Source: an uncultured beta proteobacterium
GTDB taxonomy: Bacteria; Pseudomonadota; Gammaproteobacteria; Burkholderiales; Burkholderiaceae_C
DNA length: 38,430 nt
Direction: 5' to 3'
Assembly (NCBI GenBank): GCA_903951445.1
Contig: CAJBBZ010000286.1
Span: 1 to 38,430 of the forward strand
Shown: piece by piece, positions 1 through 38,430 of the stretch
Layout: the number at the start of each line of letters is the position of its first letter
How positions within the stretch are numbered: position 1 is the stretch's first letter
Notes under the pieces: generated by a model
Database searches by the model: none
Told to the model about the DNA's origin: nothing
The model's input: only the letters and a program-made list of their open reading frames with translations
Position numbers and translations under genes: made by a program

Positions 1-150
1 CGGCGCGGGGGATCATTTTGTAAATTTAAAGTTGTAATTTAGATTTGCATGATTCTACCTGGCGCTGCGCTTGTTTCATCCCAACTGTTCCACAGCGGCG
101 GACCATGAGTGGCCCGCTGGATGCCGCGCAAACCAGGTCACCACGTCGCA

Positions 151-229
151 GCGTCCCCGCAGGCCGGGGCCAGGCGACGAACGATTAGCCTCGCGTTGTG
201 AGGAGCCCGGCCCCGGCCTGTGGGGACGC
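151..229. repeat. Long GC-rich inverted repeat (21-bp arms)
   Basis: Bases 151-171 are the reverse complement of 209-229 apart from one position, where a G faces a T and could form a G.U pair in RNA. The 37-nt loop contains a smaller CCTC/GAGG hairpin. No T-run follows on either strand, so it does not look like an ordinary intrinsic terminator. It lies 80-160 bases beyond the stop codon of the minus-strand dehydratase gene. It could be an RNA-stabilising 3' structure, the remnant of a mobile-element end, or a structured RNA. The inverted repeat is seen directly; its function is unknown. Confidence 0.75.
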
Positions 230-273
230 GTGCTCAGCAAATAAGCTGGCAATCACAAACCGTGTTGACCCAC

Positions 274-304
274 AAAAGCCGTATTTACCGGCAAGCAAAA
301 TACG
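274..304 (-). terminator. Weak intrinsic terminator after the dehydratase gene
   Basis: CGTATTT (280-286) and AAATACG (298-304) form a 7-bp stem with an 11-nt loop. Read on the minus strand it is followed after two bases by TTTT (274-277). It begins 3 bases beyond the stop codon of the enolase-superfamily gene. The stem is short and AT-containing, so termination is probably partial. Confidence 0.5.
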
Positions 305-307
305 CCA

Positions 308-1414
308 TCAGCCCTTCAACCCACTAGATTGGTAAGTCGCCCGCGCCAACCAAGCCGGATTAATTTCCACTCCCCAACCAGGCTCCGCAGGTATTTGCAC
401 CTTGCCGTCACGCACCGCATAAGGGTCGCCCAAAAAAAGCTCCTGTTGCCAGGGGTAATAGTCCGCACCTTCGATGGACAACTCTAGGTATTTGCCGGCA
501 TTGGGAATCGCGCCCAGCAAATGCATAGTGCACATGGTGACCAAAGACAAATTGGCGCTGTGCGGCGTGCAGGCGATGCCACGCTCGGCGGCCATGCGGG
601 CGACGGCTAGGGTGCGGGTCAGGCCGCCCATGTACATCACATCGGGTTGCACAATGTCCACCACTTTTTGGTCCATCATGCGCTGCCATGTCGGCAGGTC
701 CCAGTCCTGCTCGCCGCCGGTCACATCCAAAGACAAAGTCTGCGTCACCTCGCGCGTTTGGTCAAACTCCCAATACGGGCAGGGCTCCTCAAAATGGCTG
801 ATGCCTTCGGCCTCCAGCATGCGGCCCACGGCGATAGCGCGCGCCGGCGAAAACCCGCTATTGGCATCCACCAGCTTAGCTATGCCATCGCCCAAAGCAC
901 GCGCCACCACCGGCACCACTTCCTCGGTGCGGCCTGGCCATTCGTCTACATCGCGTCCGCACTCGGCGGCCACGCGCCACTTGAAGGCGTCAAAGCCCAG
1001 TTCATCGCGCAGTTTCACAAAACGCGCCGCCTCATCCTGCGGTGTGATGTCGCGTTTCATGGACGAGGCATAGGCGCGCAAGGCCTTGGGTTTACCACCC
1101 AACAACTCCACCACCGGTTTACCCTCGATCTTGCCGCGCAAGTCCCAAATCGCCGTGTCCAAACCAGCCATGGCGCGGCAGCGGTAGCTGCCAGGATATT
1201 TGTGTTCTTTTTCCCAGATGGTTTGCAAGACGCCCTCGATGTCCAGCGCGTCCGCCCCCAGCGCCCAGGGCGCCACCTGGCGGTGAAAAATCGTGGCGCT
1301 GATGTCGGCGTTGTAGGTGGATGTTTGGCCCCATCCCACTTGGCCGCTGTCGGTCGTCAGTTTGACAAAGCAAACAAATTCATCGGTAAAGGTTTCAAGC
1401 TGCTGGATTTTCAT
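308..1414 (-). CDS. Mandelate racemase/muconate lactonizing enzyme family dehydratase
   Basis: A 368-residue member of the enolase superfamily, MR/MLE branch. The N-terminal capping domain spans about residues 1-125 and the metal-binding barrel follows. Visible landmarks are K145-W-R147 (the K-x-K/R base motif), D183 (VDANSG), the FEEP glutamate near 209, E235 (GGEQD), QPDV with D258, and TPHSAN with H285. The Asp/Glu/Glu set are Mg2+ ligands, and the Lys and His/Asp dyad are the usual acid/base residues. Such enzymes mostly dehydrate sugar acids such as fuconate, galactonate or rhamnonate; the substrate cannot be read from sequence. The ATG at 1414 is preferred over an upstream in-frame GTG at 1447, which only adds a leader without homology. 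It sits downstream of an SDR gene on the same strand, suggesting one catabolic unit. Confidence 0.85.
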   Translation of the reverse strand: MKIQQLETFTDEFVCFVKLTTDSGQVGWGQTSTYNADISATIFHRQVAPWALGADALDIEGVLQTIWEKEHKYPGSYRCRAMAGLDTAIWDLRGKIEGKPVVELLGGKPKALRAYASSMKRDITPQDEAARFVKLRDELGFDAFKWRVAAECGRDVDEWPGRTEEVVPVVARALGDGIAKLVDANSGFSPARAIAVGRMLEAEGISHFEEPCPYWEFDQTREVTQTLSLDVTGGEQDWDLPTWQRMMDQKVVDIVQPDVMYMGGLTRTLAVARMAAERGIACTPHSANLSLVTMCTMHLLGAIPNAGKYLELSIEGADYYPWQQELFLGDPYAVRDGKVQIPAEPGWGVEINPAWLARATYQSSGLKG

Positions 1415-1533
1415 GGCGGTGGTTGCGGGGTGAAGTGAACGATGCACATCGATACGGGCCGTGACGCGTAAAGCTTCGGTACGCAGATGCTTGCCTGGTC
1501 TGGCGAACGATAGGGACCCATAGAAGTACAGGT

Positions 1534-2304
1534 TTACAAAGTTTCAGTATGGCCGTCCACCGTCAAGTCCTGGCCGGAGATGCGCGCGCCTGCGCTGGAG
1601 GTAATAAACAAGGCCATGCTGGCAATGTGCTGCGGCGAGATAAAAGATTTGAGCGAAGAAATTTGCGTCATCTCAGTGCGCACCGCATCTTCGCTGCGCC
1701 CGGTTTTATGCGCCTCAGCCGCAATCACGCGGTCTATGCGTTCTCCGCTGACCGAACCTGGGCAAATGCAATTAACCCGCACGCCCACAGGCCCCAACTC
1801 CTGCGCCAGGGTGCGCGTCAGGCCCCGGATCGCCCATTTGGCGGAGGCATAAGGGCTGCGCCGTGGGAAGCCAAATAAACCGGCGGTAGAGGACATCAAA
1901 ATCATCGAGCCGCTGCCCTGGGCGCGCAAGAGCGGCGCAGCGGCGCGGGCGCATAAAAATGCTGAATCTAGGTTGACCGCCAGACAGTTGCGCCAATCAG
2001 CCAGGCTGATGTCTTCCAGATTGGCGGTGGGACCGGCAACGCCGGCATTACTGACCAAAATATCCAGGCCTTGCAAGTGCGCATTGGCCGCAGCAAATAA
2101 AGCGGCTACTTGCGCTTCGTCGCTGACATCGCAAACCTGGCCCGCCAAGGCCGGGCGGCTGGCAAGGGCCGCGTCCAGGGCGGCAGCGTCGCGGTCGCAG
2201 ATATAGACCTTGGCACCCGCGGCCATAAAGGCGTCGGCCATCACCAGGCCGATGCCGGATGCGGCGGCGGTAATCAGTACGCGTTGATGCAGATGGCTGG
2301 ACAT
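1534..2304 (-). CDS. SDR family oxidoreductase
   Basis: A 256-residue classical short-chain dehydrogenase/reductase. The nucleotide-binding glycine motif TAAASGIG is at residues 12-19, with Ala in place of the first Gly. NAG is at 86-88, the catalytic Ser near 138, and Y152-x-x-x-K156 form the active site. The C-terminus ends in the usual SGQDLTVDGH segment. The family oxidises or reduces an alcohol/ketone pair with NAD(P)(H). The ATG at 2304 gives a normal family length; the longer frame upstream adds an unrelated hydrophobic leader. The gene precedes the enolase-superfamily dehydratase on the same strand (119 bp gap), so it probably acts on the same sugar acid. A membrane-protein gene starts divergently 124 bp away. 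Confidence 0.85.
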   Translation of the reverse strand: MSSHLHQRVLITAAASGIGLVMADAFMAAGAKVYICDRDAAALDAALASRPALAGQVCDVSDEAQVAALFAAANAHLQGLDILVSNAGVAGPTANLEDISLADWRNCLAVNLDSAFLCARAAAPLLRAQGSGSMILMSSTAGLFGFPRRSPYASAKWAIRGLTRTLAQELGPVGVRVNCICPGSVSGERIDRVIAAEAHKTGRSEDAVRTEMTQISSLKSFISPQHIASMALFITSSAGARISGQDLTVDGHTETL

Positions 2305-2428
2305 GGCTTGTTTCTCGGGTGGGCGGCAATGTGCGCACTGTAGCGCGGCGCCTGCAACGCAGATAGCGCCCCCCGCTACGCAGACGACGCAAGCGATGTC
2401 AAAAGCGACTGCTGCGAGAATCCCCGCC

Positions 2429-2851
2429 ATGAATTACTTGAGGGTGCAAACGATTGCGGTGCGCGTAGGTGCGGTGGCCTTGCTGGTCATGGGCTACCAC
2501 TGGTATGGCTGGCCCGGTGTAGCCGGGGCGGCGGGTGCTTTGGTGATGTGGATGCTTTTGCACTTTACGCGCATGCTGCAAGTCTTGCGCCGCGCCGCCA
2601 ACCGGCCCAAAGGCCATGTGGACAGCAGCGTCATGCTCAACGCCCGCCTGCACCCGGGCCTGTCTTTGATGCAGGTGGTGGCGCTCACCCGGTCTCTGGG
2701 CGAACTGCGCAGCCCTGCCAACGAGCAGCCCGAAGTCTTTCGCTGGACCGATACCGGACATTCGTTTGTGGAGTGCGAATTTCTGGGCGGCAAGCTCACA
2801 AGTTGGCGCCTGGACCGGCCCGCCCAAGCCCTGCCGGACACTGCCCCGTAA
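2429..2851 (+). CDS. Small membrane protein of unknown function
   Basis: A 140-residue protein. Residues about 8-50 form two hydrophobic segments separated by a short Gly-rich turn, followed by a basic stretch (RRAANRPKGH) and a soluble C-terminal half containing a conserved-looking SFVECEF motif. I do not recognise a characterised family. The ATG at 2429 is chosen because the longer open frame reaching to 2303 overlaps the divergent SDR gene and has no homology-like character. It lies 48 bp upstream of ilvE on the same strand and may be co-transcribed with it. That it is a real gene is supported by GC-rich third positions and the membrane topology; its role is unknown. Confidence 0.65.
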   Translation: MNYLRVQTIAVRVGAVALLVMGYHWYGWPGVAGAAGALVMWMLLHFTRMLQVLRRAANRPKGHVDSSVMLNARLHPGLSLMQVVALTRSLGELRSPANEQPEVFRWTDTGHSFVECEFLGGKLTSWRLDRPAQALPDTAP

Positions 2852-2899
2852 AATCCCCGGCTCACCCCTCTTACTTCCCCTTTCAAAGGACAGCCCGCC

Positions 2900-3850
2900 A
2901 TGACCGCAATGCCCCCCTCCATGTCCGACCGCGACGGCAAAATCTGGATGGACGGTCAGATGGTCGATTGGCGCGAGGCCAAGATCCACGTCCTGAGCCA
3001 CACCTTGCATTACGGCTGCGGCGCCTTCGAGGGTGTACGGGCTTACAACACCGTCAACGGCACCGCGATCTTCCGCCTGGAAGAACACACCGAGCGCCTT
3101 TTCAACAGCGCCAAAATTTTGCGCATGAACATTCCTTTTTCCAAAGAAGAAGTGATGCAGGCGCAAAAAGACGTAGTGCGTGAAAACAAGCTCGAGAGCT
3201 GCTACCTACGCCCCCTGACCTGGATCGGCGACAAAAAACTGGGCGTGTCCCCGAAGGGCAACACCATCCACCTGATGGTCGCCGCCTGGCCCTGGGGCGC
3301 TTACCTGGGCGAAGAGGGCATGAAGCACGGCATTCGCGTCAAAATTTCCAGCTACACCCGCCACCACGTCAACATCACCATGACGCAAGCCAAAGCGGTG
3401 AGCAATTACACCAACTCCATTCTGGCCAATATGGAAGCCACCGACGACGGCTATGACGAGGCCATGCTGCTCGATGCCAACGGCTTTGTCAGCGAAGGCG
3501 CGGGCGAAAACCTGTTTGTCGTCAAGGACGGCGCGATCTACACACCCGACTTGTCGGCCGGTGCGCTCAACGGCATCACCCGCAACACCGTTATGCATAT
3601 TTGCAAAGACCTGGGCCTGGAGCTAATCCAAAAACGCATTACCCGCGACGAGGTGTATATCAGCGACGAAGCTTTTTTCACCGGTACCGCCGCCGAAGTC
3701 ACGCCCATCCGCGAACTCGACCGCATTGCGCTGGGCAAGGGCGACTATGTGGGCACACGTGGCCCGATCACCGAAAAAGTACAGAGCGCGTTTTTTGACA
3801 TCGTCAATGGCCGCAACCCCAAGTACAGCCACTGGCTGGCGCGGGTTTGA
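2900..3850 (+). CDS. ilvE: Branched-chain amino acid aminotransferase
   Basis: A 316-residue class IV (fold-type IV) PLP aminotransferase. It makes the last step of Leu, Ile and Val synthesis, transferring an amino group from glutamate to the branched 2-oxo acids. Landmarks are the YGCGAFEGVRAY segment (38-49), the PLP lysine K165 in TQAKAVSNY, the EGAGENLF motif that contacts the cofactor, and the C-terminal FFTGTAAEVTPIRELD block. Length matches the roughly 309-residue E. coli enzyme. The ATG at 2900 follows AAAGGA about 10 bases upstream. The stop overlaps the next frame's possible TTG start (TTGA), suggesting coupling to the zinc-ribbon gene and waaF. Confidence 0.95.
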   Translation: MTAMPPSMSDRDGKIWMDGQMVDWREAKIHVLSHTLHYGCGAFEGVRAYNTVNGTAIFRLEEHTERLFNSAKILRMNIPFSKEEVMQAQKDVVRENKLESCYLRPLTWIGDKKLGVSPKGNTIHLMVAAWPWGAYLGEEGMKHGIRVKISSYTRHHVNITMTQAKAVSNYTNSILANMEATDDGYDEAMLLDANGFVSEGAGENLFVVKDGAIYTPDLSAGALNGITRNTVMHICKDLGLELIQKRITRDEVYISDEAFFTGTAAEVTPIRELDRIALGKGDYVGTRGPITEKVQSAFFDIVNGRNPKYSHWLARV

Positions 3851-3876
3851 CGTCTGCCCCCACGCACGCAGCACCC

Positions 3877-4083
3877 ATGTCCAAATCGCTCGTCACCCTG
3901 CTCGCCAAAGACCTCAATCCCCAAGGCGGCGTGTTTTGCCCCAGCCCGCTGGCCGATATGAAGACCTGGAACACACACCCCAAGGTCTATCTGGACATCG
4001 CCCGCAAAGGTGAAGCTAAATGCCCGTATTGCGGCACCGTCTATAAGCTCAAGGACGGCGAACATTTCGACGCCCACCACTGA
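3877..4083 (+). CDS. Zinc-ribbon domain protein (zf-CHCC family)
   Basis: A 68-residue protein of the CHCC zinc-finger family, related to the zinc domain of mitochondrial complex I subunit NDUFS6. The signature is clear: VFCPSP, then DMKTWNTHPKVYLD, then GEAKCPYCGTVYKL, giving Cys, His, Cys, Cys as the zinc ligands. The cellular role in bacteria is not well defined. The ATG at 3877 is used; an alternative TTG at 3847 overlaps the ilvE stop as TTGA and would add 10 residues. Neither has a convincing ribosome binding site, so translation may depend on coupling with ilvE. It precedes waaF, a common arrangement in Burkholderiales. Confidence 0.85.
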   Translation: MSKSLVTLLAKDLNPQGGVFCPSPLADMKTWNTHPKVYLDIARKGEAKCPYCGTVYKLKDGEHFDAHH

Positions 4084-5095
4084 CACGCTGGTCATCGCGC
4101 CCCAATGGATTGGGGATGCGGTCATGACCGAACCCCTGTTGCGCGTGTTGCACGCACGCGGTGAACGCATTACCGTCGGCGCCCTGCCTTGGGTGGCGCC
4201 GGTCTATCGTGCGATGGCGGCAGTGGCCGAGGTGATTGAGCTGCCATTTGCGCACGGCGGTTTGCAATGGTCAGCAAGGCGCGCCATGGCGCGTCAACTG
4301 CGCGGTCGCTTCCAGCGCGCCATCGTCTGCCCCAACTCCTTGAAAAGCGCTTTGCTGCCTTTTTGGGCCGGCATCCCCGAACGCGTGGGCTACCACGGCG
4401 AAGCGCGCTACGGCCTGCTGACACAGCGCCTACCCAACCCGGACAAACACGCCCGCCCGCCCATGGTGGCTTGGTATGGCGCGCTGACGGGCAGTGGCAT
4501 GCCTACTGGCGCGCAGCCACGGATGGAAGTAGCTGAGCTGGCCTGCGAAGATGCCATGCGCGCACACGGCGTTCAGGCCCAGCACTTCTTTGTGCTGGTG
4601 CCCGGCGCGGAATACGGCCCCGCCAAGCGCTGGCCGGCGGCGCACTTTGCCACGCTGGCAGAGCAATTAGTCGCGCATTACCAGATGCCGGTGCTGCTGC
4701 TGGGCTCGGGCAAGGATGCAGATGTGTGCGCGCAAATCGCATCATCGGTCAACGCCGCCCATGCGGGCACCTGCCATGACCTGGCCGGGCGCACGTCCCT
4801 GCAAGACGCTATTGCCCTGGTCGCCAAGGCGCGGGCCATGGTCAGCAATGATTCTGGGCTGATGCATGTGGCCGCTGCGCTGGGCGTTGCGCAGGTGGCC
4901 ATTTTTGGCTCTTCCAGCCCCTTGCACACGCCGCCGCTCAGCCCGCTGGCGCAAGTGGTCTGGCTGAAAAATGAAGCCAGCTACCAGCCACCCCTCGATT
5001 GCGCGCCTTGCTTTGCGCGCCAATGCCCGCTGGGCCACACGCGCTGCCTGGGTGACGTCACCGCCGAGATGGTGTTGGCGCGTTTAGGCGCTTAG
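4010..5095 (+). CDS. waaF: Lipopolysaccharide heptosyltransferase II
   Basis: A family 9 glycosyltransferase that adds the second L-glycero-D-manno-heptose to the LPS inner core from ADP-heptose, at the inner membrane. Landmarks are APQWIGDAVMTEPLL at the N-terminus, PNSLKSALLPF, ERVGYHGEARYGLLT, the mid-protein VPGAEYGPAKRWPAAHF, SNDSGLMHVAAALG near the C-terminus, and a final Cys-rich CAPCFARQCPLGHTRC block typical of WaaF. The true start is unclear. The only standard start codon is GTG at 4010, inside the zinc-ribbon gene, and it gives 26 extra residues. Homology begins around 4079-4091. An ATT at 4064 with AAGGA 8 bases upstream, or CTG at 4088, may be used instead. Confidence 0.88.
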   Translation: MKLNARIAAPSISSRTANISTPTTDTLVIAPQWIGDAVMTEPLLRVLHARGERITVGALPWVAPVYRAMAAVAEVIELPFAHGGLQWSARRAMARQLRGRFQRAIVCPNSLKSALLPFWAGIPERVGYHGEARYGLLTQRLPNPDKHARPPMVAWYGALTGSGMPTGAQPRMEVAELACEDAMRAHGVQAQHFFVLVPGAEYGPAKRWPAAHFATLAEQLVAHYQMPVLLLGSGKDADVCAQIASSVNAAHAGTCHDLAGRTSLQDAIALVAKARAMVSNDSGLMHVAAALGVAQVAIFGSSSPLHTPPLSPLAQVVWLKNEASYQPPLDCAPCFARQCPLGHTRCLGDVTAEMVLARLGA

Positions 5096-5499
5096 GCCGA
5101 TAAACGTTTGAAGGAGGAGGCCCTGAGGGGCGCGCCAGGCAATCCCAGGCAAAAAAAAGTCACCCCGAGGAGTGACTTATAAATGTCTCCGGGGAGACTT
5201 CGTTGGAACCGTTAAATTCTTTGCTCTTTCGGGGCTTAGGCCCTCTTGATGTCGTGACAGCGATGGGGTGAATTCTGAGCGTGTCTGAGCAATGCCGGTA
5301 TCCCCCATGCGGGTGAGAAATCAGGTTTTTCTTCAGCTTTTGCGCAAAAAACCACGGTTTGTGGGGTTCCTGGCCGGTTTTAGACCTGAAAAGGCCTGCG
5401 CGAAAGGCTAATCAGCCGTGGTGGACGGAAATCAGAATCTGATACGAAGCTGATAATCACGCAAGACACGGCACGGCAGTTTCGCCCACGCAGGGCGTT
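5096..5499. other. Intergenic region, possible minus-strand small RNA
   Basis: No open frame here looks like a gene. On the minus strand this is the stretch beyond the histidine kinase stop. It ends, about 320 bases later, in a strong terminator at 5151-5178. Inside are a perfect GTCTCC/GGAGAC hairpin (5185-5198), the palindrome TTTTGCGCAAAA (5338-5349) and a weak terminator-like CCAC/GTGG hairpin with six Ts on the minus strand (5346-5364). The region may be a long 3' tail of the kinase operon or an independent structured RNA. No family was recognised. Confidence 0.45.
5151..5178 (-). terminator. Strong intrinsic terminator, minus strand
   Basis: AAGTCAC (5157-5163) pairs with GTGACTT (5172-5178), extended across one mismatch by two further C-G pairs. 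Read on the minus strand the stem is followed by a run of eight Ts (5151-5158). It is directed against transcripts coming from the right, that is the two-component operon or a small RNA in 5180-5460. On the plus strand there is no T-run, so it would not efficiently stop waaF transcripts. Confidence 0.8.
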
Positions 5500-6813
5500 T
5501 TACAGAGGCAGGCGCAAGCTAAAGCAGGCCCCGCCTTCAGGGCGGTTGCTGCATTGCACCGAGCCGCCATGGCGCTGGGCAATGGACTTGACCAAGGCCA
5601 GCCCCAGGCCCACGCCGCCGTCTTTCTCCGAGGCGCCAGGCAGGCGGTAAAAAGGCTCGAATATGCGCTCGCGCAAGTCCAGCGGTACGCCAGGGCCGGT
5701 GTCCAGCACATCAAGCACTGCAAAGCCCGCTTCCTGGCGCAATTGCAGCTGCACCTCACCGCCGCCATGGCGATTGGCGTTTTCCAACAGGTTGAGCAAA
5801 GCGCGCCGTAAGAGTTTGCTCACGCCAGGCACCGACAAATGCGCGGGCGGATCTTGCAAAAGCGCCTGCACCCGCGCGCACTCTTCAGCAGCCAATCCCA
5901 CCAAATCGACCGGCTCGAAGGTGCCAACGTCTGCCTCTTTGGAATCGAGCCGACTGGCCAGCAGGATTTCGTCGATCAACATATCGAGCTCTTGCAAATT
6001 GCGCTCGATGGCCGGTCTGCGCTGCGCGACCGCATCGCCCGAGCCATCGCCCATTAGCTCCAGGCCCATGCGGATGCGCGCCAGCGGCGAGCGCAATTCA
6101 TGCGAGGCATTGGCGAGCAAAGATTTTTGCGAAGCCAAGAGCGCGTCACGGGACTGCACCAAAGCCTCTATGCGCGAGGCCGCATGGTTAAAGCGTTGCG
6201 CTAGGTAGGCCACCTCATCCTCGCCTTGCGCCGCCACGCGCACACTCAGGTCGCCCTGGCCCCAGCGCTCTACGCCTGCTTGCAAATCTTCTAGGCGCCG
6301 CGTCAGTCGCCGCACTATCGGGTAGGTCGCTAAAGCCACAGCCAGCGCAACCAGCGCCAAGGTGCCAAAAAAACCTAAGGGTGCAAACCAGCTATTGCGC
6401 GGCGGGCGTGGCAAATGCAAATGCACGGTTTGGCCGTCCTGCAATTGCACAATGAATTCGGGGCCATGTCCAAAGCTGCCGCGGCCTTCGTCGTCCGGCT
6501 CGTCATGCCTATGGCCCGGTGGGCCAGGCGGCGGGTGACCGGGCCGTTCATGGCCCTCGTCCGCTTCATCGGCATTGCGCTCGTCAAAGCGTCTTGGCGG
6601 GCGGTTGTGGCCTTCGCCCCATGGCGACGGCGGCGGGTGCATACGGCGCGCGCTTCCTTGGCCTATCACCTCGCCTTGGGAGTTGCGCACCACTACTTCG
6701 CGCAACGGCGGCTCGGCGTTCATGCGCCAGGCTACACCCACCAAAAAAGTGAGTACGGCCACCGCCAACACCACGGCGGCCCAGATGCGAACGTAGAGTT
6801 TCTGGAAAAACAT
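5500..6813 (-). CDS. CpxA-like sensor histidine kinase with His-rich periplasmic loop
   Basis: A 437-residue inner-membrane sensor kinase. TM1 is about residues 9-28, the periplasmic part 31-141, TM2 about 143-167, and then a HAMP linker. The HisKA domain has the phospho-acceptor H238 (SHELRSPLAR). The ATPase domain has the N box LNLLENANRHG, the G1 box DTGPGVP and the G2 box GVGLGLALV. The periplasmic loop is rich in His, Pro, Gly, Asp and Glu (nine His between 59 and 133), which suggests metal sensing; that is inference. The ATG at 6813 lies 16 bp after the regulator stop; a longer frame overlapping the regulator gene is rejected. The partner is the adjacent OmpR-family regulator. Confidence 0.88.
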   Translation of the reverse strand: MFFQKLYVRIWAAVVLAVAVLTFLVGVAWRMNAEPPLREVVVRNSQGEVIGQGSARRMHPPPSPWGEGHNRPPRRFDERNADEADEGHERPGHPPPGPPGHRHDEPDDEGRGSFGHGPEFIVQLQDGQTVHLHLPRPPRNSWFAPLGFFGTLALVALAVALATYPIVRRLTRRLEDLQAGVERWGQGDLSVRVAAQGEDEVAYLAQRFNHAASRIEALVQSRDALLASQKSLLANASHELRSPLARIRMGLELMGDGSGDAVAQRRPAIERNLQELDMLIDEILLASRLDSKEADVGTFEPVDLVGLAAEECARVQALLQDPPAHLSVPGVSKLLRRALLNLLENANRHGGGEVQLQLRQEAGFAVLDVLDTGPGVPLDLRERIFEPFYRLPGASEKDGGVGLGLALVKSIAQRHGGSVQCSNRPEGGACFSLRLPL

Positions 6814-6829
6814 GGCGCCTGTTGAGCGC

Positions 6830-7555
6830 TCAGTCTTGCTGGCGGGCAAAGACGTAGCCCACACCGCGCACCGTCAGGATGCGCCGGGGGGTTTTGACAT
6901 CGGCCTCGATGGCGGCGCGGATGCGGCCCATGTGCACATCGATCGAGCGGTCAAACGCCTCTAGCTCGCGCCCGCGCACCGCCTCCATGATCTGGTCGCG
7001 CGTCAGCACGCGCCCGGCGCGCTCGGCCATGGCCACCAGCAAATCAAATTGGTAGGAGGTCAATTCACACAAACGCCCGGCGACTGACACGGTACGGGCG
7101 TTGCGGTCGATTTCCAGGGAACCAAAATTCAGGTTTTTTTGGGCGCCGGGTTTGGCCGCTTCGGCGCTGCCCCGGCGCAATATGGCGCGTATGCGGGCCA
7201 GCAATTCGCGCGGCTCAAAGGGCTTGGGCAGGTAGTCGTCAGCGCCGATTTCCAGGCCGATCACGCGGTCCATGGGGTCGCCTTTGGCCGTCAGCATCAG
7301 CACCGGTGTGCTGGCCTGGAGACCTTCCAGCGCACGGATGCGCCTGCACACTTCCAAACCATCCATATCCGGCAGCATCAAGTCCAAAATGACCAGGTCG
7401 TAGGCCGGGCTTGCTGATAGTTTGTTACTCAACATATCCAGGCCTATTTGCCCGGTGGGCGCATGTCCGACTTTGAATGCGTTTTGCTCCAGGTATTCGG
7501 CCACCATACCCGCCAGCCGGGCATCGTCTTCAATCATTAACAGGTATTGGGTCAT
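6830..7555 (-). CDS. CpxR-like OmpR-family response regulator
   Basis: A 241-residue two-domain regulator. The receiver domain (1-125) has acidic residues E9-D10-D11, phospho-acceptor D58 in LDLMLPDMDG, and the switch and Lys region GADDYLPKPFEPREL. The C-terminal winged helix (about 140-238) contains FDRSIDVHMGRIR, very like the recognition segment of CpxR, and ends in RGVGYVF. It should be phosphorylated by the histidine kinase encoded next. A perfect GTAAA-N5-GTAAA box stands upstream, the consensus CpxR site, so it probably controls its own transcription. No Shine-Dalgarno is visible before the ATG, and a -10-like element ends only 6 bases upstream, so the mRNA may be leaderless. Confidence 0.9.
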   Translation of the reverse strand: MTQYLLMIEDDARLAGMVAEYLEQNAFKVGHAPTGQIGLDMLSNKLSASPAYDLVILDLMLPDMDGLEVCRRIRALEGLQASTPVLMLTAKGDPMDRVIGLEIGADDYLPKPFEPRELLARIRAILRRGSAEAAKPGAQKNLNFGSLEIDRNARTVSVAGRLCELTSYQFDLLVAMAERAGRVLTRDQIMEAVRGRELEAFDRSIDVHMGRIRAAIEADVKTPRRILTVRGVGYVFARQQD

Positions 7556-7561
7556 GCGGGA

Positions 7562-7589
7562 AGTCTAGTCCTGTGCGGGCACGGATCAA
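7562..7589 (-). promoter_or_regulatory. Candidate promoter of the two-component operon
   Basis: On the minus strand TTGATC (7584-7589), a 16-bp spacer and TAGACT (7562-7567) each match the sigma-70 hexamers at four of six positions. Transcription would start close to the A of the regulator ATG at 7555. The position relative to the upstream CpxR box fits an activator-dependent promoter. This is inference from sequence only. Confidence 0.4.
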
Positions 7590-7610
7590 TGCCTGCCCGC
7601 AGTAGGCATC

Positions 7611-7625
7611 GTAAAGTTGGGTAAA
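7611..7625 (-). promoter_or_regulatory. CpxR box (GTAAA-N5-GTAAA)
   Basis: The plus strand reads GTAAA GTTGG GTAAA, an exact match to the tandem pentamer consensus bound by phosphorylated CpxR in enterobacteria. It lies 56 bases upstream of the CpxR-like regulator start, between that gene and the end of ampG. Centred about 63 bases upstream of the inferred transcription start, it is placed as an activator site. Confidence 0.65.
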
Positions 7626-7657
7626 CCTTAAGACGCTTACGAAAAAGCTGGCCTCGC

Positions 7658-9040
7658 TCAATCGGCGTTAGGCGGGGCTTGTATTGACTTTGGCGCTGGC
7701 GTTTGCACCCGCGAGGCCAGCCACACCAGCAGCAGCACGGGCAGGCCCAGCAAAGCAGTGGTACTGAAAAAATCGGCGTAACCGAAAGCATCCACATACT
7801 TGCCTGAAAACCCCGCGACAAACTTGGGCAGCAAGAGCATCATGGAACTGAACAATGCATATTGCGTGGCCGAATACTGCACATTCGTCAAGGAAGACAA
7901 GTAGGCAATAAAGGCTGACGAGGCAATGCCGCTGGCGAGGTTGTCCGCCGATACCACCCAGATCAGCGCAGTCACATCATGGCCCCGCGTGCTGAGCCAG
8001 GCAAATAACAAATTGGTGGCGGCGCTGAGCGCGGCGCCCAGCATCAGCACCCGCATCACGCCTATGCGTAGCGCCAATGCGCCGCCCACAAAAGCGCCGA
8101 CCAAGGTCATGATGACGCCATAGACTTTGGTCACCGCAGCCACTTCGTCTTTGCTAAAGCCCATGTCCACATAAAACGGGTTGGCCATGATGCCCATCAC
8201 CACATCGCTAATACGATAGCTGGCAATCAGGGCCAGTATCAGCGCGGCCTGCCAACGGTAGCGCTTTAAAAAATCTGCAAAAGGCGCGACCAGCGCGCCT
8301 TGCAGCCATTGCCGGATGCCTTTGCTCGGTGCGATTGGCGCTGCCACCGGCTCGCGGGAAAAAAGTACCGTCAGCACGCCGGGCAACATGCTCAGCGCCA
8401 TGACCACATAGGCTATTTGCCATGGCCCGTGTTGGTAGGGCGCTGCCGCCCCCGCGACCGCAGCGGGCACTTCGGCACGTGCGGCGATCCACAAAGCACC
8501 GGCACCAGACCAGATCATGGCCAAGCGGTAGCCGGTTTGGTAGGTGGCCGCTAAGGCCGCCTGGTGCTCTACATCGGCCGATTCGATACGGAAAGCGTCC
8601 AGCGCGATGTCCTGCGTAGCCGATGCAAAAGCCACCGCCACCGCACACCACACCACCGGAGCCAGCGCGACTTGCGGATCCGTCATGGCCATGCACACCA
8701 GCGCCACCAAGATGACGGCTTGCGACAGCAAGAGCCAGCTGCGCCTGCGCCCCAGAGCGCGCGTGAGCCAGGGGATAGGCATGCGATCGACCAAGGGCGA
8801 CCAGACCCATTTAAAGCCATAGGCCAGGCCGACCCAACTGAGAAAGCCAATGGTGGTGCGGTCAATACCGGCCTCGCGCAGCCAAAAGCTCAGGGTGCCA
8901 AATACCAGCAGCAAAGGCAAGCCCGCCGAAAAGCCCAGCGACAACATGCGCAAAGAGGCGGGTTCAGCGTAGATTTTTAAGGTCTGAAGCCAAGTGGCTT
9001 TAGGCGCATTGGGAGCCGGCGCTAGGGTCGTATCAGTCAT
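7658..9040 (-). CDS. ampG: AmpG-like MFS muropeptide permease
   Basis: A 460-residue major facilitator protein with about 12-14 hydrophobic segments. The opening (SLGFSAGLPLLLVFGTLSFWLREAGID) and the GLAYGFKWVWSPLVDR loop are typical of AmpG, which brings GlcNAc-anhydro-muropeptides back into the cytoplasm for peptidoglycan recycling. The ATG at 9040 is chosen; an upstream in-frame TTG at 9085 would overlap the divergent protease gene. Only 39 bp separate the two divergent start codons. Downstream on the same strand, 102 bp away, is the CpxR-like regulator, so this is a small envelope-maintenance neighbourhood. A related transporter with another substrate cannot be excluded. Confidence 0.85.
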   Translation of the reverse strand: MTDTTLAPAPNAPKATWLQTLKIYAEPASLRMLSLGFSAGLPLLLVFGTLSFWLREAGIDRTTIGFLSWVGLAYGFKWVWSPLVDRMPIPWLTRALGRRRSWLLLSQAVILVALVCMAMTDPQVALAPVVWCAVAVAFASATQDIALDAFRIESADVEHQAALAATYQTGYRLAMIWSGAGALWIAARAEVPAAVAGAAAPYQHGPWQIAYVVMALSMLPGVLTVLFSREPVAAPIAPSKGIRQWLQGALVAPFADFLKRYRWQAALILALIASYRISDVVMGIMANPFYVDMGFSKDEVAAVTKVYGVIMTLVGAFVGGALALRIGVMRVLMLGAALSAATNLLFAWLSTRGHDVTALIWVVSADNLASGIASSAFIAYLSSLTNVQYSATQYALFSSMMLLLPKFVAGFSGKYVDAFGYADFFSTTALLGLPVLLLVWLASRVQTPAPKSIQAPPNAD

Positions 9041-9079
9041 CAGGGAATAATACCCACTGTCGTCAAGGAGATCGGGCAA

Positions 9080-9967
9080 ATGCAAGGGTGGTCAATAACA
9101 GGGATGGGTGTGCGCGGCATCGTGGCGCGGATGGGTCTGTGCCTGCTCGCGGCGCTGCCTGGAGCGCAGACCGTACAGGCGCAAACGCGCGAAGGCGTGC
9201 AGGTGGGCGAGACCTCGGCGTTTGCCAAGATCGTCCCTGCCGACCAGGTCGAGCGCAGCGCCGCCCTGCAATACCAGCAGACCTTGGCGCAGGCGTCCAA
9301 ACAACACGCTTTAGGTCCGGCAGACCACCCGCAGGTGCAGCGCTTGCGCACCATCATGGATCGGCTTATTCCTTACGCCGCTGAATGGAACCCGCGCGCC
9401 CAGCAATGGAAATGGGAAGTCAACCTGATTGGCTCCAACCAGATCAATGCCTATTGCATGCCTGGCGGCAAGATTGCGTTTTACACCGGCATCCTGAACA
9501 AGCTGCAACTCACCGATGACGAAGTGGCCATGGTGATGGGGCACGAAATCGCCCATGCATTGCGCGAACATGCGCGAGAGCGCATGGGCAAAGGCCAGGT
9601 CACCGAGTTTGCGGCGCGCCTTGGTGGCTCGCTGCTGTCGGGCCTATTGGGCATTGACCCGCGCGTGGGCGATGCGGTAGCGCAAACCGGCGCCAATTTG
9701 GCGTCGCTCAAGTTCGGCCGCGAGGACGAGTCCGAAGCCGATCTGGTAGGCATGGACCTGGCCGCACGCGCCGGGTACGACCCGCGCGCCGGTGTGAGCC
9801 TGTGGCAAAAAATGTCGGCTAACAACAAAGGCGCGCCGCCCGAATGGCTGTCCACCCACCCCTCTGGCAATACGCGCATTGCAGAGATCGAGGCCAATTT
9901 GCCCAAGGTCATGCCTTTGTACGAGCGGGCTAAAAAACCCGCTGCCAGCGAAACCAGCAGCCAATAA
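9080..9967 (+). CDS. Periplasmic M48 family metalloprotease
   Basis: A 295-residue zinc protease. A signal peptide covers about residues 1-35 (basic start, hydrophobic GLCLLAALPGA, then VQAQT). The catalytic motif is H155-E-I-A-H159, with the third zinc ligand in the ESEAD segment (217-221). No tetratricopeptide repeats follow, so it resembles the short LoiP/YcaL type rather than BepA. It probably degrades misfolded periplasmic or outer-membrane proteins. The ATG at 9080 has AAGGAG (9065-9070) at good spacing. It is divergent from ampG and close to the CpxAR-like system, whose E. coli counterpart controls envelope proteases; regulation here is not shown. Confidence 0.88.
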   Translation: MQGWSITGMGVRGIVARMGLCLLAALPGAQTVQAQTREGVQVGETSAFAKIVPADQVERSAALQYQQTLAQASKQHALGPADHPQVQRLRTIMDRLIPYAAEWNPRAQQWKWEVNLIGSNQINAYCMPGGKIAFYTGILNKLQLTDDEVAMVMGHEIAHALREHARERMGKGQVTEFAARLGGSLLSGLLGIDPRVGDAVAQTGANLASLKFGREDESEADLVGMDLAARAGYDPRAGVSLWQKMSANNKGAPPEWLSTHPSGNTRIAEIEANLPKVMPLYERAKKPAASETSSQ

Positions 9968-10097
9968 TTCAGCCTCGGCACAAGCGCTTTGCGCCGCGCG
10001 CAGCAAGCCTGTCCCACACGCGGCTCGGGGCCGCTCCAATCACTGGTGTATGGTGTAAAGTCGCGGCCTCCAACTGCGAGGCCTGCGCCCAATCTCT

Positions 10098-11042
10098 ATG
10101 GAACAAGCCATCTCCCTGCCCATCCACGGCGACGTGCTGCGCACACCCGAAGCCCGGTTTGCCAACTTGCCGGACTTCCCCTACCAGCCCCGTTACACCG
10201 AAGTCGGTATTTTGCGCATCGCGCATATCGATGAAGGCCCGCGCGATGGGCCGTTGGTACTACTGATGCATGGCGAACCTGCCTGGTCATTTCTGTACCG
10301 CAAGATGATTCCCGTATTCGTGGCGGCGGGCATGCGCGTGGTCGCTCCAGACCTGGTGGGTTTTGGCCGGTCTGACAAACTGGAGGACGCGGCGGATTAT
10401 TCTTACTTTAACCATGTGCAATGGATGAAGGCCTGGGTGCAAGCCAATGATTTGCAGCACATCACTTTTTTCGGTCAAGACTGGGGCTCTTTGGTCGGCC
10501 TGCGCGTCGTGGCGGAAATGCCGGACCGCTTTGACCGTGTGGTGCTGGCCAACGGCGGCTTGCCCACGGGCATGGATGCATTGCCAAAGGCCTTCAAAAT
10601 ATGGCGCGCTTTTGCCCGTTACAGCCCCTGGTTTCCGATTGGCCGGATTGTTAAAACCGGTTGCCATAAAGGGCTGACACCCGCCGAAGAAGCCGCGTAT
10701 GACGCGCCCTTTCCCAGCCGCAAATACACAGTGGCTGCGCGCGTGTTCCCTGGCTTTGTGCCCTCCACGCCGGATGATCCCGAACGCGAGCGCAACCTGG
10801 CCGCCTGGGAAGTATTTAAGCAGTGGGAAAAGCCTTTTCTCACACTGTTTAGCACGCGCGACCCGGTCACCAAAAACGGCGAGTTCATGTGGCAAAAACG
10901 CGTACCCGGCGCGCAAGGCCAAGACCATTTCAAAATCCGTGGCGCCGGACATTTTTTGCAAGAAGACAAGGGCGAGGAAGTGGCCCAACACATCATCCGC
11001 TTTATGCGCGCTACGCAAGCTGCCTCGCCGGTAGAGGCTTGA
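10098..11042 (+). CDS. Haloalkane dehalogenase (alpha/beta hydrolase)
   Basis: A 314-residue alpha/beta hydrolase of the haloalkane dehalogenase family, which hydrolyses a carbon-halogen bond to give an alcohol and a halide. HGEP (58-61) forms the oxyanion region. The nucleophile is D128 in GQDWGS, followed by W129, one of the halide-binding tryptophans. The third acid is probably D255 (TRDPVT), located after the cap domain as in subfamily I enzymes, and the catalytic base is H285 (GAGHFLQED). Length is near the 297-310 of characterised members. The ATG at 10098 begins the conserved region. No neighbouring haloacid or alcohol dehydrogenase was seen, so the natural substrate is unknown. Confidence 0.88.
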   Translation: MEQAISLPIHGDVLRTPEARFANLPDFPYQPRYTEVGILRIAHIDEGPRDGPLVLLMHGEPAWSFLYRKMIPVFVAAGMRVVAPDLVGFGRSDKLEDAADYSYFNHVQWMKAWVQANDLQHITFFGQDWGSLVGLRVVAEMPDRFDRVVLANGGLPTGMDALPKAFKIWRAFARYSPWFPIGRIVKTGCHKGLTPAEEAAYDAPFPSRKYTVAARVFPGFVPSTPDDPERERNLAAWEVFKQWEKPFLTLFSTRDPVTKNGEFMWQKRVPGAQGQDHFKIRGAGHFLQEDKGEEVAQHIIRFMRATQAASPVEA

Positions 11043-11208
11043 ATACATGGCTGCCTAGCGACCCAAGCTACGAGCCAGTCAGCGGGCCGATTAAGCGCAG
11101 GCCTCTTGCCGGTTGCGCACCAACGGCGCACGCCATTGCAAGGTGCACAGCGCCATGCGCAAATAGCTGCCACAAGCGCCCTGTCAGTTTGAAAGCGCTT
11201 AATGGGGC

Positions 11209-11973
11209 ATGAACGCCAACCCAGCCAACGCACCCACCGGATACCAAACCAAGCAGGAAAGTATTGCAGTCCACGGCGTAGACAACATCCTGATCCGCTC
11301 CCTATTGGACAAGCAGCAATTCCACGATCCGCATGAAGAGGCTTTGCAACAAGGCATTTCATCGGCGGCCTGGCCGTTGTTCGGCTTGCTTTGGCCCTCG
11401 GGCCTGCACCTGGCCGAGCGCCTGGCGCAAAGACCGGTGCAGACCGGTGAACGTATTTTGGAAGTGGGCTGCGGACTAGCGCTAGCCAGCCTGGTAGGCC
11501 ATAGGCGCGGCGCCGATGTCACCGCCAGCGACTGCCACCCAATGGCTGCCGGCTTTATGCTGGAAAACCTGCGCATCAATGGGCTGCTTCCTTTGCAATA
11601 CCGCCATGGCCGCTGGGGCGCGCTGCCCGCGTACGAAGGGCCTTCGGCGCCCATCGCTACTGGGTCACCCAAGTTGATTCCTTATGCACGCATGGGCGTC
11701 GCAGCGCCGGTGCAAGGGCGCTTCGATCTGATCATGGGCAGCGACATCTTGTACGAACGTGACGAGGCCGGCACCCTTCCCGCCTTCATCGAAGAGCACG
11801 CCGCCCAGGCCTGTGAAGTCTGGGTGGTAGACCCCAACCGGGGCAACCGCGCCCACTTTCACCGACATATGGCAGCCTTGGGTTTTGTCCTCAAAGAATA
11901 TGCCTTGACCTTGGCTGCAACCTCCGACTTAGCGGCTTACAAAGGCCGCATGCTGAGTTATCAGCGGCATTAA
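11209..11973 (+). CDS. Class I SAM-dependent methyltransferase
   Basis: A 254-residue methyltransferase of the METTL21-like (protein lysine methyltransferase) style. SAM motif I is ILEVGCGLALASLVG (about 81-95), the acidic motif II end is ASDCHP, and the FDLIMGSDILYERDE block is the post-motif that this subgroup shares. The C-terminal part has WVVDPNRGNRAHFHRHM. The ATG at 11209 follows AATGGGG. The substrate could be a protein side chain or small molecule; sequence does not tell. Convergent with the P450 gene, with a palindromic repeat element between. Confidence 0.8.
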   Translation: MNANPANAPTGYQTKQESIAVHGVDNILIRSLLDKQQFHDPHEEALQQGISSAAWPLFGLLWPSGLHLAERLAQRPVQTGERILEVGCGLALASLVGHRRGADVTASDCHPMAAGFMLENLRINGLLPLQYRHGRWGALPAYEGPSAPIATGSPKLIPYARMGVAAPVQGRFDLIMGSDILYERDEAGTLPAFIEEHAAQACEVWVVDPNRGNRAHFHRHMAALGFVLKEYALTLAATSDLAAYKGRMLSYQRH

Positions 11974-12008
11974 ATTTCCGGTGTGCAGTGACGGCTGACA
12001 TGCTTAGG

Positions 12009-12137
12009 GAAGGTCTGCATAAGTTCAAACCCGTCATTGCGAGCGAAGCGAAGCAATCCTTTTTTGCTTACCAATCAAGCACTTATGGATCGCCGCGTCG
12101 CTACGCTCCTCGCGATGACAGACTTATGCAGACCTTC
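12009..12137. repeat. MITE-like palindromic element, copy 1
   Basis: This 129-bp element has perfect 16-bp terminal inverted repeats: 12009-12024 (GAAGGTCTGCATAAGT) and 12122-12137. Inside, a CGTCATTGCGAG-type arm and a GGATCGCCGCGTCGC-type arm form an imperfect long hairpin. A second, diverged copy is at 24340-24472. The CGTCATTGCGAG...GCAATCC motif is a widespread bacterial palindromic repeat. There is no coding capacity, so movement would need a transposase in trans. It lies between the convergent ends of the methyltransferase and P450 genes. Confidence 0.8.
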
Positions 12138-12151
12138 ATTAGCTGTAGCGC

Positions 12152-13612
12152 TTAAAGCGTAGGGCTTACCGACTGCATGCTGTTACGCAAGCGCATTTGC
12201 AAACCCACAGGCATCATGGCAAAAGAGAGTCGCTCCTTGGGCGGCTGCCCGTCCGCCGTACCTACGAATTCGATATCAAAGGGGCCCAGTAATGCGGTCA
12301 TTGCGATTTTCATTTCCAACATCGCCAGGTAGCGGCCCGGGCAAATGCGCGGCCCGGCGCCAAATGGCGTGGATGAGCGCTTGGCAGGGTTATCCGATTG
12401 CATCCAGCGCTCGGGCTCAAACCTAGACGCTTGGGGAACCAAATCCTCACGCACACTGTCACGGCGCAGCAGGTTGATCACAATCGTCCCTCGGGGCACC
12501 TGCACATCCCCCACCAACACGTCCGCATTGGCCTGCAAAGGCAATTGCGGCCCTACCGGCTTGAGGCGCATGGTCTCGTGGATGCAGGCCTCGATAAACT
12601 CCAAACCCGCCACTTCCTCCATGGTGGGCTGCTGACAATCTTGCACCTTGGTGCGCACTTCAGTACGCGCCCTATCAAGTGCCTGCGGGTGCGTCCACAG
12701 CAAGTAAATCATCCAAGCGATGGTGTTGGCTGTGGTGTCTTCGCCAGCGAGCAACATGGTCATCACATTGCCTGCGACTTGGGCATCACTCAAACCGCTG
12801 TCAGGCCGATCGGCAGCGGCCAACATGGCTTCCAATAAATTGTGGGGTTGGGTGTGGCGTTGCGGCTCGGCTTGCATACGCGAACGCGCTTGCGCGATAA
12901 AGCCGTCAACCGCTTTATTGACCTCAACCATGCTGCGCGCCAAGGCGCGGTCGGCGCGCGAAGGAAATAGGCGCCACAGCGGAATCGGCGCGGTAATGCG
13001 TCTGAACAAAGCGGGGAATACTTTGTCCAAATGCTGCTGGATCACGTCGCCGTCAGAGCCCAGCGTATCCACTTCGGCGCCAAAGGCCAGCCCGGCGATG
13101 GTGTCCACCGTGTAGCGCATCAAATCACTTTGCAACACAATGGTTTCCTGCCGAAGGGCGGCGTCTGTCCAACGCTTGATCAAGCGCTGCGCCACCGTGA
13201 GCAATGCTGGGTAATAAGCACGCACATGGCCTGGATCAAAACCCGCCATAACCATCCGGCGCTGGCGCATCCAGTCCTCCCCTTCCGCACTGAATAGGCC
13301 GGGCTGCAAGCCCATCTCCTGACCAATCTCGCGCAGGCGGGCGGTTCGGCTGAAGGCGGCGGGCCGGTTGCGTAGCACCGAGGCAACCACTTGGTGATCG
13401 CTCAGCACCAGAATACGCCGGCCTGCGGCGCGCAATTGGTAATAAGGACCATATTGCACAGCCCAGGCTTCCAAAGCCAAATGCAAAGTGGGCGATCGAA
13501 ACTCCAACGCATTACCCAGAAAAGGCAGGCCGCGCGGACCGGGTAGATCAGCAATACGGCGGGCGGGCTTGGATGTAAGCGGTGTGGGCGAGGCGGGATT
13601 CGGAGTAGGCAT
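12152..13612 (-). CDS. Cytochrome P450
   Basis: A 486-residue soluble P450 monooxygenase. The Pro-rich start (LPGPRGLPFLGN) precedes the fold, the I helix carries AGEDTTANT, the K helix carries ETMRLKP (ExxR motif), and the heme-binding segment FGAGPRICPGRYLA gives the thiolate C424. No reductase domain is fused and no membrane anchor is obvious, so it needs separate redox partners; no ferredoxin gene was seen nearby. The ATG at 13612 gives normal length. It follows an interrupted DMT transporter gene on the same strand with about 70 bp between. The substrate is unknown; fatty acid or terpenoid hydroxylation would be typical but is not shown. Confidence 0.93.
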   Translation of the reverse strand: MPTPNPASPTPLTSKPARRIADLPGPRGLPFLGNALEFRSPTLHLALEAWAVQYGPYYQLRAAGRRILVLSDHQVVASVLRNRPAAFSRTARLREIGQEMGLQPGLFSAEGEDWMRQRRMVMAGFDPGHVRAYYPALLTVAQRLIKRWTDAALRQETIVLQSDLMRYTVDTIAGLAFGAEVDTLGSDGDVIQQHLDKVFPALFRRITAPIPLWRLFPSRADRALARSMVEVNKAVDGFIAQARSRMQAEPQRHTQPHNLLEAMLAAADRPDSGLSDAQVAGNVMTMLLAGEDTTANTIAWMIYLLWTHPQALDRARTEVRTKVQDCQQPTMEEVAGLEFIEACIHETMRLKPVGPQLPLQANADVLVGDVQVPRGTIVINLLRRDSVREDLVPQASRFEPERWMQSDNPAKRSSTPFGAGPRICPGRYLAMLEMKIAMTALLGPFDIEFVGTADGQPPKERLSFAMMPVGLQMRLRNSMQSVSPTL

Positions 13613-13683
13613 GGTCAGCCACTAGTGTGTTGGCAGGAGCAGCACTGTAGGCGCTTCGGCATAGCAATCTCAAGGACAAGGCT

Positions 13684-14598
13684 TTAACGCCCACGTTCGC
13701 GCCGCGCAATCCACACAGTAGAAGCCAGAATCACCATCGCGCCCAAAATGGTCGAGTGGCTGGGGATGTCGCTAAACACCAACCAGCCCATGAGCGATGC
13801 CCAGAGCAAATCCAGAAAGCGCAAAGTCTGCGTAGCCGATATATCAGCCACCCGAAAACCGCGCGTCAATAAATAGTGGGCACCTGACCCCAGCACGCCC
13901 GCCGCTAAAAAACCCAGCCATTGCATCGGAGTCGGGTCGGTCCAATGCAAGAGCCCCAAGGGCAGGCTGAGCACCGTGACCGAGATCGCTTGCCACAACA
14001 CTATCGCGCCCGCGCTTTCGGTGCGCGTGAGCGATTTGGTCAATAAAAACGAAGCGGCAAACTAGGGCGAGGACGCCAGCATGACCAGGAAATAAACCCC
14101 GCCTGATGCGGACATATGCGGGCCGACCACCACCAATACGCCAGCAAAACCAAACAATGCGGCGATCCAGCGGTCGGCGTACATTTTTTCGCCCAGAAAC
14201 CAGGCGGCACCAATCATGATGAAGATAGGGCCGGTAAAGCCGATGGCCGTCATATCGGCCAAACCGATACGCGGCAATGCGGTAAACCAGAACACCAGCC
14301 CCAAGGTGTGTACCGCGCCACGCCACCACTGCCCCTGCATGTTCACCGGACGGTAAGCCGCATAGCCCTGGCGCAGCACCAGAGGTAGTATCACCAGGGT
14401 TCCCGCGAGGTAGCGCAAAAACTGTGCTTGAAACGGGTCGAGCGACAAGGTGATGCTGCGCACAATCGTATTTAAAAAGGTAAACACGATACCGCTGGCC
14501 GCCACCCACAGCATGCCGCGCCAGACCGGGGGCAGCAAAAACATGCGCATACGCGCATGGCGGCGTGCCAGCGCCATACGGGCCAGCGTGCGGCGCAT
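13684..14598 (-). pseudogene. DMT (EamA) transporter interrupted by an in-frame amber codon
   Basis: Two open stretches lie in the same reading frame: one encoding about 178 residues (14598-14065) and one encoding the last 125 (14061-13687). Only a TAG at 14062-14064 separates them (LASSP-stop-FAASFLLTKSLTR). Together they make one 304-codon EamA/RhaT-type transporter with two five-helix repeats: the first has AASGIVFTFLNTIV and GPIFIMIGAAWFLGEKM, the second has GSGAHYLLTRGFR and the LDLLWASLMGWLVF helix. No frameshift is needed. Most likely it is a recent nonsense mutation, or an error in the sequence; readthrough is possible but unsupported. The ATG at 14598 is used; a GTG at 14625 is an alternative. 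Confidence 0.8.
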
Positions 14599-14693
14599 CA
14601 AAGAGGGGGCAGTGCCTACGCGCACGAACTGGCAAATCGGGTCATGAAGCCTTCCAGTATAGGCCTCAGTGATGCGTGGACAGTCACCTAGCG

Positions 14694-15587
14694 CTAGCTA
14701 AAAAGCTGCCCGCGCGCGGCATCGGTAATGGCCAGCACACAAGGGTGTGTGATGCGCCGCTCCACTGAAACAGCAAAGAATTCTTCGACCAGTTCATCGC
14801 TGCGTCCGACACATTGCACCCCGAATTGGGAAGCCGTTTCCTGCTCCATCACTCTGGGCACCATGAACACGCCTCGGCCCTCGCGCCCGAAAGCGGTCAT
14901 CAGCGCGCCGTCGTCAAATTCACCGATCACGCGGGGTGCGATGTTGTGGCGGGTAAACCAGGATTCGAGTTGCTGGCGTATCGAGGCCTGCGCGCCCTGG
15001 ATCAGCAAAGGCGCCGCATTCAGACAATCGGGAAATGGGCCCTGTAAGCTGGCCGCCACTGCCGCTGTACACATAAAGGACATGCTGCTTCGCCCCAAGG
15101 GGTGGTTGAAGGCACGCACATTGATGCGCCGCGACATGGGCTCGTCGGCGATCACCAGGTCGAGACGGTTCAGTGCCAATTGAGATAAAAGGTCGGGGAA
15201 TTTGCCTTCGCTACACGCCATGCGCACCGGCGCAGGCACCGCCAAGGCCGGCTCTAACAAGCGGTAGGCCACCGATTTATTCACCGAATCGGCCACGCCG
15301 ACCCGAAACTCCAGCACCCGCGCACCACCATGGGCCTGGCGCACCGCCGATTCCATTTCATTGCCCAGGGTAAATATCTGGTCGGCATAGCCCAGCGCCA
15401 GGCGTCCGTGTTCGGTCAGCTCCAGGTTGCGCCCGCTTTTCTTAAAGAGCTTGCGGCCCAGCCAGTCTTCCAGCAGATGAATCTGCCCCGAAAGCGTTTG
15501 TGGCGTGGTGTGCAATTGCTCGCCAGCGCGCATTACACCGCCGGATTTGGCGGTTACCCAAAAGTAATAAAGGTGTTTAAAGTTCAT
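14694..15587 (-). CDS. nhaR: LysR family regulator, NhaR type
   Basis: A 297-residue LysR-type regulator. The N-terminal helix-turn-helix starts MNFKHLYYFWVTAKSGG and continues through TTPQTLSGQIHLLEDWLGRKLF, which is the NhaR signature rather than a generic LysR start. The effector-binding domain follows from about residue 90. In E. coli NhaR activates the nhaA sodium/proton antiporter gene in response to Na+; no antiporter gene is in this window, so the target here is uncertain. The ATG at 15587 is chosen over a non-conserved upstream extension. It is divergent from an IscR-like gene; the shared 182-bp region has a perfect inverted repeat. Confidence 0.85.
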   Translation of the reverse strand: MNFKHLYYFWVTAKSGGVMRAGEQLHTTPQTLSGQIHLLEDWLGRKLFKKSGRNLELTEHGRLALGYADQIFTLGNEMESAVRQAHGGARVLEFRVGVADSVNKSVAYRLLEPALAVPAPVRMACSEGKFPDLLSQLALNRLDLVIADEPMSRRINVRAFNHPLGRSSMSFMCTAAVAASLQGPFPDCLNAAPLLIQGAQASIRQQLESWFTRHNIAPRVIGEFDDGALMTAFGREGRGVFMVPRVMEQETASQFGVQCVGRSDELVEEFFAVSVERRITHPCVLAITDAARGQLFS

Positions 15588-15630
15588 TGCTAGCCTTTGC
15601 ACATGCTGATATTCAGGGGGAAGGTGCTCC

Positions 15631-15657
15631 ATTCACTTCGTAATTATCGAAGTGAAT
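15631..15657. promoter_or_regulatory. Perfect inverted repeat, probable operator
   Basis: ATTCACTTCG (15631-15640) and CGAAGTGAAT (15648-15657) are exact reverse complements around TAATTAT. The centre TTCG-N7-CGAA also satisfies the LysR T-N11-A rule. It lies 44 bp upstream of the nhaR start codon and ends 16 bp before the -35 box of the divergent IscR-like gene. Binding by NhaR or by the Rrf2 protein is the obvious hypothesis; neither is shown. Confidence 0.65.
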
Positions 15658-15673
15658 TACTTAAAAATACGAA

Positions 15674-15702
15674 TTTACACGAAGCATAAGTGTTTTTATA
15701 GT
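15674..15702 (+). promoter_or_regulatory. Near-consensus sigma-70 promoter
   Basis: TTTACA (15674-15679), a 17-bp spacer and TATAGT (15697-15702) each match the consensus hexamers at five of six positions. It reads toward the IscR-like gene at 15770. The predicted leader of about 60 bases contains a 13-base alternating GC run (15716-15728) and AAAGGA before the ATG. Confidence 0.65.
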
Positions 15703-15769
15703 CTGCTTTCCTCCGGCGCGCGCGCGCGTCGGTTTTGCACGTCCCGTGCGCTAGACGAAAGGACTATGT

Positions 15770-16282
15770 ATGCGATTAAGTACCCGTGGCCGTTTTGCGA
15801 TCAACGCCATGATTGACCTGGCCCTGCGCCAGCCCGATTGCCCGGTGGCGCTGAGCGAACTGGCCGCGCGCCACGGCATCTCGCTTTCCTACCTGGAGCA
15901 GGTTTTTGCGAAGTTACGCCAACACGGTCTGGTGGAGAGCACCCGCGGCCCGGGTGGCGGCTACACACTGGGCTTCCGTGGCGACGCCATTTCGGTGGCC
16001 GACATCGTGACGGCGATTGAAGAGGCCACCCCCGTGACGGAGGGTGCCCAAGGCGATATGACCCACGCCCTTTGCGAGCAATTGCACCACGCCATGTTGG
16101 AACACATGAAAACCATTAGCCTGCGCGGCCTGGCCTTAGAGCAAAAAGCCAAGGGCTTTCAAGTGCAAGCGCGCAAGCCGGGCAAAAAAGCCCTGCTCAA
16201 GCAAGCGGCACCCACGCTATCCCGGCCCAACGCACCCAACTCGGTATTTGCCTTGGGCAGCTGGTTGCCGACACGGGCCTAA
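15770..16282 (+). CDS. Rrf2/IscR-like transcriptional regulator lacking the Fe-S cysteines
   Basis: A 170-residue Rrf2-family regulator. The winged helix is clear: RLSTRGRFAINAMIDLAL, ISLSYLEQVFAKLRQHGLVESTRGPGGGY, then the dimerisation helix from about 75. E. coli IscR binds a [2Fe-2S] cluster through C92, C98, C104 and H107. Here the equivalent segment (TPVTEGAQGDMTHALCEQL) keeps the THAL histidine (H99) but has no cysteine before it; the only cysteines are C24 and C102. It therefore probably works as a cluster-free regulator. No isc genes follow. The C-terminal 40 residues are basic and look disordered. AAAGGA is 6 bases before the ATG at 15770. Confidence 0.85.
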   Translation: MRLSTRGRFAINAMIDLALRQPDCPVALSELAARHGISLSYLEQVFAKLRQHGLVESTRGPGGGYTLGFRGDAISVADIVTAIEEATPVTEGAQGDMTHALCEQLHHAMLEHMKTISLRGLALEQKAKGFQVQARKPGKKALLKQAAPTLSRPNAPNSVFALGSWLPTRA

Positions 16283-16412
16283 GCCAGGCAGCACGCCAAC
16301 CTTTATAGCGAGGCAGTTGGCGGCCTAAACGGGCCTGAACCAAGAGTGCAGGCGCCCGAGCCCACCATGTCTCAAGCCATCCAGTGCGCGCAACATGGTT
16401 GGCGTACCCCAT

Positions 16413-16446
16413 AAAAAAGGGCCAGACCGTTGCCGGTCGGCCCTTT
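16413..16446 (-). terminator. Intrinsic terminator after the PQQ dehydrogenase
   Basis: AAAGGGCC-A-GACCG (16416-16429) pairs with CGGTC-GGCCCTTT (16434-16446), with one bulged A and a 4-nt loop. On the minus strand it is followed by TTTTTT (16413-16418), so it ends the dehydrogenase transcript 19 bases after its stop codon. On the plus strand CCCTTTCCTTT follows, so it may also weakly terminate the convergent IscR-like gene. Confidence 0.8.
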
Positions 16447-16464
16447 CCTTTACCACTTAAAAAC

Positions 16465-17778
16465 TTACTTCTGGTAAGAGATGCGGTACACCGCACCGGC
16501 TTTGTCATCGGACACCAAAATGGAGCCGTCCACATACTGCTGCACGTCCACCGGACGGCCTAGGTAGTAGCCTGCTGCCGTCATCCAGCCTTCAGCAAAG
16601 GGTTCGGTTTTGGCCGCATTGCCTTTGTCATCCAGGTAAGTAACCATGACGCGTGCGCCACGCGGCTTAATGGCATTCCAGGAACCGTGCTGCGCGCTGA
16701 AGATGGCGTTCTTGTACTTGGCGGGGAACTGGTCGCCGGTGTAGAACATCATGCCCAGATCGGCTGCGTGGGCGATCATTTCAACTTGGGGTTTGACGTA
16801 ATGGTCCGTCATGTCCTTGGGGATGGGCTTGCCTTTGTAGTCGTCGGTACGTACATCACCACCGCCATAGTAGGGGTGGCCATACCAGCCGCCTTTTAGC
16901 AACTTGCCGCCCGCGGACGGGATCTTGTTGAGCTCGCCGGGAGGCGTTTCGTCACCCATGCCGTCCACCTGGTTGTCGGTAAACCACAGGCTGCCGTCTT
17001 TGGGATTGAATGCAAGGCCCGAAGAATTGCGCACACCGGTAGCGATCACTTGGCGGTCACCGCCATCACGGTTAAAGCTCAGGATAGAGCCAATGCCCAA
17101 TTTACGGTACATGTCCACTTTTTCGGCCGGCGTTACGTTGAAGGGCTGGCCCATGGTGATGTACAGGCGGTTATCTGGGCCAATGGCGCAGGCGCGTGCA
17201 GTGTGGTTGTAAGACTCTTCTTCGGCAGGAATCAGGTCGCCCTGTTTGACCACGGCAAAGGCCACGGTGTCCGAGCCTTCGGTGAAATACTCCACCGCAG
17301 GGAACATCATGACGCGGTTGCGTTCCACCACGTACATAAAGCCGTCTGTCGTGTAGCAGACGCCAGCAGGGATGTCGAACTTGACGCTGGGGCTGAAGTC
17401 TTCCACGGTGTCCGCCACGTTGTCCATATCGCGGTCATTGGCGAAATAGACATTGTTTTTGCGGGTACCGACCCAAACGGCGGCGGTATTGCGGCTCACG
17501 GCAATCGTGCGGGCGTCCGGCACGATGGCAAAGACCTCAATCTTGAAGCCGTCAGGCAGCTTGACGTTGGTCAGCATCTTCTTCAGATTGGCCATGTACG
17601 TCGGGTCTTGCGCAATGCGCTTGGGTGGCGGGGTGTTGGTTTTCTTGAAAGCGCCGAGTTTGTCCAGGTTGGCCTCGTCGCCAGCTGCAAAGCCTGCGCC
17701 AGAAGTCAGGGAAAAGGCCAGGCCGATGGCCAAGCAAGTCGCGCTGCGCCGCATGAGGGCGCCGATGGTTGTAGTCAT
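16465..17778 (-). CDS. PQQ-dependent sorbosone dehydrogenase-like enzyme (paralog B)
   Basis: A 437-residue secreted quinoprotein with the soluble six-blade beta-propeller fold of sugar/sorbosone dehydrogenases (GSDH/AA12-like). The signal peptide is about residues 1-32 (basic MRRSATC, hydrophobic core, GAGFA). Family landmarks are KLPDGFKIEVFA, GPDNRLYITMGQPFN, RNSSGLAFNPKDGSLWFTDNQVDG, AHAADLGMMFYTG, and near the C-terminus AQHGSWNAIKPRGARV and LVSDDKAGAVYRI. It would oxidise a sugar or aldehyde in the periplasm and pass electrons to a cytochrome. The ATG at 17778 starts the signal peptide; the longer upstream frame is not credible. It lies downstream of a cytochrome c gene and a close paralog. 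Confidence 0.85.
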   Translation of the reverse strand: MTTTIGALMRRSATCLAIGLAFSLTSGAGFAAGDEANLDKLGAFKKTNTPPPKRIAQDPTYMANLKKMLTNVKLPDGFKIEVFAIVPDARTIAVSRNTAAVWVGTRKNNVYFANDRDMDNVADTVEDFSPSVKFDIPAGVCYTTDGFMYVVERNRVMMFPAVEYFTEGSDTVAFAVVKQGDLIPAEEESYNHTARACAIGPDNRLYITMGQPFNVTPAEKVDMYRKLGIGSILSFNRDGGDRQVIATGVRNSSGLAFNPKDGSLWFTDNQVDGMGDETPPGELNKIPSAGGKLLKGGWYGHPYYGGGDVRTDDYKGKPIPKDMTDHYVKPQVEMIAHAADLGMMFYTGDQFPAKYKNAIFSAQHGSWNAIKPRGARVMVTYLDDKGNAAKTEPFAEGWMTAAGYYLGRPVDVQQYVDGSILVSDDKAGAVYRISYQK

Positions 17779-18052
17779 GGGGGGTCCGATACAAAGAAGC
17801 CGGGCTTGTTGACTGCTTTTGTGCAGTGACCCGACGGCACCAAACCCAGCATGAGGATCCACGCAGGCAGCACGTGGGCCCACTCTAGTACGTGACCTTA
17901 CAAATTAAGGGGTGATTACCCTTGGTAGCACATCAAGAAAATTCATGCCTTACCTGAATATTGATCCCCGCAGCGGGGCCATCCGAGCCCGGCGCGGCAA
18001 GATTGGGCGCGTAATCCGGCGGCTTCAGGGCAAAGGGCGCCGGGGCGCAGTC

Positions 18053-18364
18053 CTATTTCACTTCCACTTTGATGGAGTTGTACCAAGCCGCCAGGTCTTC
18101 GATATCAGCGTTGCTCAGAGGCTTGGCAATAATGCTCATGATCTCGTTTTGGCGCTTGCCGCTGCGGTAAGCACGCATTTGCTCAATCAGGTATATCAAG
18201 GGCTGGCCTGCCAAATTAGGCGCTTCATTCAAGGTGGACATTCCGTTGAGGCCGTGGCAAGTAGCACAAGGCATGGATTTGGCCTTGCCTGCGTCGGCAT
18301 CTCCCGCCCAAACGGTTTGGCCCAGTGTTGCAGCCACAAGCGCCAGGGGAATTAGGAATTTCAT
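18053..18364 (-). CDS. Small periplasmic class I cytochrome c
   Basis: A 103-residue protein with a signal peptide (residues 1-20, cleavage after VWA) and one heme c site, C33-A-T-C36-H37. M76 (NEIMS) is the likely sixth iron ligand. The C-terminal helix IEDLAAWYNSIKVEV is typical of small c-type cytochromes. Placed between two PQQ dehydrogenase genes on the same strand, it is very probably their electron acceptor, passing electrons on to the respiratory chain. A strong terminator sits only 28 bases upstream of its ATG, so it relies on readthrough or on a promoter overlapping that hairpin. Confidence 0.9.
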   Translation of the reverse strand: MKFLIPLALVAATLGQTVWAGDADAGKAKSMPCATCHGLNGMSTLNEAPNLAGQPLIYLIEQMRAYRSGKRQNEIMSIIAKPLSNADIEDLAAWYNSIKVEVK

Positions 18365-18391
18365 AGTGTCAGCATCTCATTAAATTTGCAT

Positions 18392-18423
18392 AAAAAAACG
18401 GGCCGGGCACAACGCCCAGCCCG
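18392..18423 (-). terminator. Strong terminator between the dehydrogenase and cytochrome c genes
   Basis: CGGGCCGGGC (18399-18408) and GCCCAGCCCG (18414-18423) form a 10-bp stem with one mismatch and a 5-nt loop. Read on the minus strand, TTTTTTT follows directly (18392-18398). It stands 17 bases after the stop of the upstream dehydrogenase and 27 bases before the cytochrome c start, so it could set the ratio of the two products. Confidence 0.85.
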
Positions 18424-18440
18424 CCCGGAGTCAAAGAAGT

Positions 18441-19763
18441 TTACTTCTGGTAAGTGATGCGATAGACCGCACCCGCTTTGTCGTCAGACACCAGGATAGA
18501 GCCATCGACGTACTGCTGCACGTCCATGGGGCGTCCCAGATAGAAGCCCGAAGCAGTCATCCAGCCCTCTGCAAACGGCTCGTGCTTGGAGGCATTACCT
18601 TTGTCGTCCAGGTAGGTCACCATGACGCGCGCGCCACGTGGCTTGACCGCATTCCAGCTGCCGTGCTGGGCGCTGAAGATGGCGTTCTTGTACTTGGCAG
18701 GGAACATATTACCGGTGTAGAACATCATGCCCAAGTCAGCAGCGTGCGCAATGGTCTCCACTTGCGGCTTGATGTATTTGTCAGCCAACTCTTTGGGGAT
18801 TTGCTGGGCTTTGTAGTCGTCAGTGCGCACATCACCACCGCCGTAGTAGGGGTGTCCGTACCACAGGCCGTGGGTCAGTTTGCCATCGGCGCCCACTGGC
18901 ACTTTATTCAGCTCGCCGGGAGGGGTTTCGTCGCCCATGCCGTCCACTTGGTTGTCAGTCCACCAGAGGGACTTGTCCTTAGGGTTAAAGGCCAAGCCGG
19001 AGGAGTTACGCAGACCCGTGAGCACCACTTTGCGATCGCCGCCATCGCGGTTAAAGCTTACGATGCCACCGATGCCGACCTTGTTGTACAGGGCTTGCTT
19101 TTCAGGAGGCGACACATTGAAAGGCTGGCCCAGGGTGATGTAAATGCGGTTATCCGGTCCGATGGTGCAAGCACGTGCAGTGTGGTTGTAAGACTCTTCG
19201 TCCGCTGGGATCAGGTCACCCTGCTTCACCACAGCAAAGGCCACAGTGTCCGAACCTTCGGTGAAGTATTCCACCGCAGGGAACATCATGACGCGGTTGC
19301 GTTCCACCACATACAGGAAGCCGTCGTCGGTGTAGCACAGGCCGTGGGGAATATCAAACTTCACGCTGGGACTGAAATCTTCAACGGTATCGGCCACGCC
19401 GTCCATGTCGCGGTCATTCGCGAAATACACGTTGTTCTTACGGGTGCTGATCCATACCGCTGCGGTATTGCGGCTGACGGCAATAGCGCGCGCGTCGGGG
19501 GCGATGGCAAACAGCTCAATCTTGAAGCCATCAGGCAACTTGATGTTGGTGAGCATCTTTTTCAGGTTGTCGGCGTAGACGCCCCCTTGAGCAAACTTCT
19601 TGGGAGGTGGGGTATCTGTACGCTTGAACGAACCGAGTTTTTGCAGGTTGGCTGAATCGGCGCCAACCTGGGCAAAGGCGCTACCTGCCCCCAGACTGAA
19701 GGCCATACCAATTGCCAGAGAGGTTGCTGTACGACGCACTAATTTGCGCAGGATGTGATTCAT
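18441..19763 (-). CDS. PQQ-dependent sorbosone dehydrogenase-like enzyme (paralog A)
   Basis: A 440-residue secreted quinoprotein, closely similar along its whole length to the paralog at 16465-17778 (most residues identical by eye, including GDLIPADEESYNHTARAC and the C-terminal DKAGAVYRITYQK block). The signal peptide is residues 1-31, ending in GAGSAFA. The family and role are as for paralog B: a periplasmic PQQ-dependent sugar or aldehyde dehydrogenase. The ATG at 19763 follows GGAG with good spacing. It is the promoter-proximal gene of the set and is divergent from the PqqU-type receptor gene, with 308 bp between starts. The substrate is unknown. Confidence 0.85.
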   Translation of the reverse strand: MNHILRKLVRRTATSLAIGMAFSLGAGSAFAQVGADSANLQKLGSFKRTDTPPPKKFAQGGVYADNLKKMLTNIKLPDGFKIELFAIAPDARAIAVSRNTAAVWISTRKNNVYFANDRDMDGVADTVEDFSPSVKFDIPHGLCYTDDGFLYVVERNRVMMFPAVEYFTEGSDTVAFAVVKQGDLIPADEESYNHTARACTIGPDNRIYITLGQPFNVSPPEKQALYNKVGIGGIVSFNRDGGDRKVVLTGLRNSSGLAFNPKDKSLWWTDNQVDGMGDETPPGELNKVPVGADGKLTHGLWYGHPYYGGGDVRTDDYKAQQIPKELADKYIKPQVETIAHAADLGMMFYTGNMFPAKYKNAIFSAQHGSWNAVKPRGARVMVTYLDDKGNASKHEPFAEGWMTASGFYLGRPMDVQQYVDGSILVSDDKAGAVYRITYQK

Positions 19764-20071
19764 ATTTTCTCCAATGGTCTAATCATCCGGGCGGATCCGT
19801 CACAAACAGCCACCCCGGAAGCGCCTAACCCCGCATGAACAACTCAAACAGGCAGCGCTTGAAGGCACTTTACTTTTTAGGGAAATTTGTTCCATAGTGA
19901 AAACCCTAGGTTTGAAGATACTCTGGCTATCTATTAATTCAGCCCTTATTTGAAAAAATTTTCAAACCGGTTTCCATGCGTGCAACCCTAGAATAAAGTT
20001 CGAATGACCACGGCAGGCAGGCCTTTCGTACGGTCTGCATCCGCCACCCACCCCATTTGGAGCAGTGCTTT
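19764..20071. promoter_or_regulatory. Divergent control region of the PQQ locus
   Basis: This 308-bp region separates the start codons of dehydrogenase A (minus) and the PqqU-type receptor (plus). Its centre is clearly AT-rich. It contains TTTGAAAAAATTTTCAAA (19949-19966; 8-bp arms around AA), overlapping the 10-bp palindrome AAACCGGTTT (19964-19973). GGAG at 20059-20062 serves the receptor ATG. No clear Fur box was found. No promoter pair was strong enough to assign. Confidence 0.5.
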
Positions 20072-22195
20072 ATGCCTCAACTTTTGCGCTCTGGCTTATG
20101 CCTGGCCGCTATTACAAGCCTTGGATTTGCACCCGCCTATGCGCAGCAATTAGAGGAAGTGGTCATCAGCGCATCACGCGCGGAAATGCGAAGCTTTGAT
20201 GCGCCCGCTGCGGTTCAGCGTATCGACCGCCAAGCTATCGAGGGCGGTGGCCCGCAGATTAATTTGTCCGAATCGCTGGTCCGCGCACCGGGCCTGACCA
20301 TCCTGGAGCGGCAAAACTACGCCCAGGATTTGCAAATCTCCATCCGCGGCTTTGGCGCACGTTCCGCCTTCGGCGTGCGGGGCATCCGCCTGCTGATCGA
20401 TGGCATCCCGGCTACAACGCCCGATGGGCAAGGCCAGTCCTCCTCGGTCAGCCTGACCTCCACCGACCGTATTGAGGTGTTGCGCGGGCCCTTGGCGCAA
20501 CTGTATGGAAATTCGTCTGGCGGCGTGATCCAGGCCTTCACCAAAGACGCCTCCAAAGTGCCGACGGTGGGATACCAGTACTACCTGGGCTCGTACGGCA
20601 TGCACCGGGCCGACTACCAGTTCTCGGACACGATTGATGGTTATGGGCTAGTCGCTGACTACGGCACGTTTTCTACCAGCGGCTACCGCGCCAACAGCGC
20701 CGCAGAGCGCAATCAGTTCAACGGCAAGCTGAGCTTTGAGCCCAATGCACAAACCAAAGTCAATGTGGTTTTCAATCGCTTTGACATGCCGCTGGCGCAA
20801 GATCCGCTGGGCTTGAACAGCGATGACAGCACTAAAAATCCGACAAAGGCGGGTACCGACGCAACCACTTATTCCGTGCGAAAAATTGTGTTGCAAAACC
20901 AATTGGGCAGTTCACTGAAATACGATTTAGGAAACGATCAGTCGCTATCGGCGCGCGCCTACTATGGCACGCGGGATAACACCCAATTCCAAACTGCGAG
21001 CAGCGGTAGTTGGGTTGGCTTGAATCGAGCCTATTACGGCACAGGGCTGCAGTACAACGGGCGTGGCCAATGGCAGGGAACCCCTTTGGAATGGGCTGCA
21101 GGCTATGAGCTCGACAAGTCCTCTGAACGCAGAAAAGGCGGCTTGAGCTCATCGGGCGAAAAAAAGCCTAATTCACTCACGCGTGATGAAGACAATGAGG
21201 CTCAAAACAGCGACTTTTTTATACAGGCAACCGCTCATGTATCCGATCAAATCTCTTTGGTAGGGGGCTTGCGCCAGAGTAATGTTACCTTCAACAGCAA
21301 AGACTACATCCCCGCTACAAATACAGACAAAGATGGCTCAGGTACGGCCAATTTCATCGCAACCAGTCCGGTGCTTGGCGTGACTTGGCACGCAAACGAT
21401 ACCCTGAATATCTACGCAAATTACGGCCAAGGTTTCGAGAGCCCTACGCTGGCGGAAATGGCTTATTCTGTGAAAAATAGCGTATTCGTCAATACCTTTA
21501 ACACGGATGTCAAGGCCGCCAATAGCAAGCATTATGAGATAGGAGCGAAGTGGGTACCAGCGCGCAATTCTCGTGTAGACCTTGCCTTGTATCAAATTGA
21601 TACCAACGACGAAATTGTTGTGCTTTCAAGTAGTTTTGGTAGAAATTCCTTTCAAAATGCTCCAAGCACATCACGCACGGGTTGGGAAGTTGCAGCAACC
21701 ACGCAATTCAGTGAACATATTGCCGCCAGCATTTCAACATCTGCGATTGATGCAAAGTATTCGCAAGAATTCATTTCTAATATTTCTAATCCTGCTACTA
21801 AGAAAACAATACCGTCGGGAAGCAAAATACCGGGCATTCCTGACACCTCAACCTTCGCAGAAATAGCTTGGACCAGCGAGACTGTTACACCTAAAACTAA
21901 AACTCCCTTGGGTACCCGGGTGGCGTTGGAGTGGCAACAAGCTGGGCGCATTTTTGTAGACGATCTAAACAATAAAGCTCCGCCCACTGAAGTGCGCAAC
22001 GTTTTCAACTTGTCGCTCAGCCAGCGCTGGGCCTGGAATCAGGGCCTGGTCACCGCCTACGGTCGCATCAACAACCTGAGCGATGTTCGGTACATAGGCT
22101 CTGTTATTGTCAATCAGGCAGCTAGCCAGTTCTACGAACCCGCCATGCCCCAAAACTGGATGCTGGGATTGAGCCTGAGCATGCCTTTGCGCTGA
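20072..22195 (+). CDS. pqqU: TonB-dependent receptor, PqqU (YncD) type
   Basis: A 707-residue outer-membrane receptor. The signal peptide is residues 1-24 (ending AYA), and the TonB-box-like EEVVISA follows. The plug has INLSESLVRAPGL, RQNYAQDLQISIRGFG, VRGIRLLIDGIPATTPDGQG and VLRGPLAQLYGNSSGG; the 22-strand barrel ends with VGSVIVNQAASQFYEP before the final strand. These segments closely match what I recall of E. coli YncD, now PqqU, which imports pyrroloquinoline quinone with TonB. Length is also close (about 700). The ATG at 20072 has GGAG upstream; a TTG at 20057 is less likely. Divergence from two PQQ dehydrogenases supports the assignment. About 21170-21960 is more AT-rich than the flanks. 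Confidence 0.88.
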   Translation: MPQLLRSGLCLAAITSLGFAPAYAQQLEEVVISASRAEMRSFDAPAAVQRIDRQAIEGGGPQINLSESLVRAPGLTILERQNYAQDLQISIRGFGARSAFGVRGIRLLIDGIPATTPDGQGQSSSVSLTSTDRIEVLRGPLAQLYGNSSGGVIQAFTKDASKVPTVGYQYYLGSYGMHRADYQFSDTIDGYGLVADYGTFSTSGYRANSAAERNQFNGKLSFEPNAQTKVNVVFNRFDMPLAQDPLGLNSDDSTKNPTKAGTDATTYSVRKIVLQNQLGSSLKYDLGNDQSLSARAYYGTRDNTQFQTASSGSWVGLNRAYYGTGLQYNGRGQWQGTPLEWAAGYELDKSSERRKGGLSSSGEKKPNSLTRDEDNEAQNSDFFIQATAHVSDQISLVGGLRQSNVTFNSKDYIPATNTDKDGSGTANFIATSPVLGVTWHANDTLNIYANYGQGFESPTLAEMAYSVKNSVFVNTFNTDVKAANSKHYEIGAKWVPARNSRVDLALYQIDTNDEIVVLSSSFGRNSFQNAPSTSRTGWEVAATTQFSEHIAASISTSAIDAKYSQEFISNISNPATKKTIPSGSKIPGIPDTSTFAEIAWTSETVTPKTKTPLGTRVALEWQQAGRIFVDDLNNKAPPTEVRNVFNLSLSQRWAWNQGLVTAYGRINNLSDVRYIGSVIVNQAASQFYEPAMPQNWMLGLSLSMPLR

Positions 22196-22273
22196 GCTTG
22201 CCACTGTCACAGGGATGCGCAACAATGTCCCATCCCTGACTTTGCGGCCCTTTTTGGTGCCGTCTTTAGAAAT

Positions 22274-23065
22274 ATGGCAGCACTCGCGCCTTTGCGATTC
22301 CTACAAACATCCATTCTTAGGGGCCTAGTACAGGGCTTTGTGGCCATAGTCATGGCGGGACTGGTGGCAGGATGTGCCGCGCCAAATAAAGTGGCGGATG
22401 GAAGGCTCGCCCCTCTCGAGCGAAACAGCTGGGACAGCGCTGCCATAAGCCATTGGGAGGGCATGCAATTTCCCAATAAAGAGCCCACGCGCTATACCTT
22501 GGACCGCCAAGCGCCGCTTGATGCCCAGGGCCTGCGCAGCGCCTTGCGGGCGCAGGCCAATTCATCTGCGAGTATGTTGCGCACCTCTTTGAACATCAAC
22601 CCTGAAGACCTTAAGCACCTCCATTTTTCCTGGTTGGTGCCCACCTTGATTCAAGATGCGGACTTGGCCACACGGCAAGGCGATGACTCGCCGGTGCGTT
22701 TGGTGCTGGCGTTTGAAGGGGACCGAGGCAATTTTTCGGCCAAAGACGCAGCGCTTAACGAGTTGACGCGCCTCGTTACCGGCAAGGAAATGCCTTACGC
22801 CACCTTGATGTATGTCTGGTGCAACAAGCGACCGGTCGGCAGCATCATCCACAACGCGCGCACCGAGCGGATACGCAAAATCGTGATCGAGTCTGGTCCG
22901 CAAGGCCTCAAGCAATGGCGCAATTACGAGCGTGACATCCGCGCTGACTTCGAATCAGCCTTTGGCGAAGCGCCCGGCAAGCTGGTGGGCATCGGCATCA
23001 TGACCGACAGCGATAACACCCATAGCCAGACCCAAGCCTGGTACGGCAAGATTAGCTTGCAATAA
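22274..23065 (+). CDS. DUF3047 family lipoprotein
   Basis: A 263-residue protein. Residues 1-34 form a signal with a hydrophobic core ending in the lipobox LVAGC, so Cys34 is probably lipidated and the protein attached to a membrane. The rest matches the DUF3047 style: LRTSLNINPEDLKHLHFSWLVP, ATRQGDDSPVRLVLAFEGD, TLMYVWCNKRPVGSIIHNARTERIRKIV and GIGIMTDSDNTHSQTQAWYG. The family has no established function, though its beta-sandwich character suggests a binding role. It follows the PqqU-type gene by 78 bp on the same strand; a functional link is not shown. The ATG at 22274 is the only start giving a full signal. Confidence 0.8.
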   Translation: MAALAPLRFLQTSILRGLVQGFVAIVMAGLVAGCAAPNKVADGRLAPLERNSWDSAAISHWEGMQFPNKEPTRYTLDRQAPLDAQGLRSALRAQANSSASMLRTSLNINPEDLKHLHFSWLVPTLIQDADLATRQGDDSPVRLVLAFEGDRGNFSAKDAALNELTRLVTGKEMPYATLMYVWCNKRPVGSIIHNARTERIRKIVIESGPQGLKQWRNYERDIRADFESAFGEAPGKLVGIGIMTDSDNTHSQTQAWYGKISLQ

Positions 23066-23134
23066 GTCGCCAAGGGATAATTCCCCGCTGCACCGGCCCA
23101 CTACTATCGGGCCTACTCACATCTTGGAGCCCCC

Positions 23135-24331
23135 ATGGCACATGCCACTTTTCTTTGGAACGACCCGTTTTTACTAGATGCACAGCTCAGCGACGAGGAG
23201 CGCATGGTGCGCGATGCCGCCGCCGCCTATTGCCAGGACAAGCTGCAAACCCGCGTGACCCAGGCCTTTCGGCATGAAACCACGGACCCGGCCATCTTCC
23301 GCGAAATGGGAGAACTGGGCTTGCTGGGGCCGACGATTCCTGAAGCCTATGGCGGCCCGGCACTCAATTACGTGGCCTACGGCCTGATCGCCCGCGAAGT
23401 GGAGCGCGTGGACAGCGGCTACCGCTCCATGATGAGCGTGCAAAGCTCGCTGGTGATGCTGCCGATTTTTGAATTCGGCACCGAGGCACAACGCCAAAAA
23501 TACCTGCCCAAGCTGGCCACCGGCGCTTTGATCGGCTGCTTTGGCCTGACCGAGCCCGACCATGGCTCGGACCCGCAAAGCATGGTGACGCGGGCGCAAA
23601 AAGTGGCAGGCGGCTACAAGCTCAGCGGCGCCAAGATGTGGATCAGCAACAGCCCCATCGCTGATGTGTTCGTGGTCTGGGCCAAAGAAGTGAGCGAGAG
23701 CGGCGCCGTGGGCCCGATTCGCGGCTTTGTTCTGGAAAAAGGCATGGCGGGTCTCTCCGCTCCCGCTATCCACGGCAAAGTGGGCTTGCGCGCCAGCATC
23801 ACCGGCGAGATCGTGATGGACGGCGTGTTCTGCCCGGAAGAAAACGCCTTCCCCGAAGTGCGTGGCCTCAAAGGCCCGTTTACTTGCCTCAATAGCGCAC
23901 GCTATGGCATCGCCTGGGGCGCGTTGGGCGCTGCCGAAGACTGCTGGCACCGCGCCCGTCAATACACGCTGGATCGCCAGCAGTTTGGCCGCCCCCTGGC
24001 CGCCAACCAGCTGATCCAGAAAAAGTTGGCCGATATGCAAACCGAAATCGCGCTAGGCCTGCAAGGCTGTTTGCGCCTGGGCCGCATGAAGGACGAAGGC
24101 ACGGCCAGCGTGGAAGTGACCTCCATACTCAAGCGCAACTCTTGCGGTAAGGCGCTGGACATCGCCCGCCTGGCGCGCGACATGATGGGCGGTAACGGTA
24201 TCAGCGACGAATACGGCGTAGCCCGCCATTTGGTGAACCTGGAAGTGGTCAATACCTACGAAGGCACGCACGACATCCATGCCCTGATTTTGGGCCGGGC
24301 CATGACGGGTATCGCAGCGTTTTCCAACTAG
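23135..24331 (+). CDS. gcdH: Glutaryl-CoA dehydrogenase
   Basis: A 398-residue acyl-CoA dehydrogenase of the glutaryl-CoA type, which oxidises and decarboxylates glutaryl-CoA to crotonyl-CoA in lysine, tryptophan and aromatic degradation, using FAD. Landmarks are [14 protein letters not shown] (FAD and substrate contact), [34 protein letters not shown] and [19 protein letters not shown]. The catalytic base is E376 in [17 protein letters not shown], the hallmark of this subfamily. Length is normal. The ATG at 23135 follows TTGGAGCCCCC. No CoA-transferase or electron-transfer flavoprotein gene is adjacent. A MITE-like repeat begins 9 bases after the stop. Confidence 0.93.
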
Positions 24332-24339
24332 GAAGGCCT

Positions 24340-24472
24340 AGGGGGGCTCTGCGTAAGTCCAAACCCGTCATTGAGCGCAGCGAAGCAATCCATTTTGGCT
24401 TGCCAATCAAACAGTTATGGATCGCCGCGTCGCTACGCTCCTAGCGATGACGGACTTATGCAGAACTTCCCT
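24340..24472. repeat. MITE-like palindromic element, copy 2
   Basis: This 133-bp element is a diverged copy of the one at 12009-12137. Its ends (24340-24360 and 24452-24472) are inverted repeats matching at 17 of 21 positions. The internal CGTCATTG, GAAGCAATCC, TTATGGATCGCCGCGTCGC and GCGATGACGGACTTATGCAGA blocks are shared with copy 1. It lies between gcdH and the aldo/keto reductase gene, both on the plus strand, and its RNA hairpin could end or stabilise the gcdH transcript. Confidence 0.78.
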
Positions 24473-24583
24473 AAGGCTCTTCGCGCATAAACGCGCGGGC
24501 GAGGCATACAGCGCCTTGGCACGGGCAGGAGCGCGTTGCAGGTTAGCATCCGCGCTCAATCAACTTTCATTCTCGTGCCTGCC

Positions 24584-25633
24584 ATGACCTACCAAGCCGA
24601 CCCACAGCGCTATGAAGACCGCATGCCCTACCGCACTTGCGGTCATAGCGGCCTGAAATTGCCCGCCATTTCATTGGGCTTGTGGCATAACTTTGGCGAT
24701 ACCACGCCGTTTCAAACCCAGCGCGTCATGCTGCGCACCGCCTTCGATTTGGGCATCAACCATTTTGACCTGGCCAACAACTACGGCCCACCCTACGGCA
24801 GCGCAGAAACCAATTTTGGCGAGCATATGCGGCGCGACTTCCAACCCTACCGTGACGAGCTTTTGATTTCGAGCAAAGCCGGCTGGGACATGTGGCCCGG
24901 CCCTTATGGCCAAGGTGGTGGTTCGCGCAAATATGTGCTGGCCAGTTTGGACCAAAGCCTCAAGCGCATGGGCCTAGACTATGTGGATATTTTTTACAGC
25001 CACCGCTTCGATCCAGACACACCGCTGGAAGAAACCTGCGGCGCCCTGGCCACGGCGGTGCAACAGGGCAAAGCTTTGTATGTGGGGGTGAGCAGCTACT
25101 CGGCGCGCAAAACCCGCGAAGCGTCCAAACTACTGAGCGCCATGGGCGTGAAGGCGCTGATTCACCAGCCGTCTTACAGCCTTCTCAACCGCTGGGTAGA
25201 AGAAGACTTGCTCGACACGCTGGACGATTGCGGCATGGGCTGCATCGCTTTCAGCCCGCTGGCCCAAGGCCTGCTCACCAACAAATACCTAAGCGGCGTG
25301 CCTGCGGATGCGCGCATCAACCGCCCCGGCGGCGGCTCATTCACCGCCGACCACCTGAGCGAGCAAAACCTGGAGCATGTGCGCGCGCTCAACACCATCG
25401 CGCAAAGCCGGGGTCAAAGCCTGGCGCAAATGGCTGTAGCCTGGGTGCTGCGCGATAAGCGGGTCACCTCGGCCTTGATTGGCGCGAGCAAACCGTCGCA
25501 AATCATCGAGCTGGCAGAGACCGTGAAGCACCTGGATTTCACCCCCCAGGAGTTGGCCGCGATAGACCACCATGCAGTGGAAGGCGGCATTAATTTGTGG
25601 CAGCGCCCCAGCACCGACCAACGCCCCGCTTAA
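24584..25633 (+). CDS. gpr: Aldo/keto reductase, L-glyceraldehyde 3-phosphate reductase type
   Basis: A 349-residue NADPH-dependent aldo/keto reductase of the AKR14 (YghZ/Gpr) type. That group reduces L-glyceraldehyde 3-phosphate and detoxifies methylglyoxal. Landmarks are SLGLWHNFGD, FDLANNYGPPYGSAE (catalytic Asp and Tyr), ISSKAGWDMWPGPYG (catalytic Lys), VDIFYSHRFDPDTPLEET (His), LIHQPSYSLLNRW, CIAFSPLAQGLLTNKYL and the C-terminal cofactor motif VTSALIGASKPSQI. The ATG at 24584 matches the family start (MTYQADPQRY); the longer upstream frame is not conserved. It precedes a DMT exporter by 21 bp on the same strand. Confidence 0.92.
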   Translation: MTYQADPQRYEDRMPYRTCGHSGLKLPAISLGLWHNFGDTTPFQTQRVMLRTAFDLGINHFDLANNYGPPYGSAETNFGEHMRRDFQPYRDELLISSKAGWDMWPGPYGQGGGSRKYVLASLDQSLKRMGLDYVDIFYSHRFDPDTPLEETCGALATAVQQGKALYVGVSSYSARKTREASKLLSAMGVKALIHQPSYSLLNRWVEEDLLDTLDDCGMGCIAFSPLAQGLLTNKYLSGVPADARINRPGGGSFTADHLSEQNLEHVRALNTIAQSRGQSLAQMAVAWVLRDKRVTSALIGASKPSQIIELAETVKHLDFTPQELAAIDHHAVEGGINLWQRPSTDQRPA

Positions 25634-25654
25634 CGCCCAACATAACGCAGACGC

Positions 25655-26569
25655 ATGCAAGATAAAGACGTGCCGGTGGCATCCCGGCACCAGGCCACGC
25701 TTTTGGCATTGGGTGCCATCGCGCTTTGGGGCAGCTTGGCGCCGCTAGGTGTGGCTCTTCAAAGCGTGCCACCGTTTTTGCTCACTGGCCTGGGCTTGCT
25801 GGCAGGCAGTGTGCTGGGCTTAGGACTGTACGGCGTGCAAGTGCTGCGTGGAGGCGCTGCGCGAGCGCAGGCGCTGTCCGCTTTGCGCCTGCCGCTGACT
25901 ACTTTGCTACTGGGCGTTTACGGCTTGTTCGGTTTTCATTTTTTACTGTTCCTGGCTTTGCGCTATGCGCCGCCGGTGCAAGCCAATCTAGTTAACTATT
26001 TGTGGCCCTTAGGCATGGTTTTATTGGCGCCGGTTTTTTTGCCAGGTGTTGCTTTGCGCGCAGTCCATGTGCTGGCCGCGCTAATGGGCTTTGGCGGCGC
26101 GGCCTTGGCCATTTTGGGTGGGCCTGCGGCGCAACAAGGTGATGCTTTGGGCGGATTTGCCTGGGGTTATATGCCCGCGCTGGCCTCGGCCTTTGTGTGG
26201 GCTAGCTATTCCTTGCTGACGCAAAGAGTGGCGCCGTTTGCAACTGCATCCATCGGTGTATTCGGCTTGCTCTCGGGCCTCTTGTCCTTGCTGTGCCATA
26301 GCGTATTGGAGAACGCAGTTGACTTAGACGCGCAGGCCCTGTTGCTGATCGCCGGGCTGGGTCTGGGGCCGCTGGGCGGTGCGTTTTATTTATGGGATGC
26401 CGCCCTCAAACGCGGCGACGCGCGACAGATTGGCCTCTTGTCTTTTCTAACCCCTTTGCTTTCCACGCTGGGATTGCTCTGGATGCGGGGGGAAGCGGCC
26501 AGCCCCTCGATTGTGCTGGCTGCGGCACTCATCGTAGGCGCGGCGCTGCTGGGTTCGCGCGCGCAATAA
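25655..26569 (+). CDS. EamA (DMT) family exporter, YddG-like
   Basis: A 304-residue inner-membrane protein with ten hydrophobic segments in two EamA repeats. The motifs IALWGSLAPLGVALQ in the first helix and ALRYAPPVQANLVNYLWPLGMVLLAP in helices 3-4 resemble YddG, the aromatic amino acid exporter, rather than RhaT-type members. The second repeat has FVWASYSLLTQRVA and GDARQIGLLSFLTPLLSTLGLL. The substrate is inferred only from this likeness. The gene starts 21 bp after the aldo/keto reductase and ends 2 bp from the convergent ptsI stop, with no terminator between. Confidence 0.85.
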   Translation: MQDKDVPVASRHQATLLALGAIALWGSLAPLGVALQSVPPFLLTGLGLLAGSVLGLGLYGVQVLRGGAARAQALSALRLPLTTLLLGVYGLFGFHFLLFLALRYAPPVQANLVNYLWPLGMVLLAPVFLPGVALRAVHVLAALMGFGGAALAILGGPAAQQGDALGGFAWGYMPALASAFVWASYSLLTQRVAPFATASIGVFGLLSGLLSLLCHSVLENAVDLDAQALLLIAGLGLGPLGGAFYLWDAALKRGDARQIGLLSFLTPLLSTLGLLWMRGEAASPSIVLAAALIVGAALLGSRAQ

Positions 26570-26571
26570 AA

Positions 26572-28350
26572 CTAAATACCACCGCCCGATAAAAGCAGCG
26601 CCGGATTGTCCGAGGCCATCACGCGCTGCGCCCAAGGCGCCAGGCGCTTGACGTCGGCGCGCAATATTTCCTGCTTGACCGCCAGTATCTGCGCCGGGTG
26701 CATGGAAAAACTGCGCAGCCCCATGCCCAGCAGCAGGCGGGTGAGGCTGACATCACCGGCCATTTCGCCGCACACGCTTACCTCTTTGCCTTGCTTGTGG
26801 CCTTCGGCAATCGTGGCCGCGACCAATTGCAAGATGGCGGGGTGCAGCGGGTCGTACAAATGCGCTACCGATTCATCTGCACGGTCAATAGCCAGGGTGT
26901 ACTGGATCAGGTCATTGGTGCCTATGGACAAAAAGTCAAAATATTTCAAAAACAGTGGCAGGGTCAAAGCTGCGGCCGGTATTTCAATCATGGCACCCAC
27001 TTTTATCGGACCATAGGCCAGACCGCGCTTGTCCAACTGCTTGCGCGCAGTTTCGATATGCGCAAAGGTTTGCTTGATCTCCGAGGCGTGCGCCAGCATG
27101 GGTATCAGCAAATGCACCTGCCCAAACGCAGCGGCGCGCAAGATCGCACGCAACTGGGTCAGAAACATCGCCGGGTCGGCCAGGCTCCAGCGGATAGCGC
27201 GCAAGCCCAGCGCGGGGTTGAGGTGTGCTGCGTCATGGGTGCTGGCATCGAGCGGTTTGTCGGCACCCACATCGACGGTGCGTATGGTGACGGGCAGCCC
27301 GTGCATATCCTGCACCGCGCGCTGGTAAGCCGCAAATTGCTCTTCCTCATCCGGCAAATTCCCGCGACGCCCCATAAACAAAAATTCGCTGCGAAAAAGC
27401 CCTACGCCCAGCGCCCCAGCTTTGAGCGCCACTTGCGCGTCTTCGGGCATTTCGATATTGGCCAACAACTGGATTTTTTCACCATCGAGTGTGACGGCGG
27501 GTGTATTGAGCAGGCGCGCGAGGCGGCCGCGCTCTAGCTCCAACTGGCGTTTTTTGAAGCTGTATTCGGCCAAGATGATGGGCGAGGGATCGACGATGAC
27601 CACGCCGGCATCGCCGTCAATAATGATCCAGTCATCCTGGCGCACCAACTGGCTGCAAGTGCGCGCACCGACCACCGCAGGAATGTCCATGCTGCGCGCC
27701 ACAATGGCGGTGTGCGAGGTCTTACCGCCGACATCGGTGATGAAACCGGCGAACACGCTTTGCTTGAATTGCAGCATGTCGGCAGGCGACAAATCATGTG
27801 CCACCAAAACCAAGGGCACATCCACCGTGTCATCGAGCAACAAGTCGTGTGCCGGGTTTTTCGGGGTGCTGCGCGGCGACACCGCGACGGGGTTGGCCAC
27901 GCCGCGCATAGCGCGCAATATGCGCTCTACGATTTGCTCCAAGTCCCCCTTGCGTTCTCGCAAATACGGGTCTTCCATTTCATCGAAATTGCGCACAATC
28001 ACATCCAACTGGGCGGTCAGCGCCCATTCGGCGTTGTATAAGCGCTCCACAATCCAACGCTTAATTCCCGCTTCCAACTCAGTGTCTTGCAAAAGCATTA
28101 AGTGCACATCGAGCAAAGCGCCTAATTCTTGGGGCGCGTCTTTGGGGCTCATCTGCGAAATACTCAATTGCAGGCGCTGCAACTCCTCCACCACCTGGTT
28201 ACGCGCTGCGCGGAGCCGCTTGATTTCCGCCTCCACGTCGGTCTGGCGTATAAAGTAATGCGCTACGTCCATACGGCTGGAAGCCACCAGCACCGCCCGG
28301 CCAATGGCCACGCCGCGGGATACCGCCAGTCCGTGGATGGAAAAAGTCAT
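26572..28350 (-). CDS. ptsI: Phosphoenolpyruvate-protein phosphotransferase (PTS enzyme I)
   Basis: A 592-residue cytoplasmic enzyme I. It takes phosphate from PEP onto H213 (GGKTSHTAIVARSMD) and passes it to HPr. The N-terminal HPr-binding and phosphohistidine domains occupy about 1-240, and the PEP-binding barrel follows with LFRSEFLFM, RTVDVGADKPL, LGLRAIRWSL, IGTNDLIQYTLAIDR and the active-site Cys in VCGEMAGD. The length is typical. It is the last gene of an EIIA-HPr-EI set without sugar permeases, so this PTS is probably regulatory. The ATG at 28350 lies 20 bp after ptsH. Confidence 0.95.
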   Translation of the reverse strand: MTFSIHGLAVSRGVAIGRAVLVASSRMDVAHYFIRQTDVEAEIKRLRAARNQVVEELQRLQLSISQMSPKDAPQELGALLDVHLMLLQDTELEAGIKRWIVERLYNAEWALTAQLDVIVRNFDEMEDPYLRERKGDLEQIVERILRAMRGVANPVAVSPRSTPKNPAHDLLLDDTVDVPLVLVAHDLSPADMLQFKQSVFAGFITDVGGKTSHTAIVARSMDIPAVVGARTCSQLVRQDDWIIIDGDAGVVIVDPSPIILAEYSFKKRQLELERGRLARLLNTPAVTLDGEKIQLLANIEMPEDAQVALKAGALGVGLFRSEFLFMGRRGNLPDEEEQFAAYQRAVQDMHGLPVTIRTVDVGADKPLDASTHDAAHLNPALGLRAIRWSLADPAMFLTQLRAILRAAAFGQVHLLIPMLAHASEIKQTFAHIETARKQLDKRGLAYGPIKVGAMIEIPAAALTLPLFLKYFDFLSIGTNDLIQYTLAIDRADESVAHLYDPLHPAILQLVAATIAEGHKQGKEVSVCGEMAGDVSLTRLLLGMGLRSFSMHPAQILAVKQEILRADVKRLAPWAQRVMASDNPALLLSGGGI

Positions 28351-28370
28351 GTTGGTAAGACCTTGGCGGC

Positions 28371-28640
28371 TTATTGGCCTTCGCCAAAACGATCGGCCAA
28401 CAGCGCCAGCAGTGCGTCCATGGCCTCTTGCGCCTGCTCGCCTTCGGTCTCAATGCTGATCTCGGAGCCCAGCCCGGCGGCGAGCATCATCACGCCCATG
28501 ATGCTTTTTGCATTAACCCGACGCTCGCCTTTGCTGATCCAGATTTCACAAGGGAAGCTGCCGGCCAGTTTGGTCAGCTTGGCCGAAGCGCGGGCATGCA
28601 AACCGAGTTTGTTGCTGATGGTGGCGTTAACTTGAATCAT
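28371..28640 (-). CDS. ptsH: Phosphocarrier protein HPr
   Basis: An 89-residue HPr. The phospho-acceptor histidine is in NKLGLHARAS (H15), and the regulatory serine region is NAKSIMGVMML, where HPr kinase phosphorylates Ser46 in organisms that have it. HPr relays phosphate from enzyme I to EIIA. The ATG at 28640 begins the conserved fold, only 4 bp after the stop of the EIIA gene, so the three genes are almost certainly one operon. Confidence 0.95.
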   Translation of the reverse strand: MIQVNATISNKLGLHARASAKLTKLAGSFPCEIWISKGERRVNAKSIMGVMMLAAGLGSEISIETEGEQAQEAMDALLALLADRFGEGQ

Positions 28641-28644
28641 GGGC

Positions 28645-29055
28645 TCAGGCAGGTTGGGTGAGTGGGGGCGAAGGGGCGACTTCTACGATACATTGGGTGC
28701 CGCCTGCAAGCGCGCGCGCCAGCAATGCGTCCATGGACTCATAGCGGTAATTCACAGTGCGCAGCAGCATGGGTAAATTTACCCCGGCGACTAATTTGCA
28801 TTGCTGCCCATCGACTGCTTTTTGCGCAATATTGCAAGGCGTGGCACCTAGGACGTCCGTCAGTACCAACACTGAATGTTCGGCGCTAGCCTGCAAGCTG
28901 GCCTGCACCCGCTGCTGCGTCGCTTCCGGCGCCTCATCGGGCAGCACATCCACCGCGCGCAGACTATCGGCCACTTCTGGGAACACATGCAAAACGCAAC
29001 TGCGCAAGGCGCTGGCAAGCGGCGCATGGGCGATGATCAAAATATCGATGGGCAT
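28645..29055 (-). CDS. PTS EIIA component, mannose/fructose (EIIA-Man) family
   Basis: A 136-residue cytoplasmic EIIA protein. The start MPIDILIIAHAPLASAL carries the phospho-acceptor H10; LTDVLGATPCNIAQ and VAGVNLPMLLRTVNYR are the other conserved blocks. The ATG at 29055 is chosen; the long frame reaching 29298 upstream is not homologous. In Burkholderiales this EIIA with HPr and EI forms a regulatory phosphorelay linked to carbon storage and metabolism rather than sugar import; no EIIB or EIIC gene is present here. Often gshB lies upstream in relatives; here the upstream gene is a lipoprotein-like protein. Confidence 0.9.
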   Translation of the reverse strand: MPIDILIIAHAPLASALRSCVLHVFPEVADSLRAVDVLPDEAPEATQQRVQASLQASAEHSVLVLTDVLGATPCNIAQKAVDGQQCKLVAGVNLPMLLRTVNYRYESMDALLARALAGGTQCIVEVAPSPPLTQPA

Positions 29056-29167
29056 GAATTCGTGTCGGAAGTCTTGCCCGATTATGCGTGTTCCCGATGA
29101 AACCGCGTGCGGCGCTTGCGCCTTGCAAAGGGCTTTTAAGCCGCACCTGCGGCAAGCGCGTCTGCGA

Positions 29168-29767
29168 CTATTGCCATTGCATGGCGCTGAAAAACGGCTC
29201 CTCCATCTCAGCGCGGATTGCGGGTGCATACAAGGCCCAATGGTAAATATCGCGGTCGCGCTGCACCCAGATCCAACGCGCTTGCACCGCTTGTCCACGC
29301 GGGTTGGTCCCGCTGGCCTGGTACACCGTCAGCGCCGGTCGTGCTCCAAGCGCTGCTAATGGGCTTGCCACCGGCGCCGCGGTGGCGCGCATGGTCTGCA
29401 AAGCTTGGTCACGCCAGGCATCGATAAGCGGCTGGGCTTGTGCACCCTGCGCAAGTCGAAGGTGGCTAATGGCATACAGGCCGCCGTCGGCTTCGCAACC
29501 AGCCATGGATAGGTTCAAGTCCAGGCTGGCTAACTGCACTGGGCGCTGCGCCTGGTCGGGTTTGCAAGGCAAAGTGGCCTGCACGCCTTCCAGCGTCACG
29601 CTGCGCCAATTCAGCGCTGGGCTGCAAGCGCACAGCAACAGGCACAACGCCAGCACTCGGATGGCACTTGCGCGCCCACGAGCCGGGATTTCCGATAGGC
29701 TGCTTTTGATTGGCAACCTTGCTATCGACAAAGTATTAGGTACTCGCTTATTGCCTGAAATTGTCAT
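29168..29767 (-). CDS. Lipoprotein-like protein of unknown function
   Basis: Up to 199 residues, not assignable to a known family. A hydrophobic segment RVLALCLLLCAC ends in a lipobox-like LLCAC, so this is probably a lipoprotein. The mature part has LEGVQATLPCKPDQAQRPVQL, an isolated MAGCEADGGLYA segment with a cysteine that could pair with the one in LPCKP, and ends in AEMEEPFFSAMQWQ. The start is uncertain: the ATG at 29767 overlaps the cytochrome c' gene by 20 bp and gives an unusually long leader, while TTG codons at 29731 or 29716 would give a shorter one. It lies between cytochrome c' and the PTS genes on the same strand. Confidence 0.65.
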   Translation of the reverse strand: MTISGNKRVPNTLSIARLPIKSSLSEIPARGRASAIRVLALCLLLCACSPALNWRSVTLEGVQATLPCKPDQAQRPVQLASLDLNLSMAGCEADGGLYAISHLRLAQGAQAQPLIDAWRDQALQTMRATAAPVASPLAALGARPALTVYQASGTNPRGQAVQARWIWVQRDRDIYHWALYAPAIRAEMEEPFFSAMQWQ

Positions 29768-30215
29768 GGCAGTTTTTGCAAGTGCCCGCCACGCTGGACA
29801 CTGCAGGCTTGAGGGCATCGAGCGTGCCCACACGCGCTGCTACGTTGAGCTTAGTCATTTCGGCCTGCATCTTCTCTGCCGCTTCGGCAAAACGGGCCTT
29901 GTCCGACCAAATCTCAGGCTTGGCCTTGGTTTCGCCTTTGTCGCTGCCGTCCGGGAATGCCGCCCAGGGCAGTTTGGCCATGGATTCGGCGATCGCCGCG
30001 TTTTCAGCGGCGGCTTTGGCATCGTAGGGGGCCTTTCCGCCAGCCATGGCCGCGACGCGACTGAAATGGGCGCCCATCACGGTGAGCGCGCCTTTGCGGT
30101 ATTTGATGGCATCTTCGGGTTTGGCAAATTGGGCGTGTGCAGACATGGACAGTGTGCTCATGCCCAGCAGAAGGGCGGCGGCATAGCGGGCGGATGATGA
30201 TGGTTTGTGCTTCAT
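29748..30215 (-). CDS. Cytochrome c' (class II)
   Basis: A 155-residue periplasmic cytochrome. The signal peptide is about residues 1-28 (ending MSAHA). The mature part is a four-helix bundle typical of cytochrome c', starting FAKPEDAIKYRKGALTVMGAHFSRV. The heme site is at the extreme C-terminus, C146-K-N-C149-H150, followed by DNFR. Proteins of this family bind NO or CO and are thought to buffer nitric oxide. The ATG at 30215 follows GGATTGGAA; the TTG at 30227 is rejected. It is divergent from a cytochrome b561 gene, a pairing common in proteobacteria, which suggests b561 reduces it. Confidence 0.93.
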   Translation of the reverse strand: MKHKPSSSARYAAALLLGMSTLSMSAHAQFAKPEDAIKYRKGALTVMGAHFSRVAAMAGGKAPYDAKAAAENAAIAESMAKLPWAAFPDGSDKGETKAKPEIWSDKARFAEAAEKMQAEMTKLNVAARVGTLDALKPAVSSVAGTCKNCHDNFRQ

Positions 30216-30297
30216 GAATGGTTCCAATCCTTGAGTTCTTGCGCCTATACAAATGGCACACAGAGTATTTTGCCGTCGAAAATTCGGCGCGTGCGCT

Positions 30298-30374
30298 TAG
30301 GGGCTTTACCCTTGGCCTGGCGGAGCAAGACGCCAGCCCGCCATTTATGGCTAGACTAGGGCTTTAACCCTTGG
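30298..30374. repeat. Two near-identical 18-bp direct repeats in a divergent promoter region
   Basis: TAGGGGCTTTACCCTTGG (30298-30315) and TAGGGCTTTAACCCTTGG (30357-30374) differ only by a one-base shift in the middle. Each is itself a partial GGG...CCC palindrome. They are 59 bases apart, about 5.6 helical turns, between the divergent cytochrome c' and b561 genes, so they may be binding sites for one regulator. The second overlaps a possible upstream start of the b561 frame. Confidence 0.5.
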
Positions 30375-30397
30375 TCAGCTTCGTAGGAGCGGAAAAT

Positions 30398-31066
30398 TTG
30401 TTTTCGGTTCGGGTCTGGGATTTGCCAACGCGTGTGTGCCATGGGGCCCTGGCCCTGCTTTTTTTCGCGCTGGTGCTCAGCGGACAAATAGGGGGCGATC
30501 TCATGGTCTGGCATATGCGCTGCGGGTACGCCATGCTGAGCTTGGTGATCTGGCGCATCCTCTGGGGCTTTATCGGCGGCTATTGGTCGCGCTTTTCCAG
30601 CTTTATGTCCACGCCGCGGCAAGCCTGGCAATTCGCGCGGCGGTCTTTGACGCAGACTGCGCGCCTTGCGGGGCATAACCCTTTGGGCGCTTGGTCGGTT
30701 CTAGCGATGTTGTGCTGCCTGGGCCTGCAAGCGGTGGCCGGCTTATTCAGCGATGACCAGATTTCCACCAGCGGCCCACTTACCGCCCTGGTCAGCGGGG
30801 CCTGGGTCGAGCGGGCTACGCAATGGCATACCGGACCTGGGAAATGGGCGCTGATTGCTTTGGTTGTATTGCATCTGGGCAGTATTTATTGGTACCAACG
30901 AATACGCAAGATTGAATTGCTCAAGCCTATGCTGACCGGGGACCAGGTACTCGAAAAACCGACGCAGGACAGCAAGGACAGCGCGGCTTCGCGCTTACTG
31001 GCTGCCATGCTCTTTTTGCTCTGCGCCTTGGCGGTGGGCTTGATAGTTACAAGCAGCGCGCCTTGA
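30398..31066 (+). CDS. Cytochrome b561 family membrane protein
   Basis: A 222-residue protein with four main membrane helices and a fifth hydrophobic C-terminal segment (LLAAMLFLLCALAVGLIV). Heme-ligand histidines are visible in RVCHGALALLFF, MVWHMRCGY, TQWHTGPGKW and VVLHLGSIYW, the b561/cytochrome b pattern. It probably moves electrons from the quinol pool to the periplasmic cytochrome c' encoded divergently. The start is a TTG at 30398 because AGGAG (30385-30389) stands 8 bases before it and the protein then opens with FSVRVWDLPTR, as in the family; a TTG at 30371 lacks such a site. The stop overlaps the next frame's TTG as TTGA. Confidence 0.88.
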   Translation: MFSVRVWDLPTRVCHGALALLFFALVLSGQIGGDLMVWHMRCGYAMLSLVIWRILWGFIGGYWSRFSSFMSTPRQAWQFARRSLTQTARLAGHNPLGAWSVLAMLCCLGLQAVAGLFSDDQISTSGPLTALVSGAWVERATQWHTGPGKWALIALVVLHLGSIYWYQRIRKIELLKPMLTGDQVLEKPTQDSKDSAASRLLAAMLFLLCALAVGLIVTSSAP

Positions 31067-31572
31067 TCACTTCTCCACCAGGGCCCAATCCACCACCTGT
31101 GCAGCTTTGCGTGCCTGATTCGCCGCGGATGCTGGACGCCACCCGGCTGATATTCCAAGAATATGCCGGCTCGTTGACGGTAGCCGAGTGCTTTACCGAT
31201 TTTGAAGAGGAATTGAATACGCTACCAGGGGACTACGCAGCGCCACGGGGGCAACTGCTGGTCGCTATGGTGGGCGACGAGGTGTTGGCCTGCTGCGCCC
31301 TGCGGCCTTTGGACAATGTGGATTACAGCAATGCCTGCGAGATACGGCGCCTGTACGTGCGCCATTCGCAGCGCGGTTTAGGGCTAGGCCGTCGGCTCAC
31401 CGAAGCGCAAATGGATTTTGCACGTATGCAGGGCTATAGCTGCATGCTGCTTGATACGCTGAGCGACATGGAGGCTGCGCGCGCGCTGTACGAAGACCTG
31501 GGATTTGAAGAAATTCCGCCCTACTACTTCAACCCGATAGCGGGAGCCCACTATCTGAAAGTGGAACTCTAG
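31063..31572 (+). CDS. GNAT family N-acetyltransferase
   Basis: A 169-residue GNAT-fold acyltransferase. The acetyl-CoA pyrophosphate loop is SQRGLGLGRRLTEAQ, preceded by the strand CEIRRLYVR, and followed by the C-terminal DMEAARALYEDLGFEEIPPYYFNP block seen in members near the YitI/MshD group. The acceptor is unknown. The frame opens with TTG at 31063, overlapping the b561 stop (TTGA), which suggests translational coupling; an internal ATG at 31129 (MLDATRLIF) is the alternative and would keep the fold nearly intact. Confidence 0.8.
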   Translation: MITSPPGPNPPPVQLCVPDSPRMLDATRLIFQEYAGSLTVAECFTDFEEELNTLPGDYAAPRGQLLVAMVGDEVLACCALRPLDNVDYSNACEIRRLYVRHSQRGLGLGRRLTEAQMDFARMQGYSCMLLDTLSDMEAARALYEDLGFEEIPPYYFNPIAGAHYLKVEL

Positions 31573-31591
31573 GCAGCGCAGCTGCCCAGAG
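31567..31591. terminator. Symmetric hairpin between convergent genes
   Basis: CTCT-A-GGCAGC (31567-31577) pairs with GCTGCC-C-AGAG (31581-31591) around GCA. It spans the stop codon of the GNAT gene and lies 20 bp before the convergent peroxiredoxin stop. There is no T-run on either strand, so it may only slow polymerase or protect RNA ends. Confidence 0.35.
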
Positions 31592-31611
31592 TAGCCAGTC
31601 AGCGCCGGTAA

Positions 31612-32118
31612 TTAGGCCCTGGCCTGCGCCAGCAAAGTGCCTGCGTCGCTGACCTCAAATTTGCCAGGGCCTTCGACGTTGAGTGTCGCGACCTTGCCGT
31701 CTTTCACCAGCATGGAGTAACGGTTGCTGCGCACGCCCATACCACGGGTGGTCAGGTCCAAGATCAGTCCGGTGGCTTTGGCGAAGTCACCGCTGCCGTC
31801 GCCCAACATGCGCACCTTGGTGCCGGTCTTTTGCTCGCGCGCCCAGGCGCCCATGACGAAAGCGTCGTTTACGCTGAGGCACCAAATTTCATCCACGCCA
31901 GCCGCTTTGAAGTGCTCGTAATGCTCTACGAATCCGGGCACGTGCTTGGCCGAGCAAGTCGGCGTGAATGCGCCGGGCAGTGCGAACAAGGCGATGGTTT
32001 TACCAGCGCTGGCTTTGGCCACATCGACGGCATTGGGGCCAATGCTGCAACCCTCCGCCTCGACTTCGTGGTATTCCATTAGGGTGGTCGCGGGAAGGGT
32101 GTCTCCAACTTGAATCAT
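31612..32118 (-). CDS. Peroxiredoxin, Prx5 type
   Basis: A 168-residue atypical peroxiredoxin of the Prx5/glutaredoxin-dependent type, which reduces hydrogen peroxide and alkyl hydroperoxides. The peroxidatic cysteine is in FALPGAFTPTCSAKHVPGF (PxxxT-xx-C motif), with the resolving or conserved region WCLSVNDAFVMGAWAREQ downstream. The C-terminal half has RSNRYSMLVKDGKVATLNVE. No glutaredoxin domain is fused. The ATG at 32118 follows AAGGAG. It stands just after the terminator of the S10 operon on the same strand, so it probably has its own promoter within or beyond that hairpin. Confidence 0.93.
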   Translation of the reverse strand: MIQVGDTLPATTLMEYHEVEAEGCSIGPNAVDVAKASAGKTIALFALPGAFTPTCSAKHVPGFVEHYEHFKAAGVDEIWCLSVNDAFVMGAWAREQKTGTKVRMLGDGSGDFAKATGLILDLTTRGMGVRSNRYSMLVKDGKVATLNVEGPGKFEVSDAGTLLAQARA

Positions 32119-32136
32119 GGGTGCTCCTTAAGTTAC

Positions 32137-32171
32137 AAAAAAGAAAACGGCCCGCGTATTGTGGGCCGTTT
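32137..32171 (-). terminator. Terminator of the S10 ribosomal operon
   Basis: AAACGGCCC (32145-32153) and GGGCCGTTT (32163-32171) are perfect 9-bp arms with a 9-nt loop. On the minus strand they are followed by TTTTCTTTTTT. It begins 32 bases after the rpsQ stop codon and separates the operon from the peroxiredoxin gene. Confidence 0.9.
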
Positions 32172-32203
32172 GCCGGTTTCGTGCAGCGCGAGGCTGCAAA
32201 AAC

Positions 32204-32473
32204 TTATACCGCTGCGGCTTTTTCCACCAAGCGGGTAGCTACCCAGTTCTTGGTTTTGGAAATCGGACGGCTTTCGGTGATTTCGATCATGTCACCCATT
32301 TTGAACTCGCCCTTTTCGTCATGGGCGTGGTACTTGCTGGATTTACCGACGATCTTGCCGTAAAGCGCGTGCTTAACGCGACGCTCGATCAGCACCGTCA
32401 CGGTCTTGGTCCGCTTGTCGCTTACTACCTTGCCAATCAAGGTGCGCTTGAGGGATTGTTTAGCTTCCGTCAT
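32204..32473 (-). CDS. rpsQ: 30S ribosomal protein S17
   Basis: An 89-residue S17, an OB-fold primary binder of 16S rRNA. Landmarks are [28 protein letters not shown] and [30 protein letters not shown]. The ATG at 32473 has AAGGAG upstream; the longer open frame that extends into rpmC is not real. Last gene of the operon before the terminator. Confidence 0.97.
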
Positions 32474-32483
32474 GGCGTGCTCC

Positions 32484-32690
32484 TTATGTGGCAGATGATT
32501 CAGCGCGCTGCTTTTCGACCAGAATGGTCTTAGCACGGGCGATGGCGCGACGTGCTGTGGGCAGCGTTGCGGTATTGGTGATTTGTTGCGTTGCCTTTTG
32601 CATGCGCAGACCAAAGTGAGCGCGTTGCAGCTCTTTGATCTCCGTTTGCAGGCCGGCAATGTCTTTTTTGCGCAGTTCAGTCGATTTCAT
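32484..32690 (-). CDS. rpmC: 50S ribosomal protein L29
   Basis: A 68-residue L29, a two-helix protein at the polypeptide exit tunnel. [18 protein letters not shown] and [11 protein letters not shown] are characteristic, and [13 protein letters not shown] is the second helix. It lies 14 bp after rplP and 10 bp before rpsQ, the conserved order. Confidence 0.95.
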
Positions 32691-32704
32691 AGTCTTGCTC
32701 CTGA

Positions 32705-33121
32705 TTACTGGCCGATCATGCGGCTGACAAAAGTCGTACGCAGAGGCAGTTTGGCACCAGCCAGGCGGAAAGCCTCGCGCGCCAGGGTCTCGGACACACC
32801 CAGGATCTCGAATACGATTTTGCCGGGCTGGATTTCAGCCACGTAGTACTCGGGATTACCTTTGCCGTTACCCATACGCACCTCAGCGGGCTTTTGGGAA
32901 ATCGGCTTGTCCGGGAAAACACGGATCCAGATACGGCCACCACGTTTAACGTGGCGCGAAATGGCACGGCGAGCGGCCTCGATCTGGCGGGCCGTCAGAC
33001 GACCCCGATCGGTGCACTTCAGACCAAAATCACCGAACGCGACCGAGCTGCCCCGGGTAGCGATGCCGGTGTTACGGCCTTTTTGCTCTTTGCGGTATTT
33101 GCGACGAGCGGGTTGCAACAT
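32705..33121 (-). CDS. rplP: 50S ribosomal protein L16
   Basis: A 138-residue L16, needed for late 50S assembly and the A-site tRNA region. [17 protein letters not shown], the [22 protein letters not shown] block and the [19 protein letters not shown] block are diagnostic. It starts 2 bp after the rpsC stop. Confidence 0.97.
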
Positions 33122-33123
33122 GA

Positions 33124-34023
33124 TTATTCTCCTTTGCCGTCAGCTGTTGCAGCTGGCGCGGCGACGGTGCGTACGCGCTTAACGGCGGGTTTAGGGGCTT
33201 CTAGGCCACCGGCTTCAGCAGGCTTGTCGCTGCCGTCAGACGGCGCGGCATTGCTGCCCAAAGTGCGGCGGGCACCACGGGGTGCGGGACGGTCAGCACC
33301 GGGACGGCCAGGGGCGCCACGGTCATCACGACGCGGTGCACGCGGACGGCGTTCTTCTTCGGTGCGCTGCTCGGTCGCAGCAGGCAAATCGTTACGACCC
33401 AAAGTGTCACCTTTGTAGACCCAGACCTTCACGCCAATAATGCCGTACGTAGTCTTGGCTTCGGAAACACCGTAGTCGATGTCCGCACGCAGGGTATGCA
33501 ATGGCACGCGGCCTTCGCGGTACCACTCGGTACGGGCAATCTCGATACCGTTCAAGCGGCCAGCCGACATGATCTTGATGCCCAGGGCACCCAGACGCAT
33601 GGCGTTTTGCATGGCGCGCTTCATAGCGCGGCGGAACATGATGCGTTTTTCGAGCTGCTGCGTAATGCTGTCCGCGATCAACTTGGCATCGATTTCGGGC
33701 TTACGCACTTCTTCGATGTTGACAGCCACCGGCACGCCAAGTTGTTTGCCCAAATCGCGCTTGAGGTTTTCGATATCCTCGCCCTTTTTACCGATGACGA
33801 CACCGGGGCGCGAAGAGTAAATCGTGATACGGGCGTTCTTGGCAGGACGCTCGATCAGCACACGCGAAACCGACGCATTTTTCAGTTTGACCTTGAGGTA
33901 TTCACGTACCTTGATGTCTTCGGCCAACATGCCGGCAAAGTCCTTGTCGCTGGCATACCAGCGCGAGGACCAGTTACGGCTCACCGACAGGCGAAAACCG
34001 GTGGGGTGGATTTTTTGTCCCAT
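33124..34023 (-). CDS. rpsC: 30S ribosomal protein S3 with long C-terminal extension
   Basis: A 299-residue S3, against 233 in E. coli. The N-terminal part [18 protein letters not shown], the KH domain segment ([20 protein letters not shown]) and the C-terminal [15 protein letters not shown] block are normal up to about residue 215. After [11 protein letters not shown] comes an extension of about 80 residues rich in Arg, Pro, Ala, Gly and Asp, low in complexity and presumably disordered. Extended S3 tails are usual in this group of betaproteobacteria. S3 lines the mRNA entry channel, so the basic tail may touch mRNA or rRNA; that is inference. Confidence 0.96.
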
Positions 34024-34039
34024 ATTTTCCAGGCCTTTA

Positions 34040-34369
34040 TCAGTTACCGACCGTCACGTACACATGGCACGTGGGCTTGCGGATTTGGTTGCCGCGACCT
34101 TTGGCGCGGGCGGTAAAGCGACGCAGCGATGCACCTTGCTCGACGTAAATGGTTTTCACCTTCAGTTCGTCGATGTCGGCACCGTCGTTGTGTTCTGCGT
34201 TGGCAATGGCGGACTCCAGCACTTTTTTAATGATGCCGGCCGCTTTTTTCTGCGTAAAGGTCAGGATGTTGAGCGCCTGGTCCACTTTTTTGCCACGGAT
34301 CAGATCCGCGACCAGACGGCCTTTGTCCACTGACAAACGCACGCCGCGAAGGGTTGCACGAGTTTCCAT
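34040..34369 (-). CDS. rplV: 50S ribosomal protein L22
   Basis: A 109-residue L22, whose hairpin loop lines the exit tunnel. [33 protein letters not shown] and the tunnel-loop part [21 protein letters not shown] are characteristic. Macrolide resistance can arise in that loop; nothing abnormal is seen. Starts 9 bp after rpsS. Confidence 0.97.
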
Positions 34370-34378
34370 GGTCGCCTC

Positions 34379-34657
34379 CTATTTCTTCTGGACTTTTTTG
34401 TCCGCAGGGTGGCCTTTGAAAGTACGGGTGAGTGCGAACTCGCCCAACTTGTGGCCGACCATTTGGTCAGTGATATACACAGGCACGTGCTGCTTGCCGT
34501 TGTGCACGGCGATGGTCAGTCCGATGAAATCGGGCAGGATCATGGAGCGGCGCGACCAGGTCTTGATAGGCTTTTTATCCTTGGTGGCCACGGCTTTTTC
34601 CGTCTTGGCGACCAGGTGGTGGTCCACAAAGGGACCTTTTTTGAGAGAACGAGTCAT
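34379..34657 (-). CDS. rpsS: 30S ribosomal protein S19
   Basis: A 92-residue S19 of the 30S head. [40 protein letters not shown] and [20 protein letters not shown] are diagnostic. It follows rplB by 11 bp. Confidence 0.97.
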
Positions 34658-34668
34658 TTACCTACCCC

Positions 34669-35493
<825 letters not shown>

Positions 35494-35495
35494 GA

Positions 35496-35822
35496 TTACG
35501 CAGCCTCCCCGCCCAGGTTGAGCTCTTGTCCGGGTTTGAGCATGACATAAGCTTTGCGCACGTTGTCACGGCGGCCCATGGATTTGCCAAAACGCTTGGA
35601 TTTGCCCTTGGTGTTCACTACGGTAACGCCTTGGACTTCGACTTTGAACATCAATTCCACAGCGGCCTTGATTTCATATTTGGTCGAGTCTTGCAGCACT
35701 TTGAAGGTGGCGACGTTGTTCTTCTCGGCAACCATGGTGGCTTTTTCAGACACGATGGGCGCGATCAGAACCTGCATCAAGCGGCCTTCATCAAATTTGG
35801 TGGGATGTGAACCGTGGCTCAT
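35496..35822 (-). CDS. rplW: 50S ribosomal protein L23
   Basis: A 108-residue L23, at the tunnel exit where SRP and trigger factor dock. [22 protein letters not shown] and [25 protein letters not shown] are conserved. Its ATG overlaps the rplD stop as ATGA, indicating translational coupling. The first 15 residues ([15 protein letters not shown]) form a short extension; an internal ATG at residue 16 would give a more usual length. Confidence 0.95.
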
Positions 35823-36439
35823 GCGAACATCTCCTTGAGTTGGTCCATGGCAGCCTTGGTCACCAATACCTTGCGGTAATGCACCAGCGACACCGGATCG
35901 GCGTAACGGGGCTCCACCACCAAGATGTTGACCAGATTGCGCGAAGCCAGGTACAAGTTCTCATCGACCTGGTCGGCGATCACCAGCACCGATTGCAGGT
36001 TCATCGCTTTGAAGCGCGCTGCCAGCGGTTTGGTTTTGGGCGAATCCACGGTCAGCGAATCAACCACCGCCAGACGGCCTTCACGGGCCAGCTGCGAAAG
36101 AATAGCGGCCATACCGGCGCGGTACATCTTTTTGTTGATTTTGTGGCTGAAGTTTTCGTCAGGCATATTCGGGAAAATGCGACCGCCTCCACGCCACAGC
36201 GGCGAAGACGTCATACCGGCGCGTGCGCGACCGGTTCCCTTTTGCTTGAATGGCTTTTTGGTCGAGTGCTTGACCTGTTCACGGTCTTTTTGGGCACGGG
36301 TACCTTGACGCGCATTTGCCTGGAAGGCGACGACGACCTGGTGTACCAGGTCTTCGTTGTAGGCGCGACCGAAAACGGTTTCAGGCGCGTCGTACTTAGC
36401 GGTCGGCAAGCCTTGTTCGTTGAGGAGTTCGAGCTGCAT
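35819..36439 (-). CDS. rplD: 50S ribosomal protein L4
   Basis: A 206-residue L4, which binds 23S rRNA and in E. coli also represses the S10 operon. The loop region [25 protein letters not shown], reaching into the exit tunnel, is diagnostic. Its start codon shares one base with the rplC stop (TGATG), so the two are coupled. Confidence 0.97.
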
Positions 36440-37119
36440 CAGTTCGCCCCTTTCTTCGCTGCGCCTTTGGCCTTAACGGCTGGGCGCACGGTGACAAATC
36501 CACCAGCAGAACCGGGAATAGCACCTTTGATCATGAGCAATTGACGGGCTTCATCCACACGGATCACATCCAGATTCTGGGTGGTGACGGTTTCGTCGCC
36601 CATGTGACCCGTCATGCGTTTGCCGGGGAACACGCGTCCCGGGTCTTGCGCCATACCGATAGAGCCGGGAACATTGTGCGAACGGCTATTGCCGTGTGAG
36701 GCACGCTGCGACTTCATGTTGTGGCGCTTGATGGTGCCTGCGAATCCCTTACCGATGCTGGTGCCTTGCACATCGACTTTTTGACCGACAGCAAACAAAC
36801 CATTAACGGCAATAACCGAGCCTGGCTGGTACTGGGCAGCGACGTCGGCTGTGGTGCGGAATTCTTGGATGATTTCGCCGGCCTCTACACCCGCCTTAGC
36901 GAGGTGACCTGCAACCGGCTTGGTCACGCGTGATGCTTTGCGCGAACCGAACGTTACCTGCAAGGCAACGTAGCCATCATGGGCTTGGGTTTTAACCTGC
37001 GTCACACGGTTGTTAGAAACGTCTACCACCGTGACAGGGACTGCATCCCCCTCGTCGGTGAATAGGCGCATCATGCCCACCTTGCGACCCAGCAACCCTA
37101 AATGATTGCTAAGACTCAT
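36439..37119 (-). CDS. rplC: 50S ribosomal protein L3
   Basis: A 226-residue L3, an early assembly protein near the peptidyl transferase centre. [43 protein letters not shown] (containing the normally methylated Gln region) and [16 protein letters not shown] are diagnostic. The ATG at 37119 follows GGAGAAAAC; the longer frame running to 37242 enters the rpsJ-rplC spacer and has no homology. The unusually long 219-bp spacer before it contains two hairpins. Confidence 0.97.
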
Positions 37120-37270
37120 TGTTTTCTCCGTAACTTCCACCGCTGCCACTTCAATTGGCGGCAACGTTGTGATGTGAAAGACTGTTGATAAATCCGTCCT
37201 TAATTGGCCAGCTTTGCGCAGGTCCAATTCAGGGACAGCCAATCAGTATAACCCGAAGAGAGGGGCTATA

Positions 37271-37335
37271 GGCGTTTCGCGGCCACAAAAACGCCAGATT
37301 CTGTGGCCAGGCGCGCATTGCGCCTCGCCACAGAA
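37271..37335 (-). promoter_or_regulatory. Two hairpins in the rpsJ-rplC spacer, possible attenuator
   Basis: TTCTGTGGC (37299-37307) pairs with GCCACAGAA (37327-37335), enclosing AGGCGC/GCGCCT with a 5-nt loop, so 15 pairs in total. It starts 3 bases after the rpsJ stop codon. Next on the minus strand is a second hairpin, GGCGTTT/AAACGCC (37271-37295), which contains TTTTT. The arrangement could be a partial terminator, an mRNA-processing signal or an r-protein binding site. In E. coli L4-dependent attenuation acts upstream of rpsJ, so this position would be different. Confidence 0.6.
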
Positions 37336-37338
37336 GCT

Positions 37339-37653
37339 TTATTGCAGCTTGATCTCGACGTCCACGCCTGCGGGCAAGTCCAATTTCATCAGGGCGTCCA
37401 CCGTCTTGTCGGTGGGGTCCACGATGTCCATCAGGCGCTGGTGGGTGCGGATCTCGAACTGGTCGCGGCTGGATTTGTTGACGTGCGGCGAGCGCAGAAT
37501 GTCAAAACGCTTCATGCGCGTCGGCAGGGGCACGGGGCCCTTGACGATGGCGCCGGTGCGCTTGGCGGTGTCAACGATTTCGGCTGCCGATTGGTCGATC
37601 AGTTTGTAATCAAACGCTTTGAGGCGGATGCGAATTTTTTGCTTGGTGGCCAT
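37339..37653 (-). CDS. rpsJ: 30S ribosomal protein S10
   Basis: A 104-residue S10, also known as NusE, a partner of NusB in antitermination. [30 protein letters not shown] and [22 protein letters not shown] are diagnostic (given here as separate conserved blocks of the same protein at the N-terminus and around residues 38-60). The ATG at 37653 lies 24 bp after the tuf stop, so tuf and rpsJ are probably co-transcribed. Confidence 0.97.
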
Positions 37654-37677
37654 GGTAATTCCTCGGTTGGATGCGAA

Positions 37678-38430
37678 TTACGCAATGATTTTGGCAACCA
37701 CACCGGCGCCGACAGTACGGCCACCTTCGCGGATAGCAAAGCGCAAGCCCTCTTCCATCGCAATGGGGTTGATCAGCTTGACCGTGATCGAGACGTTGTC
37801 GCCCGGCATCACCATCTCTTTGCCTTCAGGCAACTCGATCGCACCGGTCACGTCCGTCGTGCGGAAGTAAAACTGGGGGCGGTAGTTGTTAAAGAACGGG
37901 GTATGACGGCCGCCTTCGTCTTTAGACAAAACGTAGATCTCACCGGTGAAGTGGGTGTGCGGCTTGATCGAGCCGGGCTTGCACAGCACTTGGCCGCGCT
38001 GCACGTCTTCGCGCTTGGTGCCGCGCAGCAAAATACCCACGTTATCGCCCGCTTGGCCTTGGTCCAGCAACTTGCGGAACATTTCCACGCCGGTGCAGGT
38101 GGTCTTTTGGGTGTCAGCGATACCGACGATCTCGATCTCTTCGCCCACTTTGACGATACCGCGCTCTACGCGTCCGGTCACCACGGTGCCGCGTCCGGAG
38201 ATGGAGAAGACGTCTTCCACAGGCATGAGGAAGGCGCCGTCCACTGCGCGCTCGGGCAGGGGGATGTAGGTATCCAGGGCATCAGCGAGTTTCATGATGG
38301 CAGCCTCGCCCAGATCGCCTTTGTCGCCTTCCAGGGCCAGCTTGGCGCTGCCGTGGATGATGGGGGTGGCGTCTCCTGGGAAGTCGTATTTGTCCAGCAA
38401 CTCACGCACTTCCATCTCGACCAGCTCGAG
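37678..38430 (-). CDS. tuf: Elongation factor Tu, C-terminal 250 residues (cut by window edge)
   Basis: The last 250 residues of EF-Tu, which carries aminoacyl-tRNA to the ribosome as a GTP complex. The reading frame is open to the right edge, so the GTP-binding N-terminus lies outside. Visible are the end of domain I ([20 protein letters not shown]), domain II ([40 protein letters not shown]), and domain III ([44 protein letters not shown]). The sequence looks intact. It is upstream of rpsJ, the usual position of one of two tuf copies in betaproteobacteria. Confidence 0.97.

Follow-up and report, generated by a model that had tools for sequence, protein, structure and literature searches.

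A PqqU-type receptor gene beside two AA12-like dehydrogenase genes and a cytochrome c gene: a probable PQQ-scavenging oxidation module in a Burkholderiales bacterium

The TonB-dependent receptor PqqU (YncD) of Escherichia coli was reportedly linked to the scavenging of external PQQ by Hantke and Friz in 2022. Its scavenging role has been described by Munder et al. 2025 (PMC12124388), together with a PqqU residue signature that accepts phenylalanine at position 99. In E. coli K-12, pqqU stands divergent from yncE, and the aldose sugar dehydrogenase gene yliI lies elsewhere. Four Burkholderiales genomes were described in which pqqU is syntenic with the PQQ biosynthesis operon, and one third of the PqqU-bearing genomes surveyed carry no known PQQ enzyme, for which the authors suggested either an enzyme yet to be identified or a role as antioxidant (PMC12124388). 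For its enzyme survey, the paper describes the use of three Pfams (PF01011, PF13360 and PF13570) alongside a previously made profile. On the enzyme side, the PQQ ligands of the fungal AA12 pyranose dehydrogenase CcPDH from Coprinopsis cinerea are given as R273, R430, N431, H539, H560, W563, N564 and R621, with H363 as the catalytic residue, and bacterial AA12 homologues were already noted in 2014 (PMC4133262).

Here we analyzed a 38,430-nucleotide stretch of DNA (the window) from a bacterium that its named relatives place in the Burkholderiales; in this DNA, pqqU adjoins two AA12-type enzyme genes and a cytochrome gene. The locus shares with the E. coli system the importer family, the key ligand residues, an apparent inability to produce PQQ and putative periplasmic quinoprotein clients, but differs in that these clients are of the AA12 type and are encoded, with a cytochrome, next to the importer. 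It likewise resembles the Burkholderiales biosynthesis synteny as a local cluster around pqqU, except that the neighbors are consuming enzymes in an apparent non-producer rather than biosynthesis genes. The two enzymes are around 20% identical to CcPDH and to Trichoderma reesei AA12; unlike these, they are bacterial and have no fused cytochrome, and a separate gene encodes a small c-type cytochrome. The soluble glucose dehydrogenase of A. calcoaceticus and Asd/YliI are also six-bladed PQQ sugar dehydrogenases, and a His, an Arg-Asn pair and a C-terminal Arg are common to E. coli Asd and the window enzymes. Scavenging by PqqU is already published; the new points are the module itself and a hint that PqqU has overlooked clients among AA12-type enzymes. 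In the open-access literature, the scope searched, no description of an enzyme-cytochrome-PqqU module was found.

The receptor, the dehydrogenases and their gene layout

All four genes were confirmed at the places given by the initial annotation, with the cytochrome between the dehydrogenases and the whole enzyme-cytochrome-enzyme string divergent from pqqU (Table 1). The pqqU frame is open over 20057-22195 (+), beginning with a TTG at 20057, and the ATG at 20072 is preceded by GGAG. The P0001 frame opens at 17883, and the ATG at 17778, ahead of a signal-peptide-like stretch, is the likelier start. The cytochrome has one CXXCH motif and a signal-peptide-like start.

Table 1 Positions of the genes and intergenic features of the locus
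Feature	Position	Strand	Remarks
PQQ-dependent six-bladed dehydrogenase 2 (P0001), predicted	16465..17778	-	Same ligand residues as P0003
Small mono-haem cytochrome c (P0002)	18053..18364	-	103 aa; Pfam Cytochrom_C (PF00034); proposed electron acceptor
G+C-rich hairpin with T tail	18396..18426	-	14 pairs; between dehydrogenase 1 and cytochrome
PQQ-dependent six-bladed dehydrogenase 1 (AA12-like GSDH, P0003), predicted	18441..19763	-	440 aa; signal-peptide-like start
Divergent intergenic region	19764..20071	.	GC 0.474
pqqU, predicted TonB-dependent outer-membrane PQQ importer (P0004)	20072..22195	+	707 aa from ATG

The solved chains nearest to P0004 are YncD (6v81, 4.5e-109) and then PqqU (9c4o, 3.5e-108), and its plug aligns with that of E. 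coli YncD without a gap. The PqqU model NF041535 is by far the best NCBIfam model for the receptor, with 462 bits; this score is under the equivalog cut-off of 1200 bits and counts against the module reading, though the cut-off seems to have been set with far closer relatives of E. coli PqqU in mind. The PQQ-binding residues comprise Q90, F105, Q127, K276, R306, Q310, Q312, R359 and R529 (numbered in the TTG frame), of which F105, R306 and R359 match the published signature of an aromatic residue at Y99 together with R304 and R365. The equivalents of K274 and R536 are retained, and the loop position of E. coli N477 is occupied by alanine. With two partial PqqU frames left out of the comparison, 137 of 138 family homologues carry the signature, and the remaining one has no N-terminus. 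The signature residues are absent from E. coli BtuB, FepA, FhuA, FecA and CirA, and these five receptors fall outside the single starred branch (SH-aLRT 99) that unites P0004 with E. coli PqqU in a quick tree of 69 of the 151 compared rows with long outgroup branches. A grouping with siderophore or other receptors, which would have spoken against the initial assignment, was thus not what the tree gave, and a siderophore, B12 or haem receptor is rejected on residues and tree together. The plug motifs cited initially are present, and the C-terminal one is IGSVIVN...YEP, which differs by one residue from the VGSVIVN given initially. Judged from its sequence, the receptor is PqqU.

The two dehydrogenases are 82% identical and are sisters in the tree. 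Among enzyme families, the P0003-type protein passes the cut-off of the broad Pfam GSDH model (PF07995) only. A single-sequence phmmer search returned chance propeller matches and a weak AA12 match, and profile and structure resolved the assignment. The modelled dehydrogenase is a six-bladed propeller nearest to CcPDH/TrAA12: every one of the 16 best VIA rows carries a title of AA12, pyranose, glucose or sugar dehydrogenase, the four AA12 entries come top, and the first row without a dehydrogenase title lies more than 10 Z units below the AA12 matches. In a profile alignment, H340, H367, W370 and N371 correspond to H539, H560, W563 and N564 of CcPDH, and these four align directly to 6jt5 together with R252/N253 and R411. 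H340, H367, W370 and N371 are conserved in 105, 103, 105 and 103 of 105 close relatives, respectively, and R411 in 104, with one gap. R92 and H194 were assigned by motif, and every residue of the ligand set is conserved in 103-105 of the 105. D274, the equivalent of D451 and a candidate Ca2+ ligand, is invariant at the expected place by motif assignment; the catalytic His and the Ca2+ ligand are thus putative placements by motif and alignment. The AA12-type PQQ-ligand set, the lack of which in a structure model would have told against quinoproteins, is therefore present, with the Ca2+ ligand placed by motif only. Both dehydrogenases resemble fungal AA12 pyranose dehydrogenase more than the soluble glucose and aldose sugar dehydrogenases. 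Of the earlier label "sorbosone-dehydrogenase-type quinoproteins", the second word agrees with the ligand set; as a specific name, sorbosone dehydrogenase is unsupported beyond the broad Pfam model. No consistent catabolic partner hinting at the substrate was seen among the neighbors of the enzyme loci.

In the divergent gap, a perfect palindrome with 8-bp arms at 19949-19966, one of two (arms 8, spacer 0-4) in the whole window, is a candidate operator, and no sigma-70-like site was scored there. The hairpin between dehydrogenase 1 and the cytochrome gene is no more than a candidate attenuator, since terminator-like sites overall show no excess over shuffled sequence (9 versus 7.8, sd 3.5). 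GC drops below the window value of 0.587 in the two 2-kb bins from 18001, to 0.545 and 0.528.

PQQ genes, linkage and co-occurrence

The source assembly (3.61 Mb, 99.33% complete, 294 contigs) has neither PqqD (PF05402) nor PqqC (TIGR02111) anywhere, and a Pfam scan of 30 frames of the window gave no pqq gene, in line with the initial observation that the window has no pqqA-E gene. From the absence of PqqC and PqqD, the bacterium appears unable to make PQQ. Even with the threshold relaxed to E <= 10, the genome has no P0003-like genes other than those of P0001 and P0003, and the single place with PF13360 matches is BamB (TIGR03300, over cut-off). Because PF01011 has no match at E <= 1e-30, the two dehydrogenases are the only PQQ clients found in the genome. 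A mis-binned contig is unlikely, as ribosomal proteins S3 and L2 are encoded on the same contig.

Within the family, an AA12/GSDH-type enzyme gene lies within about 9 kb of pqqU at 22 of 140 PqqU loci, the window included, against around 0.7 expected under random placement with contig ends ignored. These 140 were examined out of 146 PqqU places, the other six having no same-contig GSDH among the matches listed. The usual order is enzyme, cytochrome c and PqqU on one strand, and divergence is rarer. In a strict scan, 13 loci with a co-directional enzyme gene upstream of pqqU have a haem site between the two genes; L072 brings the number to 14. Among the matches listed, a divergent enzyme gene occurs in the window, L068, L127 and L153, and beside a co-directional one in L067 and L071. 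Genes in high-GC loci were called mechanically, some of them with over-extended frames. In none of the other linked loci (22 including the window) do two enzyme genes flank a single cytochrome gene, and the divergent, duplicated layout of the window is a variant of the co-directional module. The initial expectation of a conserved divergent arrangement is thereby borne out for the linkage and not for the layout, whose strict conservation is unsupported, the co-directional triplet being commoner. The linked enzymes are spread over several separate clades in a tree of 119 rows from which loci already represented were left out. An eight-bladed enzyme lies near PqqU at 23 of the 140 loci when one cluster is counted (others were possibly missed), and none of the 23 is also GSDH-linked.

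Viewed from the enzyme, linkage is sparser. No pqqU was found in the flanks examined, several ending early at contig ends, around the seven-row sister set (Ferrovum, a Burkholderiaceae MAG, and alpha- and gammaproteobacterial MAGs); conserved linkage was thus not found among the closest enzyme relatives there. Two further counts weigh against the module reading: PqqU was found in one of five genomes of named enzyme loci, that of L206 (31% identical), the five being four of the sister set and a Methylobacterium, three of them only 1.0-1.6 Mb; and of the 80 named enzyme loci, 6 have pqqU in the flank, in L266 at a distance above 7 kb. The dedicated importer-client unit proposed initially thus gains from the recurrence at PqqU loci and loses from the enzymes' nearest relatives. 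At 57 of the 80, the enzyme gene has a c-type cytochrome frame as its co-directional neighbor, counted strictly as a frame of 80-259 aa on the same strand, no more than about 440 bases away and with CXXCH among its first 90 residues. Both genus-mates sampled have neither pqqU nor the enzyme genes among the matches listed, which also weighs against the module reading; given this and its low GC, the segment was probably acquired.

Co-occurrence was counted without regard to phylogeny, except in a repeat with one genome per genus. Across 250 family genomes, PqqU or PqqC is present in 93 of 98 enzyme carriers versus 63 of 152 non-carriers, and in the repeat, with genus assigned from the handle order of genomes, in 53 of 56 versus 34 of 85. 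A separate count over the 250 genomes gave an odds ratio of 18 for co-occurrence. Among the matches listed, 36 of 37 genomes with a close enzyme relative (at least 46% identical) have PqqU or PqqC, and the exception is 74% complete. The association is weaker class-wide (29 of 57 carriers versus 15 of 191 non-carriers), and the 28 of 57 enzyme-relative genomes with neither PqqU nor PqqC count against the module reading. Enzyme relatives in these 28 are 29-44% identical, bar one short fragment at 55%, which suggests that remoter members may not use PQQ, or that PQQ may enter by diffusion; for comparison, both genes are likewise missing from 10 of 44 genomes that carry eight-bladed enzymes. Of the 142 PqqU carriers in the family, 48 are without an eight-bladed enzyme. 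An AA12/GSDH-type enzyme occurs in 26 of these, against 5 of the 95 family genomes that have no PqqU and no eight-bladed enzyme; class-wide, it occurs in 3 of 8 PqqU carriers without an eight-bladed enzyme. Neither enzyme type is present in 22 of the 142.

Alternative explanations

The locus may be a chance or historical neighborhood, in which a true PqqU and a GSDH-cytochrome pair came together by an accident of gene transfer and are functionally uncoupled. Such a history would fit the closest enzyme relatives, which have no pqqU in the flanks examined, and a segment that is lower in GC, missing from both genus-mates sampled and so probably acquired. It is nevertheless improbable in view of the 22 linked loci where 0.7 were expected, the several separate clades of linked enzymes, the odds ratio over the 250 genomes, and the fact that the only clients found in an apparent non-producer adjoin its importer. 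We consider it very improbable that the six-bladed proteins work without PQQ, as lactonase-like or structural propellers, and that PqqU has another client: the ligand residues are near-invariant in the 105 close relatives, the AA12 matches lead by more than 10 Z units, most family carriers have PqqU or PqqC, and a cytochrome frame adjoins the enzyme gene in most named loci.

The receptor might also import another ligand, for instance a siderophore, a different redox compound or one of the enzymes' own substrates or products (e.g. a rare sugar), which the enzymes would then process. TonB receptors are versatile, P0004 has alanine at the N477 position, and its score is under the PqqU cut-off; yet the signature residues and the K274 and R536 equivalents are all conserved, phenylalanine at position 99 is allowed by the published signature, and the residue set is missing from the five other E. 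coli receptors, which makes this proposal barely credible.

A probable module for borrowed PQQ

It is highly probable, in our view, that this Burkholderiales bacterium is unable to make PQQ and that the locus serves it as a dedicated oxidation module built on scavenged PQQ. This reading draws on the computed identity and binding residues of the receptor, the fold and PQQ-ligand residues of the enzymes, the absence of PqqC, PqqD and other clients in the searches made, and the recurrent linkage in relatives. PqqU, powered by TonB, would bind PQQ from other organisms and carry it through the outer membrane. Together with Ca2+, the cofactor would then be loaded in the periplasm into the two paralogous soluble AA12-type dehydrogenases. 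These may oxidize a sugar or a related aldehyde, and their electrons would go first to the small c-type cytochrome whose gene lies between theirs and then into the respiratory chain. An inner-membrane PQQ transporter would be unneeded because the enzymes would work in the periplasm, and the genes may be co-regulated. The initial proposal of a cell importing others' PQQ for periplasmic oxidation is supported by the PqqU identity, the missing PqqC and PqqD, and the PQQ-ligand set.

PF07995, the family of the window enzymes, is not among the Pfams named in the survey as described in PMC12124388. Next to the importer, the locus offers a concrete and testable class of candidate enzymes, and no other client was found in its genome. 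In our estimate it is an even bet that PqqU has a major and so far overlooked group of clients in the AA12-type six-bladed dehydrogenases that come with a small cytochrome c of their own; if so, these would explain many PQQ-importing bacteria that have no surveyed PQQ enzyme. The locus would also provide a compact bacterial system of importer, enzyme and acceptor for the AA12 type, which the literature cited here describes from fungal enzymes, and a genetic marker by which the sharing of cofactors within communities could be followed. Should AA12-type enzymes prove to be such clients, the enzyme, cytochrome c and pqqU genes would form a portable module, assembled more than once, that lets non-producers buy into PQQ-driven respiration.

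Receptor identity and PQQ supply

The window receptor is identified as PqqU, and the initial annotation's assignment to the PqqU type is borne out by structure matches, signature residues and phylogeny. Its nearest solved structures are E. coli YncD 6v81 (E ~1e-109) and PqqU 9c4o (E ~1e-108), and the third-ranked reaches an E value of only 5e-11. The PqqU signature, given in the 2025 PqqU survey (Munder et al. 2025; PMC12124388) as an aromatic residue at Y99 with R304 and R365, aligns with F105, R306 and R359 of the window receptor; the accessory residues K274, R536, Q84, Q121, Q308, Q310 and Y481 are also conserved, and the position of N477 is occupied by alanine. Five other E. coli receptors (BtuB, FepA, FhuA, FecA and CirA) lack the signature and are left out of the PqqU branch (SH-aLRT 99). 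Against this identity counts the NCBIfam PqqU equivalog, for which the receptor scores 462 bits, under the cut-off of 1200.

The source cell is predicted to be a PQQ non-producer: genome-level profile searches of its 3.61 Mb assembly (99.33% complete, 3.7% contaminated) found neither PqqC nor PqqD. PqqC exceeds its cut-off in 59 of the 250 family genomes. No PQQ clients apart from the window pair were found in the searches of the source genome, where genes similar to dehydrogenase 1 are limited to this pair even at E <= 10 and no eight-bladed PF01011 gene appears at E <= 1e-30. The single place with PF13360 matches was rejected as a client, being BamB (TIGR03300 above its cut-off).

Gene layout and the dehydrogenase pair

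Dehydrogenases 1 and 2 are 82% identical and sisters in the tree, and thus represent a duplication. The palindrome is a candidate operator shared by both divergent sides, and the hairpin may reduce expression of the cytochrome relative to dehydrogenase 1.

Features of the locus and its surroundings (window positions)
Feature	Position	Strand	Remark
Dehydrogenase 1	18441-19763	-	first gene outward from divergent gap
Mono-haem cytochrome c, 103 residues	18053-18364	-	between two dehydrogenase genes
Dehydrogenase 2	16465-17778	-	span counted from likelier ATG
TonB-dependent receptor	20072-22195	+	divergent from enzyme-cytochrome-enzyme string
Perfect palindrome	19949-19966		divergent gap
Hairpin	18396-18426		between dehydrogenase 1 and cytochrome genes
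LysR-type gene	14694-15632	-	above NhaR cut-off
Rrf2-family regulator	15770-16282	+	IscR-like but under IscR model's cut-off
PTS enzyme I, HPr, EIIA-man component	26572-29298	-	consecutive genes
Cytochrome b561-family protein (PF01292)	30371-31066	+	8 kb downstream

Within 14694-16282, the Rrf2-family gene ends close beyond dehydrogenase 2 and adjoins the LysR-type gene. The cytochrome b561-family gene has no indicated link to the module, and the small PTS set perhaps has a regulatory role.

Linkage and co-occurrence of pqqU and the enzyme

PqqU is carried by 142 of the 250 family genomes, and an enzyme relative (E <= 1e-20) by 98. An enzyme gene lies in the flanks of pqqU (up to 8.8 kb per side) in 22 of 140 PqqU loci, the window included, against about 0.7 expected from random placement. 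The linkage is real and recurs in the family, but the divergent layout described initially is only one of several. An upstream co-directional enzyme gene followed by a haem site and then pqqU is found in 13 of the 22 linked loci, or 14 when locus L072 is counted; the window and loci L068, L127 and L153 have a divergent enzyme gene, and L067 and L071 have one as their second enzyme gene. In L072, a haemerythrin-domain gene (PF01814; L072:2679-3161), scoring slightly below the bacteriohaemerythrin model's cut-off, lies between pqqU and a di-haem cytochrome adjoining the enzyme gene. The pqqU-linked enzymes spread over several separate clades, suggesting more than one origin of the pairing. Another 23 of the 140 loci, L087, L091, L101, L103 and L107 among them, have an eight-bladed quinohaemoprotein alcohol dehydrogenase cluster member in the flank, with zero overlap with the GSDH-linked loci.

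PqqU or PqqC is present in 93 of 98 enzyme carriers in the family versus 63 of 152 non-carriers (53/56 versus 34/85 with one genome per genus), and in 36 of the 37 genomes with a relative at least 46% identical, the sole exception being a 74% complete genome. The association is weaker class-wide (29/57 carriers versus 15/191 non-carriers), where the 28 carriers with neither protein mostly have relatives 29-44% identical; 10 of 44 eight-bladed-enzyme carriers class-wide also have neither.

Origin, precedents and proposed role

Among the best 80 enzyme loci of the named-genome scan, distributed over alpha-, beta- and gammaproteobacteria, 57 have an adjoining co-directional c-type cytochrome frame, so that the enzyme and the cytochrome together appear to form the core unit; six have pqqU in the flank. 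The flanks examined, some of them truncated, of the loci with the nearest enzymes (Ferrovum, 74%, and others) contain no pqqU, and a PqqU search of five named genomes found it in one. Since the linked members of the window receptor's PqqU clade have other enzyme clades, the receptor and enzymes of the window seem to have been brought together from separate sources. Reduced GC at 18-22 kb, and the absence of both pqqU and enzyme genes from both sampled genus-mates in the family-genome match tables, fit gain of the locus as one block. In Thioalkalivibrio sp. HK1 (L233, Ectothiorhodospiraceae), a close AA12-like enzyme gene adjoins a cytochrome c gene; the survey reports Ectothiorhodospirales with PqqU and without a PQQ enzyme (PMC12124388).

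PqqU, PQQ scavenging and their wide spread (PMC12124388) and bacterial AA12-like homologues (PMC4133262) have been published. The survey found PQQ enzymes by a profile from earlier work, checked against PF01011, PF13360 and PF13570, and reports about a third of PqqU carriers without a client (PMC12124388). In E. coli K-12 (L284:5964-9369), pqqU likewise has a divergent neighbour, yncE, whose annotation is that of a PQQ-like domain protein; this parallels the divergent layout of the window. No description of the enzyme-cytochrome c-pqqU module was found in the open-access literature; the module appears to be new, and PqqU and scavenging are known. The AA12-like enzyme type occurs in 26 of the 48 family PqqU carriers without an eight-bladed enzyme, and the remaining 22 have neither type to account for PqqU. 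In the proposed mechanism, TonB-driven PqqU would collect trace PQQ produced by neighbours, PQQ and Ca2+ would load into both periplasmic propellers, and these would oxidise a reducing sugar or related aldehyde, passing electrons through the small cytochrome c to the respiratory chain.
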